From positions 1-55,388 of IMG/VR virus record IMGVR_UViG_3300032069_000147: a stretch of DNA of 55,388 nt, one strand, 5' to 3'. The position numbers were made by a program, and so were the translations under genes. The stretch comes from a virus. Under the pieces are notes generated by a model. It saw only the letters and a program-made list of their open reading frames with translations, had not been told where the DNA came from and did no database searches. This document shows, piece by piece, positions 1 to 55,388 of this stretch (position 1 is its first letter; every line of letters starts with the position of its first letter).

Positions 1-127
1 GGTTTTAGCGGGTCAGGGCCTCAAGGGCCATCCCCGCTACGGTAATGAACAGCCAGAAAACAGCGCTCCACTGCAACGCTTCGGCCAGGCGTTTGTTGCG
101 CGTTGCCCAGAGCAGAGCGCTAACGAC
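1..127. repeat. Terminal direct repeat, left copy
   Basis: Identical to the last 127 bases of the window. The length equals a common assembler k-mer, so it most likely marks closure of a circular contig rather than a biological terminal repeat. The non-redundant genome is then 55,261 bp. Confidence 0.9.
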
Positions 128-190
128 GAACGATAGAAACACGCCGAAGCAGCCTACAGTCCGCGCCACTAGCGAAATTTCATGGACCAT
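5..190 (-). CDS. Small two-helix membrane protein
   Basis: This 61-residue protein has two hydrophobic stretches, about residues 10-28 and 41-58, joined by a short basic loop (RNKR). It should be a two-pass inner-membrane protein. A GGGAGG ribosome site sits just upstream of the ATG. The gene overlaps the end of the Imm-5-like gene before it, so it belongs to the leftward early operon. In the circular genome the operon continues into the gene ending at 54871. The function is unknown. Two short helices would fit a holin or a membrane-acting early protein, but nothing proves either. Confidence 0.6.
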   Translation of the reverse strand: MVHEISLVARTVGCFGVFLSFVVSALLWATRNKRLAEALQWSAVFWLFITVAGMALEALTR

Positions 191-738
191 GAGCGGCCTC
201 CCTCACGCCTGCAGATGTTATCACACGAGTCTAAGTCCGGAAGCTCGGCAGATGGGATTTGCTTGCGGACCAGGTCAGCTAGATTCTTTCGGGGGACCAG
301 GCCAACCGGCGAGAACGCTGCGTAAGCCACACACGCCGGTTCCCTCACCGCGTAGGCTGCATACGCCGCCGCATAAGCTGCAGAACTCGCCGGATAAGAC
401 AACAAGAACGCCGCGCGCTCCGCTCGGTCGCCCGCAATAGTAACCTCCCGGCGCGTGGCGCGTCCGTCCACCCACGCCCGCGCCGTCGAGATCGCCTTGG
501 CGGCACGGCTTTCGCCGGCGGGAACATGCGTCAGCATATATTCCGCGCACGCACATCCGGCCAGGACAACCTTCTGTCGGGGCGGCCACCCTCGTTTCCC
601 GCACATTGTCCCGACTAACCACATCATCCGGTCGGCGCGATTACATTCCGCCCACGCCTGAGCGAGCGATCTGTCGCCCACCCAGTCGACCGCGCTCTTA
701 CAAGCCCCGAGATTGTTTAGCAAGGTTTTTAATTCCAT
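169..738 (-). CDS. Imm-5-like (putative immunity protein) family
   Basis: About 189 residues, rich in Ala and Tyr, with the layout of the phage/bacterial family often annotated as putative immunity protein (Imm-5-like): an N-terminal WVGDRSLAQAWAECNRADRMMWL segment read here as two parts, WVGDRSLAQAWAEC and NRADRMMWL, a helix with a CACAEY motif, and Tyr/Ala repeats near residues 120-140. The ATG at 738 overlaps the stop of the upstream paralogue (TGATG) behind a TGGAGGA site, so the two are probably translationally coupled. The family name comes from remembered sequence flavour. The biological role in phages is unknown. Confidence 0.6.
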   Translation of the reverse strand: MELKTLLNNLGACKSAVDWVGDRSLAQAWAECNRADRMMWLVGTMCGKRGWPPRQKVVLAGCACAEYMLTHVPAGESRAAKAISTARAWVDGRATRREVTIAGDRAERAAFLLSYPASSAAYAAAYAAYAVREPACVAYAAFSPVGLVPRKNLADLVRKQIPSAELPDLDSCDNICRREGGRSWSMKFR

Positions 739-1265
739 CATTCCTCCATGTTCAGTTGCGGAAGACATGGGATTTCTTTACGTATAAGGCTGGCTAGGTC
801 TTTTTGCGAGACTACCCGAGCCGCCTCGCACATGGCGGCATCGGCGCAATAGACAGCTTCCTCAGGGTAGCGGACGGCGTAGTCGGCGAAGCAGGCGGCG
901 GTATACGCGTCGGCGGCGCCAGTGATTTCGATTGCGGCGTCAAAAGAGCCGTCAACCGCTTTCTTGACTTCCCTAAGCGCGGCCTCGCCTTTCAGACATG
1001 CCCGCGCGGTCCGGATGGCAATGAGCGGGCGATGCTCGTCAGGGAACGTAACCTGCAGTGCAGCTTCAGTGCACGCGTACGCTGCACAAATAAGTTGCTT
1101 GTTGTCCGGCCATCCTTCGCAGCCAACCATCTGCATGCACAGCCAGACCATCCAGTCTCCGCGCTCGCAGATCGCCCAGGCCTCGGCGAGGTCCTTGTGG
1201 CCGACTCACGTCTTAGCTTCTTCGCAAGCATTAAGCTGCGAGAGTAGACGTTGCAATGGCGTCAT
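738..1265 (-). pseudogene. Imm-5-like paralogue with in-frame TGA at codon 20
   Basis: The ATG at 1265 has a near-perfect AAAGGAGG ribosome site seven bases upstream. From it the frame matches the neighbouring Imm-5-like gene, but codon 20 (1206-1208) is TGA. The paralogue has Trp at that exact column, so one TGG to TGA change explains it. Downstream the frame stays open for 62 further codons to 1152 and then as the 137-residue stretch 738-1151 (AWAICERGDWMVWL, Tyr/Ala-rich middle, Lys/Arg-rich end). Options are a fresh nonsense mutation, restart at the internal ATG at 1151, or readthrough. TGA is a normal stop in neighbouring genes, so a changed genetic code is unlikely. Confidence 0.65.
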
Positions 1266-1371
1266 GGTTAGTCCTCCTTTCCCGTCCATCAGCACCGCTG
1301 GCCCCGGTGGACAGCACGTGATACCGTGTGCGCGAATGAATTCGAGCTGTTCAGTGAAGCTTTCATGCGCT

Positions 1372-1635
1372 TCATAAGCGGAGCAGCCTGTCGATCTCCG
1401 CTGCGATAAGCGCCCCAGCTTTTTCGAGCATTCGGATGCGCGTCGAAGGTTTCCAAGACCACGCTTTCCACGGCCAATTCTCAGGTGCTTTAATATCGCC
1501 TTCGACCGCTAACGCATAGCAGGCGGCAGCCCTGGCAAGCTCGTTTTCGCTGTGAAGATCATCGTGCTTGCTTGTCCAGCCCTCTTCTGTAATTTGCCGC
1601 TTGCGTTCCGCCGCGATTCTTTCGATTCCGTTCAT
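1372..1635 (-). CDS. Conserved phage protein (ERIAAERKRQI...EGW type)
   Basis: This 87-residue protein opens with MNGIERIAAERKRQITEEG, a pattern common in small phage and prophage proteins of unknown function. It continues with HDDLHSENELARAAACYA and a Trp-rich middle. The start at 1635 is chosen because AAGGAGAG lies five bases upstream; longer in-frame starts lack a site. The stop overlaps the next reading frame. MazG-like helical folds have been suggested for similar proteins, but the catalytic acidic residues cannot be assigned here. No function is claimed. Confidence 0.7.
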   Translation of the reverse strand: MNGIERIAAERKRQITEEGWTSKHDDLHSENELARAAACYALAVEGDIKAPENWPWKAWSWKPSTRIRMLEKAGALIAAEIDRLLRL

Positions 1636-1637
1636 CT

Positions 1638-1847
1638 TTACTCTCCTTCGCTCCGCAATCTTCCGGGCTCGTTCACACACAAGACGCGCAGGCGTTTCAG
1701 TTCGTCGTCAGTCACCGTAGCCACGAAGCGGATCCTACCAGCCTCGCGGCCAGGCTCCCGATGGGCGCGCCCCACCGATACCAGCCGGGACAGAAGCCGG
1801 TCGACGTTGCGGAAGCTTGCATCAGTATCAATCGTGATGATTCTCAT
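1638..1847 (-). CDS. Small hypothetical protein
   Basis: A 69-residue protein beginning MRIITIDTDASFRNVDRLLS. It is short, charged and free of membrane segments, and looks like a compact alpha/beta domain. A GGGAGGA site precedes the ATG. Only two bases separate its stop from the start of the next gene, which shows operon organisation. Family unknown. Confidence 0.6.
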   Translation of the reverse strand: MRIITIDTDASFRNVDRLLSRLVSVGRAHREPGREAGRIRFVATVTDDELKRLRVLCVNEPGRLRSEGE

Positions 1848-1923
1848 GTGTCCTCCCCCCTTTGCGCTAGATGCGCTCGGAGGCCCTCCGGGGAGGGCTA
1901 CCGGGCGAACCTAGCCGTTCTAT

Positions 1924-2268
1924 TTACGGACAGCCTATCCCGTTGAGGTTGCCGAGCTTCTCGCGGGGAAACCCTGCTTCTTTGGCGGCTTCGATGCCAG
2001 CTTGCACCATGCTCGCCTTAAATGTTATCTCCGCGGCTTGGAGCATATTGGCGTCAAGAGCATCCTTGGCGTCCCGCAGGGCTTCTGCCAGATTACTCTT
2101 GACCCAGGAGCGGAGAGTCGCGGACAACGCCTCCGGCGTGGCCGCGAGGTTGTGCCTATCAAGGTATATCCGCGCGGCCTCGGCAGCAATCGCTACGGCT
2201 GTTTCGCCCAGATTGCTGGGAGGATTCTTACGCTGGTCGGCTTTCGTGTAGTGGTTTTTTGCTAGCAT
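1924..2268 (-). CDS. Hypothetical helical protein
   Basis: The start at 2268 (MLAKNHYTKADQ) has GGAGG eight bases upstream and is preferred over a longer frame to 2379. The resulting 114-residue protein is mostly helical and Ala-rich, with KSNLAEALRDAKDALDANML in the middle. The extra upstream codons read ATEEGW, recalling the TEEGW of the neighbouring gene at 1372. That suggests leftover duplicated sequence between genes. No recognised domain. Confidence 0.6.
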   Translation of the reverse strand: MLAKNHYTKADQRKNPPSNLGETAVAIAAEAARIYLDRHNLAATPEALSATLRSWVKSNLAEALRDAKDALDANMLQAAEITFKASMVQAGIEAAKEAGFPREKLGNLNGIGCP

Positions 2269-2315
2269 TGTGTATGCCTCCTTCTTGCTTAGCCAGCCTT
2301 CTTCTGTGGCGTTGG

Positions 2316-2537
2316 CTATTCTCGTTCTTGATCGCTGTGACGATCGACTGCGAGAAATAGCCGCTCGTTGTCGCCCCACTGGCGATGTAGTGCTACATGG
2401 CGCCCGCCGCGGTAGACGAACCAGCCGCGATATTCCTGTCGCAGCCGCGCTTCGACCTGGTCAAGCGTGAAGCAGCCGCAAAGGTCGGGTCCGAGACAGA
2501 GCTTGTTTTCCGTTACTTCATACTTTGCTTTACTCAT
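2316..2537 (-). CDS. Small hypothetical protein
   Basis: A 73-residue protein, MSKAKYEVTENKLCLG at the start and a VYRGGRHVALHRQWG segment near residue 42. AAGGAGAGG lies upstream of the ATG. The three Cys (two as CGC) might bind metal but do not form a standard knuckle. It is part of the early leftward operon. Family unknown. Confidence 0.6.
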   Translation of the reverse strand: MSKAKYEVTENKLCLGPDLCGCFTLDQVEARLRQEYRGWFVYRGGRHVALHRQWGDNERLFLAVDRHSDQERE

Positions 2538-2599
2538 GTTGCCCTCTCCTTAGGAATGGCCGAATTCCATCACGTCCTCGCAATGATGTCATAGTAGGC

Positions 2600-2950
2600 C
2601 TACCGGGCGAACCCGTCATAGTCGCCCACGACCCAGGTCAGCGAGGGGTCGGGAAGCGACAACTCTGCGGCGAGAAGCTTTTTTAACTTCTCGCGCAATA
2701 GTGATATTCGCTTGTTCCAGTAATTAAATTTTACCTCGAACCGCAGCGGTTCGCCCGCTGCGAATTGCTCGATGGTCTTGTACCGTGCGAGCCAGGCGTA
2801 ACGATACGGGTCGTCTGGCTCAAGCACGACAAGGACTTCGCCCGTGTCCTCGTCAACATAACCATGCCGCTTGGACTCTTTGGTCCAAACAACGAGCCAA
2901 GAAACAACGGAGCTTGATTCTTTGAAAATTTCGTTGGGTTTTAGCTTCAT
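2600..2950 (-). CDS. Hypothetical early protein
   Basis: The chosen start (MKLKPNEIFKES) has AAGGAAG upstream and gives 116 residues. The protein has a central WTKESKRHGYVDEDTGEVLV segment, a FNYWNKRISLLREKLKKLLA helix and an acidic C-terminus. The frame stays open to another ATG at 3046 with an even better ribosome site. The 32 extra residues begin EADWMMWRVGTR, which resembles the Imm-5-like genes near 0.6 and 1.1 kb. I read that stretch as a remnant of a third Imm-5-like copy. Function unknown. Confidence 0.6.
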   Translation of the reverse strand: MKLKPNEIFKESSSVVSWLVVWTKESKRHGYVDEDTGEVLVVLEPDDPYRYAWLARYKTIEQFAAGEPLRFEVKFNYWNKRISLLREKLKKLLAAELSLPDPSLTWVVGDYDGFAR

Positions 2951-3070
2951 GCTTCCTTCCTGGCGCATCTTCTCTTTGCGTTGGCGACGCAATCGGCAGC
3001 TTCGCGTCCCGACTCGCCACATCATCCAGTCGGCTTCTGGGTTCATGCTTCCTCCTTCCTGGCTGGCGCA

Positions 3071-3472
3071 TCATCGCTCTAGGATAACTCGCGCCTCAGC
3101 GCCCGCGCGAATAACATACTCATCGAATGAGTTATCGATTGGCGCGGGTTGTAATAGGTGTACGTCATCGCTTACCGCTTCGATGATCAGCGCAACGCGG
3201 CCTAGCCAAATTGACTCAGCGCATGCGCGTATTGATGATGATCGTGTCACGTCATCCAGCTTGTAGACGCATAGACCGCCGAATGCGGTGTCGCGCACTA
3301 CGAATTTGTTCGCGAATGCGTCAGGAGATGACGTGAAGTGCACAACGTAAATCCCCCGCGCTTTTTTAGGTGTTGTATATAGAATCGAGCGTTCGCGTGC
3401 AAACATCGTGTCTTTCATTTCGCCCCTCAGGTCCTGGTCAAACTTTTCATCCTGGTTCGGTTCTGAGTTCAT
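3071..3472 (-). CDS. Hypothetical early protein
   Basis: This 133-residue soluble protein starts MNSEPNQDEKFDQDL and has no membrane segment or known motif. Its middle reads GIYVVHFTSSPDAFANKFVV and CVYKLDDVTRSS, like a small alpha/beta fold. GAGGAAG lies upstream and its ATG overlaps the stop of the small Cys protein before it (ATGA). Family unknown. Confidence 0.65.
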   Translation of the reverse strand: MNSEPNQDEKFDQDLRGEMKDTMFARERSILYTTPKKARGIYVVHFTSSPDAFANKFVVRDTAFGGLCVYKLDDVTRSSSIRACAESIWLGRVALIIEAVSDDVHLLQPAPIDNSFDEYVIRAGAEARVILER

Positions 3473-3576
3473 GCTTCCTCATGCGATACATCCTCGCCCG
3501 CCTTGCAGCGATCCCGACACTCGCCGCACTCGATCTGCCCGCAGATCGAGCACCGCGACAGCGCCAGTACAGCCAC
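3469..3576 (-). CDS. Tiny Cys-rich protein (possible zinc ribbon)
   Basis: A 35-codon frame from GTG at 3576 encodes a C9xxC12...C17xxC20...C24 pattern (RCSICGQIECGECRDRC). It ends by overlapping the next start as ATGA, which is typical of real coupled genes. No strong ribosome site precedes the GTG, so the true start may differ. The Cys spacing fits a small zinc-binding fold. The gene is inferred from composition and coupling only. Confidence 0.4.
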   Translation of the reverse strand: MAVLALSRCSICGQIECGECRDRCKAGEDVSHEEA

Positions 3577-3649
3577 GTACGGGTTAGTCGCCGCCCTTCA
3601 TCTCCCAGCGTTTCCCGACCTGGCCGAAAAGCGGACAGGGCGGCAAAAG

Positions 3650-3901
3650 CTATCTTTCCGCGGGAGGCGGAATAGCTCTGCGTACGGCGACCGCCATCTG
3701 CCTCAGGACATTCAGCCGGTCGCGCTCGCAGCAGGTTCGACTGTATGCTGCGCGCGCGATCGCGCACCAGGCCAGGCGCGCCTGCGCGGGGAGCAGATAC
3801 GCGCGAGAGATGGAGAGGTCGTCTGTGCGGAAAACGCTCCACATCGCCGCCTCGGCGGCACGGATGATCTGGAGCGGGGTGGGCCACCCCGGAGTTTCCA
3901 T
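3650..3901 (-). CDS. Small helical hypothetical protein
   Basis: This 83-residue, Ala/Arg-rich protein starts METPGWPTPLQIIRAAEAAM and is predicted mostly helical. The ribosome site is weak. The frame was chosen over two longer Arg-rich shadow frames because its composition is more protein-like. It sits in the early operon between other short genes. Function unknown. Confidence 0.5.
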   Translation of the reverse strand: METPGWPTPLQIIRAAEAAMWSVFRTDDLSISRAYLLPAQARLAWCAIARAAYSRTCCERDRLNVLRQMAVAVRRAIPPPAER

Positions 3902-3922
3902 GCGCTGAGCGAGGAACTCGAG

Positions 3923-4114
3923 TTAGACATCCACGCCACGAGCGACGCACGCTGGGCAAAGCGCCCAGTCGTGATCCGCGTCCAACTCGCAGCCGTCGAA
4001 CTGTCCTTCCGCGATTATAGCATCGCAATTCAAACAGCGATGCGCATGACCTTTGGGCTCTGGCGACAAATTAACTTCGCCTCGCACGACTTTGTTTGCA
4101 GGGTTTGTTTTCAT
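3923..4114 (-). CDS. Small putative zinc-binding protein
   Basis: The start MKTNPANK at 4114 follows GGAGGAG by seven bases. The 63-residue product has a CLNC pair near residue 27 and a CPAC pair near residue 53, with His and Asp between, like a zinc ribbon. The in-frame extension to 4240 runs through an intergenic hairpin repeat and is basic and repetitive, so it is rejected. Role unknown; phage early operons often carry such small zinc proteins. Confidence 0.6.
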   Translation of the reverse strand: MKTNPANKVVRGEVNLSPEPKGHAHRCLNCDAIIAEGQFDGCELDADHDWALCPACVARGVDV

Positions 4115-4130
4115 TTGTGCACTCCTCCTT

Positions 4131-4200
4131 CGGCGTTGGTCGCCACCCTTGCTAGCCTTTCCCGCCCTGGCCGCTTTGCGGCCAGGGCGAGGAACGCTCA
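4131..4200. repeat. Intergenic hairpin repeat, copy A
   Basis: About 70 bp, nearly the same as 4399-4470. It contains a perfect 11-bp stem (4164-4174 with 4178-4188, three-base loop). The end near 4131-4153 is also shared with the 3' end of the gene at 4847-5083. No T-run follows, so a simple terminator role is not supported. Confidence 0.75.
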
Positions 4201-4383
4201 TCAGTACCGGGCAAATGCTTCGTTGCAGCAGTACTCGCATCTGCCATGAATGTACCCATCGGGGTCGTCATTGCGGTAGACGACCACGCAACCGCAATCG
4301 CCGACCACCGTTGTCATGTTCCCATCCACATATTCAGTGAATGGCGAAGAGCACGAAAATGCAGCTCTTAAATTGTCATCCAT
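4201..4383 (-). CDS. Small Cys-rich protein
   Basis: The product of 60 residues starts MDDNLRAAFSCSSPF and contains GDCGC near residue 30 and RCEYCC near residue 48, a likely metal-binding pair of Cys clusters. AAGGAAG lies upstream of the ATG at 4383. The longer frame to 4413 would run into hairpin repeat copy B and is less likely. Function unknown. Confidence 0.6.
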   Translation of the reverse strand: MDDNLRAAFSCSSPFTEYVDGNMTTVVGDCGCVVVYRNDDPDGYIHGRCEYCCNEAFARY

Positions 4384-4398
4384 GGTGTCTTCCTTTCC

Positions 4399-4470
4399 GG
4401 CGTTGGCCGCCACCCTTTTATGTAGCCTTTCCCGCCCTGGCCGCTCCGCAGCCAGGGCGAGGAACGCTCA
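4399..4470. repeat. Intergenic hairpin repeat, copy B
   Basis: A 72-bp relative of the element at 4131-4200, with an 8-bp stem (4434-4441 with 4451-4458) and a nine-base loop. Differences from copy A concentrate in the loop and at the gene-proximal edge. It lies directly upstream of the start at 4383. Confidence 0.75.
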
Positions 4471-4489
4471 GTCCTTGCGCTTCTAATTT

Positions 4490-4828
4490 TCATTCTTCCT
4501 GGGCGTTGGCTAATCTCGCCCTCAGACTGCTCACAAAATCGAGCAGCTCGTTGTCAGTCGCCTCGGCCAACCTGTCACAGACTGGCCCGTCGGCGCAGAT
4601 CGCGAACTGCTCGCCACGAGCAGTAATGACTAGACATCTATGATTTCCGCGGGAGACATCTCGAACCACGGCCAAGCCATCCGGATCCCACCACGTGATC
4701 TTTTCGATCCAGTGGGTCGGACCCTCCGCCAACTCCGTCTTGCTGGCGGCATATAGCCGGATGGCGGACGTGTACGCACCCGCCACCGTCATGCGCCCAT
4801 TAAGAGTTATCGTACCCTGCATATTCAT
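4490..4828 (-). CDS. Hypothetical early protein
   Basis: A 112-residue protein, MNMQGTITLNGRMTVAGAYT at the start, with beta-rich WIEKITWWDPDGLAVVRDVS and a helical C-terminus (DNELLDFVSSLRARLANAQ). AAGGAGGA precedes the ATG. It is the second gene of the leftward operon that starts near 5.1 kb. The C-terminal RLANAQEE resembles RVATNAERI of the upstream gene because both ends lie on related repeat sequence. Family unknown. Confidence 0.65.
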   Translation of the reverse strand: MNMQGTITLNGRMTVAGAYTSAIRLYAASKTELAEGPTHWIEKITWWDPDGLAVVRDVSRGNHRCLVITARGEQFAICADGPVCDRLAEATDNELLDFVSSLRARLANAQEE

Positions 4829-4846
4829 AAGTCCTCCTTCATCGCG

Positions 4847-5083
4847 CTAGATGCGCTCGGCGTTGGTCGCCACCCTTGCTTGCTCGGGGGTCTGCTCGGC
4901 CAAGCGGTAGAAGTACACCGTCGATCCCCAGGAGGTGCGACGCTCCGCAAGTCGTAGGTCAACGAGCTCCTCTAGAACGTCGCGACGCTCCCCAATATGC
5001 TTGGGGAGTTGCCATTCGCGGGTCAGCTTGCTAAGCGCACGCGCGAACGCTTTCTTTTGACGTGTGGTTGGGATGTATGTCAT
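4847..5083 (-). CDS. First gene of the early leftward operon
   Basis: The start MTYIPTTRQKKAFARALSK at 5083 has GAGAGGAG upstream. Longer starts at 5122 and 5161 would overlap the promoter, so they are rejected. The 78-residue product is basic and helical, with DVLEELVDLRLAERR and a WGSTVYFYRL strand. That order (helices then a beta hairpin) would suit a small winged-helix DNA-binding protein, which also fits its promoter-proximal place. This is inference; no family was recognised. Confidence 0.6.
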   Translation of the reverse strand: MTYIPTTRQKKAFARALSKLTREWQLPKHIGERRDVLEELVDLRLAERRTSWGSTVYFYRLAEQTPEQARVATNAERI

Positions 5084-5124
5084 CTGCTCCTCTCTACTTG
5101 TGAATTCAATTTCTCTCTTCATGC

Positions 5125-5157
5125 TTATAATATTGCACACTGCAATGTGGATGTCAA
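5125..5157 (-). promoter_or_regulatory. Leftward early promoter with palindromic operator
   Basis: Reading leftward there is TTGACA (5157-5152), then ATTGCA-N3-TGCAAT (5146-5132), merging into a TATTAT/TATAAG -10 region (about 5132-5124). The palindrome fills the spacer and touches the -10, the usual place for a repressor site. A matching TTGCA-N3-TGCAA palindrome lies in the promoter region at 53.5 kb. Confidence 0.65.
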
Positions 5158-5241
5158 GCAAAATCGTATAACTATATTTGCTTTGTTTTCAACGGTTTAG
5201 CGGGAATGTTGCCGATAAGGAACCCTTTTTCCGGATTCAGA

Positions 5242-5270
5242 TGCGTCCGGCTGGTGAATGCGGTTATAAT
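5242..5270 (+). promoter_or_regulatory. Possible rightward promoter of the lysis block
   Basis: A perfect TATAAT is at 5265-5270, placed so that transcription would begin about 17 bases before the holin-like start. No good -35 is visible at the right distance, so an activator or a phage-modified polymerase may be needed. Confidence 0.35.
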
Positions 5271-5294
5271 GGCAGAAGGCAGAGCGGAGGAATT

Positions 5295-5621
5295 ATGGGG
5301 AACGAAACAACCAATTTGTTGGTCCTGAACGCCGTGGCCGTCTGGATCATCCAGGCGCTAAAGGGCTCGAAGTACGTTCCCTGGATCACCGCGGAAACGG
5401 AAGCGGTCAATAAATTCGTCTCAGCGGCGTTCGCGGCTCTAGCATCCGCTGGAGTGGCATTCACGGCCGTCCACACGGGCGGCGTATCCGAGGGCGCGCT
5501 GACCATTTCGTGGGCGGGAATTACAGTTGCGAATGTGGTCAGTTTCTTGTACCATGCGGTCGCCTACTACGCCGCACAAAAGGCGTTCTTCAAGGTCACC
5601 GTGCCGCCGGCCCAGGGGTGA
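5295..5621 (+). CDS. Putative holin-like membrane protein
   Basis: This 108-residue protein starts MGNETTNLLVLNAVAVW after a CGGAGGA site. It has hydrophobic stretches at about residues 6-20, 37-56 and 69-92, with a charged loop (KGSKYVPWITAETEAVNK) between the first two. Size and topology suit a holin, and it opens a plus-strand block that later carries a lipoprotein and faces the endolysin gene. Holin identity is inferred from topology and context. A different small membrane protein remains possible. Confidence 0.55.
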   Translation: MGNETTNLLVLNAVAVWIIQALKGSKYVPWITAETEAVNKFVSAAFAALASAGVAFTAVHTGGVSEGALTISWAGITVANVVSFLYHAVAYYAAQKAFFKVTVPPAQG

Positions 5622-5624
5622 TCG

Positions 5625-5759
5625 ATGGAATGGGTGCGACGATGCCCGCGCTGCGGCAAGGAACTGAGGAAGAAAGATCCGGAAGAACCCTGGATTTGTA
5701 CTTGCGGATGGAAATCATGCCCGGAGCAAGAAGGAGGAGGAAATGTTCGGAGCGCCTGA
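5625..5759 (+). CDS. Small zinc-ribbon-like protein
   Basis: A 44-residue frame starting MEWVRRCPRCGKELRKK carries C7xxC10 and then C25xC27...C32, a plausible zinc ribbon. It starts three bases after the holin-like stop and overlaps the next start, so it is probably translated from the same message. Ribosome site weak. Function unknown. Confidence 0.5.
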   Translation: MEWVRRCPRCGKELRKKDPEEPWICTCGWKSCPEQEGGGNVRSA

Positions 5760-5883
5760 TGCCAAGAAGATTAAAGAGGCTTTCCGGGATTTCGACGCGA
5801 AGGTGGGAACTCAGCAGAGTCCGGACCCGGTTGTGAACCTGATCGTAGAATTCATCCGCGCTTTGTCCGAAGCTTTCAAATAG
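5743..5883 (+). CDS. Small hypothetical protein
   Basis: A 46-residue frame (MFGAPDAKKIKEAFRDFDAK...) with a strong AAGGAGGAGG site just before the ATG. It is a charged, helical peptide ending in an amphipathic VVNLIVEFIRALSEAFK helix. It overlaps the zinc-ribbon gene by 17 bases. The TnpB element begins eight bases after its stop. Role unknown. Confidence 0.55.
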   Translation: MFGAPDAKKIKEAFRDFDAKVGTQQSPDPVVNLIVEFIRALSEAFK

Positions 5884-5891
5884 GAGGCAAG

Positions 5892-5925
5892 GTCAATTAC
5901 CCCACGGCTAAAGCCGGGGGCTTGC
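5892..5925 (-). ncRNA. Right-end hairpin, probable 3' part of the TnpB guide RNA
   Basis: Stem CCCCACGGC with GCCGGGGG around a TAA loop, directly downstream of tnpB. In this family the right end is transcribed as the TnpB guide RNA, with the guide copied from the flanking DNA. Here the flank is the end of the 46-residue gene. The RNA itself is inferred. Confidence 0.5.
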
Positions 5926-7020
5926 AGCTAGATCATGCGAACTGATGGCACAAGCCGCCGCGTCCGGCGCATTGACGAGCGCCCGGCTCCGCAACACTCG
6001 AGCCGCGTTGATGTCGGCATTTATCGAGAAACTGCAACGCCGACACTGGAAATTCGATTGGGAAGTTCGGTTGCGTTTCGAGACATAGCCGCATTTCGAG
6101 CACTCGCGGGAACTGTTGCGAGCGTTAACCGCCGCTACCAAAACGCCAGCAAGTCTCGCCTTGTATTCTATAAAGGCCCGCAGTTGACCGAACGACCACG
6201 AACTCAATTCAGCCCGTCGAGATTTCCTGGCCCTAATCCGACAACGGATGCCCTTCAAGTCCTCAAGGGCAATTCCGCAGCCGAGGCGTTTGGCTTTCTC
6301 GACAAGTCGTTTGCTTATACAATGGTTCAAATCGCGCGCAAACCCAGATTCTTTTTCTCTTCGCTTCTTCAAAAGGCGTCGGCTGGATTTGGTCGCCTTG
6401 CGCTGGAGTTTAGCGCGAAGGTGACGGTGGCGCTTTCTGAGATTACGAACTTTCGCACCACTAAAGCTCTCGCCTGTGGAATCGGTGGCGAGGCGGTTAA
6501 TCCCAAAGTCAACTCCCAAATAGCCGTCAGGGTCGGAATCGAGCGGGGCTTCCACGACTTCGCAACCTGCGAACAAAAACCATTTCCCATTTCTCAGCAC
6601 CAAGTCGGATTCCCCAAGTTGGCTCTTCAGCAGCCGGGCCTGGTGCAACCCGGCAATGAAGGGGATTTTCTCTCGTCCCTTCATGGTACAAATCGAAACC
6701 GAGTCGGGGTAGTAGCGCAGGATGCGAAGATCGTAACTGATTGCGCCATGCAGTCGAAAGAGCCGCTTGGATTTCTTGTCAAGCTTATAGGCGTCAGAAA
6801 CTTTGGCGATCACGCGCACGGCCATTTGTGCAGTGAGGCCGAACTCCAAGCGCAGCAATCGGTAGCAAAGCTTGTGGATGGCGTACTGCCCGAACGTCTG
6901 TTGCTCCCATGCGATTTCAGACGCACGATTAGCGGCGCGATTGGCAGTTTCGAGAGTTGTCCGCAGTCTCTCGGCCTGTTCTGCCGTCGGCAAAAGTTTG
7001 ATCGCTGCGATCAATCGCAT
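5908..7020 (-). CDS. tnpB: TnpB RNA-guided nuclease
   Basis: With the start MRLIAAIKLLPTAEQ the protein has 370 residues, close to the family norm. The RuvC-like active site is visible: D171 in GVDFG, E253 in ALEDLKG and D336 in SINADINAARVL. The zinc finger C307-x2-C310...C326-x2-C329 lies between the last two. Family knowledge: TnpB cuts DNA guided by RNA made from the element's right end and helps the element persist. A TATAAT with an upstream TTGTCT precedes the start, so it probably has its own promoter. All catalytic residues appear present. Confidence 0.9.
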   Translation of the reverse strand: MRLIAAIKLLPTAEQAERLRTTLETANRAANRASEIAWEQQTFGQYAIHKLCYRLLRLEFGLTAQMAVRVIAKVSDAYKLDKKSKRLFRLHGAISYDLRILRYYPDSVSICTMKGREKIPFIAGLHQARLLKSQLGESDLVLRNGKWFLFAGCEVVEAPLDSDPDGYLGVDFGINRLATDSTGESFSGAKVRNLRKRHRHLRAKLQRKATKSSRRLLKKRREKESGFARDLNHCISKRLVEKAKRLGCGIALEDLKGIRCRIRARKSRRAELSSWSFGQLRAFIEYKARLAGVLVAAVNARNSSRECSKCGYVSKRNRTSQSNFQCRRCSFSINADINAARVLRSRALVNAPDAAACAISSHDLAASPRL

Positions 7021-7109
7021 GGGAGTATTATAGCACAAGCTGTCAAGAATAGACAAGCGGCGCTCCTCGCCACGAATGAATTCGGGGGTGTCCGCGCGGA
7101 GGGAAGTCG

Positions 7110-7613
7110 ATGAGAAGAAAAACGAAAGTCGGAATTGTCTTAGTTATCACGGCGACGCTGATGCTCTCCGCTTGCACGCCGAACCAGATTCAGATGGCGG
7201 AGCAATTGGCGCTCGTGCTTGTCCAGGACATCCCGCAGTTCATCGTATTGTTCGGCAATCCCAGCAAGGGAACCGTCAATATAATGGACACTGCGGTGGC
7301 CGACGCCACTCAGTCGGCCGCGCTCTTGCAGCAAGCCATAGCAGATTTCAAAACGGCGGGGCCGACCACCACCGCCGAGAAAGTTCACTTTTACGTGAAC
7401 GAGATCGACAAAGATCTGAAGCCCATCCTTGCCATGACGGGCGGCAATCAGAAGCTGGCTGCCGCGATTACGCTTGCGATCACCACTGCCGAGCAGATCG
7501 ATGCGGTATTCCCCGTCTCGCCAACGCCTGCGGCGGTGAAGGCCACAAACCGCGTCCGGCTGCCTAACCCGAAGGACGTCGATAAGAAATTCCACGCCCT
7601 GTTTGGATACTAA
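7110..7613 (+). CDS. Phage lipoprotein
   Basis: The N-terminus MRRKTKVGIVLVITATLMLSAC has a basic start, a hydrophobic core and an LSAC lipobox with Cys22, so it should be lipidated and anchored in a membrane. The remaining 145 residues are helical and Thr/Ala-rich. CGGAGGGAAG lies upstream. Position after the holin-like gene and beside the endolysin suggests a role in lysis, for example an outer-membrane spanin subunit, though it is long for that. A general surface lipoprotein is the alternative. Confidence 0.65.
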   Translation: MRRKTKVGIVLVITATLMLSACTPNQIQMAEQLALVLVQDIPQFIVLFGNPSKGTVNIMDTAVADATQSAALLQQAIADFKTAGPTTTAEKVHFYVNEIDKDLKPILAMTGGNQKLAAAITLAITTAEQIDAVFPVSPTPAAVKATNRVRLPNPKDVDKKFHALFGY

Positions 7614-8335
7614 TGATTCACGATCCGGCGCTTGTAAAACTTGGCAGAAAACCTCCCCGGCTGGATCGGCGCACGCTCAGGCTCGCCCGATACATGCTGC
7701 CGGGACTGCCCGCCCCCAAGCCTTCCATCGACTGGACGAGCAGCGTCGCTCGGTGGGGGGATTATGGAAACAACGAATACGGAGATTGCACGCTCGCGGC
7801 CGCGGCTCACATGCAAATGGCGTGGAGCGCGAACGCAAGCGCGGAGTCCGCTCCGGATCCTTCATGCATTCTCAGTCTTTATCGGCAACTCAGTCCGCAG
7901 GACCAGGGGCTAGTCGAGCTTGATGTGCTCAACCTTTGGCGGCAGCAAGGCATTTGCGGCGGCAAGATCGCTGCATTTGGGGCGGTCAACTACAGAAGCC
8001 TGGACGAGGTGAAGCTGGGCATTGAATGGTTTGGCGGACTATACGCAGGGGTGATCTTGCCGATGGCCGCGCAGAATCAAGAGGTGTGGGACATTGCGGC
8101 CAACGACGGCGGAGTATGGGGGGCGCACGCCGTTCCCCTGTTGGCGTACGGGCTGAGCGACCTGCTTTCGATCACCTGGGGGGAAGTGAAACGGCTGACG
8201 TGGGCCTGGCTCAGCATGTACACGGAAGAACTTTGGGCGTGCATTTCATCCGACTGGCTGAACTCTCAGGGGAAAACTCCCGAAGGTCTGGATATCGAGA
8301 CTCTGGCGGGCGATCTCGAAAAGGTGACCGCATGA
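7613..8335 (+). CDS. Papain-like fold protein, possible cysteine peptidase
   Basis: The ATG overlaps the lipoprotein stop (TAATG). The 240-residue protein carries NEYGDCT with Cys59, followed by a helix, and GVWGAHAVPLLAY with His172. That is the Cys then His order of papain-like and C39-like peptidases. Similar proteins are common in phages of soil bacteria and are usually left unnamed. No signal peptide is visible. It could cleave a virion or host protein, or be a non-enzymatic relative. Its stop lies one base from the end of the opposite-strand endolysin gene. Confidence 0.55.
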   Translation: MIHDPALVKLGRKPPRLDRRTLRLARYMLPGLPAPKPSIDWTSSVARWGDYGNNEYGDCTLAAAAHMQMAWSANASAESAPDPSCILSLYRQLSPQDQGLVELDVLNLWRQQGICGGKIAAFGAVNYRSLDEVKLGIEWFGGLYAGVILPMAAQNQEVWDIAANDGGVWGAHAVPLLAYGLSDLLSITWGEVKRLTWAWLSMYTEELWACISSDWLNSQGKTPEGLDIETLAGDLEKVTA

Positions 8336-8336
8336 C

Positions 8337-8810
8337 TCAGTATGCCGCGCTCTCCAGGTTCCGCTCGACTCTAGCCTGCCATGCGTCCAGATCCGGACCG
8401 CCGATGGCCTCATATTCGGCTTTGATGGCGTTAGCCAAGGATCGAAGGTCGTAGGCCGAGCGCAATTTATTCGCAGCAGCCGCCGTCAGCGGTCCGACTA
8501 CTCCGTCTTGCTCGACTCCCAACCATTTCTGGAAGAGCTTTACCGCGCTCGTCCGGCCGTGATTGAAGCCGAAATCGAAGACGAGATTCGCCATGATCTG
8601 CGACTTCAGAAGCTCAAGCCCGGGCGGCCAGTAATCGGACTTATACACCTGCATCGCCTGCTCAAAGCTCATTGAAGCCGAGAAAGTGTAATATCTGCCA
8701 TTCAACCCCCATCGGACGTAAAAGCCGTTCGAGTCGCGCGAGATTACGCCTGACAGGTTAGAGTCCTCGTTAAACAGCGTGTTGAGAAAAGAGCGATATT
8801 TATTGGCCAT
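8337..8810 (-). CDS. Endolysin (GH108-like muramidase with peptidoglycan-binding domain)
   Basis: A 157-residue protein with the layout of GH108 lysozymes: an N-terminal catalytic part (candidate Glu15 in FNEDSN), then YKSDYW, a VFDFGFNHG motif, and a C-terminal WLGVEQDGVVGPLTAAAANKL segment like the PG_binding_3 domain. It should cut cell-wall glycan at lysis. It has no signal peptide, so it needs a holin. The EGGxxxDPGG loop usual in the family is not recognisable, so the catalytic site is divergent. Confidence 0.7.
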   Translation of the reverse strand: MANKYRSFLNTLFNEDSNLSGVISRDSNGFYVRWGLNGRYYTFSASMSFEQAMQVYKSDYWPPGLELLKSQIMANLVFDFGFNHGRTSAVKLFQKWLGVEQDGVVGPLTAAAANKLRSAYDLRSLANAIKAEYEAIGGPDLDAWQARVERNLESAAY

Positions 8811-8860
8811 CGAAGAGCCTCCACGCGCGCGGCCCCGCTTATTTCCTGTTGCGCTTCATC

Positions 8861-9550
8861 TCAGAATATCACCGCCCGACCCGTATTCTGAGCTGACGCC
8901 GGCTTAAAAGACGCAATACATGCTGCCGCATACTGCGACGTCGTCCACGACCACTTAGGATTAATTGCGTTCGCGTTAGCGTCGATAAGATAGGCGTCAG
9001 CGCCGTATTCGAGGGCGGCAGTCTGTTGATCCAGAATCGTGAAGCTGCTATCGATCGCGTAACCTGTCGCGTTGGTAGCCGTGCCGAGGACAGTTATAAT
9101 CAACTCGCCCGACATTGCAGGAGTTATAGAGCCTGGCTGTATGGATGTCATAGAGACGTCGAAGGGGGCGTATCCGTTGTGAGCGTCGAGGACAGTGCTT
9201 GCCGTGCTTGTGCCTGACCAGGCGCTCACAAAAATATTCTCGTAACTCCTGGCCACGCTGAAGGTGTGGCTGGCTCCGACAATCGGATTGTAAGCGTAAT
9301 AGATCGTGACGTTTTGGGTGTCACCGGTGTAAGTGTTAATCTTTGCCCATGAATTGCCCTTGCTGTCGGTGGGAGCAGCCATCCCTCCATAAGCGCTCGC
9401 GGCAATCACAAGAAGCGTCGCCCCGGTGGTATTGATTGCCGGAGTCGTCCCATTGTTCACATACGTATGCGCGACAAGCGCGATAGTCGCTCTCGCAGAG
9501 CCAATGCCGAGCGCGAACATTAAAACAAACAGAAGGCTGAATCTCCTCAT
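8861..9550 (-). CDS. Secreted or virion protein with signal peptide
   Basis: The first 22 residues, MRRFSLLFVLMFALGIGSARA, form a clear Sec signal peptide. The rest is beta-rich and Thr/Ser/Ala-rich, with VAHTYVNNGTTPAINTTGAT and a WSGTSTASTVLDAHNG segment, resembling lectin-like or adhesin domains near tail fibres. It follows the tailspike in the late gene order. It may be a receptor-binding or cell-surface-binding protein. Why it carries a signal peptide is unexplained. Confidence 0.6.
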   Translation of the reverse strand: MRRFSLLFVLMFALGIGSARATIALVAHTYVNNGTTPAINTTGATLLVIAASAYGGMAAPTDSKGNSWAKINTYTGDTQNVTIYYAYNPIVGASHTFSVARSYENIFVSAWSGTSTASTVLDAHNGYAPFDVSMTSIQPGSITPAMSGELIITVLGTATNATGYAIDSSFTILDQQTAALEYGADAYLIDANANAINPKWSWTTSQYAAACIASFKPASAQNTGRAVIF

Positions 9551-9563
9551 AAAGCGCGCCTCT

Positions 9564-12500
9564 TCATTGCTGGCATTCCAGCGTCGCGTTTACGAATTTC
9601 GCGGTCGTTACCGCATAAACATTCGCCGCCATAATGTCGTACGCGGCAATCGACGTGGTGGTAAAATCGGTCAGCGTCGTGCTATGGATTGCGGTCCCTG
9701 TGGAAATGGACACTCCGTTCGTGTTGATCGAATTAGCCGACGTAGGGATGGCCGTCCCTGTCGCAACCTTCCAGAACTTGATCGTGATCGTTCCCGCGTC
9801 AATCGCCAGATTCCACGATTGAATGTTGCATGCAAACGGAACGGTAAGATACTGGGTCTCTGAAGTGGTCAACGCCGAGCTGTTGGCGGGGTCGCCCATG
9901 GTGAATGAGATGGCGTGCGTCACGTGGAGCGGCGAAGGCGTCCATGTTCCCGGACTTCCCGCAGCCGTGACCACCCAGCCAAGCGCGCCGCTTGTCTGCG
10001 GCGCACTGCTGAATATGAACGTCCCAGGCTGATAATAGGCCCCAAGACCGCCCGATTGATAACACAGGTTCGAGCTGGTTGGTATAGCGCCCGGCCAAGG
10101 CGCCAGAGCGCCTCCAGCGCCGGCTTCTGAAACGTTATTATTCAGCGAAAGCAGAATGTTGTTGCCCGTTGTGCTCGTGCAACTCACATTATTCGATCCC
10201 CAGTGATTTCCCGACATCTCGACGATTAAGTTCTGACCGCTGGTTATGTTCAAGATCAAGTCGATAGGCATCTTGTTCAGGCCTATGTTCATGTTTCCAG
10301 AAAATCTGTAGCTATCAACGTAAGTCGCATCAGCGTGGTTAGCCTGAATCGCTATTGAACCAGCCGGCTGCGCCACGTCAGAGTCTACGATGTTATTCAC
10401 GAAATCCATCTTGGCGGGTCCAGAGGTCAGACCAACCGCCCCGGAGATGTAAAACGCGCCGAAGGCATAGGGATCTGCGACGGTAAACTTCATGTAGTTA
10501 TTCATCACCTCCGCGTGGTGGAAATAATTTGTATAGAGCGGAGAGGATACGGTAGCGTTTAACATCGTATTATTTTTGATCTGGATGTCATCTACGGGCG
10601 CCTCAACGTATATCCCCCAGCAGACCGATCCTTGAGAATCCATGATGTTATCTTCAATAGAGATGTGCGTATCGGTTCCCCAACCATCCCCGGCCGTAAT
10701 CCAGAACATGCCGTTGGCGGGACACGACGCCGTAGAGCTCTTTATGGCCACATTGCCAGAAAATTTAATATCTTTGCTCGCATGAAAAAGTGAATAATCG
10801 GCGGCGGCGGAATCTTGGACCACATTTCCGACTATAGCCACTCCGCTGCATCCCGACTCGCAATCAATGCCCACATCCTGGGCGCTTATCACAGTATTCC
10901 CGGTAAACGCTCCGCGATTGATATTGGTTCCCCATATACTTCCGCCGCCTGATATTCTGTTTTCGGAAGCTATCACGTCTGTGAAGGTGTTGCCTCCCCA
11001 TAATTCCACTCCGCATCCGCCATTGAAACTATTCTGGCTGACGGTTATCCTCCCGCCGCCATTGGTTATGAAACAATTCACCGGCGTGCCAGCGCCGCTG
11101 ACTGCCGTGTTCCCTCGTACCAGCCAATCGAATGATGTGCTCTCCCAGGCTAGTTGGCCGACGTTTTCGTAATTGTCCAATATCTGAATGTTGGAACTCT
11201 GGCCGCCAATGTAGCCGTCAACCACAGTATAGGACGAGGAAGTCCCGCTCAGAGGGGTAACATAAAGATTCTGGACGGTAATGTTATTTGCACCGCCGCC
11301 AGAGGCAAACCTGATGATGCTTCCGGGAACGGCCTGATTCACGCTTATTGTTGCGGATTTTCCCGCCCCCCAAATCCAGTTGCCGCCGTTAGCGACAATC
11401 GCGGGGCTCGGCGCGGTGATGGTTATGGGAGCGAAGATGAAAAGATCGTGATTCGCTCCGAGCGAGACCTCCGTGCTGATAGTGCCGGGCTGAACGACCC
11501 AGATGTGTCCTGCCGAAGTGGACAGATAAGAATCTGCGGCGTTAATCTGAGCTCCCAGATCAGCGCCCGCAAAATCGTTGGCGTAGACGATGTTCGTGCT
11601 CAGGGGTTCTAAGGCGGACCTCCAGGCGTATGCGTCCGCGGTGTCTTTGGCGCAGACCTGAAAGTTATCCCTGACGCCAGCCGCGCCCTGCACGACCCAA
11701 AAGGTGCCGCGCGTAGTCGCTGAACAGGCAGGCTGCGCTGTAATTGTGTTCAGGGCGACGCCGCCGTTAACTTCCAGCTTTTGGCCAGTCGAGATCGTCG
11801 ACGTGCCGATGCCGACGTTGCCGTTCAAGAGCGTGTAGCCCGTACCGCTCGGCGTGAGCGTGACGTTCTGGTTTGTTCCTCCGGCCGCAAACGTCAGCGC
11901 GCCGCTGCCGGTAATCGAGCCGGTGGTGGTGCCCGTTCCGCCTTGCGTGATTGCAGCCACGCCCGAAAGGTTCGAAAACGCCGGTTGCGTACAAGTCGGC
12001 GCGGCATTGCGCGTGAGCGTTGACGCCCAAGCGTTGGCCGCACACGCGCCTACTCCGGAATAGGCGCTGGCAAGAAAGGCGTCGCCAAAAGTTCCTGTAG
12101 TGATTTTAGAGGCATCAAGCGCAGGAACGTCCGCAGCCGCGATAGTTCCCCAGACAGGAACCGCTGAGACAGCGCCAGTGCCGGTCTGCGTCAGGAAGTT
12201 CTTGGTTGCCGTGACGTTCCCAGGCAACCGCGCCCAAGCAGGCGTGCTATTTCCGTGAATTATATCTCCAAGTACCGGGGAAGCTGGCAGTGTGTCCGGG
12301 TGCGTAGCCGAAAGCAGGTTATGACTGCCAGCGCTAAGAGCTTGATTTATCCAGTTTGTGCCGCTCCAAGCAAGGACGTCGTTCGTAGCCGGAGCCGTAA
12401 TTGTAGCCCGAATAGCCGCCGTGCCTGTGCCGCTGACTGAGGCATAATCGGTCAGGTCTGTGACACTCCAAACCTCTTGGCCCTCCGCCAGGTTTAATTT

Positions 12501-13259
12501 TGTCGCGGCAGTCAGCCCAGCATAGCCCGATGCAGTGTCCTTGTGGCCGGTGACTTCGCAAGTCGGGCAGGAAATCGTATTAACTGAACGCGAGAGCGGT
12601 GAACTAAATGTCAGCGCGCTCTCCTTGGAATTGAATGTGGTCCAATCCGCCGAAGACAGCGCTCCGCGAACCGTGGCAGATGCAGTAGGTAAATTGAAAG
12701 TGTGAGTGGAAGTAACACTCGAAATCCCGAAATCTGTGCCTGCCGTTCCTGTCGCAAACGTTTGGGTTGCCGCAGTTAAAGTATTCAACGTGGTAATGCC
12801 GCCGCCGCCGCCGCCGCCGCCAACAACGAACCAGGTGCGCACGTCAGTCACGGCGGCGATCGCCCCGCCGGCTGTCACCACCAGGGCCACGGGGATCGCG
12901 CCCGCCGTGAATCCTGTGGTGTTCGACGCCGGAACGCAGGCGGCGTTAGTGTCAAGATAAACGTAGTTCGTGGCCGCGTTCGTCATGGTCAGCGTGCCGC
13001 CGGCGTAGAAAACCGGCGCGGGCGGATTGCCGCAGAACGAAGTTCCGGCGCCGACGCTCAAGATCAAGCCTGTCGCGGCGCTGGGCTGATAGTCCGCCCA
13101 GGTTCTGCCTTGGACGTACTTTGAGTTGCCCAGAAATACCGGGGCGGAGGAGGTGGGTTGCTGAGCGCGAAGCGCGCCAGAAAATAGGTAGAGGACCAAG
13201 GCTAAGAGGATTCTAGTTCTCGCTTCCCATTTCCCATTTCCGTTTTTTTGGTTTTTCAT
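9564..13259 (-). CDS. Tailspike / tail fibre with beta-helix domain and signal peptide
   Basis: A 1231-residue protein, the largest in the genome. Residues 1-33 look like a Sec signal peptide ([18 protein letters not shown]). Residues of about 35-150 form a head domain, then comes an eight-Gly hinge, then fibre repeats ([29 protein letters not shown]). From about residue 560 there are many short turns rich in Asn, Gly and Ser ([27 protein letters not shown]), typical of a right-handed parallel beta-helix as in polysaccharide-degrading tailspikes. It probably binds or cuts surface glycans. Confidence 0.75.
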
Positions 13260-13263
13260 TTGA

Positions 13264-13515
13264 TTAACTTCCCGCCACCTTTCTCATGCAGGCAGGCAGC
13301 GCGTCGTTCGGAATAGTCTTGTTCTTGACCGGCTTCCCGTCTAAGACAGACCATTCCATTGAATTATACACCGCAGGATGGCCGTCTTCTACGGGGATAT
13401 GAGACATCCCCGTGGGCGTGTTGTCGGCGGCTACACGGTCTGCATCCAGATCGGCGCTGAACGTATAGGACATCCTGATTGCCCCGCTTGTGTCGTACAC
13501 GAGAATCGTAGCCAT
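13264..13515 (-). CDS. Small tail-associated protein
   Basis: Start [19 protein letters not shown] at 13515; a longer upstream frame to 13539 lies inside the preceding gene. The 83-residue protein is beta-rich and sits between the tip protein and the tailspike, where phages often encode fibre chaperones or small fibre subunits. It overlaps the stop region of the 806-residue protein. No family recognised. Confidence 0.55.
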
Positions 13516-13516
13516 G

Positions 13517-15937
13517 TTACACCTTCGCATTCTGTGCAATAAGGATTACTGGAATCAACGAGGCCGTTCCGCCGCTGTTGGTGTTCGCATACGCCGTGTA
13601 TTGCTGGCTGGATGTTCCGGGGCTCGTGTCGATACCTTCCAGCGCGACCGTTAAATATTTGCCATCGCCTGCCGTGATGAATGAGCCATATTCAAAACTC
13701 GCCAGCAGCGTGCCAGCGCTTGTACCCTTGTATAGCCAGATACCATAGCCCAGCGCGGATGTATTCGTCGAAGCAATCTGGCAGTAGAATCTCAGGCTCA
13801 CGTAGCCGCCGTTTGGGGTCAACGTCACCGTGGCAACCTGCGTGCTGCCGTTGCTGCCGCCCCCGGTCCCCGTCACGTTCACATAGCTGTTAGTCTGCTG
13901 CGAGATGGACGAGCTGACTGCGCCGGGCTGAATGGAGGATGTGGTCGCCTGATTGGCGCTGACAGCCTTAACGCGGGCGTAGGTCGTGCCGTCAATAACC
14001 AGATCGAGGGTGTGAGCGGGATCGTCGTACCTGAAAATATGGCGCGGTAATCCCCCGACATCGACCATGCGAACTCCGACCCCAAGGCGCGGATCTGCAG
14101 GATTGAATATGCCGGGGGAGAGATCGTCCGCGGGATGCCCGCTGTACACGGCTGTGGGCGCGCCAAAATTGGCGTAGACGCTCCAATCGCTGTCAACGAA
14201 TTTCGACCGGGCGCGGGCGAACCTGGTCACGAGCGGGAATCGCAGAGTCTTGACCGTAGCAGCGCCCATGCTTACGGTGCGAAGGTCCAGAGTGTAGGCG
14301 GAGTCCGAGGCGAGCTGCACTTCGCTGAAAATCGCCTGTCCCTGTCCGGTTTCCACGGAGATTTCGAAGCTGAATATCCCCTTGTCGCCTGAGAAATCGA
14401 CCCAAGTCGGAGCTGCGGGAGGATTCACCGAGCCCGCGGCTGGAGTGCTGGCTGGGGCGCTGACCGAAGCGGTTTCGAAGTGCGAGCGCCGGGCGATGGT
14501 AATCACATTCAGCGTGCCGCCAAAATTCTGCACCGTGCCGTCGCCATCCACATTCACGTCGGTCTCGACCGAGACCAGTCCAGTCGAGGCGTCGACGCGA
14601 ACGTTTTCAGCGCGGATGGCTCCAGTGCCCGCGCCGGTGTTTTGAATGATCCAGAGGTATGAGAGCTCGGCGCGCGCATAGACGTACCCATCCACGGGGC
14701 TCGTGGGCGGCAGCACGAGCTGGCCGTTCGTATACGTGGCGGCAAACACTTCTGGCCGCAGGATGGCGAATTTAGCGTTCTGATTGAGCTCTTTGACGTA
14801 AGCGTCGGCGAGCTTCGCTCCCGCCAGGAAAAGCGGGTCGTCTAGGTCGATGAAAGTCGCGGCCTGAGCGGCCATGGCCGCATTCGTTCGCTGGGCGAAC
14901 ACGATGACGCCGGCGCGACCGTCTGTCGTCACCGTTTCCGTGTGACCATCCCAGTAGCTGACCGAAGTGGTTACGACTCCCGTCGTTGGATTGACCGAGA
15001 GGCTTTTGACGCGGATGCGTCCTGAGCCGCTCGGCCCGGAGCGGTCCGCCTTGCCTGTGTAAATCCAGAACGGGAAGCAGGTGAGTTCGGAGCGCGCGTA
15101 GGCGTAGCCATCGTCGGGCGAAACGGGCAACGGGACGGTCTGGCCGTTCGAATAGCCCTCCTCGACCTCGACCCAGGCGACCGTGCCATCGAGAGCCTTG
15201 AGCGAGGCGTTGTGCGACCCAGTCCAGTCAGGCTCGACCGCGCCGCTCGTTCCGGAATTCTGCGCTTTGAACCAATGGCCGTTGGCATGGGCGGTGGTGG
15301 GCTTGACCAGCGCGCCGGCGGCGTAGGCCTGGTTGGCCTGCCACACGGCAGCGCTCGAACCATTGTCGATGAAGACTTCATGGCGGACCGCCGCTCGCCG
15401 GGCGTTTTCGCTCAAGTTGCGGAAATTCGATTGCTTCGCCGCGGCATCGAGCGAGAATGCGGCGTCAGCGACGTCGGCGAATGCGGGCTGCGAAGCCATC
15501 GAGATTTCACCGCGTCCGCGCACTGCAATGGTCCACACCGCTAAGGTCCCATCGCGCGTGTCGGTTTGCGCTCCCCCCTGAACGTAATACGAGATCCATG
15601 ACGTAACCTCGCCAGTGGAAGGATCGACCGAGTGATCCTGCATCAGGAGCGCGCCGGAAGCGCTGGGCCGGCCGCTTTGGGGATTGAAGGTTGTTTTGAC
15701 GGTCCAGGCGTAGATGCATTCCGCGCGCGAATAGATGTAACGATCAATAGTAGAGATGGGCAGGGGCACACTTTCGCCATCGCGGAACTCGTCGTAGAAA
15801 ACCTCGACGCGCACTGCTCCAAACTTGGCGTTCGAGTTGATCTTGGCGAGATAGGAATCGAGCAGCGGCTGCCCGGCGGTAAAGGCCGTCGCGGGCAGAT
15901 CGAAGAATCCCGGAGGCTGTCGAAGCGAAATTGCCAT
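13517..15937 (-). CDS. Baseplate/tip protein with a triplicated domain
   Basis: An 806-residue protein. Three copies of a roughly 165-residue unit can be read, starting near residues 10, 155 and 360. Each has an NxNAKF/NARRAAVRxEVF opening, then GxxVxLPxSxxDxYxYxRAE, then a xTGxVxSWxSYxxxG strand, then a T/V-rich IAxR end. The last 300 residues are Gly/Ser/Thr-rich and fibre-like. Its place next to the tip-associated gene makes a baseplate hub or receptor-binding protein likely. The repeated unit is not a domain I can name. Confidence 0.65.
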   Translation of the reverse strand: MAISLRQPPGFFDLPATAFTAGQPLLDSYLAKINSNAKFGAVRVEVFYDEFRDGESVPLPISTIDRYIYSRAECIYAWTVKTTFNPQSGRPSASGALLMQDHSVDPSTGEVTSWISYYVQGGAQTDTRDGTLAVWTIAVRGRGEISMASQPAFADVADAAFSLDAAAKQSNFRNLSENARRAAVRHEVFIDNGSSAAVWQANQAYAAGALVKPTTAHANGHWFKAQNSGTSGAVEPDWTGSHNASLKALDGTVAWVEVEEGYSNGQTVPLPVSPDDGYAYARSELTCFPFWIYTGKADRSGPSGSGRIRVKSLSVNPTTGVVTTSVSYWDGHTETVTTDGRAGVIVFAQRTNAAMAAQAATFIDLDDPLFLAGAKLADAYVKELNQNAKFAILRPEVFAATYTNGQLVLPPTSPVDGYVYARAELSYLWIIQNTGAGTGAIRAENVRVDASTGLVSVETDVNVDGDGTVQNFGGTLNVITIARRSHFETASVSAPASTPAAGSVNPPAAPTWVDFSGDKGIFSFEISVETGQGQAIFSEVQLASDSAYTLDLRTVSMGAATVKTLRFPLVTRFARARSKFVDSDWSVYANFGAPTAVYSGHPADDLSPGIFNPADPRLGVGVRMVDVGGLPRHIFRYDDPAHTLDLVIDGTTYARVKAVSANQATTSSIQPGAVSSSISQQTNSYVNVTGTGGGSNGSTQVATVTLTPNGGYVSLRFYCQIASTNTSALGYGIWLYKGTSAGTLLASFEYGSFITAGDGKYLTVALEGIDTSPGTSSQQYTAYANTNSGGTASLIPVILIAQNAKV

Positions 15938-17289
15938 CAGAAAATCTTGTGTCCCGCCTGGCCGTCGGAATAGTTGCCGGTGGCCTGGCTAGAAATGAAC
16001 ATGTACTCGTCCTTCTGCGCCTGCGTGGCAAGCGTCCAATCCGCCTGCGTATCGGGAGCGATCTGATACGCTGGCGTCAAGTCAAGCCAGTTGGCGTCGA
16101 GCAAGTCGAGCGAAACGTTTCCAGTCCCAAAGTCCCAGCCGCGCGCTGTGACGAAAAAAAGCCGGTTGGTCATTCCCATCACGCCCAGATCGCGGTTGGG
16201 AATTTTGGAATGAGTGACGCGGACAAAGTCCCCAGGCTCAACGAGCGCCGCGTCCCACAAAACGCTCACGCTCAAGCTGATGGGCTTGAAAGCGTATTGC
16301 AAAAACAACGCGTTGGCGACCAGCCGTCCGTAGGCCCACGCCCCCAAAGCTCCGCGCTGCCCGCGCGATTCAATGACCTGCATCCCCGAAAGGCCGTATT
16401 TCGCCGCCGAGGCCGCACTCACTGCGGTGAGTTCCGAGCCGAATTTCGAGCCGTCGGAATCGAAGCGGTAGGACAACTCATTGATGAATTTCAATTGCTT
16501 CGGCGCGGGAAGGTCAACCAGGTTCTTGTCAGTCAACGTCAAGGCGGCGACAGGGGCGGCGGAGGGAATGAAGAAGGCGGGTGTGTATTGCCCGAGCGAG
16601 TTGGTGAAGTTGAACCCGCCCAGCGCTTTGAACAATTCGAGGTCGAGGAACTGCTTGGCCTCGGGCGCCTTGTTCACCGTGAATTCCATGCGGTTGCCGG
16701 CGAACAGGTTCGCTTTGTAGGCGGCGATGGCAGCCGAATTTATTTTGCCCGCCGCCAGGCCCACCTGATTTTGCAGGATGTCGGTCAGGATATCCATAGG
16801 GTTGCCGATGACTGTCTTGCGATGCTGGTCGGAAGTCTGCGCGCCATCGTCGGCGGTGCGATAGATGGTCTTCTTGATCAGGCGCTCGTCATCCACCAGG
16901 TGAAAAGTGTAGACGGTGTTTGAGGCGTCGGAGTCGACGCTATCGACGACCATCGTAGCCAGGGTTACGAAGTCCGATAGCGCCATGCCGTCGATGCCCG
17001 TCTTGACCGTCGCCACGCGGCCTTCGAAGGTGGTCGAGGGGAAGTCGGCAGTGATCAGGTTGGCGCGGTCGAGCACGGTCAAGCCTAGGCCGGAGAGCGA
17101 CGATTTCCCTTCCAAAAGGTCCGCGCGCTGCGTCAGCGCGCCGATTTCCTTGATCCACGCGAACTGGCCGACCGCCAGGGGTTGGGAGGTGATAAAGGCG
17201 CGGCTATAGCCCGCAATCTGGACGAGATGGATGAGCTGCTTGGCCTTGCGGCGGTTTTGCGCGTCGAAACTCGCGTTTGAGGCGATCAA
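15937..17289 (-). CDS. Tail tip / baseplate protein
   Basis: A 450-residue protein between the distal-tail-like gene and the triplicated tip protein. It has KTGIDGMALSDFVTLATMVVDSV, a FVTLA core and, near the C-terminus, ISLSVSVLWDAALVEPGDFVRVTHSKIPN. This is the layout of the gp27-like/tail-tip proteins that cap siphovirus tails. Stop and start overlap with the flanking genes by a base or two. The tip assignment is by position and flavour, not by a known motif. Confidence 0.55.
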   Translation of the reverse strand: MIASNASFDAQNRRKAKQLIHLVQIAGYSRAFITSQPLAVGQFAWIKEIGALTQRADLLEGKSSLSGLGLTVLDRANLITADFPSTTFEGRVATVKTGIDGMALSDFVTLATMVVDSVDSDASNTVYTFHLVDDERLIKKTIYRTADDGAQTSDQHRKTVIGNPMDILTDILQNQVGLAAGKINSAAIAAYKANLFAGNRMEFTVNKAPEAKQFLDLELFKALGGFNFTNSLGQYTPAFFIPSAAPVAALTLTDKNLVDLPAPKQLKFINELSYRFDSDGSKFGSELTAVSAASAAKYGLSGMQVIESRGQRGALGAWAYGRLVANALFLQYAFKPISLSVSVLWDAALVEPGDFVRVTHSKIPNRDLGVMGMTNRLFFVTARGWDFGTGNVSLDLLDANWLDLTPAYQIAPDTQADWTLATQAQKDEYMFISSQATGNYSDGQAGHKIF

Positions 17290-17993
17290 AGTATGTCCTG
17301 CCGAATAAGGAATTTGAGCTGATAAAACCCCGGCGAGCGGTACTCAAGCCGAGCATCTTTATCCTCCAGCATGTAACTCGAATGCGCTGACAAATCCGCG
17401 TCGGGGTAGTAATCGAATCGCGCGCCATTGATGGCGGAAACTAGGAAAAGCGTCCAGGCATCCGAGTCCGCGCCCTTTTGAATGAACGGCATGTCGATGT
17501 CGATAAAATTATCGGTGCGCAGCCACACCGACTGCCGGACTCCGGCCGTCGAGGTGGAATCCTCGCGCTCCGCCTTCTCATTCAAGGCGGGGATGTTGCG
17601 CTGCGGATAAAGGAAAGTGAATGAGGTTCCCCAAGCCGTAGGCGGCAGAGATCCCGAAACGAGGCCGGTCGCAGGCTCCGTCCAGTCAGTCGCGAGCGCG
17701 ATGGGCGAGACGTTTTGCTTCGTGCCTGAGCCCGGCGTCGTTGCCGCATAAACGTTGTAGCCGGTGGGCGGCGTCGAGCCGTCGATGAAGGCCTGGCCAG
17801 TCACTTTGGCGAGCATATTAGCAGAGATGGCAATCGAAGCTTCCGGGCCGCGCAGGCCTTCCCCCGCCGCCGTCTGAAAGGTCAGGAAAACGTAGTAAGT
17901 GCGCGCCGCGAGCGCCCCCCCGGCGACTTGCGAGAGCGTCGGCGCTTGGGGCGGCGGCGGCGCGGCGGGATAAACGATTTTGGGATTCCCCAT
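17286..17993 (-). CDS. Distal tail-like protein
   Basis: A 235-residue protein starting MGNPKIVYPAAPPPPQAPTL. Residues 20-115 resemble a fibronectin-type III-like domain (YYVFLTFQTAAGEGLRGPEASI, TGYNVYAATTPG). The second half (SFTFLYPQRNIPAL, WTLFLVSAINGARFDYYPD) is like distal tail or tube-adaptor proteins. It directly follows the tape measure gene, the usual place for Dit. Function inferred from order and the beta-rich C-terminus. Confidence 0.6.
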   Translation of the reverse strand: MGNPKIVYPAAPPPPQAPTLSQVAGGALAARTYYVFLTFQTAAGEGLRGPEASIAISANMLAKVTGQAFIDGSTPPTGYNVYAATTPGSGTKQNVSPIALATDWTEPATGLVSGSLPPTAWGTSFTFLYPQRNIPALNEKAEREDSTSTAGVRQSVWLRTDNFIDIDMPFIQKGADSDAWTLFLVSAINGARFDYYPDADLSAHSSYMLEDKDARLEYRSPGFYQLKFLIRQDIL

Positions 17994-17999
17994 GTCGGT

Positions 18000-20465
18000 T
18001 CAGCTCCGCGTTACGGGCGGCGCGAGCGTCGTCGTCGAAACCAGGTGGACATAGCCGTCCTGTACCCGGTCATTGATCTGCTGTAGGACTTGGTCGAGAT
18101 TGTCCGGCGAGATCACGCCGTCGACGTAGACGTTGACTGTAGGGCCTGCGGCTTGCGGTTGGGTTACTGCGGCGGCAGGCTGAATTCCACCTGCCTTCAC
18201 CCCGCTAGCGGCGCGGCCGCCTCCGCCGCCACCGATGGCGCCCACCATGGCCGCAACTTGCGCTCCTGCCACAATTGCATAAAGTCCCGCAGCGGCAAAA
18301 TCCAGCGCCGCCGCTCGAAAGTCCATCGATGCGAGCTCGCCAATGGCTTTGGCTGTATGCCAATAGACTTTATAGAACGCCGTCTGCTTCATGGCGGTTA
18401 GCGTAGACCTAGCCATGCTTACTTGGGAGGCCTGATGCTCAATCGCCTGCTCCTGGTCGAGCTCGACTTGACGGACAATCTGGTTCGCCATCTGGTCGAA
18501 GATGCGTGTGGCGACTCCGCCCCAGCCGGCCAGCGCGCCCGTCATCTCCGAGAGGGCGGTGCGCGTGCCCTGGCTAAGCATCTGCCAGTCGAGCCTCTGC
18601 TGTTGGAGCGCCTGATGCACGCCCGTCTTGTCGATGCTATCGGCGATGGCCTTCGAAGCGGCGGCGGTGATCAGTTGGCGATCACGCTCCGCCTGGGCGA
18701 TGATGGCGGTTTTTTGTTTCTCGGTGGTCGCCAGGCGCAGCAGCGATTGCTTGAGGGCCTCCAGGTCGAATAACTCGCGCTGCTCGCGGATCAGGATGCG
18801 CGCGTGCTCATCTTTGGCAAGTTCCAGGGTTTTCGACGCCTCAATCTGTTGGAGCCTGGCAAAGCCCTCCTGCTCTTTCTCCAAACGCTGTTGATGCGCC
18901 TGAATCAGCCGGTCGATTTCGCGCTTGTGGCGCGCGGCATCCTTGGCGTCGAGCTCTTCGAGTTTCCGATCGCGCTGCTCGCCATAAAGGATCACCAGGT
19001 CCTTGTACTCCGCTTGGCGTTTGCCCAACTCCATCAAGGAAATCTTCTTCTGCTCGAAGAGTTCCTGGTCCTTGGCAAACAGGTTTTTGGCCGCCAGGAT
19101 CTCTTTCTGATACTCCGCCTCGATCTGGCGGCGTGCGGGAATCTCCGACCCGAGCATGGCCGCAACCACCGCCTGGGTCTTTTCCAGCTGCGACCCGAGG
19201 GCGTCGGTATATTCTTTGACGGCCTTAGGATCCTGGCCGCCCGCTCCGCCCGCTGCGCCCATGCTTCCGGCGAGACCCTTGGCCGAGGCGGCGGCAGCGC
19301 GCATCGCCGCATCGACTTTCACTAGCCAATTGGTTTGCTCTTGAGTGGCGTCCGCTTCGAGCTTGCTCGCCTTTGCGAGCAGTATGTGAGTAGCAATCAA
19401 GCTCGCCCCGCCCGTCAGGGGAGCGGCCAGCGCCGCGGCTAGCGCTTCGGCGCGCAGCGCATCAACTTCTAAATTGGTTTTCAGCGTATGCAGCCAGGCA
19501 AGAAACTCCTCGGCGTAGGGCATCACTTCCTTGCCCAGGGTTAATGCCATGCCCGAGAGTTCCGCTTTCATCGAATTCAAGGCGAGCGTAAACTGCTTGG
19601 CGTCGCGGGCGGATTTTTCATCGAAAAAGATTCCAAGCTCTTTGGCCTTAGCGATGGCGGGTTCGTAGCCCTGAGTGGCGAGGAGTTTCAGCGTCTCGAC
19701 GTTCTCCATCCAGCCGCGGCCCAGGAGCGCCTGGAGCGCCAGATTTCGCTCGCCGACGTTATTGAGCGCGAAGATGCGCGCGAGAACTTGCTGGAGCGCT
19801 TGATCCATGGGCTCGAGGCCGAGTCTTTTCAGGTTCTCCGCCCCGCCCATAATCCCGGCAAGGACCTTGCCGGTCAACGCCCCGGGCTCGTTGATGGCCA
19901 AGGTCAGATTGCGTCCCGCGCGCCCTAGAGCCATGGTGAGGGAATCGAAATTCTCGCCCGTAACTCTCGAGATGGCGTTCAGCCCGGAAAGCGATGCGGC
20001 GGCGAGCCCGGTCTTCTCGTGCGCATCGTAGATTTTGGCCCCCGCCTCGGCCGCATGCTGCGCCAGCTTGAGCAGTCCCGCGCCCAGCGCAATTACGCCT
20101 CCGCCAATTACGGCCAGGTCTCTGCCGGCGGCCAGCGCCACATCGCCAAATTCCCTTAAGGATTTTTTCAACGCCGTCATCGCGTCAACCGGCTTCGTGC
20201 GGAAGGCGGCGCTGATCTCCTCGGCCGCCTTTTCGCCCGCCTGCCCCAGTTGGGCGTAGACGATGGCGGTTTCCTTGGCCGTCGCGCCCGTCTGCTTGAG
20301 AAACTGGGCGAGGGTCTTGTCCATCTCGGCGGCGGCGGCGTTCGCGCTCTTCGCGGTCCGCTGCATGGTTCCGTCGATGGACGCGCCCATGCTCGCCATC
20401 TGGCTTTCAGCCTTCGCCGTGTCGGCGGTGGCCTCAAACGTTATGGAGATACTATTCTCGGCCAA
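18000..20465 (-). CDS. Tape measure protein
   Basis: With a TTG start at 20465 (AGAGGGG six bases upstream) the product begins MAENSISITFEATADTAKAE, a normal tape-measure opening, and has 821 residues. Long helices and coiled coils run through it (KEREIDRLIQAHQQRLEKEQEG-like stretches read in short blocks), with hydrophobic Gly/Ala segments near residues 125-150 and 730-770. It sets tail length during assembly and probably passes into the host at injection. The length suits a tail of about 120 nm by the usual rule of thumb. It lies just after the frameshifted chaperone pair, as expected. Confidence 0.9.
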   Translation of the reverse strand: MAENSISITFEATADTAKAESQMASMGASIDGTMQRTAKSANAAAAEMDKTLAQFLKQTGATAKETAIVYAQLGQAGEKAAEEISAAFRTKPVDAMTALKKSLREFGDVALAAGRDLAVIGGGVIALGAGLLKLAQHAAEAGAKIYDAHEKTGLAAASLSGLNAISRVTGENFDSLTMALGRAGRNLTLAINEPGALTGKVLAGIMGGAENLKRLGLEPMDQALQQVLARIFALNNVGERNLALQALLGRGWMENVETLKLLATQGYEPAIAKAKELGIFFDEKSARDAKQFTLALNSMKAELSGMALTLGKEVMPYAEEFLAWLHTLKTNLEVDALRAEALAAALAAPLTGGASLIATHILLAKASKLEADATQEQTNWLVKVDAAMRAAAASAKGLAGSMGAAGGAGGQDPKAVKEYTDALGSQLEKTQAVVAAMLGSEIPARRQIEAEYQKEILAAKNLFAKDQELFEQKKISLMELGKRQAEYKDLVILYGEQRDRKLEELDAKDAARHKREIDRLIQAHQQRLEKEQEGFARLQQIEASKTLELAKDEHARILIREQRELFDLEALKQSLLRLATTEKQKTAIIAQAERDRQLITAAASKAIADSIDKTGVHQALQQQRLDWQMLSQGTRTALSEMTGALAGWGGVATRIFDQMANQIVRQVELDQEQAIEHQASQVSMARSTLTAMKQTAFYKVYWHTAKAIGELASMDFRAAALDFAAAGLYAIVAGAQVAAMVGAIGGGGGGRAASGVKAGGIQPAAAVTQPQAAGPTVNVYVDGVISPDNLDQVLQQINDRVQDGYVHLVSTTTLAPPVTRS

Positions 20466-20506
20466 ACAGCACCCCTCTTGACAATGCGTTTGCAAATGTT
20501 AGCGCT

Positions 20507-20704
20507 TCACTCATCCGTTCTTGCCTGCTTTTCAATCTGCTCGTTCTCCCAGCTCCTCAGCCGGATCGCAGCCGCCGCGTCGATCTGCCAAGCCAGCGCG
20601 CCGCGCTCCAGTATCTCGCTCGGCAGTCTGCCGAATATCTGCCCGACTTGCGCCAGCAGGATCAGGTCAGCCGCCGACAGGAACTCCTGCAGTTTCTCGC
20701 CGAA
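20507..20704 (-). CDS. Frameshift extension of the tail chaperone (gpT part)
   Basis: A well-formed helical stretch of 65 residues (FGEKLQEFLSAADLILLAQ then VGQIFGRLPSEILE...) has no start of its own and lies +1 to the gpG-like frame. The frames join neatly at AGG CCC CTT (20711-20703), where a Pro codon CCC is followed by C. A ribosome slipping one base forward on CCC-C would join DGRP to FGEK. The fused protein would be about 205 residues. Most lambda-like phages use a -1 slip, so this one is a less common +1 or -2 event, or a sequencing indel. Confidence 0.6.
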   Translation of the reverse strand, partial: FGEKLQEFLSAADLILLAQVGQIFGRLPSEILERGALAWQIDAAAAIRLRSWENEQIEKQARTDE

Positions 20705-21125
20705 GGGGCCTCCCGTCGCGGTCGATGGCGCCCGCCAGATAGTTGACAATGAACTCCGCGTCGCGCTCGTCAAGGTCCTCCGGGTCAAGCTCGCCCGCCT
20801 GCTTGTCCGCCGGACGGCGGATCTTCGGCTGCAGAACGCAGTCCTCGACCATCTTCCGCCGGTGCGCCTGGAACGCCGCCATTTCTTCCGCCGTGCGCGG
20901 CGCGGCAGGCGCGGATTCCGTGTCGAGCGGATTCCAATTCGCGGCGCGCTCCAGGAATTGCGCCGGCAGCCCGCCGATGTTCTCCGCGTACCAGAACAGG
21001 TTCGGACGGCGGATGAGAAACACCGCGCCCGACGGCAGCTTGACCTCGTACTGGCGCAGGCGCGCGCGCATGTATTCCTCGGCGCTTGCCGCGCCGTCTC
21101 CGTTTTTCGCGATGCTCTCTTCCAT
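20667..21125 (-). CDS. Tail assembly chaperone (gpG-like)
   Basis: A 152-residue protein with GGGAGGG upstream of MEESIAKNGDG. It has RLRQYEVKLPSGAVFLIRRPNLFWYAE and an acidic C-terminus, and lies directly before the tape measure gene, the place of lambda gpG-type chaperones. Such chaperones coat the tape measure during tail assembly. A second frame continues past its stop (see the extension entry), as in the gpG/gpGT pair. Confidence 0.75.
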   Translation of the reverse strand: MEESIAKNGDGAASAEEYMRARLRQYEVKLPSGAVFLIRRPNLFWYAENIGGLPAQFLERAANWNPLDTESAPAAPRTAEEMAAFQAHRRKMVEDCVLQPKIRRPADKQAGELDPEDLDERDAEFIVNYLAGAIDRDGRPLRRETAGVPVGG

Positions 21126-21140
21126 GGATTTTCCCTCCCA

Positions 21141-21174
21141 AAAAACACGAGGCGGGGATGGTTTCCCCGCCTCT
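21141..21174 (-). terminator. Rho-independent terminator before the tail chaperone
   Basis: On the minus strand a 9-bp GC stem (GAGGCGGGG with CCCCGCCTC) around a seven-base loop is followed by GTGTTTTTT. It lies between the tail-tube part of the late operon and the chaperone/tape-measure genes, so it probably lowers expression of the latter. Confidence 0.75.
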
Positions 21175-21259
21175 CGTCGAATAGGGCGGCAGGAACGCGA
21201 GGATCGCTCGCTCGCCCTGCCGTGACCGTGCGTGATTTCTTCTTGCTCGTCCCGAAGCG

Positions 21260-21478
21260 CTACTTCGGGCCTTGGTCTCTGGCTTCGTGCCGCGCGAAGC
21301 CCATTTTCAATTCCTCCAATTCGCCGTTCTTGAGCTCATGCGCGCGCGCGTGCGCCGCGATCCAGTCCTTGATCGCCTTGATGTCGGCCCCGATGCGCGT
21401 CCAGCTGACGCCGAAGCCGAAGATCATCACGCAGAGGATAACAACGTTCCCAAAGGTCACTTCGCCAGAGAAATGCAT
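21260..21478 (-). CDS. Small single-pass membrane protein
   Basis: A 72-residue protein, MHFSGEVTFGNVVILCVMIF at the start with one membrane helix (about residues 8-26), followed by a charged helical tail (GADIKAIKDWIAAHARAHELK). Similar one-helix proteins with a coiled-coil tail occur in phage tail and lysis regions. It lies between two tail genes and ends at a CCCGAAG hairpin. A holin-like or tail-associated role is possible; unknown. Confidence 0.6.
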   Translation of the reverse strand: MHFSGEVTFGNVVILCVMIFGFGVSWTRIGADIKAIKDWIAAHARAHELKNGELEELKMGFARHEARDQGPK

Positions 21479-21487
21479 CGCCCCTCG

Positions 21488-22306
21488 CTATCTCTGCCGG
21501 CGCGCGTTGATCGTGCCATAAGCCTTCAAGGTGCTTGCGCTGAAGGTCGCTTTCGCCACCAAGTAGACCGTGGTGGTCGTACTGAGATTTAGCCGCACGA
21601 CCGGGGTAGGCAGCGCCGATTCGGGCGTGGCAGTGGGCACTTGGGCCGCCAGCGTCAGACTGGACCAACTATCCTGCGCCACGAGATTTCCGGAAGTCGT
21701 GCTGATTCCCTGCGTCATGTTTGTGATGCTGGTCGTAGCTGTCGGAGTGTAATCGACCACGCCCGAAACGTCCCAGTCGCCAGGTCCCAAGCTGATGCTG
21801 ACTATGTTCGCATACGTAGCCGTAGTCAATGAGACCGATGAGTCCGTCGGCAGCGTCGCCGTCACGAATTCCGAGTTCCGAGGGATTGCGTTGTGCAGAG
21901 CGAGTGAGGCCGGGAAGATGGCTGTGATCAGACTGTTGGCGTCCGTCGTGACCAAACCCACCACGACGTTCCCTGAAGCCGCAGCCGTGCCGTAGACGTT
22001 GCTCTTCGCAAGCGCCGCGCCTGAGCCCGGCCAATAGATGTACGCGCAGGCGTCCGTCCCGGCGATGATGCTTGCCGTCGAGCAGTCCGTCTTGGACGCG
22101 CCTAGAGTCGTGAGCGTTCCGGCTAGGATGGAATTGGCGTGTCCGGCGTCATAGACGCTGCCCGCCGTGTACGTCAATGTCGCGCTGCCGACGCCCGTCA
22201 TGCGCGGCGCGGCGAGACCTCCCAAATAGGATTTGTAACTTGTCTGCGCGAACAACGAGGCCGCGAACAGCAGCGCCGTCGCCAGAAATCCGAGTTTCTT
22301 CAACAT
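21488..22306 (-). CDS. Virion-like protein with signal peptide
   Basis: This 272-residue protein starts with a clear signal peptide, MLKKLGFLATALLFAASLFA, cut near AQ-T. The C-terminal half (SISLGPGDWDVSGVVDY, then TTTVYLVAKATFSASTL and ending INARRQR) matches a beta-sandwich often found at the ends of phage fibres and decoration proteins. It sits among tail genes. It is the third virion-like protein here with a Sec signal. Likely a receptor-binding or tail-decorating protein. Confidence 0.6.
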   Translation of the reverse strand: MLKKLGFLATALLFAASLFAQTSYKSYLGGLAAPRMTGVGSATLTYTAGSVYDAGHANSILAGTLTTLGASKTDCSTASIIAGTDACAYIYWPGSGAALAKSNVYGTAAASGNVVVGLVTTDANSLITAIFPASLALHNAIPRNSEFVTATLPTDSSVSLTTATYANIVSISLGPGDWDVSGVVDYTPTATTSITNMTQGISTTSGNLVAQDSWSSLTLAAQVPTATPESALPTPVVRLNLSTTTTVYLVAKATFSASTLKAYGTINARRQR

Positions 22307-22367
22307 GTTTTTCCTCCCTCTACGATACCGGAAATCAAGTCAAGCGCTATCTGAATTTGACCGGCAG

Positions 22368-22976
22368 CTATAATTGTCTGTAGATCGAGCCCACCTGATC
22401 ACCGACCGTCCTGGTCGTGTCCGCCAAACCGTCGAACCGACCCTTCACGATCACTTCTTTCGTCCGCGTATACTGCCGCTCCAGGATCGACACGCCTTTG
22501 GTGTTATAGAGCACCGCAACTTCGTATTTTCCTGGATTCGAAAAGCCGCGAATCGGCGAGATGACCGCAACCGAGTGACTCGGATAGGCGATGAGGCCGC
22601 CGAAGGTGAGCTCCTCGTATTGCTGCGCGCCCGGCGGAAGCAGCGCGTCGGTCCCCGTCGAATACGTGGCGTGACCCAGAAACTTTATAAGCTTCGAGAA
22701 CGCCGACGACTTGAGGCTGAATTCGATGAAGGCGGTCTCCGCCGTCATTACCTTGTCGATGGGCGCCGTCACTTGGTCAGCCAGGATGAGCTCTTCCTTG
22801 GCCGAGGCGTGGAACGTTGCGTGACCGTCGCCGGGCCCCATGCCCAAGGGCGACCCGCCCTGGGGGATGCCGTTCGTGTCCACTAAGAGTCGGCTGCCTA
22901 CGGCCGGAACCGAGACATCCACCCACAGGAATCCCGGCCCTACGTGGATTTCACTTGGCGTTATGAGATAAGGCAT
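22368..22976 (-). CDS. Major tail (tube) protein
   Basis: A 202-residue, beta-rich protein (MPYLITPSEIHVGPGFLWVD; ELILADQVTAPIDKVMTAET; a terminal RTVGDQVGSIYRQL) placed between the small tail genes and the chaperone block, where siphoviruses encode the tube subunit. Size and strand-rich sequence agree. The pattern of an early VDTNGIPQGG insert and a late SILERQY strand is not diagnostic, so the call rests mainly on order. Confidence 0.6.
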   Translation of the reverse strand: MPYLITPSEIHVGPGFLWVDVSVPAVGSRLLVDTNGIPQGGSPLGMGPGDGHATFHASAKEELILADQVTAPIDKVMTAETAFIEFSLKSSAFSKLIKFLGHATYSTGTDALLPPGAQQYEELTFGGLIAYPSHSVAVISPIRGFSNPGKYEVAVLYNTKGVSILERQYTRTKEVIVKGRFDGLADTTRTVGDQVGSIYRQL

Positions 22977-22982
22977 AGTTAC

Positions 22983-23180
22983 CTACCCTTCGATGACCGC
23001 GAAGCCGAGCTCGACTAGGCCGCGCAGATTTTCTTCCACGGGTTTCCGTTCCGCGTCGAGTTCTGCTTCGATCAACTCACCGTCCCCATATTCGACCCGC
23101 TCTCCGTCAACGTTCGAGCTGACCCAGCGGCTTCCTGGCAGAAGCTTGAGCCTCACTTTGCCTGCCACGGTTTCGCCCAT
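22983..23180 (-). CDS. Small tail-region protein
   Basis: Start MGETVAGKVRLKLLPGSRW at 23180 has AGGAGG nine bases upstream; longer starts overlap the HNH gene and lack sites. The 65-residue product is an acidic, beta-rich protein of unknown family. It lies between the HNH gene and the tube gene. Confidence 0.55.
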   Translation of the reverse strand: MGETVAGKVRLKLLPGSRWVSSNVDGERVEYGDGELIEAELDAERKPVEENLRGLVELGFAVIEG

Positions 23181-23206
23181 CGTCGCTTTCCTCCTAACTG
23201 CCATCT

Positions 23207-24049
23207 CTATGCCGCGCTTACAGTATCCGCTGCGATCCGGATGGGCTTCAACAGATAGCATACGGTCGTTTGTGAGGGATCGAACCAATCAAACGCAGCG
23301 CTTAGGCGCTGATGGCCTGCTTGTTCCTTGCGCGTAGCCCATCTGCAATTGCCGGGTTCGTAGTTACCGTCATTGTCGATTCGATCCAGTGTTTTTCCGG
23401 CCGGCCTCAGCCCCATGTCTTGCAGAAAGTTCTCGAAGCTATTGCGCCAGCGCTCGCAAACCGTAATTCCGCGACCCCCGTAGGAAATAAATCGTGTGGT
23501 ATTCGGATTGTAGCAGCGGCCCTTCATCCCAATCCAGATCCGATACTCAGTTGTACGTGACAATCCGTGATTCGTTTGTTTATTTCCTGAGAGTCGGAAT
23601 ATGGCGTTTTTCGCCAAGCAGCCGCAACTCTTTTGTCCTCCTAGACGAGAAAGATTGTTACCACGAATAATGCTTTCGCGTCCGCAATCACAAACACATT
23701 TCCATAGTACAGGACTATGTCCGATTAGCTCAATGGCAACAAGTTTCCCGAATCTCTGCCCAGTTAAATCACGAACTGGCCTTCCAGGTGCTCCGTTGAT
23801 AACCTCATGATGATCAGGATTTACACAATTGCGATTCTTACATGTACACCTAATCGCCGCCCCTTGCGGGATCGGACCTCGGAAAAGCTCCCATGCCAAA
23901 CGATAGGCTTTAGAGATCCATCTCTTTACCGTGAGTCTCGGATAACCCCTGACATCCATACTTCCAGTCCAAAGCCAACAAGACGGAGTTTTTTTGACCC
24001 GCGACCAGAAAAGTCTTTCGAGAGTTTCTGCTTTTACATCGCCAAACAT
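23207..24049 (-). CDS. HNH homing endonuclease with AP2-like DNA-binding domain
   Basis: A 280-residue protein. Residues 18-88 form an HNH nuclease (CWLWTGS, AYRLAWELFRG, CKNRNCVNPDHHEV). Residues 92-145 resemble the AP2/ERF-like domain of phage homing endonucleases (DLTGQRFGKLVAI, CVCDCG, KSCGCL). Residues 155-250 hold a further HNH-associated module (RIWIGMKGRCYNP, SYGGRGI, LDRIDNDGNYEPGNCRWAT). The gene is a free-standing mobile gene inserted between tail genes. Family role: cut allele-lacking DNA so the gene is copied during co-infection. Confidence 0.8.
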   Translation of the reverse strand: MFGDVKAETLERLFWSRVKKTPSCWLWTGSMDVRGYPRLTVKRWISKAYRLAWELFRGPIPQGAAIRCTCKNRNCVNPDHHEVINGAPGRPVRDLTGQRFGKLVAIELIGHSPVLWKCVCDCGRESIIRGNNLSRLGGQKSCGCLAKNAIFRLSGNKQTNHGLSRTTEYRIWIGMKGRCYNPNTTRFISYGGRGITVCERWRNSFENFLQDMGLRPAGKTLDRIDNDGNYEPGNCRWATRKEQAGHQRLSAAFDWFDPSQTTVCYLLKPIRIAADTVSAA

Positions 24050-24065
24050 TTCATCTTCCTAGAAA

Positions 24066-24881
24066 CTACGCCGCAGCTACGGCCCTATCGGGCAAGATCA
24101 CGATGCTGAAGGCGTCGCCCAAGACGCCGCCCGAGATGCTGACCAGCGCCGTGCAATCGCTGAAGGTCAAGGTTGTGTCGCCTCCTGCTGTCAGATAATT
24201 ATTGGTCACAACGCCTACCGTGAACGCCACGTTGGTTGCCACGCCGGACTTGGTGCAGGTCATGGTGAGCGTGGTGCTAACGAGTCCTTCGGTTTTCGTG
24301 TTCAAGACCGCAATCTTGCCATTGCCATAGAGGGTTGTATCCAGCGCCGCAACGTGCGTGAACGTCGCGCTGGTCGATCCGGTAACGGCGAGCGTCGCCA
24401 GCGTGAAAGGCGTCGGCACAAAGACGTTTCCCGGCGAGAGGTTCCCGAAATACTGATTGAACAGCCCGTGCGCTCTCACGGTGGGAGCAGAGGCGTTCAG
24501 AACGCGCAGCATTGCGTCCAGGCCCGAAAGGTCGCCCGCCGCCAGTGAGTTGTACCGCAGCGCGTGAATGTCGAGCGCCCTCCTCAGCGCGGCCCAGAAG
24601 TTGTAGCCAAGGCTTCCCAGCGCAGGCTGACCGTCATTCAGAGCCACCACGGGCGGGATGAAATCCTCCTGCTGGTGAACGTCCGTGAATCCGCCGACCA
24701 GAGTTTGAAGCGCCGCGAGCACGTCAGTGTCAGCTACGGCGATGCCGGCATTCGGGCTGGTCGCGGCATACACACCTCCCGTGGCCACCGCCGAAGCCAG
24801 CGGAACGCCCCCCGCCTCGCCGCCCCAGCGCGCCATGCGGTCCAAAATCGTGATGAGGTTCGCATTCGATATTTGCGCCAT
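24066..24881 (-). CDS. Virion structural protein
   Basis: ATG at 24881 (MAQISNANLITILDRMARW) with GAGG upstream; the TTG one codon earlier is less likely. The first 150 residues are helical (AALQTLVGGFTDVHQQED, ALRRALDIHALRYN). The rest is beta-rich (TLAVTGSTSATFTHVAALD, VSTTLTMTCTKSG), an order seen in some tail or capsid-associated proteins. It lies in the head-to-tail part of the late operon. No specific family recognised. Confidence 0.55.
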   Translation of the reverse strand: MAQISNANLITILDRMARWGGEAGGVPLASAVATGGVYAATSPNAGIAVADTDVLAALQTLVGGFTDVHQQEDFIPPVVALNDGQPALGSLGYNFWAALRRALDIHALRYNSLAAGDLSGLDAMLRVLNASAPTVRAHGLFNQYFGNLSPGNVFVPTPFTLATLAVTGSTSATFTHVAALDTTLYGNGKIAVLNTKTEGLVSTTLTMTCTKSGVATNVAFTVGVVTNNYLTAGGDTTLTFSDCTALVSISGGVLGDAFSIVILPDRAVAAA

Positions 24882-24888
24882 CAAAGCC

Positions 24889-25461
24889 TCACTTTGTCGT
24901 CACCAACGGATTCCCCTCTTCCATCTCGACCATTACGGCCAGCGTCACCAACATAGCTAGAAGCGACGAGCGCGCCCGCCGCAGCTCGCCGTAGTCTATC
25001 GAACTGACGAACAGTCTCGTCACATTTGTTATCGATCCGTCCATCTGCACGGTCGGGCCAGGCGACGGGAAGCCGCTTAGCGGCGGCAACTGCAAAGGCG
25101 CATAGAAATCCGCGAGCTCGATGCTGTTCAGAATTCTGTCTAAGGCTAGCGCGTAGTCCTCGGCTAGCTCGGCCAGCAGGTTCGGGTCGGAGTGCGTGAC
25201 GCCCGCCGCGACGAATAGCGCGACCATCTGCTTGCGCGTTAGGTCTGAAGCAGCATCGAAAACGTCCGAGGCCGGAGCTATGAGCACGGACGGCCACTGG
25301 CGAATGGGCGCAAGCGCGATCTGGAATTCCTGGAACTGATGCTGCAATCCCGTAAGCCCGACCGAAGCGAGCGCCGCTCCCTGGTCGCGATAGATTATCG
25401 CCGCGAGCTGGCGTATGAGAGGCTTGACGAGCTGCGCGCTGTAATAAAATGTCCACGCCAT
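24889..25461 (-). CDS. Head-tail or tail-completion protein
   Basis: A 190-residue, mostly helical protein starting MAWTFYYSAQLVKPLIRQLA. It lies between a gp10-like protein and a structural protein, where tail terminator or completion proteins are encoded. It ends four bases before the next start. Assignment is positional only. Confidence 0.45.
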   Translation of the reverse strand: MAWTFYYSAQLVKPLIRQLAAIIYRDQGAALASVGLTGLQHQFQEFQIALAPIRQWPSVLIAPASDVFDAASDLTRKQMVALFVAAGVTHSDPNLLAELAEDYALALDRILNSIELADFYAPLQLPPLSGFPSPGPTVQMDGSITNVTRLFVSSIDYGELRRARSSLLAMLVTLAVMVEMEEGNPLVTTK

Positions 25462-25464
25462 CCA

Positions 25465-26187
25465 CTAAACATTCCCCATCGCGATGTCTCCGATGCGCAG
25501 CGCTTCAGCGCCCGCTCCCGGCGCCTCGCGCTCCTCGGGCCCCATCAAGGCCATCCCCGCACGCCTGGCTGCCTCGCGCAGTTCATGACGAACGATAGCC
25601 ATCATCTTGTCGTTCCACGGGCTGTATTCCTTGCCCAATTTCCTAACTTTGAGCCAGTAGAGGTCCAGGATCGGACGCTGCGGCATCCCCCGGCCCTTCT
25701 CCGTCGGCTCCCAGTGACCGCCAGCATGGGCAGCACCACGACGGATTCGTAGGGACGGCTTAAACTCATAGCCGCGCGGCGTTGGATCGCCAAGCTTGAT
25801 TCCTGTTCCTGTTTGGTGAAACAGCGCGTAGGGAGATTGACTCCCCCACTTCATGCGCCTGGGCTCGACCTCCTCGACGTGGTCGGGGCCTCCGATGAAC
25901 GACAGTTGCAGCATTCCCGTCTGCTGAAGGATGGGCCTGCCGCGATAGAGTCTCCGCGTCGTCGGAGCCAGTTTCGCCCACTGCCTGCGGCCCTCGCCTC
26001 CCTGACTCCTGAACTGCCTAACAACATACGGGATAAGGACTTCGGAAATCAGCCGATGCCAGACCCTCGTCCAGTCAGCCATCTGCAGTCTGAATTTGTC
26101 GTGCCAGATCGTATACGCGCCCCGTTTGGGCTCGACATCATGCTCGCCTTTGTATTCCCACCCGATTTTGAAATTCAGAATCGACAT
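25465..26187 (-). CDS. Virion morphogenesis / gp10-like tail component
   Basis: A 240-residue protein. It contains the pattern of phage virion morphogenesis (Phage_tail_S) and HK97 gp10-like proteins: WAKLAPTTRRLYRGRPILQQTGMLQ read in two parts, then YALFHQTGTG, and RPILDLYWL near the C-terminus. Such proteins act in head completion or tail joining. Located after the connector gene, as expected. Confidence 0.65.
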   Translation of the reverse strand: MSILNFKIGWEYKGEHDVEPKRGAYTIWHDKFRLQMADWTRVWHRLISEVLIPYVVRQFRSQGGEGRRQWAKLAPTTRRLYRGRPILQQTGMLQLSFIGGPDHVEEVEPRRMKWGSQSPYALFHQTGTGIKLGDPTPRGYEFKPSLRIRRGAAHAGGHWEPTEKGRGMPQRPILDLYWLKVRKLGKEYSPWNDKMMAIVRHELREAARRAGMALMGPEEREAPGAGAEALRIGDIAMGNV

Positions 26188-26188
26188 C

Positions 26189-26680
26189 TTAGTAGTTATT
26201 CGCCTTCCCGAACGCCACGTTCAAGCCAAGATCCGCAGGCTTCGCTCCGACCACAGTATCGCCGCCCGAGTAGCCCTTCAGGCGCGACGGATTGCCGAAC
26301 AGGGCGTCGTAGAATCCCTTGGCGATCTCGCTGAGGAGCTGCTGATATTCCCTCATGGCCCGCGACGCCTCGCTCACCTCGCCAGCCTGAAGCGTTATGC
26401 TCGATTGCAGGCTATTGAGCACATCGGCCAGCGCGCCCTTGATATTCGCCTCGCGGAGCCAGGCGGTGGACGCCGAAATCTGGTCGCTAGTCAGTCCCAT
26501 GCTGTTCAGCTTCGAGCCGTTCCAGCCAGGATCGATGCCGCGATTGAGCAGCCGGGCGTAGATTTCGCTGGCCCGGTTGTCGATCCACTGCCCGATCTGC
26601 GCCGTGCTTGGGTTGTTCGGCAGGTCCACCGTGAAGCGCGGGACCCTGGCCGTGACATCCGCAAGCGCGCAGAAACCCAT
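26189..26680 (-). CDS. Head-tail connector (gp6-like)
   Basis: A 163-residue helical protein, MGFCALADVTARVPRFTVDL, then QIGQWIDNRASEIYARLLNRG. The opening with a short helix, then an acidic-hydrophobic helix and a helix-rich tail, is typical of gp6-like/connector proteins that join portal and tail. It sits after the capsid-associated genes and before the gp10-like gene. Moderate confidence. Confidence 0.55.
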   Translation of the reverse strand: MGFCALADVTARVPRFTVDLPNNPSTAQIGQWIDNRASEIYARLLNRGIDPGWNGSKLNSMGLTSDQISASTAWLREANIKGALADVLNSLQSSITLQAGEVSEASRAMREYQQLLSEIAKGFYDALFGNPSRLKGYSGGDTVVGAKPADLGLNVAFGKANNY

Positions 26681-26692
26681 TCTCGCCTCCGC

Positions 26693-27022
26693 CTAGTCGC
26701 CGTAAGTCAGACCGACACGGAACGCCGTCGGACCTCCGGCATCCACGTGGATATTCAGCACGATGTTTCCAGCCGCATCGACGCTCGGCGCGGCACTCTC
26801 GTACCATCCGCCCGTGGCTGCCGCCACGTATTTCGGCACGCCCACGATCTTCGCCGAAGCGCTAAGCAGTCGAGCTCCAGCGCTTGTTCCGTCGCTCGTC
26901 ACGCTGATCGCATTATCAGCGGTCGCGGTCAACCCGGTGATTGTCAGAATCGCCGTCGCCAGAGGCACGCCGTCCTGGCTTCGGCCCAGCTTGTAGTACG
27001 TCGCCGTGATCGCTATCGCCAT
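26693..27022 (-). CDS. Small beta-rich virion protein
   Basis: A 109-residue protein, MAIAITATYYKLGRSQDGVP, rich in Ala, Thr and Val and predicted as beta strands. It may be a decoration or adaptor protein. It lies between the capsid gene group and the connector gene. No family recognised. Confidence 0.5.
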   Translation of the reverse strand: MAIAITATYYKLGRSQDGVPLATAILTITGLTATADNAISVTSDGTSAGARLLSASAKIVGVPKYVAAATGGWYESAAPSVDAAGNIVLNIHVDAGGPTAFRVGLTYGD

Positions 27023-27047
27023 CGCTCATGCCCTCCTGGGAATCCAA

Positions 27048-27650
27048 CTATCCGACGCGGATATGGCGCTCCATCGCGCGCATCCGCTCTTCTTGCGCGG
27101 CTTGGCGTTCCGCCAATTGCCGTACGGCCTCGTACCGGTCATCCGGGCCTTCCAGATTTCCGCGCGCCATCGCCAATCGCTCCTGGTCGATGATGTCGAT
27201 CAGTCCGCTCGGCACCGGCGGCGCGCCCGGGTCGATGGGCTCAACCTGGCCGTGCCGCAGCCCCATAAGCTCTTTCTCCGTAAGCCAAATCTCGCCGCTG
27301 AGATTCACCGGAATCAGCCCGCCGTGCCCGCCGGATGGAACCATAGCCTCATTTTGATTGATCTTGATGCAGCCGGGAATCATCTCAAATGTGGTCGTAA
27401 ACGCCTTGCCGTCCACAATCGTCTCGCGCGGCCAGTAGCACGTTTCGTCGTCAATCCCGCCAGCCAGCACTTGCCGGTTTCCCGAAACGTCCGTGCCGAG
27501 CTTGCCTGCGACGCCGTGCGCCAGATGGATGGGCTTCAGCACGCGATAACGGAAGCGTGGGGCTTCCGTCACGATTGCCGGGGCTTTGCCGGTTGCAGGC
27601 GAGGAAGCCGCCTGGTCTTCCTCGGCTGAATCCATCGGTTTGCGGGTCAT
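27048..27650 (-). CDS. Hypothetical head-region protein
   Basis: ATG at 27650 (MTRKPMDSAEEDQAASSP) follows GGAGCAAAGG; the long upstream frame is a shadow of the capsid gene. Of its 200 residues the first 30 are disordered. A folded part follows (RYRVLKPIHLAHGVAGKLG, CYWPRETIVDGKAFTTTFEM) and a charged coiled-coil end (RQLAERQAAQEERMRAMERH). It follows the major capsid gene. Function unknown. Confidence 0.6.
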   Translation of the reverse strand: MTRKPMDSAEEDQAASSPATGKAPAIVTEAPRFRYRVLKPIHLAHGVAGKLGTDVSGNRQVLAGGIDDETCYWPRETIVDGKAFTTTFEMIPGCIKINQNEAMVPSGGHGGLIPVNLSGEIWLTEKELMGLRHGQVEPIDPGAPPVPSGLIDIIDQERLAMARGNLEGPDDRYEAVRQLAERQAAQEERMRAMERHIRVG

Positions 27651-27691
27651 CCTTTGCTCCTTTGTAAATCCGGAATTTGCACAGCCAGCGC

Positions 27692-28654
27692 TCACGCTAT
27701 CGCGCTCTGCCACAAAAATCCGGCCTGAGCCCGCACGAGTCGCACGTCCCAGAACGACCGGCACTCGATGAACTCGCCCTCGCGGATCTCCCAGCGATAG
27801 CGGTACACCGCCGGGCCGCCGCCTGGAACCGTGTCCGAGAACCAGTAAGAGTAACCCAGAGCGGGCGTGCGGACTGCCGGGGTGTCCGGCACGAAGGCCA
27901 GCAGAGCGACCTTTGACCAGACGAAGTCGAGCGGGGAGGTGGCCGCGTTCACGCTGCCGAACGCCCCCGAGGCGGAGTTCGCCGAGGCGTCGTACAGAGC
28001 ATTCAGTATCACGACCTCGCCCACGTCGAATAGTCCGGCGAGGATGTCCGGGGTGATGACGCCGCGCTGCGTGTACTTGATGCGGTCGAGGATTTTCGGA
28101 TGGCTCTTGAGCGTGATGAAGGTATTGTAGCCAAGACCAAGCTTGCTGGCCTCGCGCGTCGCGCCCTTCAAGATCGTCGGCTTCTGGGCCTCGATGGCCG
28201 CTATGGGGTCCGAGTTCACGTAATCGGACCACTGGTTGGGCCCCGCCAGCGTCGCGCCTGACACCCCGCCAGTGATCAAGTTGAACGCGGCGAATTCCAG
28301 GTCGAGCCAGATGATCTCAGTCACCTCGTTCGTGGTCGTGACGTCAACCTCGAAGCCCGGCAGGTTCGACGCCTTGCGCTCCGTATCCGACACCAGCTTC
28401 TTGATGTAGTGCGGCGCGCACAGGTAGGCGTCCAGGATAATGTTCGAGCGAATCATCTCGCGCGCCTCGCCGCCAGGGAAGTACGCCGTGTTGTAGCGGT
28501 GAAAGCGCTCGAAGCCCGCCTTCGGGATTCGCCCGCTGATCGTCGGCACGGGCACGCGCGGCAGGAACTTCTGCGCCGCCAGGCCCGGCTGCGTGAATTC
28601 CACGGATACGTTAGAAAGAATCTGATCGGGGTAGATCGAAGGAGTGGCGCCCAC
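27692..28654 (-). CDS. Major capsid protein
   Basis: A 320-residue protein starting at a GTG (28654) preceded by GGAGGTG. It has the capsid-like opening YPDQILSNVSVEFTQPGLAA, RVPVPTISGRIPKAGFERFH, and later ITLKSHPKILDRIKYTQRG. The C-terminal VYRYRWEIREGEFIECRSFW also matches capsid proteins of the HK97 fold found with DUF935-type portals. Order portal, protease-scaffold, decoration, capsid supports it. Confidence 0.8.
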   Translation of the reverse strand: MGATPSIYPDQILSNVSVEFTQPGLAAQKFLPRVPVPTISGRIPKAGFERFHRYNTAYFPGGEAREMIRSNIILDAYLCAPHYIKKLVSDTERKASNLPGFEVDVTTTNEVTEIIWLDLEFAAFNLITGGVSGATLAGPNQWSDYVNSDPIAAIEAQKPTILKGATREASKLGLGYNTFITLKSHPKILDRIKYTQRGVITPDILAGLFDVGEVVILNALYDASANSASGAFGSVNAATSPLDFVWSKVALLAFVPDTPAVRTPALGYSYWFSDTVPGGGPAVYRYRWEIREGEFIECRSFWDVRLVRAQAGFLWQSAIA

Positions 28655-28748
28655 AATACACCTCCACTAACTGGATAAGTTCCGTTCCCTGCTCGGGATA
28701 TTGCTTCTTGTCGATCTTCATTTCGTTCTTCACTCACTCAGCCGCCGT

Positions 28749-29267
28749 CTAGTAGTGCGACGGCGCGAAGTCAAGCAGCGCTTCCGTGAAGCCGTTCGCG
28801 ACGCCCGGCGTCTGCGCGACGCCCACGGGATAGATCAGGTCGCCTGGAGCGAGCGGAATCGACGCCGCCAGGTTGGCCAGACTGTCCACTCGTCCGTAGA
28901 TGTCGGCGATAAGCAGCACAACGCCCGCCGGGAACGTTCCCGCCGCAATGCACAAGGCCACGTCGCCCGTCACGGCGCCGAGTATCGGCTTGCCGACGCC
29001 CATGCCCGCGTAGCTCCCGCTCCAGGCTTGGCCGTTCACCGCCGTCGGGTCGTCGCCCGTGGCATAGCCCGCATACACGATGGGCGGCTCGAAGAAGTTC
29101 AGCAGCGTGACGCACTTCACCGGCCCGGTATTTGCCCCCGTCGGCAGCTTCACGTATTGCGCGCTGAACGTCGATGCGTTAGCGGTTCCGAGCACCAGCG
29201 CCGTGTGCGCGACGATGCGTACGCTCGCGTCGCTCAGAAACGGAACACCAGAAGGTGATGTGGCCAT
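28749..29267 (-). CDS. Capsid decoration-like protein
   Basis: A 172-residue, beta-rich protein starting MATSPSGVPFLSDASVRIVA. Composition (Gly/Ala/Val-rich, few charges) and location between protease-scaffold and capsid genes fit DUF2190-like or other decoration proteins. A ribosome site GGAGAA is upstream. Family not certain. Confidence 0.5.
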   Translation of the reverse strand: MATSPSGVPFLSDASVRIVAHTALVLGTANASTFSAQYVKLPTGANTGPVKCVTLLNFFEPPIVYAGYATGDDPTAVNGQAWSGSYAGMGVGKPILGAVTGDVALCIAAGTFPAGVVLLIADIYGRVDSLANLAASIPLAPGDLIYPVGVAQTPGVANGFTEALLDFAPSHY

Positions 29268-29323
29268 TGCTTTTTCTCCTCTTCGTCATTTCGCCGATTT
29301 CACTCTGACGAAACCGGCGGTCG

Positions 29324-31552
29324 TCACTGCACGAACGTCACTGGCCGCTTCGCAACGCCGGCGGCTGCGGCTTTCTGCTCGACGTCGACCCGCTTCGCCA
29401 GTTCTGGCTCCGCCGCGCGCACACTGATCATCGCTTCGCCCAGATTCATCATCTTGCCGTTTTTCCTGCCGTCCTCGACGAGCTTGTGCGCCTTGGATTT
29501 CAGCTCCTCCGTCGCGGTTAGAATCGAGCCGTCCGCTCCGGGAACGACGCCGACCGATTCCAGGTCGATGCGCGGCAACGTCGTCGAGAGCCAAGCCGCG
29601 AACTCCTGCGGCCGCTCCAGAGCTTCGCGCAGATAGAACGCGGCCTCGCGCGGTAGAATCTTGCCTTCCCTGATTCCGCCCTCGATGCGGCGGCGCGCCT
29701 GCGTAATGCGCATGTAGTCGGCCATCGCCAGCTTGTTCTGCCCGGCGAGTTCCGTCATGCGCGCCTCGAACGCATCGGCGCCGAGGAGCGTGCCCTTCTC
29801 CCTGCTCACGCTCTCCTTGAGCAACATCGCGTTCGTTGCGGCGATTCGCGACGCGTCGCCCGCCTTGCGCCCCGCGTCGATATATCGCCGCACGTCAACC
29901 AGCTTCACGCCCCGCGCGCCGAGCTTAGCCGAGAGTTTCGCTGGCAGTTCATCATCATCATCCGGCTCCGCATCGCCATCATCCGACTCCGCATCGCCGT
30001 CTGCAGCTTTCGGCAGGGGGAATTTCCCCGCCATCTCGCCGAGCTTCTTGGCGAACACTCCGTCGCCAGCATCGCCCTCGGCCTCCAGCCGCCGCATCAC
30101 CTCGGCCAGCACATCGTCGGCATCGAGCCGCTTGAGCGCGTCAGCGTCCAGGCCGGCGTCTTCCAGCGCATCCAGCACAGCGTCCGCCTCCAGCTCGCCC
30201 AGCGCCTCGCCGTCCTCGCCATGGACGCGGAACTTCTTCAGCGCCTCGCCATCCTCGCCCTCCATCCGCCGGAGTTCGAGTTTCTTCATCACGTCTGCGG
30301 CGTCGCCGCCGGCTTTGACTATTTTGGTCTTCGGCATGTCTTCCTCCAAGTCAATGAGCGAATCGCGGCTTTCGGTGAGCCGCAGCGATACCAATGCCCC
30401 CGCCGGCTGCGGGGGAAATCCCAGGCTTGTGTTGTAGTCGGTGTCGGACACTTCGATTTCCGGCAGCTCCTTGAGGAATGGGCGGTTCGTCAGCGCGCCA
30501 GCCTTCAACCGTGTGCCGCGCTTGTCACCAGTTTCGTCCGTACTATCCCACTCGAGCTCAGGCGAGAAATGCGTGTACTCCTTCGCCTTGACGAAGGCCA
30601 GCGCGCGCGGCGTCGGCTCCCAGAAGGCCCACAGCGCCTGGCGGCCGTCCTTGAACGGCTTGATCTCGGCCCCTTCCGCCAGAATCTTCCCGCTCTTGAT
30701 GTCGTTCCCAGGCGGCGCATCTTCCTTCGCCGACCAGTGGCCGTAATCCGTCGGGACTTGGCCGTCCTTTTTCAGATTTTCCAACGTCTGCGCCAAGTCG
30801 GCCGCGCTAATCGTAAATTCATGGCCGTCCTTCGAGAACGTCTTCCCGGTCGGCGTGGTGTAGGCGACCATGATCTTGATCTTGCCGTCTCGGACTTCGG
30901 AGAATTCTAGCGGCTCCCGCATGTACTTTTTCTCGAACCCGCTCGTGTCGATCTTGTACCGCTTGGCCTTCCGCAAAATCTTGCGCTTCACCGCCTCCTT
31001 CACGCCCGACGGCAGATCGGCCTGGTTGTAGCGCGCCAGAGCATTTCGGGTGCGGGCCTCCGTGTCTATGGGCAGCTTCCATTCGCTCGGCCCGCTGCCC
31101 GGCGGCGCGTAGGCGAAATCCGAGCGGTGCACGCGCTTTCCGCCGACCGTGGCGTAGTTCTTGTCGTCGCTAGCCTCGATCAGATCTTCGTCATAGCCCT
31201 CGTCCGCCAGCCGCGCAACGAGCGTGTCCAGCGTGGCTGTGTCGTCCAGCTCCATCGACTCGTCGGCGTCGAATCGCTGGTCCTCGCGGCCCTTGATCGT
31301 GATCGTGCGGAAGCTGTTCTTTTGGAATTCGCCGGGCTCGGACTGACGCGCGCGGTAGCTGTCCCCCGTGGCGTCAAGCGCTGAAGCCTTCTTGTGCTTC
31401 TTCAGCCAAGCCTTGACTTCCTCGGGAGTCCATGCAGATTTGGGGGAAAACACGAAGCTCTGAACTTCGGTGGCGTCTCGATTTGGCCGCTTCCCGATGA
31501 CAGCGGAAATCTTCTTCTGCCCGTCCGCAGCTTCAAGTACGTTCGTCGCCAT
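29324..31552 (-). CDS. Mu I-like protease fused to scaffold
   Basis: A 742-residue protein in three parts. Residues 1-80 (TPEEVKAWLKKHK, YRARQSEPGEF) resemble the N-terminal domain of phage prohead proteases. Residues 130-200 match the DUF6582-like helical segment (FAYAPPGSGPSEWKLPID). Residues about 215-400 (HEFTISAADLAQTLENLK, TDYGHWSAKEDAPPG, YTHFSPELEW, LKAGALTNRPFLKELPEIEV) match Mu gpI-type protease. From residue 420 follows a very acidic, repetitive scaffold with LxxLEDAGLDADAL-like repeats and a helical tail. Such proteins shape the prohead and are then cleaved. Confidence 0.75.
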   Translation of the reverse strand: MATNVLEAADGQKKISAVIGKRPNRDATEVQSFVFSPKSAWTPEEVKAWLKKHKKASALDATGDSYRARQSEPGEFQKNSFRTITIKGREDQRFDADESMELDDTATLDTLVARLADEGYDEDLIEASDDKNYATVGGKRVHRSDFAYAPPGSGPSEWKLPIDTEARTRNALARYNQADLPSGVKEAVKRKILRKAKRYKIDTSGFEKKYMREPLEFSEVRDGKIKIMVAYTTPTGKTFSKDGHEFTISAADLAQTLENLKKDGQVPTDYGHWSAKEDAPPGNDIKSGKILAEGAEIKPFKDGRQALWAFWEPTPRALAFVKAKEYTHFSPELEWDSTDETGDKRGTRLKAGALTNRPFLKELPEIEVSDTDYNTSLGFPPQPAGALVSLRLTESRDSLIDLEEDMPKTKIVKAGGDAADVMKKLELRRMEGEDGEALKKFRVHGEDGEALGELEADAVLDALEDAGLDADALKRLDADDVLAEVMRRLEAEGDAGDGVFAKKLGEMAGKFPLPKAADGDAESDDGDAEPDDDDELPAKLSAKLGARGVKLVDVRRYIDAGRKAGDASRIAATNAMLLKESVSREKGTLLGADAFEARMTELAGQNKLAMADYMRITQARRRIEGGIREGKILPREAAFYLREALERPQEFAAWLSTTLPRIDLESVGVVPGADGSILTATEELKSKAHKLVEDGRKNGKMMNLGEAMISVRAAEPELAKRVDVEQKAAAAGVAKRPVTFVQ

Positions 31553-31600
31553 GCTAACTGCAAGGATTATTCAATCTCGTGGTGGATGTCAAAAACTAAA

Positions 31601-31807
31601 TCACCTAATTTCGGATGAATAGAGAGAGCCAGAGTGGCGGTCGAGCTTGGCGAGGCGTTGCCAGTTGGAAGGAACGTCCGAGTCGACGACTTCTTTCGTC
31701 ACAAACTGCCCGCACTTCGGGCATTCGCGCAGACGCGCTTGCATCGTGCGGTCGTTGCGCGAATCAAGAACGCGCGCCTTGCGAAGATGGCAGTACGGGC
31801 AAAGCAT
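31601..31807 (-). CDS. Small zinc-ribbon protein
   Basis: A 68-residue protein, MLCPYCHLRKARVLDSRND and then RECPKCGQFVTKEV: two CxxC pairs about 26 residues apart, as in Ogr/NrdR-like zinc ribbons. It may bind DNA or RNA. It lies between the decoration-like and protease genes, an unusual place for a regulator of late genes. No strong ribosome site. Confidence 0.55.
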   Translation of the reverse strand: MLCPYCHLRKARVLDSRNDRTMQARLRECPKCGQFVTKEVVDSDVPSNWQRLAKLDRHSGSLYSSEIR

Positions 31808-31812
31808 TTTAT

Positions 31813-32130
31813 TTAGGTGATCCCCTGAATCTGCGCCACGGTCAGCGCCGGACTCGCATCCGCCGCCGACTTGCGCACCCGAAGCCAGCGAAAGGGGGTC
31901 GTGATCGACACGTATCCGTCCGCCGAGATGTCCGCGCCGACCTTCAACGTCCCGTCACCGGCTGCTGGCGCGACCGCCGCAGGTTGCGCATAGGCGTTTG
32001 AGACGTAAATCTGCGCCCTGTCGGCCGTCGCAAAACCAAAGAGTGCGATGGTGTAGGGCGGAAGCAGACCGTCCACCTGAATCCACGTCCCCTCGCTCAC
32101 CGCGCTGCTCGACAGAATCTGTTGGTTCAT
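31813..32130 (-). CDS. Small beta-rich virion protein
   Basis: A 105-residue protein (MNQQILSSSAVSEGTWIQVD) with GGAGGTG upstream. Strand-rich and low in charge, like decoration or fibrous accessory proteins. It lies between the portal and protease genes. Family unknown. Confidence 0.55.
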   Translation of the reverse strand: MNQQILSSSAVSEGTWIQVDGLLPPYTIALFGFATADRAQIYVSNAYAQPAAVAPAAGDGTLKVGADISADGYVSITTPFRWLRVRKSAADASPALTVAQIQGIT

Positions 32131-32142
32131 CCTGCACCTCCG

Positions 32143-32277
32143 CTATTTGCCGGGAAAATACTTCAAGCGATCAACGATGTTTCGATGATTACGCAGCATC
32201 CAAAAAGGCTTGCGCCAGAAGAGAGGACCCCAATCCCTTGTAAACTTTTTCACGGCGACGCGCTTCCCTTCATTCAT
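32143..32277 (-). CDS. Short basic hypothetical protein
   Basis: A 44-residue frame, MNEGKRVAVKKFTRDWGPLF, then WRKPFWMLRNHRNIVDRLKYFPGK, rich in Trp, Arg and Lys. It fills the gap after the portal gene. The ribosome site is weak (GGGGTGAAGC). Composition looks like a real protein; function unknown. Confidence 0.45.
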   Translation of the reverse strand: MNEGKRVAVKKFTRDWGPLFWRKPFWMLRNHRNIVDRLKYFPGK

Positions 32278-32355
32278 GCTTCACCCCACTCATACTTGCC
32301 CTCGTCAGGGAACTTGATCCCCATCTGGGCTAGCAGTTCTGAGTCCGAAACGCTT

Positions 32356-34905
32356 CTATTTCTCCCATGCGAAAGTCCCCTCGTCCTGAAAAGACTCCAC
32401 GAGCTCGCCTCTGCACATCTGCCCCCCTTCGCAGTCTTTTCCCGGCCACCAGTCGATCTCGTCCGGGCTGTAGTAGGCGTCGCCATGGCCTTCGAGGCAC
32501 GGGTCGCAGGTGTGCTTGTCTTCAAATTCGTGTCGATACCACATGCGGATCTCCGGCGCGAGCGTCGCGTAGGCGTCGAAGCGACCCGCCTGAATGGCGT
32601 TCCGCGAGGCGCGCAGCGCCGCGTTGTCCAAAGCGCCATCCGAGGCTCCGGCGACGTTCTCCACGACGAAGTCGGCGAGCGGCTCTCCCGCGAGTCCGCG
32701 CTCCAGGCCCGTCACGGTGAAGCTGTTGGCTAGGCCGATCATCCATCCCTGAGCCTGAGCCACGGCGATGCGCGCAATCTCTTCGGGCGTACGAGTCGCG
32801 AGTTTCGCCGCTTCCTTCGTGTTTTCTTGCAGCTTTATGCCGCGAAGATTCAGCACTTCCGCGTTCCGCCGCCGGCCCGTGGCGCGCCAGCGCTCGCTGA
32901 AGACCCGATCTCGACCATAGTCGGCGTTCCGTTTGAGCAGCGCCGCGATCTTCCCGGCGGCCTCCCTGTCGTGTTCCAGCGCCAGGCCGTGCCGACGGTC
33001 GGAGCGGTCTATCTGCAGAAGCATCCGGCGCAGCTCGTCAAGCCACGCGGATTTCCTCGACCGTAGAGTCTCGGCCACGCGCCGCGCCGCGCTCTCGGCC
33101 TTCTTGGACTGCGCGCGGCGATTGATCTTGTTCTTGCCCGTGCGGGAATAAGGCGGGAACTTCGCCGGTTCCTCGAGGCGCATCGTCAGTCCCGGCTCTT
33201 GCTTCGGTACTCCCACGTTCTCCTGCTTTGGCATCTCTCCGCCGGCAGGCTCATCCGGTATCGTATCTCCCGCAGGCTTTTCCTCCTCTCGCACCGTCTG
33301 CGCGATGGCGCGGAAGCGCGGACGCGCCTTCTCCTTCGCCGGCAGCCCGGCCAACTCAAGCAGCTTGTTCTCCAGCGCGTCGCTGGGCTGGATGGCGTCC
33401 GTGTTGTCCTGCATCAGGTAGCGCAGCGACTCGAAGAGCTTGATGGGATTCAGCACGGCGATCTTCGCGGGCTTAAGTTGCGGATACGGCATGCGGTCGA
33501 TCCGCAGCGCGTGCGGCAGATCGTAGTTGTAGTCAACCAGACGACGCACGACAGAGAGGTTTATCTCCTCGGCAATCATCTCGGCTATAGAGTTCTCCGC
33601 CAAATTGAAGAAGTCGGAAAGGGTCTCGCCCGTCGCGTAACTGCCCGTGGCTTTCTCGGCCAAATGGAGGAAGCCAGCCAGAACGTTCATGTAGATTTGC
33701 GCCGCGTGATAGCGCATCGAGTCAACAACGTTGTGCGTCTGGCCGGTCACGCCTTTCATTTCGAATTTGAATCCCGGCGGGGAGGCCACGCCCATAGCCT
33801 CGTGCGCTGCTAGTTCCGTGACGTACTTCCGCGCCGTCTCGACATCCGAGGGACTCGCCCCTTCCGGGATCTCGAAGTTCGGCACGCCGACGGCGTTGTG
33901 CTCCGCCGCGATGCCGTTGATGCGCGTCAGGTTGTCGAGGAAATACCAGTCGATGTAGGCCGAGCGAAGCGCGGAAATGCCATAAAATCCCGCGCCCAGT
34001 TTGCCGAACGAAAAGACCGTAAGCTTCTGCGCCGGGACGATGACGTTGACGTACTCGTTTCGGCGGTAGCCGAGCTGCTCCAGGGCGAGCAGAGTCATGC
34101 CGTCATAGTCCACCCACCAGCGGTAGAAGGTTATCGGCAGCCGAGGAGCCAGCGCGCGAATCCTCACGCGGCCGCCGTCCACTGCCCAGAGGATCTCGTG
34201 CGCCGCGCAGCCGTAGAGCACGCAGAGCAGCGCGTTCGAGATCACCGACTTGAACGTCTGCGAGGCGTAGCCCCCGGTGCGCATCGGCGTCTCCAGGCCT
34301 CCGAAGAGATTCTCTCGCGCCATGTCGGCGAGCTCGACGGCGAATTCGTAGCCCGGCTCGTTCGGATTCAGCGCCGGCCTCACCTCCCACTCCGCCGTCT
34401 CGATGGGCAGCCAGCAAGCGCGCAGCGAAGCGCGCACGGGAACCGAGGTGCGAAACATCTTGTCGTAGTACGGCAGAGCGTTTCGCCCGATGAACTGCGC
34501 GTTGTACTCCTCGAGGTCGGTCAGGAACCCCGCCGTGAAGAGCGTGCCCACCGCGCCCAGCGTCATCGGCGTAGCCGGGCGTTCAGGCCGCTCGCTCGGG
34601 GGAGCCATCGGGCGCGAAGCCGTGGGCGTAAGGACGGGCCGGGCCGCGTCGGGAATGCCCATCTCGCCGCGTGTCGGACCGCCAGGATAAAGCGGGGTCT
34701 CTTGCGTTGGGGGAACCGTGGAGATGGAAGGCAGCGACTGATCGGGGGTCAGCCGCGCATAGACGCCATCGGCAAGAACCGCATAGCGGCTGGCTTTACC
34801 TGTCAATTTCCCTTGATCATTTCGTAGAGGGATGTCGATGAATCTGGCAGGCTGGCGCGGCATGGCTCCAGCAGCACGACGCGGGACGGATGAGCGCTTC
34901 GCCAT
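32356..34905 (-). CDS. Portal protein with MuF-like C-terminal domain
   Basis: Start MAKRSSVPRRAAGAMPRQ at 34905 is preferred to a longer frame; the upstream part is basic and probably non-coding. The 849-residue protein has a DUF935-type portal core, about residues 120-500 (MTLGAVGTLFTAGFLTDLEE, WEVRPALNPNEPGYEFAVEL, ITFYRWWVDYDGMTLLALE). Residues 620-849 resemble the MuF head morphogenesis domain (AQAQGWMIGLANSFTVTGLE; then HEFEDKHTCDPC). The portal is the DNA gate of the capsid; the MuF part joins the capsid interior. A single fused gene here replaces the separate Mu genes 29 and 30. Confidence 0.85.
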   Translation of the reverse strand: MAKRSSVPRRAAGAMPRQPARFIDIPLRNDQGKLTGKASRYAVLADGVYARLTPDQSLPSISTVPPTQETPLYPGGPTRGEMGIPDAARPVLTPTASRPMAPPSERPERPATPMTLGAVGTLFTAGFLTDLEEYNAQFIGRNALPYYDKMFRTSVPVRASLRACWLPIETAEWEVRPALNPNEPGYEFAVELADMARENLFGGLETPMRTGGYASQTFKSVISNALLCVLYGCAAHEILWAVDGGRVRIRALAPRLPITFYRWWVDYDGMTLLALEQLGYRRNEYVNVIVPAQKLTVFSFGKLGAGFYGISALRSAYIDWYFLDNLTRINGIAAEHNAVGVPNFEIPEGASPSDVETARKYVTELAAHEAMGVASPPGFKFEMKGVTGQTHNVVDSMRYHAAQIYMNVLAGFLHLAEKATGSYATGETLSDFFNLAENSIAEMIAEEINLSVVRRLVDYNYDLPHALRIDRMPYPQLKPAKIAVLNPIKLFESLRYLMQDNTDAIQPSDALENKLLELAGLPAKEKARPRFRAIAQTVREEEKPAGDTIPDEPAGGEMPKQENVGVPKQEPGLTMRLEEPAKFPPYSRTGKNKINRRAQSKKAESAARRVAETLRSRKSAWLDELRRMLLQIDRSDRRHGLALEHDREAAGKIAALLKRNADYGRDRVFSERWRATGRRRNAEVLNLRGIKLQENTKEAAKLATRTPEEIARIAVAQAQGWMIGLANSFTVTGLERGLAGEPLADFVVENVAGASDGALDNAALRASRNAIQAGRFDAYATLAPEIRMWYRHEFEDKHTCDPCLEGHGDAYYSPDEIDWWPGKDCEGGQMCRGELVESFQDEGTFAWEK

Positions 34906-34940
34906 CTTGGCTGAATGGTAGGACCAGGCGATTCGCGCTG

Positions 34941-35480
34941 TCAAGCAATCTTTTTCTTGCGTAGCCGGCGAATCACGCTGCGCACGCACGCCACGGGATG
35001 CGTCAACGCCGCAGCGAACAGCGCGAGGCCCAGGAACACCAAGCACATGAGCTTGCCATACCAGGGCAAATCCGCGAACGATCCGGCGGCTTGCGACTCT
35101 TCTTTTCTCGGTGGAACCGCCTGCCTCTCCGTCCAGAACGGGCAGAGCTGGCAGAACTCGGCGCGCGGCAGCAGCTCTCGCACCTGCTCGCGCACCGCCG
35201 CGCTCTGCTCCGCCTTCACATAATCCAGCAACTCCGGGCAGCGGCAGACGAGCACCATCATGGGCGGGCCTTGGAGAAGCTCCACCTGCGCCATCAACTG
35301 CTTCTTCGGCGCACCGACAGGCAGCGGGTCCTGAGGAACCTCAAATGATTGCAGGCCCAGCGTCACGTTAACCAGCGCCCTCGGAAAGAGCCATTCGCAG
35401 CGCGTCGCTTCCTGAGCGTCTCGCGGCCTGCCCCAGAGCCGGAACAGATTTGTAAAGCCGATCTTCTCTTCCGCCATCAT
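34941..35480 (-). CDS. Hypothetical protein with C-terminal membrane segment
   Basis: A 179-residue protein starting MMAEEKIGFTNLFRLWGRP. A CQLCPF and CRCP pair may bind metal. The C-terminal hydrophobic stretch (GKLMCLVFLGLALFAAALTH) is followed by basic residues, so it may be a tail-anchored membrane protein. It lies between TerL and portal. No similar packaging protein comes to mind. Confidence 0.5.
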   Translation of the reverse strand: MMAEEKIGFTNLFRLWGRPRDAQEATRCEWLFPRALVNVTLGLQSFEVPQDPLPVGAPKKQLMAQVELLQGPPMMVLVCRCPELLDYVKAEQSAAVREQVRELLPRAEFCQLCPFWTERQAVPPRKEESQAAGSFADLPWYGKLMCLVFLGLALFAAALTHPVACVRSVIRRLRKKKIA

Positions 35481-35486
35481 GCCTCC

Positions 35487-37106
35487 TCAGAAATTCATCT
35501 TGCGGAAACTCCCGTGCTCGATCCTGCGCTCCTCCGGTCTCGCCTGGCCGACGACCACCTCGGACGCCGGCATGGTTGCGGTCATCCGCCCGAGTTTGTT
35601 CAGCGCCTGGCTCATGGCGTCGGCGCGGTCCCAGAGCCCCGACTTCTCGCTGTAGCACTTCGAGACCTCATCGACGAAGTCATTGACCCAGCCATAGCCC
35701 GGCATCTCCGGATCGGGCAGATAGACGTTTCCCGCCTCGATGTCCCGGCTCGCCGCGCTCAGTCGGGCGGGCTTGCTGCCCTCAGCACGCACGGCGATCA
35801 GTCGCGGAACGACGTCGTGAAGCTGCGCGATCACAGCCGGCCCGTTCGCGGCATCCTCCACCCAGCGCGCCCCGTCCCGCGGGTACTGTTTATCCCACTG
35901 CTGGAGCTTGCGGCACGTACTCGGGAAATCAAGATGCTCGTGAATCTCTTCGAGCAGATACTTGTTGGCTCCCTTCTTGCGCCAGCGCTGCCCGGCCACG
36001 TAGCTGCTGTCCGTGTGAGCCTTGAATGCCATGTCGAAGGACTGCACATCCTCATCCGCTTCCCATTCCTTCGGCAACGTCGGCATGATGCCTTTCGGGT
36101 CCGGGCACCAGTCGAGCCGGTAGAATCGGAACCAGGCGCGCTTGACGATGCCGCCGCCAACGGGCGACGGCGACTGCTGCACCTGCGCATCGTAGCCGCG
36201 CCGACCGAGGGACGGAATCATGCCGTGGAGCTTCTCCAAGGACCAGTATGCGGCGTGCAAAGGTTCACCCATTTCCCGCGTCACGGTCCGCTTCGAGCGC
36301 GGGAAAATATAAGTGCGGCGGGCGGTAGCCTCGCCTTCCAACAGCACGTGCGTCCAGCGGCCCGGCTCGGTCTTCAGCAGCCAGTTGCTCAGATCCTTCT
36401 CGTTCAATTGCTGGCAGATTACCACGATGCTCGCCGTCTCGGGGTCGTTCACACACTGCGGCACGTTCGTCCGATAGGCCCGGACTCCGCTCTCTATGGC
36501 CGCGTCGTTGTCCATATCGTCTCGGGAATGCGGGTCATCGACCACTAGAAATTGAGCGCCATGTCCGGTGATGGAACCGGTCAGCGACGCCGAGTACATC
36601 ACGCCGGTGCGGTCGTTCTCAAACTGCGTCTTCAGGTTTGCGTCTGCGCGCAGCCGAAACTTGAGCCCCCAGCGCTCTTGAAACCATCGACTCTGAATCA
36701 GGTCGCGCCGCTTGAGCGAGTGCTCCGTGGCGAGCATGGCGTCGTAGCTCAGATACATGTAGCGCAGCGCCGGCTGCCGTATCCAGCTCCAGACAGGCCA
36801 GTGGATCGCCGCGCAATGGCTCTTGCTATGTCGCGGCGGCTCGTTGATCAGCAGGCGCTTGATTTCGCCCGCCGTCACCGCCTCCAAATACTCGCAGATG
36901 TAGCCGATGTGCCAATTGTCCTTGAACGGCGTCTCGGGCTCCAGGACCGGCCAGGCGTGAATTAGGAATTGATGCAGACTTTTCTCGCACGCCTCGGCGT
37001 CTTCCAGTCTACGCTGCTCTTCCTCGTCCGGGCTGAGCACGCTGACAACGTTTCGCCCTATCTCGGCGACGGCCCCGCCTGGCGTGTGATGGTTGGGTCG
37101 CTTCAT
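35487..37106 (-). CDS. terL: Terminase large subunit
   Basis: A 539-residue protein. The ATPase has a Walker A-like INEPPRHSKS (about 87-96) and a Walker B QFLVVDDPHS (185-194). The C-terminal nuclease begins near SFDMAFKAHTDSS (D358, D366), typical of the RNase H-like nuclease of terminases, followed by ANKYLLEEIHEH. It drives DNA packaging and cuts concatemers. It overlaps the methyltransferase gene by four bases. Confidence 0.9.
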   Translation of the reverse strand: MKRPNHHTPGGAVAEIGRNVVSVLSPDEEEQRRLEDAEACEKSLHQFLIHAWPVLEPETPFKDNWHIGYICEYLEAVTAGEIKRLLINEPPRHSKSHCAAIHWPVWSWIRQPALRYMYLSYDAMLATEHSLKRRDLIQSRWFQERWGLKFRLRADANLKTQFENDRTGVMYSASLTGSITGHGAQFLVVDDPHSRDDMDNDAAIESGVRAYRTNVPQCVNDPETASIVVICQQLNEKDLSNWLLKTEPGRWTHVLLEGEATARRTYIFPRSKRTVTREMGEPLHAAYWSLEKLHGMIPSLGRRGYDAQVQQSPSPVGGGIVKRAWFRFYRLDWCPDPKGIMPTLPKEWEADEDVQSFDMAFKAHTDSSYVAGQRWRKKGANKYLLEEIHEHLDFPSTCRKLQQWDKQYPRDGARWVEDAANGPAVIAQLHDVVPRLIAVRAEGSKPARLSAASRDIEAGNVYLPDPEMPGYGWVNDFVDEVSKCYSEKSGLWDRADAMSQALNKLGRMTATMPASEVVVGQARPEERRIEHGSFRKMNF

Positions 37107-37828
37107 TTCAAATCCAACTGCTCAACCGTCGGTTCAAACAAAGATGGTTGCGCTTCAACGCGGGCCAACCTCTCTCTAGCAATTTGGCAATAAGCTTCAG
37201 AAATTTCCAGCCCTAGAAAATGCCGCCCTAGCTTCTTCGCGGCCACCGCCATTGTGCCAGAGCCGAGGAATGGATCGAGAATGGTTTCGGCGACGAGCTT
37301 TCCAATCAAATATTGAATCAGAGAAACGGGCTTCTGGTGGGGATGAAAACGCCTCTCATTGCCACAAATGCCAGGGGTCTCCCATGTCGGTATCGTGTGG
37401 CCTCTAATGATGCCGTTATCTCTCGGCCCTATGAATTGGCCGTCCCCAACGATAAAGATCATTTCCCATGACGGCTTCCATGGGAATCTCAAATCCCCTG
37501 AGCCCACTGTCCCCTTATCCCAAATCACGCAGTGTCTGGAGCCTTGCGGCATGGGTTTCTGCCAGAGGCCGAACATGAGGATAGGACCGGAACAAACTCT
37601 CACGCATTCCGCAAGAGCAAGATCGCGCGCGGTAGTATCCGAATCCCCAGCAATTTCCTGTCCCTCCCATGAAGCGCCATGGCTCGAAGTGTGATGTATT
37701 CCGTACGGCGCGTCGGTAATCACGGCATCCACGCAGCCGTCGGGCAACGCCTTCATCGCCTCCAAACAATCCGTACAGAGGACGGTACAGCAATCATACG
37801 GCCCGATCTTTCGCCCGCATCCGGTCAT
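37103..37828 (-). CDS. DNA adenine/cytosine-N4 methyltransferase
   Basis: A 241-residue methyltransferase. Motif IV is TDAPYG (D39-A-P-Y-G43) and the AdoMet-binding FxGxG region is DPFLGSGTM near residue 193. The order motif IV then motif I fits a beta-class enzyme. It modifies adenine N6 or cytosine N4, probably to protect phage DNA from host restriction. The usual DPPY second Pro is Ala here, a variant seen in some active enzymes. It lies between the TerS- and TerL-like genes. Confidence 0.85.
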   Translation of the reverse strand: MTGCGRKIGPYDCCTVLCTDCLEAMKALPDGCVDAVITDAPYGIHHTSSHGASWEGQEIAGDSDTTARDLALAECVRVCSGPILMFGLWQKPMPQGSRHCVIWDKGTVGSGDLRFPWKPSWEMIFIVGDGQFIGPRDNGIIRGHTIPTWETPGICGNERRFHPHQKPVSLIQYLIGKLVAETILDPFLGSGTMAVAAKKLGRHFLGLEISEAYCQIARERLARVEAQPSLFEPTVEQLDLK

Positions 37829-38497
37829 CTATTCTTCACCTTTCTGCGGTAGCAGCGCCACCGGCCCCTGCGTCAGCTTGGCGAAGCCCTCGGCAATCGC
37901 CCGCAAAGCCGCCTTGTCCTTTACGTGCTCTCGAACTAGATGCGCCATGCCGGAGAAGAGCACCTGCGCTTCGGTCAAGGTAACAATTTCTGCCGACTGT
38001 ACCTCATGTTTCCTGATCGAGTCTATAAGCTTCCGCCGCTGCTCGATGACCCGCATGATCTCGCCCCACGTCTGCCAGTCCGCCGCCCCGCGATTGATCT
38101 TGTCGCCCAATTCGTTCAGCGTCACCGAGACCGTGGCCTTATCGCCGCCATGAAGCGCCTCCTGGAATTCCGCGAACGCCACCTGGACATTCGCCCACAA
38201 CTGCGCCGCCCCGGACTTGTCCACGCGCTCGATCAGTTCCAGAAGCCTGGCCTCCACCAAGCCGACGTCCTTCTCCAGCCTCAGCAGCTCGGGGTCCGAC
38301 ATCGCTGCGCTGAATCTCTTGCCCAAGCCTTTGGGCATGTACTTTGAGCGGAGACCATGTTTCCAAGAGTGCGAGGCTATGCCTTTCGGGTTCAAGCCGC
38401 CATGCCACTTGCAGCGCCCATTTTCTAGCGCCCAGGCTCGGCAGGGTCTTCCCTGGCGACCTTTCGCCCCGCACCTTTTTGCGACGCCGTTGGTCAT
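37829..38497 (-). CDS. Terminase small subunit-like protein
   Basis: A 222-residue protein. Its N-terminus has a CGAKGRQGRPCRAWALENGRCKWHGG pattern (read here as CGAKGRQGRPC then CKWHGG), the HGG motif seen in proteins often annotated as phage terminase small subunits. The rest is a long helical domain (KDVGLVEARLLELIERVDKS). It precedes the methyltransferase and TerL, the right place for TerS, which selects the packaging start on DNA. Ribosome site weak. Confidence 0.6.
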   Translation of the reverse strand: MTNGVAKRCGAKGRQGRPCRAWALENGRCKWHGGLNPKGIASHSWKHGLRSKYMPKGLGKRFSAAMSDPELLRLEKDVGLVEARLLELIERVDKSGAAQLWANVQVAFAEFQEALHGGDKATVSVTLNELGDKINRGAADWQTWGEIMRVIEQRRKLIDSIRKHEVQSAEIVTLTEAQVLFSGMAHLVREHVKDKAALRAIAEGFAKLTQGPVALLPQKGEE

Positions 38498-38594
38498 CTA
38501 TTCATGCCCATCTCACGGGCTCGTGAGCTTCGGCTCAAGGCCCATGTCCGCCATCTATTTGGCTAAGTTACTAGCATCATTAACGATAAAACCC

Positions 38595-38623
38595 TTGACT
38601 TCAACAACTTGCAGATATAGATT
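38595..38623 (+). promoter_or_regulatory. Rightward promoter of the ASCH gene
   Basis: TTGACT at 38595-38600, a 17-base spacer, and TAGATT at 38618-38623. Transcription would start at about 38630, which is the ATG, so the message may be leaderless. No AGGAGG-type site is visible before the ATG. Confidence 0.5.
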
Positions 38624-38629
38624 GAGATC

Positions 38630-38995
38630 ATGAAAACGCTCTCTATTCGGCAACCTTGGGCGACTACAATTCTGAGACTCGGCAAGGACGTCGAGAATAG
38701 ACGCTGGTCAACTCCCTTTCGCGGTCGAATTCTCATCCACGCCTCAAAACAGATTGATCTCGATGCCTGCCGACAACTCAATATTGATCCAAGTACGCTT
38801 TCGGTCAGCGCCATTCTTGGCTCCGTAGAAATCATCGACTGCATCCGTAATTCCAGCTCCTCATGGGCCGACCCAAATTCTTGGCATTGGATTCTAGCAC
38901 GCCCCGAAGAGTTCAAGAATCCAATTGCTTGCCGAGGCCGCCTGAGTCTGTGGGAATTTCCAATAGCATTGCCTCTGCAAACGGAAAGTCTCTGA
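38630..38995 (+). CDS. ASCH domain protein
   Basis: A 121-residue protein, MKTLSIRQPWATTILRLGKD, VENRRW, then RGRILIHASKQ, with SVSAILGSVEIIDCI and CRGRLSLWEF. This is a typical ASCH/PUA-like fold that binds RNA or modified nucleosides. It is on the opposite strand to its neighbours and its end overlaps the IbrA-like gene by 83 bases tail to tail. Related ASCH proteins are nucleases or RNA-binding regulators. The substrate is unknown. Confidence 0.75.
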   Translation: MKTLSIRQPWATTILRLGKDVENRRWSTPFRGRILIHASKQIDLDACRQLNIDPSTLSVSAILGSVEIIDCIRNSSSSWADPNSWHWILARPEEFKNPIACRGRLSLWEFPIALPLQTESL

Positions 38996-39614
38996 GCCAA
39001 CGCTGCCAATCTGCCGGATGTTTATCCCTCAATTCCTGCAACGCTCCAGGATGAAAATCCAACCCTCCCTGATCTTTACGGCCCAATCCTGGCGGAATCT
39101 CAATGTCCCGTTGCCTCAGATAGTCATAGACTTGGCTCCGCCTCCAACCTCGCAACGGAAAGATGCGCTTCGTTTTGGGATCGTAACCCCGGCACGTTTT
39201 AAGGATTAAAGCCCGCGAGCAGCTGTCATTGCGGCGCCATCCATAAGCAATCCACTCAACTTTGGCATCCCGTCTGAAAATTCTCTCGATGTCTTTCATC
39301 CCAATCTTGGGCACACGAAGATTTTTGAAATGTGGCTGAAGCACATTATTGTTATAGCATCGGCAAAGATCAAAGTGAGGATACATCCGAACCTTAACGC
39401 CGGTCCTCTTCTTAACCGCTTCGGCCCAGTCTTTGACTATCTCAAGCCCTCGGACTCGAAATAAATAATATGCCTCGACTCTGCGAAATAGACGCCAGCA
39501 AAGGTCTAACGTTGCCAAGGAATCCTTTCCGAAGCTGACAGCACAGCCAATCACCTCCGTTTCTTGCCGAACAAGATTCAGTAAATTGACAGCAGAACGA
39601 AGGTGCTCATTCAT
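38913..39614 (-). CDS. PAPS-reductase-family protein (IbrA-like)
   Basis: A 233-residue protein with the PP-loop SFGKDS at residues 27-32, the ATP-binding motif of PAPS reductase-family enzymes. The C-terminal part has SRALILKTCRGYDP, WRRSQVYDYLRQRDIEIPPG, and GLGRKDQGGLDF. With the ParB-like gene just upstream (four-base overlap) it forms the IbrA/IbrB pair known from phages and enterobacterial islands. Function of that pair is unclear; DNA modification by sulfur is one speculation because DndC is a relative. Confidence 0.75.
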   Translation of the reverse strand: MNEHLRSAVNLLNLVRQETEVIGCAVSFGKDSLATLDLCWRLFRRVEAYYLFRVRGLEIVKDWAEAVKKRTGVKVRMYPHFDLCRCYNNNVLQPHFKNLRVPKIGMKDIERIFRRDAKVEWIAYGWRRNDSCSRALILKTCRGYDPKTKRIFPLRGWRRSQVYDYLRQRDIEIPPGLGRKDQGGLDFHPGALQELRDKHPADWQRWLRDFPFAEAMLLEIPTDSGGLGKQLDS

Positions 39615-40318
39615 CCGGTCATTCCGCCTTTTCCACGTTTCGCAGACTTGGCGTGAATCGGATTTCTCGCCACGAGCTCGAGTTTAATCGCCGTTGCCGC
39701 TATGTAACGCTCGTCTATTGGTAACTTTAGCTCCCGAAGCAGTTTCTCTTTTGCAAGCCGATTTGCAAATACAATTACCAGGTACTTCTCGCTGTCCATC
39801 TTTTCACTTAGCGCCCGATTTTGCTCTCGACGTCCGGCTTTCATCTCGGCTAGTTGGTTCGCATTGCGCTGGACCGATTCTGGAATCTGATTCAAACTCA
39901 GACTGTCAGCTTCCGCCAAGAGCGTTAGTTCTGCCTTCTGGAACCACGGCGCCGTTTTCTTTGCTGGAATTGCCATCAAGGCTTCTACCGCCCATTCGGA
40001 AAGTTCCCCGGTACGATTATCAGCAATGGCCAGCGCCAGCTTTTGCTCCTCGGTAAGACCGCGGCGGCGCACGGCTATCAATTCCTTCCCATCCGCCTCA
40101 ATCACGCGCACGCCTTTCATGCCGATGTTGCCGGCGCCTTCGACCACCCCGTGGCCGGCCAAAATCTTGTTGTTCTCATCGATTACAATCGACCGTGCCG
40201 CGCCGACCGTCTTAAGTGACTTTTCAATCAGTGCAATGCTGCGCTCCCCGTGCCTCCGGAGGTTCGCCGGATCGGGTGTCAAATCCTTGATGTAGATCGG
40301 GTCTTTATTGGGTTTCAT
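39611..40318 (-). CDS. ParB-like protein (IbrB-like)
   Basis: ATG at 40318 has GGGAG six bases upstream. The 235-residue protein begins IYIKDLTPDPANLRRHGERS, then SLKTVGAARSIVIDENNKIL and GHGVVEGAG, and RRGLTEEQKLALAIADNRT, the ParB/Srx N-terminal fold. In the longer frame to 40468 the first 50 codons contain a second, decayed copy of the same opening (REIHTLADLTPDKAECQ). It overlaps the IbrA-like gene, so the two are coupled. Role in phages not established. Confidence 0.7.
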   Translation of the reverse strand: MKPNKDPIYIKDLTPDPANLRRHGERSIALIEKSLKTVGAARSIVIDENNKILAGHGVVEGAGNIGMKGVRVIEADGKELIAVRRRGLTEEQKLALAIADNRTGELSEWAVEALMAIPAKKTAPWFQKAELTLLAEADSLSLNQIPESVQRNANQLAEMKAGRREQNRALSEKMDSEKYLVIVFANRLAKEKLLRELKLPIDERYIAATAIKLELVARNPIHAKSAKRGKGGMTG

Positions 40319-40505
40319 GGTTGGCTCCCTATCATCTCGGCGTGGGGATGGATTCAAAGCCCGGTAGCTCCTGACCGCCCGCCGAGTCTGACATTCCGCT
40401 TTGTCGGGAGTCAAATCCGCCAGAGTGTGAATCTCGCGCGCTTTCGGCTTAGCTGGTTGTTTGCTCATCCTCTGCCGCCTAGTCGATCAAAATCGGAAAG
40501 CCATC

Positions 40506-40739
40506 TTACGCGCGCCCGCCCGTCCTGCTGCGGTCATTTTCGTCAACCTCCGTCACCTTCATCCGTTCTCGATACTTCTCGAACGCCGCCTCGGCCTCAG
40601 CCCAGTCTAGGGTAAGGGTGCGGTGAACGTAGCCGGCGGCATCCTTGTAGCGTACCAGTTGCTTGCCGCGATATGTCGTCCACTCAAGCGTCAGCTTCTT
40701 GATTGCGTCCGTATGCGGCAACAAACTTTCCTGCCTCAT
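40506..40739 (-). CDS. Small hypothetical protein
   Basis: A 77-residue protein, MRQESLLPHTDAIKKLTLEW, YRGKQLVRYKDAAGYVHRTL, then an acidic helix (WAEAEAAFEKYRERMKV). Compact strand-strand-helix layout. In an operon between the IbrB-like and HNH-like genes. Family unknown. Confidence 0.55.
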   Translation of the reverse strand: MRQESLLPHTDAIKKLTLEWTTYRGKQLVRYKDAAGYVHRTLTLDWAEAEAAFEKYRERMKVTEVDENDRSRTGGRA

Positions 40740-40776
40740 CGCGCCTCCTGCCGTGCCTCACACTCATCTCGTTTGC

Positions 40777-41247
40777 TCATATCTGCTTTCCGCCCCTTTC
40801 CTTCCCTTCGCCGCGCTTCCCAAAGCCGAAGGCCCGCAGCGCCTTTCCGCCGGCCCGCAGCCTCCGCAGCACATCCTGCTTCGCCGCCGGGTCCATCACG
40901 GCTAGCGTCTCCAAGAGGCGCATGCATTCGTCGTGCGTGAGCTTCCCCTTGACTTCGTTTCCTCGCTCGGACACGATGCGCAGATTCTCAAACCAGAAAC
41001 TTCCGCCGCGCGAGACCGGCACATCATGGTCCGCCGAGAAATTTCGCACGGTAATCAGTTCGCCCGCGTAGGGACAGCGCTCGCCCAGTTTGAGCATTAT
41101 GCCGTCGCGCAGTCCTTGCAAACTATAATCCAGCTCGCAGCCAGACCGCGCCGCCAATTCCCGCTGGTGACGATAGATGTTCGCGCTGCGGCTCATCAGT
41201 ATCCGCTGCCGGCAATGCTCAAGCGTCTCTCCGGGCTTCCGTTTCAT
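40777..41247 (-). CDS. HNH-type endonuclease
   Basis: ATG at 41247 follows GGAGG by seven bases. The 156-residue protein has CPYAGELITVRNFSADHDVP, SRGGSFWFENLRIVSERGNE and VKGKL: the DH..P...GG..N...N..KG outline of an HNH nuclease. Only one Cys of a possible zinc site is seen. It lies just below the second hairpin cluster, whose last arm ends 29 bases before this start. Nuclease action on DNA is inferred from the motif; a role with the hairpin array is suggested by position only. Confidence 0.65.
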   Translation of the reverse strand: MKRKPGETLEHCRQRILMSRSANIYRHQRELAARSGCELDYSLQGLRDGIMLKLGERCPYAGELITVRNFSADHDVPVSRGGSFWFENLRIVSERGNEVKGKLTHDECMRLLETLAVMDPAAKQDVLRRLRAGGKALRAFGFGKRGEGKERGGKQI

Positions 41248-41275
41248 GCTTTAACCTCCGCAGCACTACGCGAAC

Positions 41276-41457
41276 AATCGGGAGCGGCACGCTTGCAATG
41301 GTTTTCAGTTCGCGGGTGGCCGCTCCCGATTTCTACAAGAGCGCAGGCGGCATCCTTGTAGTGGTGTTCAAATGGGAAGTGGCCGCCTGCGCCCCCTCCT
41401 TGAATGAGATGGTCGGCGCACAGGTTTTGGTTTTCAGTACGTAAATGGCCGACCATC
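41276..41457 (-). ncRNA. Hairpin guide array, cluster 2 (3 units)
   Basis: Three units with loops at 41289-41318, 41352-41381 and 41418-41447. Arms are perfect: 13, 11 and 10 bp. Each loop is 30 nt; on the minus strand it reads CCA-N9-TGAA(A/C)ACCA-N9-T/C then GCC. Spacer pairs by unit: CCCGCGAAC/TTGCAAGCG, CTTCCCATT/CTACAAGGA, TTTACGTAC/AAACCTGTG. Arms differ in sequence but always keep pairing. The cluster lies between the 160-residue gene and the HNH gene. Interpreted as part of a TIGR-type array. Confidence 0.75.
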
Positions 41458-41465
41458 CCCCTGCT

Positions 41466-41948
41466 TCAGGCCGCCGCTTTCCTGGCTTCCTGATAGGCGG
41501 CCAGAATCTCGCGCCGAAGTTCCCGCCATTCCATCCCCAACAGATTCAGCCGCCGCGAATCCGCCGTGACCCGCGCCTTCAGCCGCGCCAAGACGAACTC
41601 CTTCGCCTCGGCGTCGCAGGAATCGACGAATCCGAACGTCCCGTACTCATCGATTACCCGGATAGTAGCCAGTCTGATCGGCTTGCCATCCTTGCCCCGA
41701 TGCATGTGTATACAGTAGCTGTAAAGGAAGCGGCGATAGACCTCATAGACTCCCGCATCCCAAACCTGCTCGTCCGTGTAGAGCGCGCGGATGCGCCCTC
41801 CGTTCTGCCCCTCATCCCAGTCCCGGAGCGACGCGACGCTGGGCTCGACTTCGTTCTTCTTGCACCATTCGCACCAAGCCAGATAATACACCTCGCCTTC
41901 TGAGATTTTCTTCTGCTTCTTTTTCTCGACCGTTGCCGTGGTATCCAT
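41466..41948 (-). CDS. Hypothetical gene inside the guide array
   Basis: Start MDTTATVEKKKQKKISEG at 41948 with GGAGGAG upstream; a longer frame would run through a hairpin unit. The 160-residue protein has EVYYLAWCEWCKKNEVEPS, a RALYTDEQVWDAGVYEVYRR helix and a basic helical C-terminus. It lies between the two array clusters; hairpins sit 28 bases before its start and nine after its stop. Its place suggests an array-associated protein or an inserted cargo gene. No family recognised. Confidence 0.65.
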   Translation of the reverse strand: MDTTATVEKKKQKKISEGEVYYLAWCEWCKKNEVEPSVASLRDWDEGQNGGRIRALYTDEQVWDAGVYEVYRRFLYSYCIHMHRGKDGKPIRLATIRVIDEYGTFGFVDSCDAEAKEFVLARLKARVTADSRRLNLLGMEWRELRREILAAYQEARKAAA

Positions 41949-41975
41949 CTTCTTCTCCTCCTCGATTTGGAATTT

Positions 41976-42478
41976 GCAGGCGGCTCGCAGTTCCACGCTG
42001 GATTTCACTGCTACCTTGGCAAGCCGCCTGCGCTTGCGAAGACGCCAGCCAGCCTTTGGATTTCACAAAATAGCTGGGCGTCTTCGCGTTCGATCTTCGG
42101 GCTGGCCCACACAAAAGTAGTGGATTCCAGCCTTACATTGGTAAGCCAGCCCATGGGCGCTGGCTTCAGCAAGTCGGTCAATGGTTTTCACCGCGACAAT
42201 GCCTGAAGCCTCGCATCTTTCTTTCACGGCGCGACGCGGCAACGGTATCCTGGTTTTCACACTTCGTTTGGCCGCAATCGCGCCCCCGAAACTATGCATC
42301 GGCACTGACCTGCTGGTTTTCAGCCGACTTACGGCCGCATGCATAGCTTGCTCTTGCCTGCGAGGGAGCCGGCACGACGTCCGTGGATTACAGCGCCGTG
42401 GTGGCCGCCTCCCCCGCAGGCGCCGTTCCGAGGTCGGCAGCTTCGAAGTGGTTTTCAAGTTTCCCTTGGCCGACCTCG
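41976..42478 (-). ncRNA. Hairpin guide array, cluster 1 (8 units)
   Basis: Eight units with 30-nt loops starting at 41989, 42047, 42111, 42172, 42241, 42304, 42374 and 42439; spacing is 58-70 bases, so not a multiple-of-three coding repeat. Arms of 8-18 bp vary in sequence but stay complementary. Spacer pairs, from the 42439 unit down: AGGGAAACT/CTTCGAAGC, CCACGGCGC/CGGACGTCG, TAAGTCGGC/GCAGGTCAG, AACGAAGTG/GGATACCGT, TTGTCGCGG/TTGACCGAC, ATGTAAGGC/CTACTTTTG, GCTATTTTG/AAGGCTGGC, AGGTAGCAG/GCGTGGAAC. Loop core is TGAAAACCA in four, with A/T or A/G changes in others. In units 41989, 42111 and 42374 plus-strand C-A mismatches become G-U wobbles in minus-strand RNA. The first unit overlaps the end of the Tas-like gene. 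Confidence 0.8.
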
Positions 42479-43482
42479 AATTTCTTCCCATTACCTGACA
42501 CCCAGATTCTTTTCAGGATTTCCTTCATCATCTTCCGCCGCGCCCGCGCCCCGCAGTGCCCCTGCTTTGTCTTGCAGTTGGGGCATTTCGCGTCGTGCGC
42601 CGCGAATTCCTTGGCGTATTCCACCTCATAAAACTGCCGCCACGGATTCGCCCGATTCCTGATAATGGCCGTTCCGGCCAGATAAACCGCCGTGCGCATG
42701 GCCGGCGACCAATGCGACGCCACGCCCCGCGTCCGCTTCGGCGCTTTGCCATTCTCCACCGACTGGCCGCAGAATCGCCAGAATGCCGCCACGCTCGGGA
42801 ACCTCTCGAAGCCCCCGGAGAAGGCCACGAACGTCGCCGCAGAAATCCACTCCTGGACGTGCAGAATCCTCCGCGCCATTTCGCATTCGGGAATCTTCGC
42901 CGCCAACTTCGCGATGTAGGTGTCAAGCTGCGTGCCCTCTTCTGAGACCACTGACGTGCGAATCTCCCCCAGTTTTTCTAGCGCCTGCTTGAACATCGGC
43001 TCAGCCTTCATTGAATCCTCATCGGCCAAACCCATGTTCCGAGCTTCCTGCTTCACCGCCCGCAGCGCATCTCCGTAGAAATGAACGACGGCGCCGCGAA
43101 GCGAGAGAGCGTGCCGCAACTGAGCGATGTCCGGCCGGGGCTGAAACTCACGGAAAATTCCATCCGGCAATTTCGCCCACGCCGCAACGATCTCTTGCGG
43201 CGGAAGATTCTTCTCGATTCCCGTCTGGTGCCAATGCGTATAAAGCAGCTTCACGCCTCGCTCCGCCAATGCGAACAAGAGACTGTCCGTGGCGCGCACC
43301 GCCGTTAGACGCACAATGTCTCCCGTCTTCAGTGATCTAACGAAGTCGTTCAGCTTTGCCCCGGTTAGGCGCTCAACGCCCTCGCCGTGCGAGACATAAG
43401 CCGTAGGTGTTCGTCTGCCATCGGTCTTCTCGTAGCAGACATGTAGAGCAATGATTTTTTCTCGGTTGAATTTTACTGACAT
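42388..43482 (-). CDS. IS110/Nop-like RNA-guided DNA-binding protein (Tas candidate)
   Basis: A 364-residue protein with GGAGAGGAG before MSVKFNREKIIALHVC. Residues 200-330 match the IS110/IS116 C-terminal domain (HVQEWISAATFVAFSGGFER, HWSPAMRTAVYLAGTAII, ARRKMMKEILKRIW) with a C300xxC303...H309-C310 knuckle. The N-terminal half has an IS110-like outline (FALAERGVKLLYTHWHQTGI), but the catalytic acidic residues of the DEDD site are not where expected. No transposon ends are seen. Beside the dual-spacer hairpin array this fits a TIGR-associated (Tas) Nop-domain protein without its own nuclease. About the last 30 residues are coded by the first array unit. Confidence 0.7.
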   Translation of the reverse strand: MSVKFNREKIIALHVCYEKTDGRRTPTAYVSHGEGVERLTGAKLNDFVRSLKTGDIVRLTAVRATDSLLFALAERGVKLLYTHWHQTGIEKNLPPQEIVAAWAKLPDGIFREFQPRPDIAQLRHALSLRGAVVHFYGDALRAVKQEARNMGLADEDSMKAEPMFKQALEKLGEIRTSVVSEEGTQLDTYIAKLAAKIPECEMARRILHVQEWISAATFVAFSGGFERFPSVAAFWRFCGQSVENGKAPKRTRGVASHWSPAMRTAVYLAGTAIIRNRANPWRQFYEVEYAKEFAAHDAKCPNCKTKQGHCGARARRKMMKEILKRIWVSGNGKKFEVGQGKLENHFEAADLGTAPAGEAATTAL

Positions 43483-43500
43483 CTCCTCTCCTTTTTCGGA

Positions 43501-43953
43501 TTATCGCTTCTCCTTCACACTCCATTTGGGCTCAGGCCCAGCTTTTCGGTGGCACTCGGCGCACAGAGTCGCCAGATTCCGGACTTTCTTGCCGTCTATC
43601 ATAATCCAGATGCGGTCATCTCTCCGTCCCCCGCTCATGCCTCTCCCACGCACGTGGTGAATCTCGGCCTCGTTCGCCAGGCCTTTTCCTGGCGGGCTCA
43701 GGAATTTTCCGCAACTATCGCAGCATCCGCCGTCAAGCAGAAAGACATCCATCTTCCGTTCCCGCCATGCCGCGCCGCTGAGCGCTTCCCGGCCGTCACG
43801 ATAGACGACCCGCAGGCGCTTCTTAGCTCGTTTAAGCTTTGGCGGCTGGGAATCGCGGTCAATCGTCTCGCAGGCGCGAAGGCGACAAACCCAAGCGCGC
43901 TTTGACGGCAGCCAGCGGAGCGTGCGGTTGTGACTCGGACATCGAGGTTTCAT
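43501..43953 (-). CDS. HNH endonuclease
   Basis: Start MKPRCPSHNRTLRWLPS at 43953 with GAGGTG upstream. The 150-residue protein ends in a clear HNH motif: CDSCGKFL, EIHHVRGRGMSGG, then NLATLCAECHRK. Zinc-binding CxxC pairs surround the active His. It lies 18 bases upstream of the Tas-like gene in the same direction, so it is probably co-transcribed. Unlike TasH proteins, the HNH domain is not fused. It may act with the RNA-guided protein, or be an ordinary phage HNH. Confidence 0.75.
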   Translation of the reverse strand: MKPRCPSHNRTLRWLPSKRAWVCRLRACETIDRDSQPPKLKRAKKRLRVVYRDGREALSGAAWRERKMDVFLLDGGCCDSCGKFLSPPGKGLANEAEIHHVRGRGMSGGRRDDRIWIMIDGKKVRNLATLCAECHRKAGPEPKWSVKEKR

Positions 43954-44531
43954 CGTTGCACCTCGCACGCCGACTCTAACGCCGTCAGCGCACTATCATC
44001 GTATCGCAGATCAAAATCAGCGAAGATGGCCTCCAGTGCAACCGTCTTGCTATCCGTCTGATTCAGCCGCTTCGCCTTCTCGATGCACCGCTCGATGACC
44101 GGGACGAACGAACGCGGCACAGTGAAGAACACCTGGACATTGCCTTCCAATAGCAGGCCGGGAACGCGCTCTGATACCGTGTGCTCGAACGTGCGCTCCG
44201 TCTGCGAATTCGCCGCATGAAGCAGTTCCTTCCGCCTCGATGTCGGAACCTTGCTAAGCACAATCGCGTTCGCCAGCGTCAGGGATTCAATCTCCGTCTC
44301 GTCCATCCCGCCGGCGCATAACTCCTCAATCGCGTGCATCCCGGCATAGGCCGTAGACCGGCTGCGCCCGAATTTTGCCTCCACCCAGTCGCCGAAGCGC
44401 TCGTAGCCGAGTTCCTTATAAAATCGTTGCTGCCGGCATTCCTGGCAGAGCTTCGCCACGCGAATCCAGGCCCGCCCAATTATCCGAGCAAGTTCGTCCG
44501 CTTCCTTGTCAAGCTGCTGTGCTCGGGTCAT
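43950..44531 (-). CDS. Conserved phage protein
   Basis: A 193-residue protein with RFYKELGYERFGDWVEAKFG followed by SRSTAYAGMHAIEELC, a pattern common in plasmid and phage proteins with a helix-turn-helix-like first half. Later FEHTVSERVPGLLLEGNVQV. It overlaps the HNH gene by four bases. It may be a DNA-binding regulator; no specific role is known. Confidence 0.6.
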   Translation of the reverse strand: MTRAQQLDKEADELARIIGRAWIRVAKLCQECRQQRFYKELGYERFGDWVEAKFGRSRSTAYAGMHAIEELCAGGMDETEIESLTLANAIVLSKVPTSRRKELLHAANSQTERTFEHTVSERVPGLLLEGNVQVFFTVPRSFVPVIERCIEKAKRLNQTDSKTVALEAIFADFDLRYDDSALTALESACEVQR

Positions 44532-44837
44532 TTATTCCTCCTTCGCCTGCGTTTGGCTTAATTGGCGCCGACACTCGGCAAGGCAGTTCACGGCGTCGGC
44601 TAACTCCGAGCGGAGAGCATTGACGTCCAGTTCAAAGCTTTCCGCTCGCGCCTTCTCTCCATCCGCCAGCGCCTTGAAATGGTCGCGCTCGGCCTTGAGA
44701 GAGGCGATTTCCTTGTCCATCGCCTCATGACGGATGCGCTCAATCTCGCAGATGAGACAACCATGCACCTCATCTTCCTTGATCGCGCCTGCGAGGGGAA
44801 TGTCGCGCAGACATGCTCGCGGATGTCCACACGCCAT
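44532..44837 (-). CDS. Coiled-coil protein with small Cys-rich head
   Basis: A 101-residue protein. The first 30 residues (CGHPRACLRDIP, CLICEIERI) may bind zinc; the rest is a coiled coil (KEIASLKAERDHFKALADGE...). Similar short phage proteins exist without known function. Its stop abuts the next start. Confidence 0.55.
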   Translation of the reverse strand: MACGHPRACLRDIPLAGAIKEDEVHGCLICEIERIRHEAMDKEIASLKAERDHFKALADGEKARAESFELDVNALRSELADAVNCLAECRRQLSQTQAKEE

Positions 44838-44870
44838 CGGCTCGCGCAGGCGGGCTAATGTCTCATCACT

Positions 44871-45011
44871 TCATTTTAACTTATCCCTCCGTAGCCTGCA
44901 TCCCTCTAAACCCAGAGGAAGGCGTTTGCCGCACGCGCGGCAGAACCAACCGATGCGAGGCCAATCGAATCTGGCCTTGTGGCCGAATAGCCAGCAGAAC
45001 AATCGCAGCAT
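44871..45011 (-). CDS. Short basic Cys-containing protein
   Basis: A 46-residue frame, MLRLFCWLFGHKARFDWPRI, then GWFCRACGKRLP. GAGGAGG lies seven bases before the ATG at 45011. A hydrophobic N-terminal helix and a CRAC pair suggest a small membrane-linked or metal-binding protein. Unknown function. Confidence 0.55.
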   Translation of the reverse strand: MLRLFCWLFGHKARFDWPRIGWFCRACGKRLPLGLEGCRLRRDKLK

Positions 45012-45052
45012 CGCATTCCTCCTCGGCGGCGCATTCTGTTGTTCATCGCGCC

Positions 45053-45250
45053 TTATCCGTCGTCCTCGGAAACGTAGAAATCAAGACTTCGATCCACTTT
45101 CTCCAGCGCATCCGCAATCGCGTTCTCGATGGTCCCACGAACGCCGTCCGTGGCTGGCAGCAGATCGTTAACGATGGATTCGTCCATGTCTGCGGGCCGG
45201 AAAATCTCGACCCTGAACGTTCTCAGAAGCGCTTGTTTCCTACGGCTCAT
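45053..45250 (-). CDS. Small hypothetical protein
   Basis: Start MSRRKQALLRTFRVEIFRPA at 45250 with GGGAGG upstream. 65 residues, with DLLPATDGVRGTIENAIADA and an acidic end. It overlaps the zinc-ribbon gene by four bases. Unknown family. Confidence 0.55.
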   Translation of the reverse strand: MSRRKQALLRTFRVEIFRPADMDESIVNDLLPATDGVRGTIENAIADALEKVDRSLDFYVSEDDG

Positions 45251-45462
45251 CGCGCCTCCCTTTGTCGGGACTCGGAACTCGCGGCTCGGCATTCGAGAAA
45301 ACTCGAGAGCCGCACAATCGCCGTCGATCCGCACGCCGGACATTCACCGTTTTTCGCACGCGTGATGTTGTCGCAGTCTCCGCAGTAAATCGCCGCCGCC
45401 AGAGGAATAATCTCCACAGGCTGCCAGGGGCGTTGCGGTAACGAGTTGTAGGGTTCAGCCAT
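45247..45462 (-). CDS. Small zinc-ribbon protein
   Basis: A 71-residue protein with CGDCDNITRAKNGECPACG: two CxxC pairs 12 residues apart, a typical zinc ribbon, near residues 27 and 41. The start at 45462 has only a weak site. May bind nucleic acid or protein. Unknown role. Confidence 0.6.
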   Translation of the reverse strand: MAEPYNSLPQRPWQPVEIIPLAAAIYCGDCDNITRAKNGECPACGSTAIVRLSSFLECRAASSESRQREAR

Positions 45463-45477
45463 TTCGATCCCCCCGCT

Positions 45478-46002
45478 TTAGCCAGGGGTTATTGACCGCG
45501 TCATGCGCTCCGGATGACTTGATGCTATAACCAGATTCCCGCGAAAGCTCCTAGCTTTATAGCTTCTAAAATGCGTGCCGTCTCGGTTGTTTCTGTCATT
45601 GTAGACGATCCAACTTGAGGAATACTCCAGGCGGAAAACTTCCAGATCAAGCAGCGACCATTGTAAAAGTACAGGTGGCTGCTGGCCTCCAAAACCATAG
45701 AAAAACCAATCGCCAAATCCCTGAATGATTTTCGCCAATTCAGTAGGCGAACCCGACTCACGCTCGCTGCGAATGGTAAATTCATACCGATAGGGATAGT
45801 CAGGAGGGTGCGCCACATAGTACTCTGGGCGACGAATCCGCACCGCTATTTTCATGTCTCGGGCTATAAGTATCAGCAGATCCGTGTTCTCCAAAACATC
45901 CATTTCAAAAGGCGCCGGCTCTAGCAGGCGCGGGCCGACAATCCGCTTGACCTCTGGAATGTAAAGATCAGACCACCGCTTGTCGTCTTGCCAAGTAATC
46001 AT
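45478..46002 (-). CDS. Conserved phage protein of unknown function
   Basis: Start MITWQDDKRWSDLYIPEVKR at 46002 with AAGGAAAG upstream, four bases inside the MT-A70 gene. Of 174 residues the core reads GPRLLEPAPFEMDVLENTDL, RIRRPEYY, YRYEFTIRSERESGSPTELA, IIQGFGDWFFYGFG. This family is frequent in phages of soil and aquatic bacteria, always without assigned role. Position after a methyltransferase may hint at nucleic-acid work, but nothing shows it. Confidence 0.65.
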   Translation of the reverse strand: MITWQDDKRWSDLYIPEVKRIVGPRLLEPAPFEMDVLENTDLLILIARDMKIAVRIRRPEYYVAHPPDYPYRYEFTIRSERESGSPTELAKIIQGFGDWFFYGFGGQQPPVLLQWSLLDLEVFRLEYSSSWIVYNDRNNRDGTHFRSYKARSFRGNLVIASSHPERMTRSITPG

Positions 46003-46991
46003 GAGCTTTCCTTGCCCCAACCCTCGAATCCCGGAATCGCTCGCCGATTAAACATGTCCAGCCGACGGCCCGCCGTCACGCGCGTTAGGGTCTCATAAAA
46101 CTCGGCTGGCTTGACGCTGTGTCCGGTGCGCTCAGCTTCGAATCCGATGAGAAAATTCTTGGTAGTCGTGAAGCTCGGCGATCCCCGGCGCGCATATAGG
46201 CAAAGTTCCAAATTGTACTGCGGCAATCCCACCGGCTGAAATCCCCCCGGCTTCAGCCAGCCGAAGCAGCAAACATACTTGAGTCCCCATGCCTCTAGCA
46301 GTCTGATCGCCGTCGGCAGATAGCGCTGGACGACCCACAGGAACACGTGACAATTCTCAGCCGCGTGCCCGGCGAACCTTTCACCGATTTCGAATCGGAT
46401 CTCATCAAGCGTCATCGTCGGATAGTCAAACGCCACCTGGTTGGGACGCAAATCTCGCTCGATCTTTTCCAGCGGCCATGGAGGGTCGATCACCATCACA
46501 TCGAATTTCCCAGCTAGTTCCTTCGCCTGCAGAGTCTCGATACTGTTAAGTTTCTCCTTAACTTCGACGCGCTTCAGTTCGCGTCGAGCGGCGCCCAGCG
46601 TCAATTCGCCGGAGACGTAGGCCTTCCGCAAGTCTCCAGGCAGGCGAGCTACCGCCTGCGCTTCCATGCTCTCTTTCCGTGTCACGCCGAGTTCGGAGAG
46701 AGTCGGCGCATCCCCGCTGTTCCCAACAGGAACAGCGGGACCCCGCTTTAGACGTCCCTTTGCCCGCTCAGTGGCTTGCAGCAGTTCGCCCATCCGCTCC
46801 TGCGCCAGCCGGGCATACTTCTGCGAATTGGCAACGACCTCGTCACCCAATTTCTTCCGCCGCGCCCAATCGGCTGCTGTCAGAGCGAGATCCTTGAGCT
46901 CCTTTGCTTTCTGCAGGGTCGTCGCCTCGGCTAGCATCTGCGAAGCGCGGCCCATAAGGACCAAGGAATTGCTTGATTTAGATGGGTTCAT
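45999..46991 (-). CDS. MT-A70-family adenine methyltransferase
   Basis: Start MNPSKSSNSLVLMGRASQ at 46991; the earlier Arg-rich part is a shadow. The 330-residue protein has a helical N-terminal half that recalls phage MT-A70 proteins (KELKDLALTAADWARRKK, LAQERMGELL). The catalytic motif VIDPPW is at about residue 169 and later HVFLWVVQRYLP, CCFGWLKPGGFQPVGLP, and ELCLYARRGSP. It methylates adenine N6 in DNA. It is the second methyltransferase of this phage; the two probably recognise different sites. Confidence 0.85.
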   Translation of the reverse strand: MNPSKSSNSLVLMGRASQMLAEATTLQKAKELKDLALTAADWARRKKLGDEVVANSQKYARLAQERMGELLQATERAKGRLKRGPAVPVGNSGDAPTLSELGVTRKESMEAQAVARLPGDLRKAYVSGELTLGAARRELKRVEVKEKLNSIETLQAKELAGKFDVMVIDPPWPLEKIERDLRPNQVAFDYPTMTLDEIRFEIGERFAGHAAENCHVFLWVVQRYLPTAIRLLEAWGLKYVCCFGWLKPGGFQPVGLPQYNLELCLYARRGSPSFTTTKNFLIGFEAERTGHSVKPAEFYETLTRVTAGRRLDMFNRRAIPGFEGWGKESS

Positions 46992-47727
46992 GGTTCCCCG
47001 CCGCCTCCGCCTTGTAGTCTTGCGCCTGCGTCTGAGCGTGTCCGACAATCGGACGCGGCTTGACCGGCCCGTCCGGCTTGCTTTCAATCGCGATCCGCGC
47101 GCCGTTCTTGAGCGCCGCGTCGCAACTGTCGCACACGAGCAAGCCTTTGAAGTACGGGATCCAGTTCTGCGTCTGTATGGGATATTTCTTCGCCAGCCAG
47201 ACGATCATCGGATTAATCATCTTCGTGAATTCGTGACCACAGAAGGGGCAGCGGCATTTGTCCGCCGAGCATTCCACGTGAATCGCTTCGTAGGCGTCCG
47301 GCCCGACGAAGGCCAGCAAGGCTCGGGCTTCGGATACTTTTGGCAGCGTGGAGGCCCTCCGCCTCGCTTCACCGACGGCCGACTGGGCCTTCTTGTACTC
47401 CACGATTGCCTTGCGCGCCCGCTCGAGTTTCGCGCAGCACTGGTGTTCGGGCGGCCCGAACTTCACCGTCATCACCGGGCGCTCCTCGATCATCCGGTTA
47501 CGCCTCGCCTCTTTCGCCAGCCAATAGATCGCCGCCGGCCGGGGTTCCCTCTGCCCCTCCTGACTGCTCTTATATTGCTCGATCGCTGTGGCAAAGTCCC
47601 GCACATCCACATCAGCGAACGTGCGGTACCAGGCTTCACGTAGTTTTTTCAACTGCCCTTCGGAACGGTTCGAGAAATATATGCTCTCAAGCTGGAGCAT
47701 TTCTGCGTCGAAGTCGCTCTGCTGCAC
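46978..47727 (-). CDS. Replication-associated protein (helicase loader-like) with zinc finger
   Basis: A 249-residue protein. Its first 80 residues (LQLESIYFSNRSEGQLKKLR, EAWYRTFADVDVRDFATAIE) resemble the N-terminal domain of helicase loaders such as G39P. The second half holds ECSADKCRCPFCGHEF and VCDSCDAALK, two zinc sites. It lies directly downstream of the initiator-like gene, as lambda P follows O. Loader role is inferred. It carries a GTCCGA-N3-TCGGAC palindrome near its 3' end. Confidence 0.55.
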   Translation of the reverse strand: MQQSDFDAEMLQLESIYFSNRSEGQLKKLREAWYRTFADVDVRDFATAIEQYKSSQEGQREPRPAAIYWLAKEARRNRMIEERPVMTVKFGPPEHQCCAKLERARKAIVEYKKAQSAVGEARRRASTLPKVSEARALLAFVGPDAYEAIHVECSADKCRCPFCGHEFTKMINPMIVWLAKKYPIQTQNWIPYFKGLLVCDSCDAALKNGARIAIESKPDGPVKPRPIVGHAQTQAQDYKAEAAGNHEPI

Positions 47728-48631
47728 GTTGTTGCGCCTCCTGTTCGATGCGTTGCATTATTGCCTCGTGCTCGCGGTCTTCTTCCGCCGTGGATTGTCT
47801 CTTGCCGATTCGCGGCGTGATCTCCCATTGGTGGCGCTCCAGGAATCTATCGGCCCGCTCGATACGATCATTCTCCCACTGTTCGCACTTCTTCCACAGC
47901 TCCAATCCCTGCACGAGCTGTGTCCGACAATCGGACGTTTTGATTTCCGTCAGGAATATCTTGGCCGTCTTTTTCTTGTCCCCCCGCCGATGGGCAGGAT
48001 AGCTAAACCAGAAATCTTCGAAGCCTTCGGGCCAGAGAGGTTTTGGGGGAAGCTTTATTTGGTTGCTTTCCAAACCAAATAAAGCAGAGGGTTCCTCTGT
48101 AGTAATCTCTGTAGTAATCTCTGGTATTGCTCGTCCCTTTTCGCCCGACCGTGGTCCCTTTTCGCCCGACGATAGTCCCTTTTGGCCACTCGATAATCCC
48201 TTTTGGGACAATCGGCCGGTTGCTCTTAGCCATTCCATTATGACTTCTGGCTTAAACAGAAAATGCCTGGTCCGGTCGAATTTATATCGGGGATTTGGAT
48301 TCTGCATCACAAGGATCACGCCCTTTTTTTCGAGTCGATTGATCGCGTCGGCAATCGCTTTGCGTTTGAAAATCAAAACGCCAGCCTCTAGGTCTTCGGC
48401 GGTATGAAATTGGATCAGGGATTCATTCTGTGTGGCTGGATCGCCGTGTAACTTCTGAATCGTATTTTCCTGCTCGGCTTTGTGTGACTGCTCTAGCTTG
48501 ATGTTGTGCCAGTATTCGAAGAACGATAATAGGGCGGCGGCGCACTGGTTGCCTTCGCAAAATTCAATCTGCCATTTGCGAATAATGATTAGCGGCTCGC
48601 TGTTTGGATGTGAAATACAAGACGATTTCAT
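47687..48631 (-). CDS. Replication initiator (lambda O-like)
   Basis: Start MKSSCISHPNSEPLIIIRKW at 48631 with GAGGAGGG upstream. Of 314 residues, the first 140 form a winged-helix-type DNA-binding half (CAAALLSFFEYWHNIKLEQS, RKAIADAINRLEKKGVILVM). A hinge of repeated K-G-L/P-S-S-G-Q/E units at residues 142-166 is coded by 21-bp iterons. The C-terminal half (WPEGFEDFWFSYPAHRRGDK) resembles lambda O/DnaT-like helicase-binding segments. It should open the origin that lies within its own gene. Confidence 0.75.
   Translation of the reverse strand: MKSSCISHPNSEPLIIIRKWQIEFCEGNQCAAALLSFFEYWHNIKLEQSHKAEQENTIQKLHGDPATQNESLIQFHTAEDLEAGVLIFKRKAIADAINRLEKKGVILVMQNPNPRYKFDRTRHFLFKPEVIMEWLRATGRLSQKGLSSGQKGLSSGEKGPRSGEKGRAIPEITTEITTEEPSALFGLESNQIKLPPKPLWPEGFEDFWFSYPAHRRGDKKKTAKIFLTEIKTSDCRTQLVQGLELWKKCEQWENDRIERADRFLERHQWEITPRIGKRQSTAEEDREHEAIMQRIEQEAQQRAAERLRRRNAPA
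48090..48212. other. Putative replication origin with iterons
   Basis: Four copies of a GTCCCTTTTCGCCCGAC-like repeat start at 48133, 48154, 48175 and 48196, exactly 21 bp apart, with the last two diverged. Next to them is a direct repeat of TCTGTAGTAAT-like sequence (about 48093-48121) and an AT-richer stretch. It lies inside the initiator gene, as lambda ori lies in O. Confidence 0.7.
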
Positions 48632-48725
48632 ATTCCCTCCTCGATAGGGAAGTGGGCCAGATGATCGAGGCATCCGGCCCCCTGAAGGTGCTTCCATACG
48701 GCCCCGGCCAAGGGCCCGCATCCCT

Positions 48726-48754
48726 AAGATATAGAACTAGCGGCATCATGTCAA
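48726..48754 (-). promoter_or_regulatory. Leftward promoter for the replication genes
   Basis: TTGACA (48754-48749), 17-base spacer, TATCTT (48731-48726). It is upstream of the initiator gene with an untranslated leader of about 90 bases, which contains a GC-rich hairpin (GGGCCC...GGGGCC). Confidence 0.65.
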
Positions 48755-48774
48755 GGCCAAAGTAAGTTCCCGAT

Positions 48775-48975
48775 TCAGTCTGGACTTTCGGCTAACACCT
48801 TTTTGAGTTTTTTCCACTCCTGCCAGGTTAGTTGAAAGTCGGGATGTCTATTTCTCCAGTGCAACCACCGGCACCTCGGGCAGCAGAACTTCTGATGTGA
48901 GCGAATCTTCGTGAATTCCTGGCCGCAATTCAGGCAGTTTCCTCTCTCTGCTTTGAATAAACGCTTATTTGACAT
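48775..48975 (-). CDS. Small zinc-finger protein
   Basis: A 66-residue protein, MSNKRLFKAERGNCLNCGQE, then KFCCPRCRWLHWRNRHP: CxxC and CCxxC with His, a treble-clef-like zinc finger. It has a basic, Trp-rich C-terminus. Phages often have such small proteins for DNA or RNA binding. It stands alone between promoter-containing gaps. Ribosome site weak. The 125-base gap above it (48976-49100) holds three GCGTTT/GCTTGT-type 11-bp repeats near 49014-49045 and no gene. Confidence 0.6.
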   Translation of the reverse strand: MSNKRLFKAERGNCLNCGQEFTKIRSHQKFCCPRCRWLHWRNRHPDFQLTWQEWKKLKKVLAESPD

Positions 48976-49100
48976 GCTTCGTTCCAGCCTGTGCTATCTA
49001 ATCGCCTCGCTAAAGCGTTTGCAATGCGTTTACAACGCTTGTCAATGACCTTCAAGGGCCCGGGGGCCTTTTCTGAGCCACAGGCCGCTGGATTCGCCTC

Positions 49101-50078
49101 CTAGCGGGTCCGCTGGATCAGCGATGCCTCGGCGTAGACCTCGATCCCCGGAATATTCGCAGCCGACTTCATGGCGCGAACGACGCGGGCGATCTTCGGG
49201 TATAGCTTCGCGTCAAACGGGTCGTCCGGCATCAGATACTCGCGGGGGATCAGCTCGGGATTCGTCACGCGGAAGAGCCAGTTCTCCCGCTTCCCGGTCC
49301 CAGCCACCTTCGGCACCGTAGATTCTACGACAACGGGAGCCATGGAAGGCATAGGGGGAGGCGGCGGAGGCTCTACGGCCACGCTGGGACCATTCGTGGC
49401 GCCCTCCAGGATGTCCTCGGCCACGTCGGGGTGTCCCAAAGCCCTGGCCTGTTCCGCGGCGGCCTCGGCTTCTTTCCTGGCCTTGGCTTCCTCGGCCTTC
49501 GATGCGGCCTGCCGCACCAGATTTTCCAGATCGGAAACGTCGGCGTCGGTGAGCTGGTCGAGGGGCTTTCCAGCCAGCGCCTCCAGGGATTCGACCCGCT
49601 CGCCGTAGGAGAGCAGCTGGTCGAACCAGTGACGCGCCGTGTAGATTCGCGCCTCCCGCTCGCGTTCCCGGCGGGCCTCTTCCTCTTTCTGCCTTCGCGC
49701 TGCCTCCTGCTCCTCCTCGTACCGCAGGATGGCAGAGCCGAGGATGCTGATCGCCATCTGTATCGGCGCTGCGTGCTTCTTTTCCTGGGCGCAGATTTCG
49801 GAATGCAGCTTGTCGGCCATGCGCTTCAGAGGTCCGAAGGTTTCCGTGACCGACGTCTTATCTTCCGTCGGGCCTTTGAGCAGCGTGAGTAAGCCTTTGC
49901 GCTTCTCCGCCGCCTTGATGTATTCACGATTGTTCTGGAGCACAAGCGCCGCCGTGATCCCTCGGACAGCTTCCTTGATTCTTTGCTCCAGGGGCTTCGT
50001 GGCCTCAGCCGTCACGGACTGCGAAAGCGTAACGATCTGGGCAAATTCAGGACTTGCGCTTTCAGGTAAGGTTCCCAT
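49101..50078 (-). CDS. Conserved coiled-coil protein of the recombination module
   Basis: Start MGTLPESASPEFAQIVTLSQ at 50078 with AAGGAGGG upstream. The 325-residue protein has a long coiled coil (about residues 90-220, Glu/Arg/Ala-rich), a Pro-rich linker (VAVEPPPPPPMPSMAPV) and a compact C-terminal domain (WLFRVTNPELIPREYLMPDD, KIARVVRAMKSAANIPGIEV). This C-terminal pattern is frequent beside phage annealing proteins and exonucleases. Function not established; a Gam/SSB-like helper is possible. Confidence 0.6.
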   Translation of the reverse strand: MGTLPESASPEFAQIVTLSQSVTAEATKPLEQRIKEAVRGITAALVLQNNREYIKAAEKRKGLLTLLKGPTEDKTSVTETFGPLKRMADKLHSEICAQEKKHAAPIQMAISILGSAILRYEEEQEAARRQKEEEARREREREARIYTARHWFDQLLSYGERVESLEALAGKPLDQLTDADVSDLENLVRQAASKAEEAKARKEAEAAAEQARALGHPDVAEDILEGATNGPSVAVEPPPPPPMPSMAPVVVESTVPKVAGTGKRENWLFRVTNPELIPREYLMPDDPFDAKLYPKIARVVRAMKSAANIPGIEVYAEASLIQRTR

Positions 50079-50132
50079 GTCTCCCTCCTTAGTTTGATTC
50101 TTGAACACAGACGATCTGGTCGAACTCGGGGT

Positions 50133-50351
50133 TTATGCCTTCGGTGCCTTTGGCAGCGGCATCCAATGGGTTATACTCACATCAATCGGATGGCAGCCAT
50201 CCTCTCTCCAATAATCAAACCAGTCGCCTTCGGGTTCTCCCTCGAACTGCGCATACATACCGACAAACACACTAGGTTCAAGTGCGTCGGGAGAGTAAAG
50301 CAGGATCGGCGTGCCATCCTTGGGTGCTGTTTCAATCGGTTGCCAGTTCAT
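50133..50351 (-). CDS. DUF551-like small protein
   Basis: A 72-residue protein starting MNWQPIETAPKDGTPILLYS, the hallmark W-x-PIETAPKDGT of DUF551, ending THWMPLPKAP, also typical. GGAGGG lies upstream. Many phages have one; function unknown. Overlaps the nuclease gene by four bases. Confidence 0.8.
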   Translation of the reverse strand: MNWQPIETAPKDGTPILLYSPDALEPSVFVGMYAQFEGEPEGDWFDYWREDGCHPIDVSITHWMPLPKAPKA

Positions 50352-51064
50352 TTTCCCTCCATGCGATAGTGATTCCCCCGCCAAATCGCGACGACTAGCG
50401 CAGCTTTGAAAACCTCGTAATCGCTTGCGTCGTCGAACAGTTCGACCCTGTATGGTTCCCCCGCAGCGTCCGGCATGAGGCGGACGGCGTAGCGCGCCCA
50501 CTTGTAGGGCCTCGCCTTCGGCGGGCCGTATTCCGCCAGCAACCCCAATTCATAGCCCGCAAGCTGGACGCCCCACCACGGCTCATCCTGCCGAGAGCAC
50601 TTGAGGTCGAGGATGGCGGGCTTTCCGTCAAGCAGCCCCGCCCGGTCGAGCGTCATCCCGTACTGCATTTGTCTGATCGTCGGACGCAGCCGCAGTTCGA
50701 TGGCTTCATAATTGCGAACGTCCACAACGCGCCCGTCTTCAGCCTTGATCAGTTTGTGGAACATACACGCGCGGAAATTACTCTGCTTCTTGAACGCTTC
50801 CCAGGCATGGACATAATCCCGGATCACGGGATCAATTGAATCCCACGGTTCGCGCGCCTGCTGAGAGAGGGCGTCCCAACGACAATTGTGCGCGTCCAGG
50901 AACGCCGTCGCCTCATGCACCGCGCTGCCGATGATCCGCGCCCTCGGGTCGTCGGGATAATGGCTCGTGTCCACGACGTGCGCGAGCGCGAGCGCCTGGG
51001 TTACGGAAACCAACGGCCTGCCGTCATCCGCGAAGTACCGATGCGCTTTTTCAGAATTCCTCAT
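50348..51064 (-). CDS. PD-(D/E)XK exonuclease
   Basis: Start MRNSEKAHRYFADDGRPLVS at 51064, overlapping the annealing protein's end by 14 bases; a longer frame lies inside that gene. The 238-residue protein has H50 in GSAVHE, D140 in LDRAG, ILDLK with D153 and K155, and Q167 in VQLAGYELGL: the RecB-type PD-(D/E)XK nuclease set. Next to an annealing protein it should act as the recombination exonuclease, making single strands for annealing. All active-site residues are present. Confidence 0.8.
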   Translation of the reverse strand: MRNSEKAHRYFADDGRPLVSVTQALALAHVVDTSHYPDDPRARIIGSAVHEATAFLDAHNCRWDALSQQAREPWDSIDPVIRDYVHAWEAFKKQSNFRACMFHKLIKAEDGRVVDVRNYEAIELRLRPTIRQMQYGMTLDRAGLLDGKPAILDLKCSRQDEPWWGVQLAGYELGLLAEYGPPKARPYKWARYAVRLMPDAAGEPYRVELFDDASDYEVFKAALVVAIWRGNHYRMEGK

Positions 51065-53219
51065 GCCGATCGCGATCCTCGAAATCCCTTCGTTGATCAT
51101 CTTCAGGCTCCCGTTCCTGCTCCGACTTCGGCTTGGCAAAGCGCTTGAGCGCTTCGTCAAGCTGCGCCTTTGACATCAGATGGACATGCTCGACGCCAAG
51201 CGTTTTCAGCACGGTGTGCGCTTGCTCTTCAGTCCACCCCTGCTTTTTCACGACCGCCCAGAAGAGCTTGATCTGATCTTTCGTGACCAGATCCGCCGGG
51301 CCTTCCGCTTGGCCTTTATCGGATTTGGGGCCTTGGTCTGCCAATCGAGTCATGATCTCATCGAACTTCGACGCTGGGATTTCCGCCGTGCTCTTGAACC
51401 CGTACTGCCTGAGGAGCCATGCTGCCAGGATAGGGCTCCTCCACCCATGTGCGTTGGCTGCCTTGAACAGCTCCTTCCGCTGAGCGTCTGTGACAAGAGC
51501 CTGAGCCTGCTCATTCCCGCTGGCCGCCTTCTTCTCATGCGTTTCTATAGCCGGCTGGATGTCCTCCATGTCCTGCGTGAAGATCCCTGAGCTTCGCGTC
51601 GCCGAAAGCGTCGCGTCAATCTTGGAGTTGTGGGAAACGATGCCGTTAGGAAGGATGAAGAGATGCGGATCTTCAACCTCAATATCATACAGAACTGATT
51701 TTTGATTGACGATCTGAATGTCCGTAACTTCTTCCAGGTTCTTTCCGTTATAACGGGGCAGGTCAAAACTGATCCATCCCTCATAGGTGGGGAATTCTTT
51801 TCCGCCACAAGTACTTATCCCACGCTTGAGCCTATGCCTATATCCAAGAATTGCACAGATGCACCGGAGGTCATCTGCCAACGCAAAGTTTTCTCCGGTG
51901 AAACCGACGATCCACTTATCTTGCAGGCCACGGTAATCTTCAGAATGTCCGTCACCATCCAAGTATCCCTTCAGGAGTAGTCGAATGAATTCTTTGCCCT
52001 GTCTCCATGAGTACTTGGAAAGGTGTTTTCCGTAGCAGTCGGTTCCTAACACAAATTGCTGCATCAGACCTGTAAAGGCTGGCCCAGTCACAAAAATGTC
52101 GCCTATGTTTCCCTTTGGCCGTCGAGATGCCAAAATGCTTCCTCCAACGATAGAAGCCGCCTTTTCGATCATGGGAATGAATGATTCAATCTCGTCTGCC
52201 GCCATCGTAAATTTTACGTGTCCGCGGTCGCAGTGACCTTCAGCCAGATAGAATCCAACCGTCCACGCGATGGATTCGTCAACGGTCATCTGCCCGGATA
52301 ATTCCGGTCGATTTCGAATCATCACGTCTCCCACCTGGATGTCTGCCGTTAGCTGTTCTCCGCGAGTCGTGGGCCAGATGTGTTCTCCCGAACAAAATAT
52401 TGCAGAGCCATCCGCGAGCCGGATTCGGATTGCCTGGGGTCTTTCTTCCCGGCTCATTCCGATAATCCTTCCCCATCCGCCTTCCATCGGAAGCATTAGG
52501 GGTTCGCGGTTCTTCATGCCCCACATCTGAAACACGGTATCGACCCTACAGCGGCTAACCCCGCTTGACGAAGAGACCAGAATGGGAGTGTTGGAACCAA
52601 GACACCTTTTCTTCCCGAGTTTCAAGATCGTGTTCTTTAGCGTAGCAATGTCGTCGTTATCGACGCGGCCGACTGTCTGGTTGGCGATGCGCTCATCACC
52701 GATGTCGAATTTCGCGCCGCAGCCGTTCGACCGCCCTTCCTTCTTCCAGCAGATCCAGCCGCCCCCGTACTCCTCTTTGCCCTTGATGATCGTCTCCTGG
52801 CCGCAGTTGGGGCACCGGCGCTTCAAGTCGCGCCAGCGGTACTTCCCCTCGTAGCTGTTGCAGGAGCCCAAGCCGCTGGCCACGGCGACGCCGCTGCGCT
52901 TTGAGCGGAGCACGCACCGAATCGTGTAGTCGAATAGGGGCGGGACAGCCGACCAGTCCTCCCGCGAATAGTCCGTCAGGATCTCATACTCGTCCGCAAG
53001 CCCGTAGAGTTCGCAGAGTTTGTCGGCGCCCGGTTTGTAGAGCGTGGGTTTCGTCGTTCCGGGGATGATCCCGTAGTCCTCTTCCTCGACTAGATATTGT
53101 TTGACGAATTCCTGGAATTCGGCCAAGCGCGCCTTGGCCGTCTTGAGGTCCATCACCGGCGCAAGCATCAGCTCGCGCTCGGCGCTTTGTACAACGATTT
53201 CTTTCGTTTCTTCGGACAT
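51051..53219 (-). CDS. Single-strand annealing/recombination-type protein with intein
   Basis: A 722-residue precursor; AAGGAGAAAC upstream of MSEETKEIVVQSAERELMLA. Residues 1-205 and 532-722 form the host protein (396 residues after splicing): YGIIPGTTKPTLYKPGADKL, a zinc ribbon CPNCG...CWKK...CGAK, then SKIDATLSATRSSGIFTQDM, the conserved core of a phage family found in recombination modules. Residues 206-531 are an intein. C-terminal helical repeats follow. I assign annealing or ssDNA binding from context (next gene is an exonuclease); a biochemical name is uncertain. Confidence 0.65.
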   Translation of the reverse strand: MSEETKEIVVQSAERELMLAPVMDLKTAKARLAEFQEFVKQYLVEEEDYGIIPGTTKPTLYKPGADKLCELYGLADEYEILTDYSREDWSAVPPLFDYTIRCVLRSKRSGVAVASGLGSCNSYEGKYRWRDLKRRCPNCGQETIIKGKEEYGGGWICWKKEGRSNGCGAKFDIGDERIANQTVGRVDNDDIATLKNTILKLGKKRCLGSNTPILVSSSSGVSRCRVDTVFQMWGMKNREPLMLPMEGGWGRIIGMSREERPQAIRIRLADGSAIFCSGEHIWPTTRGEQLTADIQVGDVMIRNRPELSGQMTVDESIAWTVGFYLAEGHCDRGHVKFTMAADEIESFIPMIEKAASIVGGSILASRRPKGNIGDIFVTGPAFTGLMQQFVLGTDCYGKHLSKYSWRQGKEFIRLLLKGYLDGDGHSEDYRGLQDKWIVGFTGENFALADDLRCICAILGYRHRLKRGISTCGGKEFPTYEGWISFDLPRYNGKNLEEVTDIQIVNQKSVLYDIEVEDPHLFILPNGIVSHNSKIDATLSATRSSGIFTQDMEDIQPAIETHEKKAASGNEQAQALVTDAQRKELFKAANAHGWRSPILAAWLLRQYGFKSTAEIPASKFDEIMTRLADQGPKSDKGQAEGPADLVTKDQIKLFWAVVKKQGWTEEQAHTVLKTLGVEHVHLMSKAQLDEALKRFAKPKSEQEREPEDDQRRDFEDRDRHEEF
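51627..52604 (-). other. Intein with LAGLIDADG-type homing endonuclease
   Basis: It begins at Cys206 (CLGSNTPILVSSSSG) and ends ILPNGIVSHN followed by Ser532, so all splice-site residues (Cys1, His-Asn, +1 Ser) are present. 326 residues. Two endonuclease motifs are seen: FYLAEGHCDRG and KGYLDGDGHSED. It sits between KKR and SKIDATLSATR, a conserved core, which is a usual intein site. Confidence 0.9.
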
Positions 53220-53244
53220 GTCTGTTTCTCCTTTTTTGTTAGCT

Positions 53245-53493
53245 TTAAGTTTTCGATACTCTTCGAGCGTCGGCGGCCACCGCTTTAGCGGCCTCCGTCA
53301 ACCCGGCCTCTTCCGTCCGACGTTGCACGCGGGCGAGCAGCGTCCCGGCCTTCACGAAGAACGCCGACGCCGACAAGCCAGAGCGCTTGATCGCCGCGTC
53401 CAGCAACGCCGCGTGCTGGCCTCGCGTGTAGACGAAGAAAACCCGGTAGCCGCCCTTGAATACCTGCCGTGTCGCCTGTCCGTTCGTTTCCAT
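53245..53493 (-). CDS. Putative ribbon-helix-helix regulator
   Basis: Start METNGQATRQVFKGGYRV at 53493; GTG/ATG codons at 53502-53499 are alternatives. The 82-residue protein has a strand (GYRVFFVYT), then QHAALLDAAIKRSGLSASAF, FVKAGTLLA, which fits the strand-helix-helix of RHH proteins. It is the first gene after a promoter with a palindrome, so autoregulation is likely. DNA-binding fold is inferred from the pattern only. Confidence 0.5.
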   Translation of the reverse strand: METNGQATRQVFKGGYRVFFVYTRGQHAALLDAAIKRSGLSASAFFVKAGTLLARVQRRTEEAGLTEAAKAVAADARRVSKT

Positions 53494-53511
53494 GTTCATC
53501 ACCCCGCGCTG

Positions 53512-53540
53512 ATTATTGCATGCTGCAACTGAAAATGCAA
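53512..53540 (-). promoter_or_regulatory. Leftward promoter with TTGCA palindrome
   Basis: TTGCAT (53540-53535), 17-base spacer, AATAAT (53517-53512). TTGCA-N3-TGCAA (53516-53528) overlaps the spacer and -10, as in the 5.1-kb promoter. A GCAACA-N9-TGTTGC pair (53537-53557) lies just upstream. Confidence 0.6.
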
Positions 53541-53725
53541 CATAATTTTTTTGTTGCTTCGGCGATGCGTCGATGCTAACATTATCTCAGTCTGCTTCTC
53601 CTTTCCGGGGCGGCGTCTGGTCTCCGGTCCAGCGTCGCCCTGGTTTTCTCGCGTCCGATTATCGGACATCACTGCAACACCCCAGGACACTGCTTGATTC
53701 TCTCTCCTGGACGGCAGGAGCAAGC
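53541..53725. other. Intergenic regulatory region
   Basis: No convincing gene. It holds the upstream half of the TTGCA promoter region, a GCAACA/TGTTGC inverted repeat around a T-run, and a GTCCGA-N3-TCGGAC palindrome (53653-53667). A minus-strand frame starting at 53669 crosses the promoter and is probably accidental. Confidence 0.5.
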
Positions 53726-54343
53726 TCAATGCCCGCGCTCGTGCTTTCCACACCCGCACGCCTCCTTGAGTTTTTTCGACCAGAGAATAGCATGGGTGGA
53801 CTCATCATAATCCCAAAGTAATTTGCCGCCCTGCTTGGAAAGTACATAGGCGTGCGTGTCGGCTTTGGCGGCGGTCCAGTCGGCGAGGGCTCCCAGTGCA
53901 TTTTCGAACGCCACGGTGTCGAGATAATAAGCAGTGCACGTCGTGTCGCCGTTCGCCCCGGTCCGGCAGTGGACCCTCGTTCCGGAACCAGTGAAGTCCG
54001 AGCAGGTGAGCTTGGAGTCCGAGGCGGTCGTCTTATCCCTGCACACGACCGCGCCGCTCGGGTCCCTTTCCATCTCGGTCGGGGGGCGATAATCAATGGG
54101 CTCAAGGTCAAGAATGGCGTCGGCCTGCTCGACCGAGTCTACCGGCGTAAGGCAGGTGAATCGGCTGAGGCGCTTCTTGGCCCAACGAACCTCGTGCTTT
54201 TTAGAGCCGCTAATATAGACCTTGCGGATCGCAATCATGGTGGGATTTGCTCCCTTAGGAGGAGGCTCAGGTATGACAGGCGCCTCCTGCGCACAAGCTG
54301 CTGACGCCGTCAAAATCAAAATTGACAAGAGAATTGATTTCAT
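53726..54343 (-). CDS. Secreted protein, possible moron
   Basis: A 205-residue protein; GAAGGAGG before MKSILLSILILTASAACAQE. The first 19 residues are a signal peptide (SAACAQ is a plausible cut; a lipobox is not convincing). The mature part has six or more Cys (LTCSDFTG, RVHCRTG, TTCTAYY, KEACGCGKH), so it is probably disulfide-bonded outside the cytoplasm. It also has a VEQADAILDLE motif seen in bacterial secreted proteins. A phage gene for an exported protein may change the host surface, for example superinfection exclusion; unproven. Confidence 0.65.
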   Translation of the reverse strand: MKSILLSILILTASAACAQEAPVIPEPPPKGANPTMIAIRKVYISGSKKHEVRWAKKRLSRFTCLTPVDSVEQADAILDLEPIDYRPPTEMERDPSGAVVCRDKTTASDSKLTCSDFTGSGTRVHCRTGANGDTTCTAYYLDTVAFENALGALADWTAAKADTHAYVLSKQGGKLLWDYDESTHAILWSKKLKEACGCGKHERGH

Positions 54344-54870
54344 GTTTTCCTCCTTCGGAACATGGAGCGCCCATTCAGGCCCTCTTTCATGCCTGCGCTC
54401 CGCTTATGTTTCCTTGCTGGCCTTATCGCTTTAGCAGGTTGCTCCTGGGCCTGCCAGTCCCTCGCGCGTATCTCCACACAAGGATTGTCAGGGAAAGACG
54501 CATCACCCAAGCGAGAGGGCCACTCGGTCGCAGGGTTGGCGTTGCCGAGATTTGAGGATTCTTTATCGCCTGTTCCATTCAGTCCCCGGCTGCGGAGACA
54601 CGAAGGCCAGCGATTCTCAGATTTGATTTTCGGGATTTTTCTTGAAAGGTCATTTCCCACTTCGTCTGGGAATAAGAGCGGGTGGACGAAGCACCCGCTC
54701 TCAGAGCTTTTCGCTCTCGCTGAAGGTCGCGTTGCCGTCAGCGTTCCCAGCTTAGACAAGACAAAGCGCATTGTCAAGAGAAATTTTCGCGTCCGATTTT
54801 CCGACATCTAGTTCTCCTAAGCATCTATTGCCGACCGCAGCAACCTCGGCGAACCCTTGTCAAGCGCTGT
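54344..54870. other. Intergenic region of 527 bp, no certain gene
   Basis: Two frames compete. A plus-strand frame from 54389 starts with a lipoprotein-like signal (LCFLAGLIALAGC) but has no ribosome site; a minus-strand frame from 54807 has poor composition. The region contains the GAGCGGGTG hairpin (54676-54700), an imperfect GTCCGA-N3-TCCGAC palindrome (54791-54805) and a TTGACA (about 54780-54775). I read it mainly as a regulatory stretch between early operons. Confidence 0.45.
54676..54700 (-). terminator. Strong hairpin, probable leftward terminator
   Basis: A perfect 9-bp stem, GAGCGGGTG with CACCCGCTC, around a seven-base loop, followed on the minus strand by TTATTCCC. The U-run is short, so termination may be partial. 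It would end the early transcript that comes through the genome junction. Confidence 0.5.
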
Positions 54871-55248
54871 CTATTTCACCCCGAACAGCGGCTCTCCGCA
54901 GTTCCATTCGACGACCTCCTCATCGTGCGCAGCGATGGTCAGGGCGGGAAGCGTTTTCTCGGGGACGTGGCGCGTGCCTTTCACCTGACGCGTGCAGATT
55001 GCGTCCAGCGTCGACACAAACGCCACGCGCACTCCCCCGCCGAAGTCGTGTATGAGCTTAAACAGACTGTAGTCCGGAAGAACTTGCTTCTGGCAAGTCG
55101 CCAGCATCTCGGCGGCGCGCTTCATCTGCTCCCTGCCGTTCCATCCGAACACAGACATGACGAACGGCTCGGGAGCCGGCAATTCAGGATGCGCCTCCCA
55201 CATGTCGGCGACAGCTCTCAGCGCTCGGATGAATTGTTTAGTTTCCAT
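54871..55248 (-). CDS. Hypothetical phage protein
   Basis: A 125-residue protein, METKQFIRALRAVADMWEAH, with GAGGAGGA upstream. It has PFVMSVFGWNGREQMKRAAE and FGGGVRVAFVSTLDAICTRQ, a pattern seen in phage proteins of unknown function in many genomes. In the circle it follows the small membrane gene at 5-190, so it is near the end of the early operon. Confidence 0.65.
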   Translation of the reverse strand: METKQFIRALRAVADMWEAHPELPAPEPFVMSVFGWNGREQMKRAAEMLATCQKQVLPDYSLFKLIHDFGGGVRVAFVSTLDAICTRQVKGTRHVPEKTLPALTIAAHDEEVVEWNCGEPLFGVK

Positions 55249-55261
55249 TGCTCCTCCTCGT

Positions 55262-55388
55262 GGTTTTAGCGGGTCAGGGCCTCAAGGGCCATCCCCGCTA
55301 CGGTAATGAACAGCCAGAAAACAGCGCTCCACTGCAACGCTTCGGCCAGGCGTTTGTTGCGCGTTGCCCAGAGCAGAGCGCTAACGAC
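55262..55388. repeat. Terminal direct repeat, right copy
   Basis: Exact copy of bases 1-127. One copy is redundant if the genome is circular; it also carries the C-terminal two thirds of the small membrane gene a second time. Confidence 0.9.

What the first reader, a model, noticed from the sequence alone, without database searches (positions are those of the whole stretch)
41276..43482. A TIGR-Tas-like RNA-guided system: Nop/IS110-type protein plus an 11-unit dual-spacer hairpin array
Seen: eleven units in two clusters, each with self-complementary arms of unit-specific sequence around an exactly 30-nt loop. On the minus strand every loop fits CCA-N9-TGAAAACCA-N9-TG with minor changes, so there are two 9-nt variable segments, each flanked by CCA and TG. 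Three inner arm bases plus the loop make 36 nt. The gene directly upstream encodes an IS110 C-terminal/Nop-like protein whose DEDD site looks degenerate. Established: TIGR-Tas systems, described in 2025 from phages and parasitic bacteria, combine a Nop-domain Tas protein (related to IS110 and box C/D proteins) with tandem arrays giving about 36-nt RNAs with two spacers. Inference: this is such a system, in a form with no fused nuclease.
Basis: partly seen in the sequence, partly recalled or inferred. Interest (0 to 1): 0.97.

Follow-up and report, generated by a model that had tools for sequence, protein, structure and literature searches.

The report
Phage stem-loop TIGR guide array
This virus of bacteria carries a guide-RNA array of the recently described TIGR-Tas type, and comparison with related viruses shows that the guide sequences are rapidly replaced in place while the hairpins that hold them stay the same, a clue to how such guides arise.

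Summary
On the minus strand, 11 hairpin units in two clusters each hold two 9-nt spacers (one is 10 nt) flanked by box C (CCA) and box D (TG), around a TGAAAACCA-like loop. The stems are specific to each unit and complementary. The gene upstream encodes a Nop-domain protein. Its closest solved structure is TasR (profile E 1.5e-24 over the Nop part; fold Z 18.4 over 273 residues). This is the stem-loop TIGR array already described by Faure et al. 2025 (PMC12045711), so the locus is a new member of a known kind. The N-terminus is RuvC-like in fold, with His apparently in place of the catalytic Asp. Two things go beyond that paper. First, a related phage has the same 11 units in the same order, with the same stems and loops, but 10 of 11 spacer pairs are at chance identity (42/180), against about 69% at synonymous sites and 73% in linkers. 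Cultured mycobacteriophages show the same pattern with 94.6-99% identical tas genes. Second, each of three clades of such phages has its own conserved partner gene beside tas; the window's is under purifying selection. No natural target was found. RNA processing and DNA targeting are inferred, not shown.

The parts
42388..43482 (-). tas gene, 364 aa: RuvC-like N-terminal domain (res ~9-109), coiled coil (~117-177), Nop-like C-terminal domain (~186-330), disordered tail encoded by hairpins 1-2
   Evidence: PDB profile hit to TasR E 1.5e-24 and TasH E 4e-8; AF2 model pLDDT 74; VIA-align Z 18.4 to TasR; dN/dS 0.11 for residues 1-330, 1.06 for the tail
42427..42480 (-). unit 1 (cluster 1): CCA AGGGAAACT TGAAAACCA CTTCGAAGC TG; lies inside the tas reading frame
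42357..42420 (-). unit 2: CCA CCACGGCGC TGTAATCCA CGGACGTCG TG; overlaps the tas stop codon
42289..42349 (-). unit 3: CCG TAAGTCGGC TGAAAACCA GCAGGTCAG TG; stem with a one-base bulge
42226..42286 (-). unit 4: CCA AACGAAGTG TGAAAACCA GGATACCGT TG; stem with an internal loop
42160..42212 (-). unit 5: GCA TTGTCGCGG TGAAAACCA TTGACCGACT TG (spacer B 10 nt)
42099..42152 (-). unit 6: CCA ATGTAAGGC TGGAATCCA CTACTTTTG TG
42036..42087 (-). unit 7: CCA GCTATTTTG TGAAATCCA AAGGCTGGC TG; the only unit whose spacers are conserved in the relative L001 (16/18)
41976..42031 (-). unit 8: CCA AGGTAGCAG TGAAATCCA GCGTGGAAC TG
41466..41948 (-). partner gene between the two clusters (160 aa from the ATG at 41948; a longer frame starts at GTG 42008), unknown function
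   Evidence: homologues at the same place in L001 (88%) and L006 (34% over 90 aa, E 1e-15); dN/dS 0.16
41406..41459 (-). unit 9 (cluster 2): CCA TTTACGTAC TGAAAACCA AAACCTGTG CG
41337..41396 (-). unit 10: CCA CTTCCCATT TGAACACCA CTACAAGGA TG
41276..41331 (-). unit 11: CCA CCCGCGAAC TGAAAACCA TTGCAAGCG TG

Best explanation
The locus is a phage-borne TIGR system of the stem-loop type. The array is read from the minus strand, probably with the tas mRNA, since the first hairpins overlap the end of the gene. Each hairpin would bind a dimer of the Tas protein through its two CCA/TG box pairs and present two 9-nt guides. These would pair with opposite strands of one ~18-bp DNA site. The RuvC-like domain is probably inactive, so the likely effect is sequence-specific DNA binding and bending (blocking transcription or replication, or aiding another DNA process) rather than cutting. 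The stems and loops are a fixed rack of slots. The spacers in the slots turn over quickly, by mutation and recombination in place rather than by adding new units as in CRISPR. That is what one expects if the targets are a changing set, most simply competing phages or host loci. Shown here: anatomy, protein relationship, in-place spacer turnover, conserved partner gene. Inferred: RNA expression, dimer binding, DNA targeting, lack of cleavage, and the identity of the targets.
For: Array anatomy and statistics. Tas homology to TasR/TasH by sequence and fold. Published stem-loop TIGR description: two 8-12 nt spacers, box C/D, variable palindromes, loops sometimes conserved, expressed and processed in one tested case. 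Relative L001: same 11 units, order, stems (left arm 91%, right arm 85%) and loops (98%), spacers A 35% and B 23%; outside unit 7, 42/180 identities against dS 0.43 and linkers at 73%, P 3e-36 under the synonymous rate. All 8 viral hits to an 18-base pattern prove to be arrays near Tas-like genes. The same turnover in 12 mycobacteriophages: tas 96.8% identical on average, stems 79-100%, spacers 32-50%, 7-10 alleles per unit in the three units measured, reassorting between phages.
Against: No RNA data. No target found: none in the window phage or its relative, none in two mycobacteriophages, no exact 18-bp site for three alleles in 50,697 phage records or for two window units in IMG/VR. The swap could in part reflect relaxed constraint on spacers, although identity at chance level while linkers keep 73% argues against simple drift. 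Unit 7 is conserved and its two spacer segments can pair with each other, so at least one unit may not be an ordinary guide.
Confidence: 0.85

Rival explanations
1. An IS110-family insertion sequence with its bridge RNA: the protein would be an RNA-guided recombinase and the hairpins copies or remnants of the bridge RNA.
For: The C-terminal domain matches Pfam Transposase_20 (IS110 family) and the fold matches IS621 (Z 14.0). Phage databases call the family 'transposase'.
Against: Pfam's IS110 DEDD domain is not matched; TasR is the better sequence and fold match; the position of the first catalytic residue is His in all four relatives aligned. Eleven single-loop units with 9+9 spacers differ from one two-loop bridge RNA. 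The gene lies at the same place, with the same array, in an 84%-identical phage.
Confidence: 0.05
2. The hairpins are regulatory or processing elements (terminators, RNase sites, packaging or replication signals) and the 9-nt segments are unconstrained loop sequence, not guides.
For: No target was found for any spacer tested. The loops face single-stranded and would be expected to drift if unused. Unit 7 behaves like a structural element.
Against: Spacer length is held at 9 nt in nearly all units, between conserved box C/D pairs that match TasR's known contacts. Spacers have diverged past neutral linkers and synonymous sites. The arrays occur next to Nop-domain genes in otherwise unrelated phages.
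Confidence: 0.08
3. Spacer turnover is produced by an active, dedicated mechanism (templated replacement or targeted mutation of the spacer windows, perhaps involving the partner gene) rather than by selection on ordinary mutation and recombination.
For: Changes stop sharply at the box C/D borders: loop 98% and stems 85-91% identical beside spacers at chance. A conserved partner gene of unknown function is present in each clade. Both spacers of a unit change.
Against: Mycobacteriophage alleles show graded, point-by-point relatives (TTGTCCTGC, TTGCCCTGCC, CAGTCCTGCC) and shared alleles reassorted between phages, which ordinary mutation, recombination and selection can explain. Purifying selection on boxes and stems gives the same sharp borders. 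No reverse transcriptase or adaptation gene was identified among the window proteins searched.
Confidence: 0.15

Closest known systems
TIGR-Tas with stem-loop arrays (Faure et al. 2025, PMC12045711; Peromyscus leucopus gut contig)
   Same: Nop-domain Tas protein; hairpins with unit-specific stems; two 8-12 nt spacers between box C and box D; several sub-arrays separated by ~450 nt; phage or metagenome setting; loop repeat sometimes conserved
   Different: Here the gap between sub-arrays holds a conserved gene; the Tas has a RuvC-like N-terminal domain rather than a solo Nop domain; spacer replacement in place between relatives is shown, which the paper does not report in the sections read
TasR with an inactive RuvC and stem arrays from CPR bacteria (same paper)
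   Same: Inactive-looking RuvC domain plus Nop domain, with stem arrays
   Different: Found in a tailed phage. Whether the large Nop insertions described for the CPR clade are present was not tested
TaTasR (PDB 9mty), active nuclease with dual-repeat array
   Same: Closest solved structure; CCA and UG boxes, 9-nt spacers, A-rich loop
   Different: Edge repeats replaced by variable stems; catalytic Asp position apparently His
IS110/IS621 recombinase and bridge RNA
   Same: Related fold and domain order
   Different: Array of single-loop units, no DEDD match, no evidence of transposition
CRISPR arrays
   Same: Multi-unit guide arrays with variable spacers
   Different: Spacers here change inside fixed, individually recognisable units rather than by adding repeat-spacer units at one end

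Membership tests
TIGR-Tas, stem-loop type | Adjacent protein with a Nop domain related to TasA/TasR/TasH | tested here: met
   Profile E 1.5e-24 to TasR, 4e-8 to TasH; fold Z 18.4 and ~16
[quoted passage not shown]
   11 units, CCA/TG boxes, spacers 9 nt (one 10)
TIGR-Tas, stem-loop type | Variable palindromic sequences in place of edge repeats | tested here: met
   Own arms 8.0/10 Watson-Crick pairs against 4.1 between units; 0/100000 permutations; folds
TIGR-Tas, stem-loop type | Array transcribed and processed into single hairpin units | not testable with these tools
   No RNA data
TIGR-Tas, stem-loop type | RNA-guided DNA binding by paired spacers on opposite strands | not testable with these tools
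   Only target searches were possible; none found
TasA subtype | Solo Nop domain, no nuclease-like domain | tested here: not met
   Residues 5-109 of the model align to RNase H/RuvC-like folds (RuvX Z 6.0), and TasR aligns from residue 9
TasR subtype with inactive RuvC | RuvC-like N-terminal domain lacking catalytic acids | tested here: inconclusive
   Fold present; the position equivalent to TasR Asp11, judged from the aligned ranges, is invariant His14 in four relatives; the site was not superposed residue by residue
IS110 transposase | N-terminal DEDD transposase domain | tested here: not met
   Pfam finds only Transposase_20, below its cut-off for the window protein, in all four relatives; no DEDD model

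The most novel reading that the evidence does not exclude
Phage stem-loop TIGR systems are two-gene systems with a fixed rack of guide slots. A conserved partner protein beside tas takes part in guide use or renewal, and the guides are diversified in place, much faster than the neutral rate, without adding units. This would be a way of updating guides different from CRISPR adaptation.
Probability: 0.3. Interest if true: 0.92.

Novelty: new member of a known kind. Interest (0 to 1): 0.76.

Why it matters
Faure et al. name two open questions: where TIGR spacers come from and what they target (PMC12045711). Here the first becomes measurable. Orthologous slots can be recognised by their stems, and in 10 of 11 slots the guides have been replaced between two phages, while linkers keep 73% identity. 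The same pattern appears in cultured Mycobacterium smegmatis phages (Euphoria, BPBiebs31, Pinto and others), whose tas gene is annotated as a transposase or hypothetical protein. That gives a laboratory system with a sequenced host and dozens of related phages in which processing, targets and turnover can be tested directly. A conserved partner gene in each of three clades suggests the systems may not be single-protein.

Tried and rejected
Self-targeting: both pairing geometries, gaps 0-2, up to 3 mismatches, against the window and its relative; counts equal re-paired controls. The same for mycobacteriophage spacers against Euphoria and Barriga. Exact 18-bp targets of three mycobacteriophage alleles in 50,697 phage records gave no match. 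Two more alleles were run beside a positive-control 18-mer; the control was found, but it filled the result table, so the negative for those two is not clean. Targets of two window units in IMG/VR: none, against two hits for one of two re-paired controls. Arrays in cellular genomes: 34 single pattern hits in GTDB contigs, none part of a multi-unit array; the Tas profile found no relative there. Rfam: nothing near a gathering score. Structure of the partner protein: pLDDT 58, too poor to search. Pfam finds nothing significant for the partners. Fetching three other mycobacteriophages by accession failed.

Full report
Observation. The eleven units exist as described. In minus-strand order they are eight units at 42480-41976 and three at 41459-41276, spaced 58-70 nt apart, with 571 nt from unit 8 to unit 9. 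The loop pattern CCA-N9-TGAAAACCA-N9-TG holds with at most two changes per unit. Unit 5 has a 10-nt spacer B and a GCA box. The stems differ between units but pair within units: 88 of 110 inner positions are Watson-Crick, cross-unit arms average 4.1 of 10, and none of 100,000 re-pairings does as well. A strict detector finds 8 units in the window and none in 20 shuffled windows. Single-strand folding gives each unit a stem closing the loop, with z from -2.3 to -6.3; units 3 and 4 have a bulge or internal loop.

Protein. The 364-residue product of 42388-43482 matches TasR (PDB 9mty) at E 1.9e-15 alone and, as a four-sequence profile, at 1.5e-24, with TasH at 4e-8. The AlphaFold2 model (mean pLDDT 74, pTM 0.67) aligns to TasR over 273 residues at Z 18.4, to TasH over the coiled coil and Nop part at about 16, to IS621 at 14.0, and to Prp31 and Nop56-type proteins at about 7. 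The first ~110 residues form an RNase H/RuvC-like fold. Judged from the aligned ranges (model 9 to TasR 6), TasR's catalytic Asp11 falls at residue 14, which is His in all four relatives aligned. I infer an inactive or altered nuclease domain, but did not superpose the site.

What it is. Faure et al. (PMC12045711) describe TIGR arrays of a second kind, 'stem-loop arrays': two 8-12 nt spacers between box C and box D, unit-specific palindromes in place of edge repeats, and loops that may be variable or conserved. One example has 13 hairpins in three sub-arrays separated by ~450 nt, with expressed and processed hairpins. The window fits this in every feature that can be tested, so it is a new member of a published kind.

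Relatives. A scan of IMG/VR with an 18-base pattern (GGCCA-N9-TGAAAACCA-N9-TGCC) returned eight stretches, all with real arrays, one of them the relative contig of L001. L005 and L007 show the same array. Tas-like frames lie near the arrays: 44% identical in L006 and 39% in L008, weaker in L005/L007, L009, L010 and L011. The same pattern in GTDB genomes gave 34 isolated hits and no multi-unit array. Protein searches led to cultured phages with tas-like genes: Mycobacterium phage Rich, Gordonia phage Morrissey, prophiFSAT01-1, Rhodococcus phage Peregrin and Microcystis phage Mvi-JY20, and a large set of Fromanvirus mycobacteriophages. Hairpins with the same frame, box D being CG, are present in Rich, Morrissey, prophiFSAT01-1, Peregrin (one unit found), Euphoria and BPBiebs31; for Mvi-JY20 no such array was found.

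Spacer turnover. The relative L001 (protein 87% identical; locus about 84%) has the same eleven units in the same order. Left arms are 91% identical, right arms 85%, loop repeats 98%; spacers A are 35% and B 23%. Unit-specific loop variants such as TGTAATCCA in unit 2 and TGGAATCCA in unit 6 are shared, so these are orthologous slots. Same-unit spacer identities out of 18 are 3, 6, 6, 3, 0, 4, 16, 5, 4, 7, 4; different-unit pairs average 4.55. Leaving out unit 7, 42 of 180 positions agree, the chance level. The tas body has dS 0.43 and dN/dS 0.11, and the linkers keep 73% identity; even at the synonymous rate (69%) the probability of so few identities is 3e-36. In twelve mycobacteriophages whose tas genes are 94.6-99.0% identical, stems are 79-100% identical and spacers 32-50%, with 7 to 10 distinct spacer pairs per unit in the three units measured. 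Alleles are shared between phages in different combinations, and some form graded series. The spacers therefore change in place, by mutation and exchange between phages, while the rack of stems stays. This answers in part the paper's question on how TIGR spacers change. It does not show an active mechanism.

Partner gene. The gap between the two clusters holds a frame of 160 codons from the ATG at 41948, with homologues at the same place in L001 and L006 and dN/dS 0.16, so it is a gene. Two other clades have their own conserved partner beside tas: one in five actinophages of different genera (PHROG 4604, unknown function) and one in L005, L009 and L010. The three partner families are not shown to be related to each other. 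The paper mentions only an occasional ParB-like neighbour.

Coding overlap. Hairpins 1 and 2 lie in or over the 3' end of tas. Protein residues 331-364, which these hairpins largely encode, have dN/dS 1.06 against 0.11 for the rest and are disordered in the model. This suggests the array is transcribed with tas.

Targets. From the 8-nt 3' overhang reported for TasR I derive that one target strand should read A followed by the reverse complement of B, with 0-2 nt between. No site above control level was found in the phage, its relative, or two mycobacteriophages, and no exact site for the units tested in two large collections. Near matches were not searched at scale. The natural targets remain unknown.

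Mechanism, with status. Shown: anatomy, family, turnover, partner gene. Inferred from the published family: processing, dimer binding, paired-strand DNA recognition. Inferred here: binding without cutting, because of the degenerate RuvC-like site. Speculative: that targets are rival phages or host loci under change, and that the partner takes part.

Verdict. As a locus it is a new member of a known kind; what raises its interest is the spacer turnover, its reproduction in cultured phages, and the partner genes.

Noticed in passing
window 42036-42087 (-): Unit 7 is the only unit whose spacers are conserved in the relative (16/18). Its spacer segments with their boxes (CCAGC..TTTTG and CAAAG..GCTGG) can pair with each other, so it may be a structural or regulatory unit rather than a guide.
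   Followed up: partly
window 42388-42485 (-): The C-terminal tail of Tas is largely encoded by the hairpin 1 and 2 DNA; it has dN/dS near 1 while the rest has 0.11. The L006 tas stop also overlaps its first hairpin.
   Followed up: partly
window 5908-7056 (-): A TnpB-like gene (Cas12f1-like TNB domain E 1e-19, OrfB_IS605 E 3e-10), a second RNA-guided nuclease family in the same phage; no guide RNA was looked for.
   Followed up: no
window 51051-53219 (-): Intein splicing domain (E 5e-6, below its cut-off) inside a 722-aa frame.
   Followed up: no
window 43501-43968 and 40777-41247 (-): HNH-like frames flank the tas locus on both sides: Pfam HNH E 4e-5 for the first, weak hits below cut-off for the second.
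   Followed up: no
L052-L055, L057-L068 (actinophages): Genes annotated as 'transposase', 'helix-turn-helix' or hypothetical in many Fromanvirus mycobacteriophages are Tas homologues beside a five-unit stem-loop array; PHROG 4285 ('transposase') is this family.
   Followed up: yes
L005 and L007: An array of more than 20 units built from two alternating stems (acggtcg/cgaccgt and gagcccgg/ccgggctc), spread between and inside several frames, with the same spacers in two contigs from different metagenomes.
   Followed up: partly
L008 5563-6111 (+): A 182-aa frame lies beside the array of the 39%-identical Tas but shows no significant similarity to the window's partner gene.
   Followed up: partly
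window 37103-37828 and 45999-47087 (-): Two DNA methyltransferase genes (N6_N4_Mtase E 6e-18 and MT-A70 E 3e-14) lie within a few kb of the tas locus.
   Followed up: no
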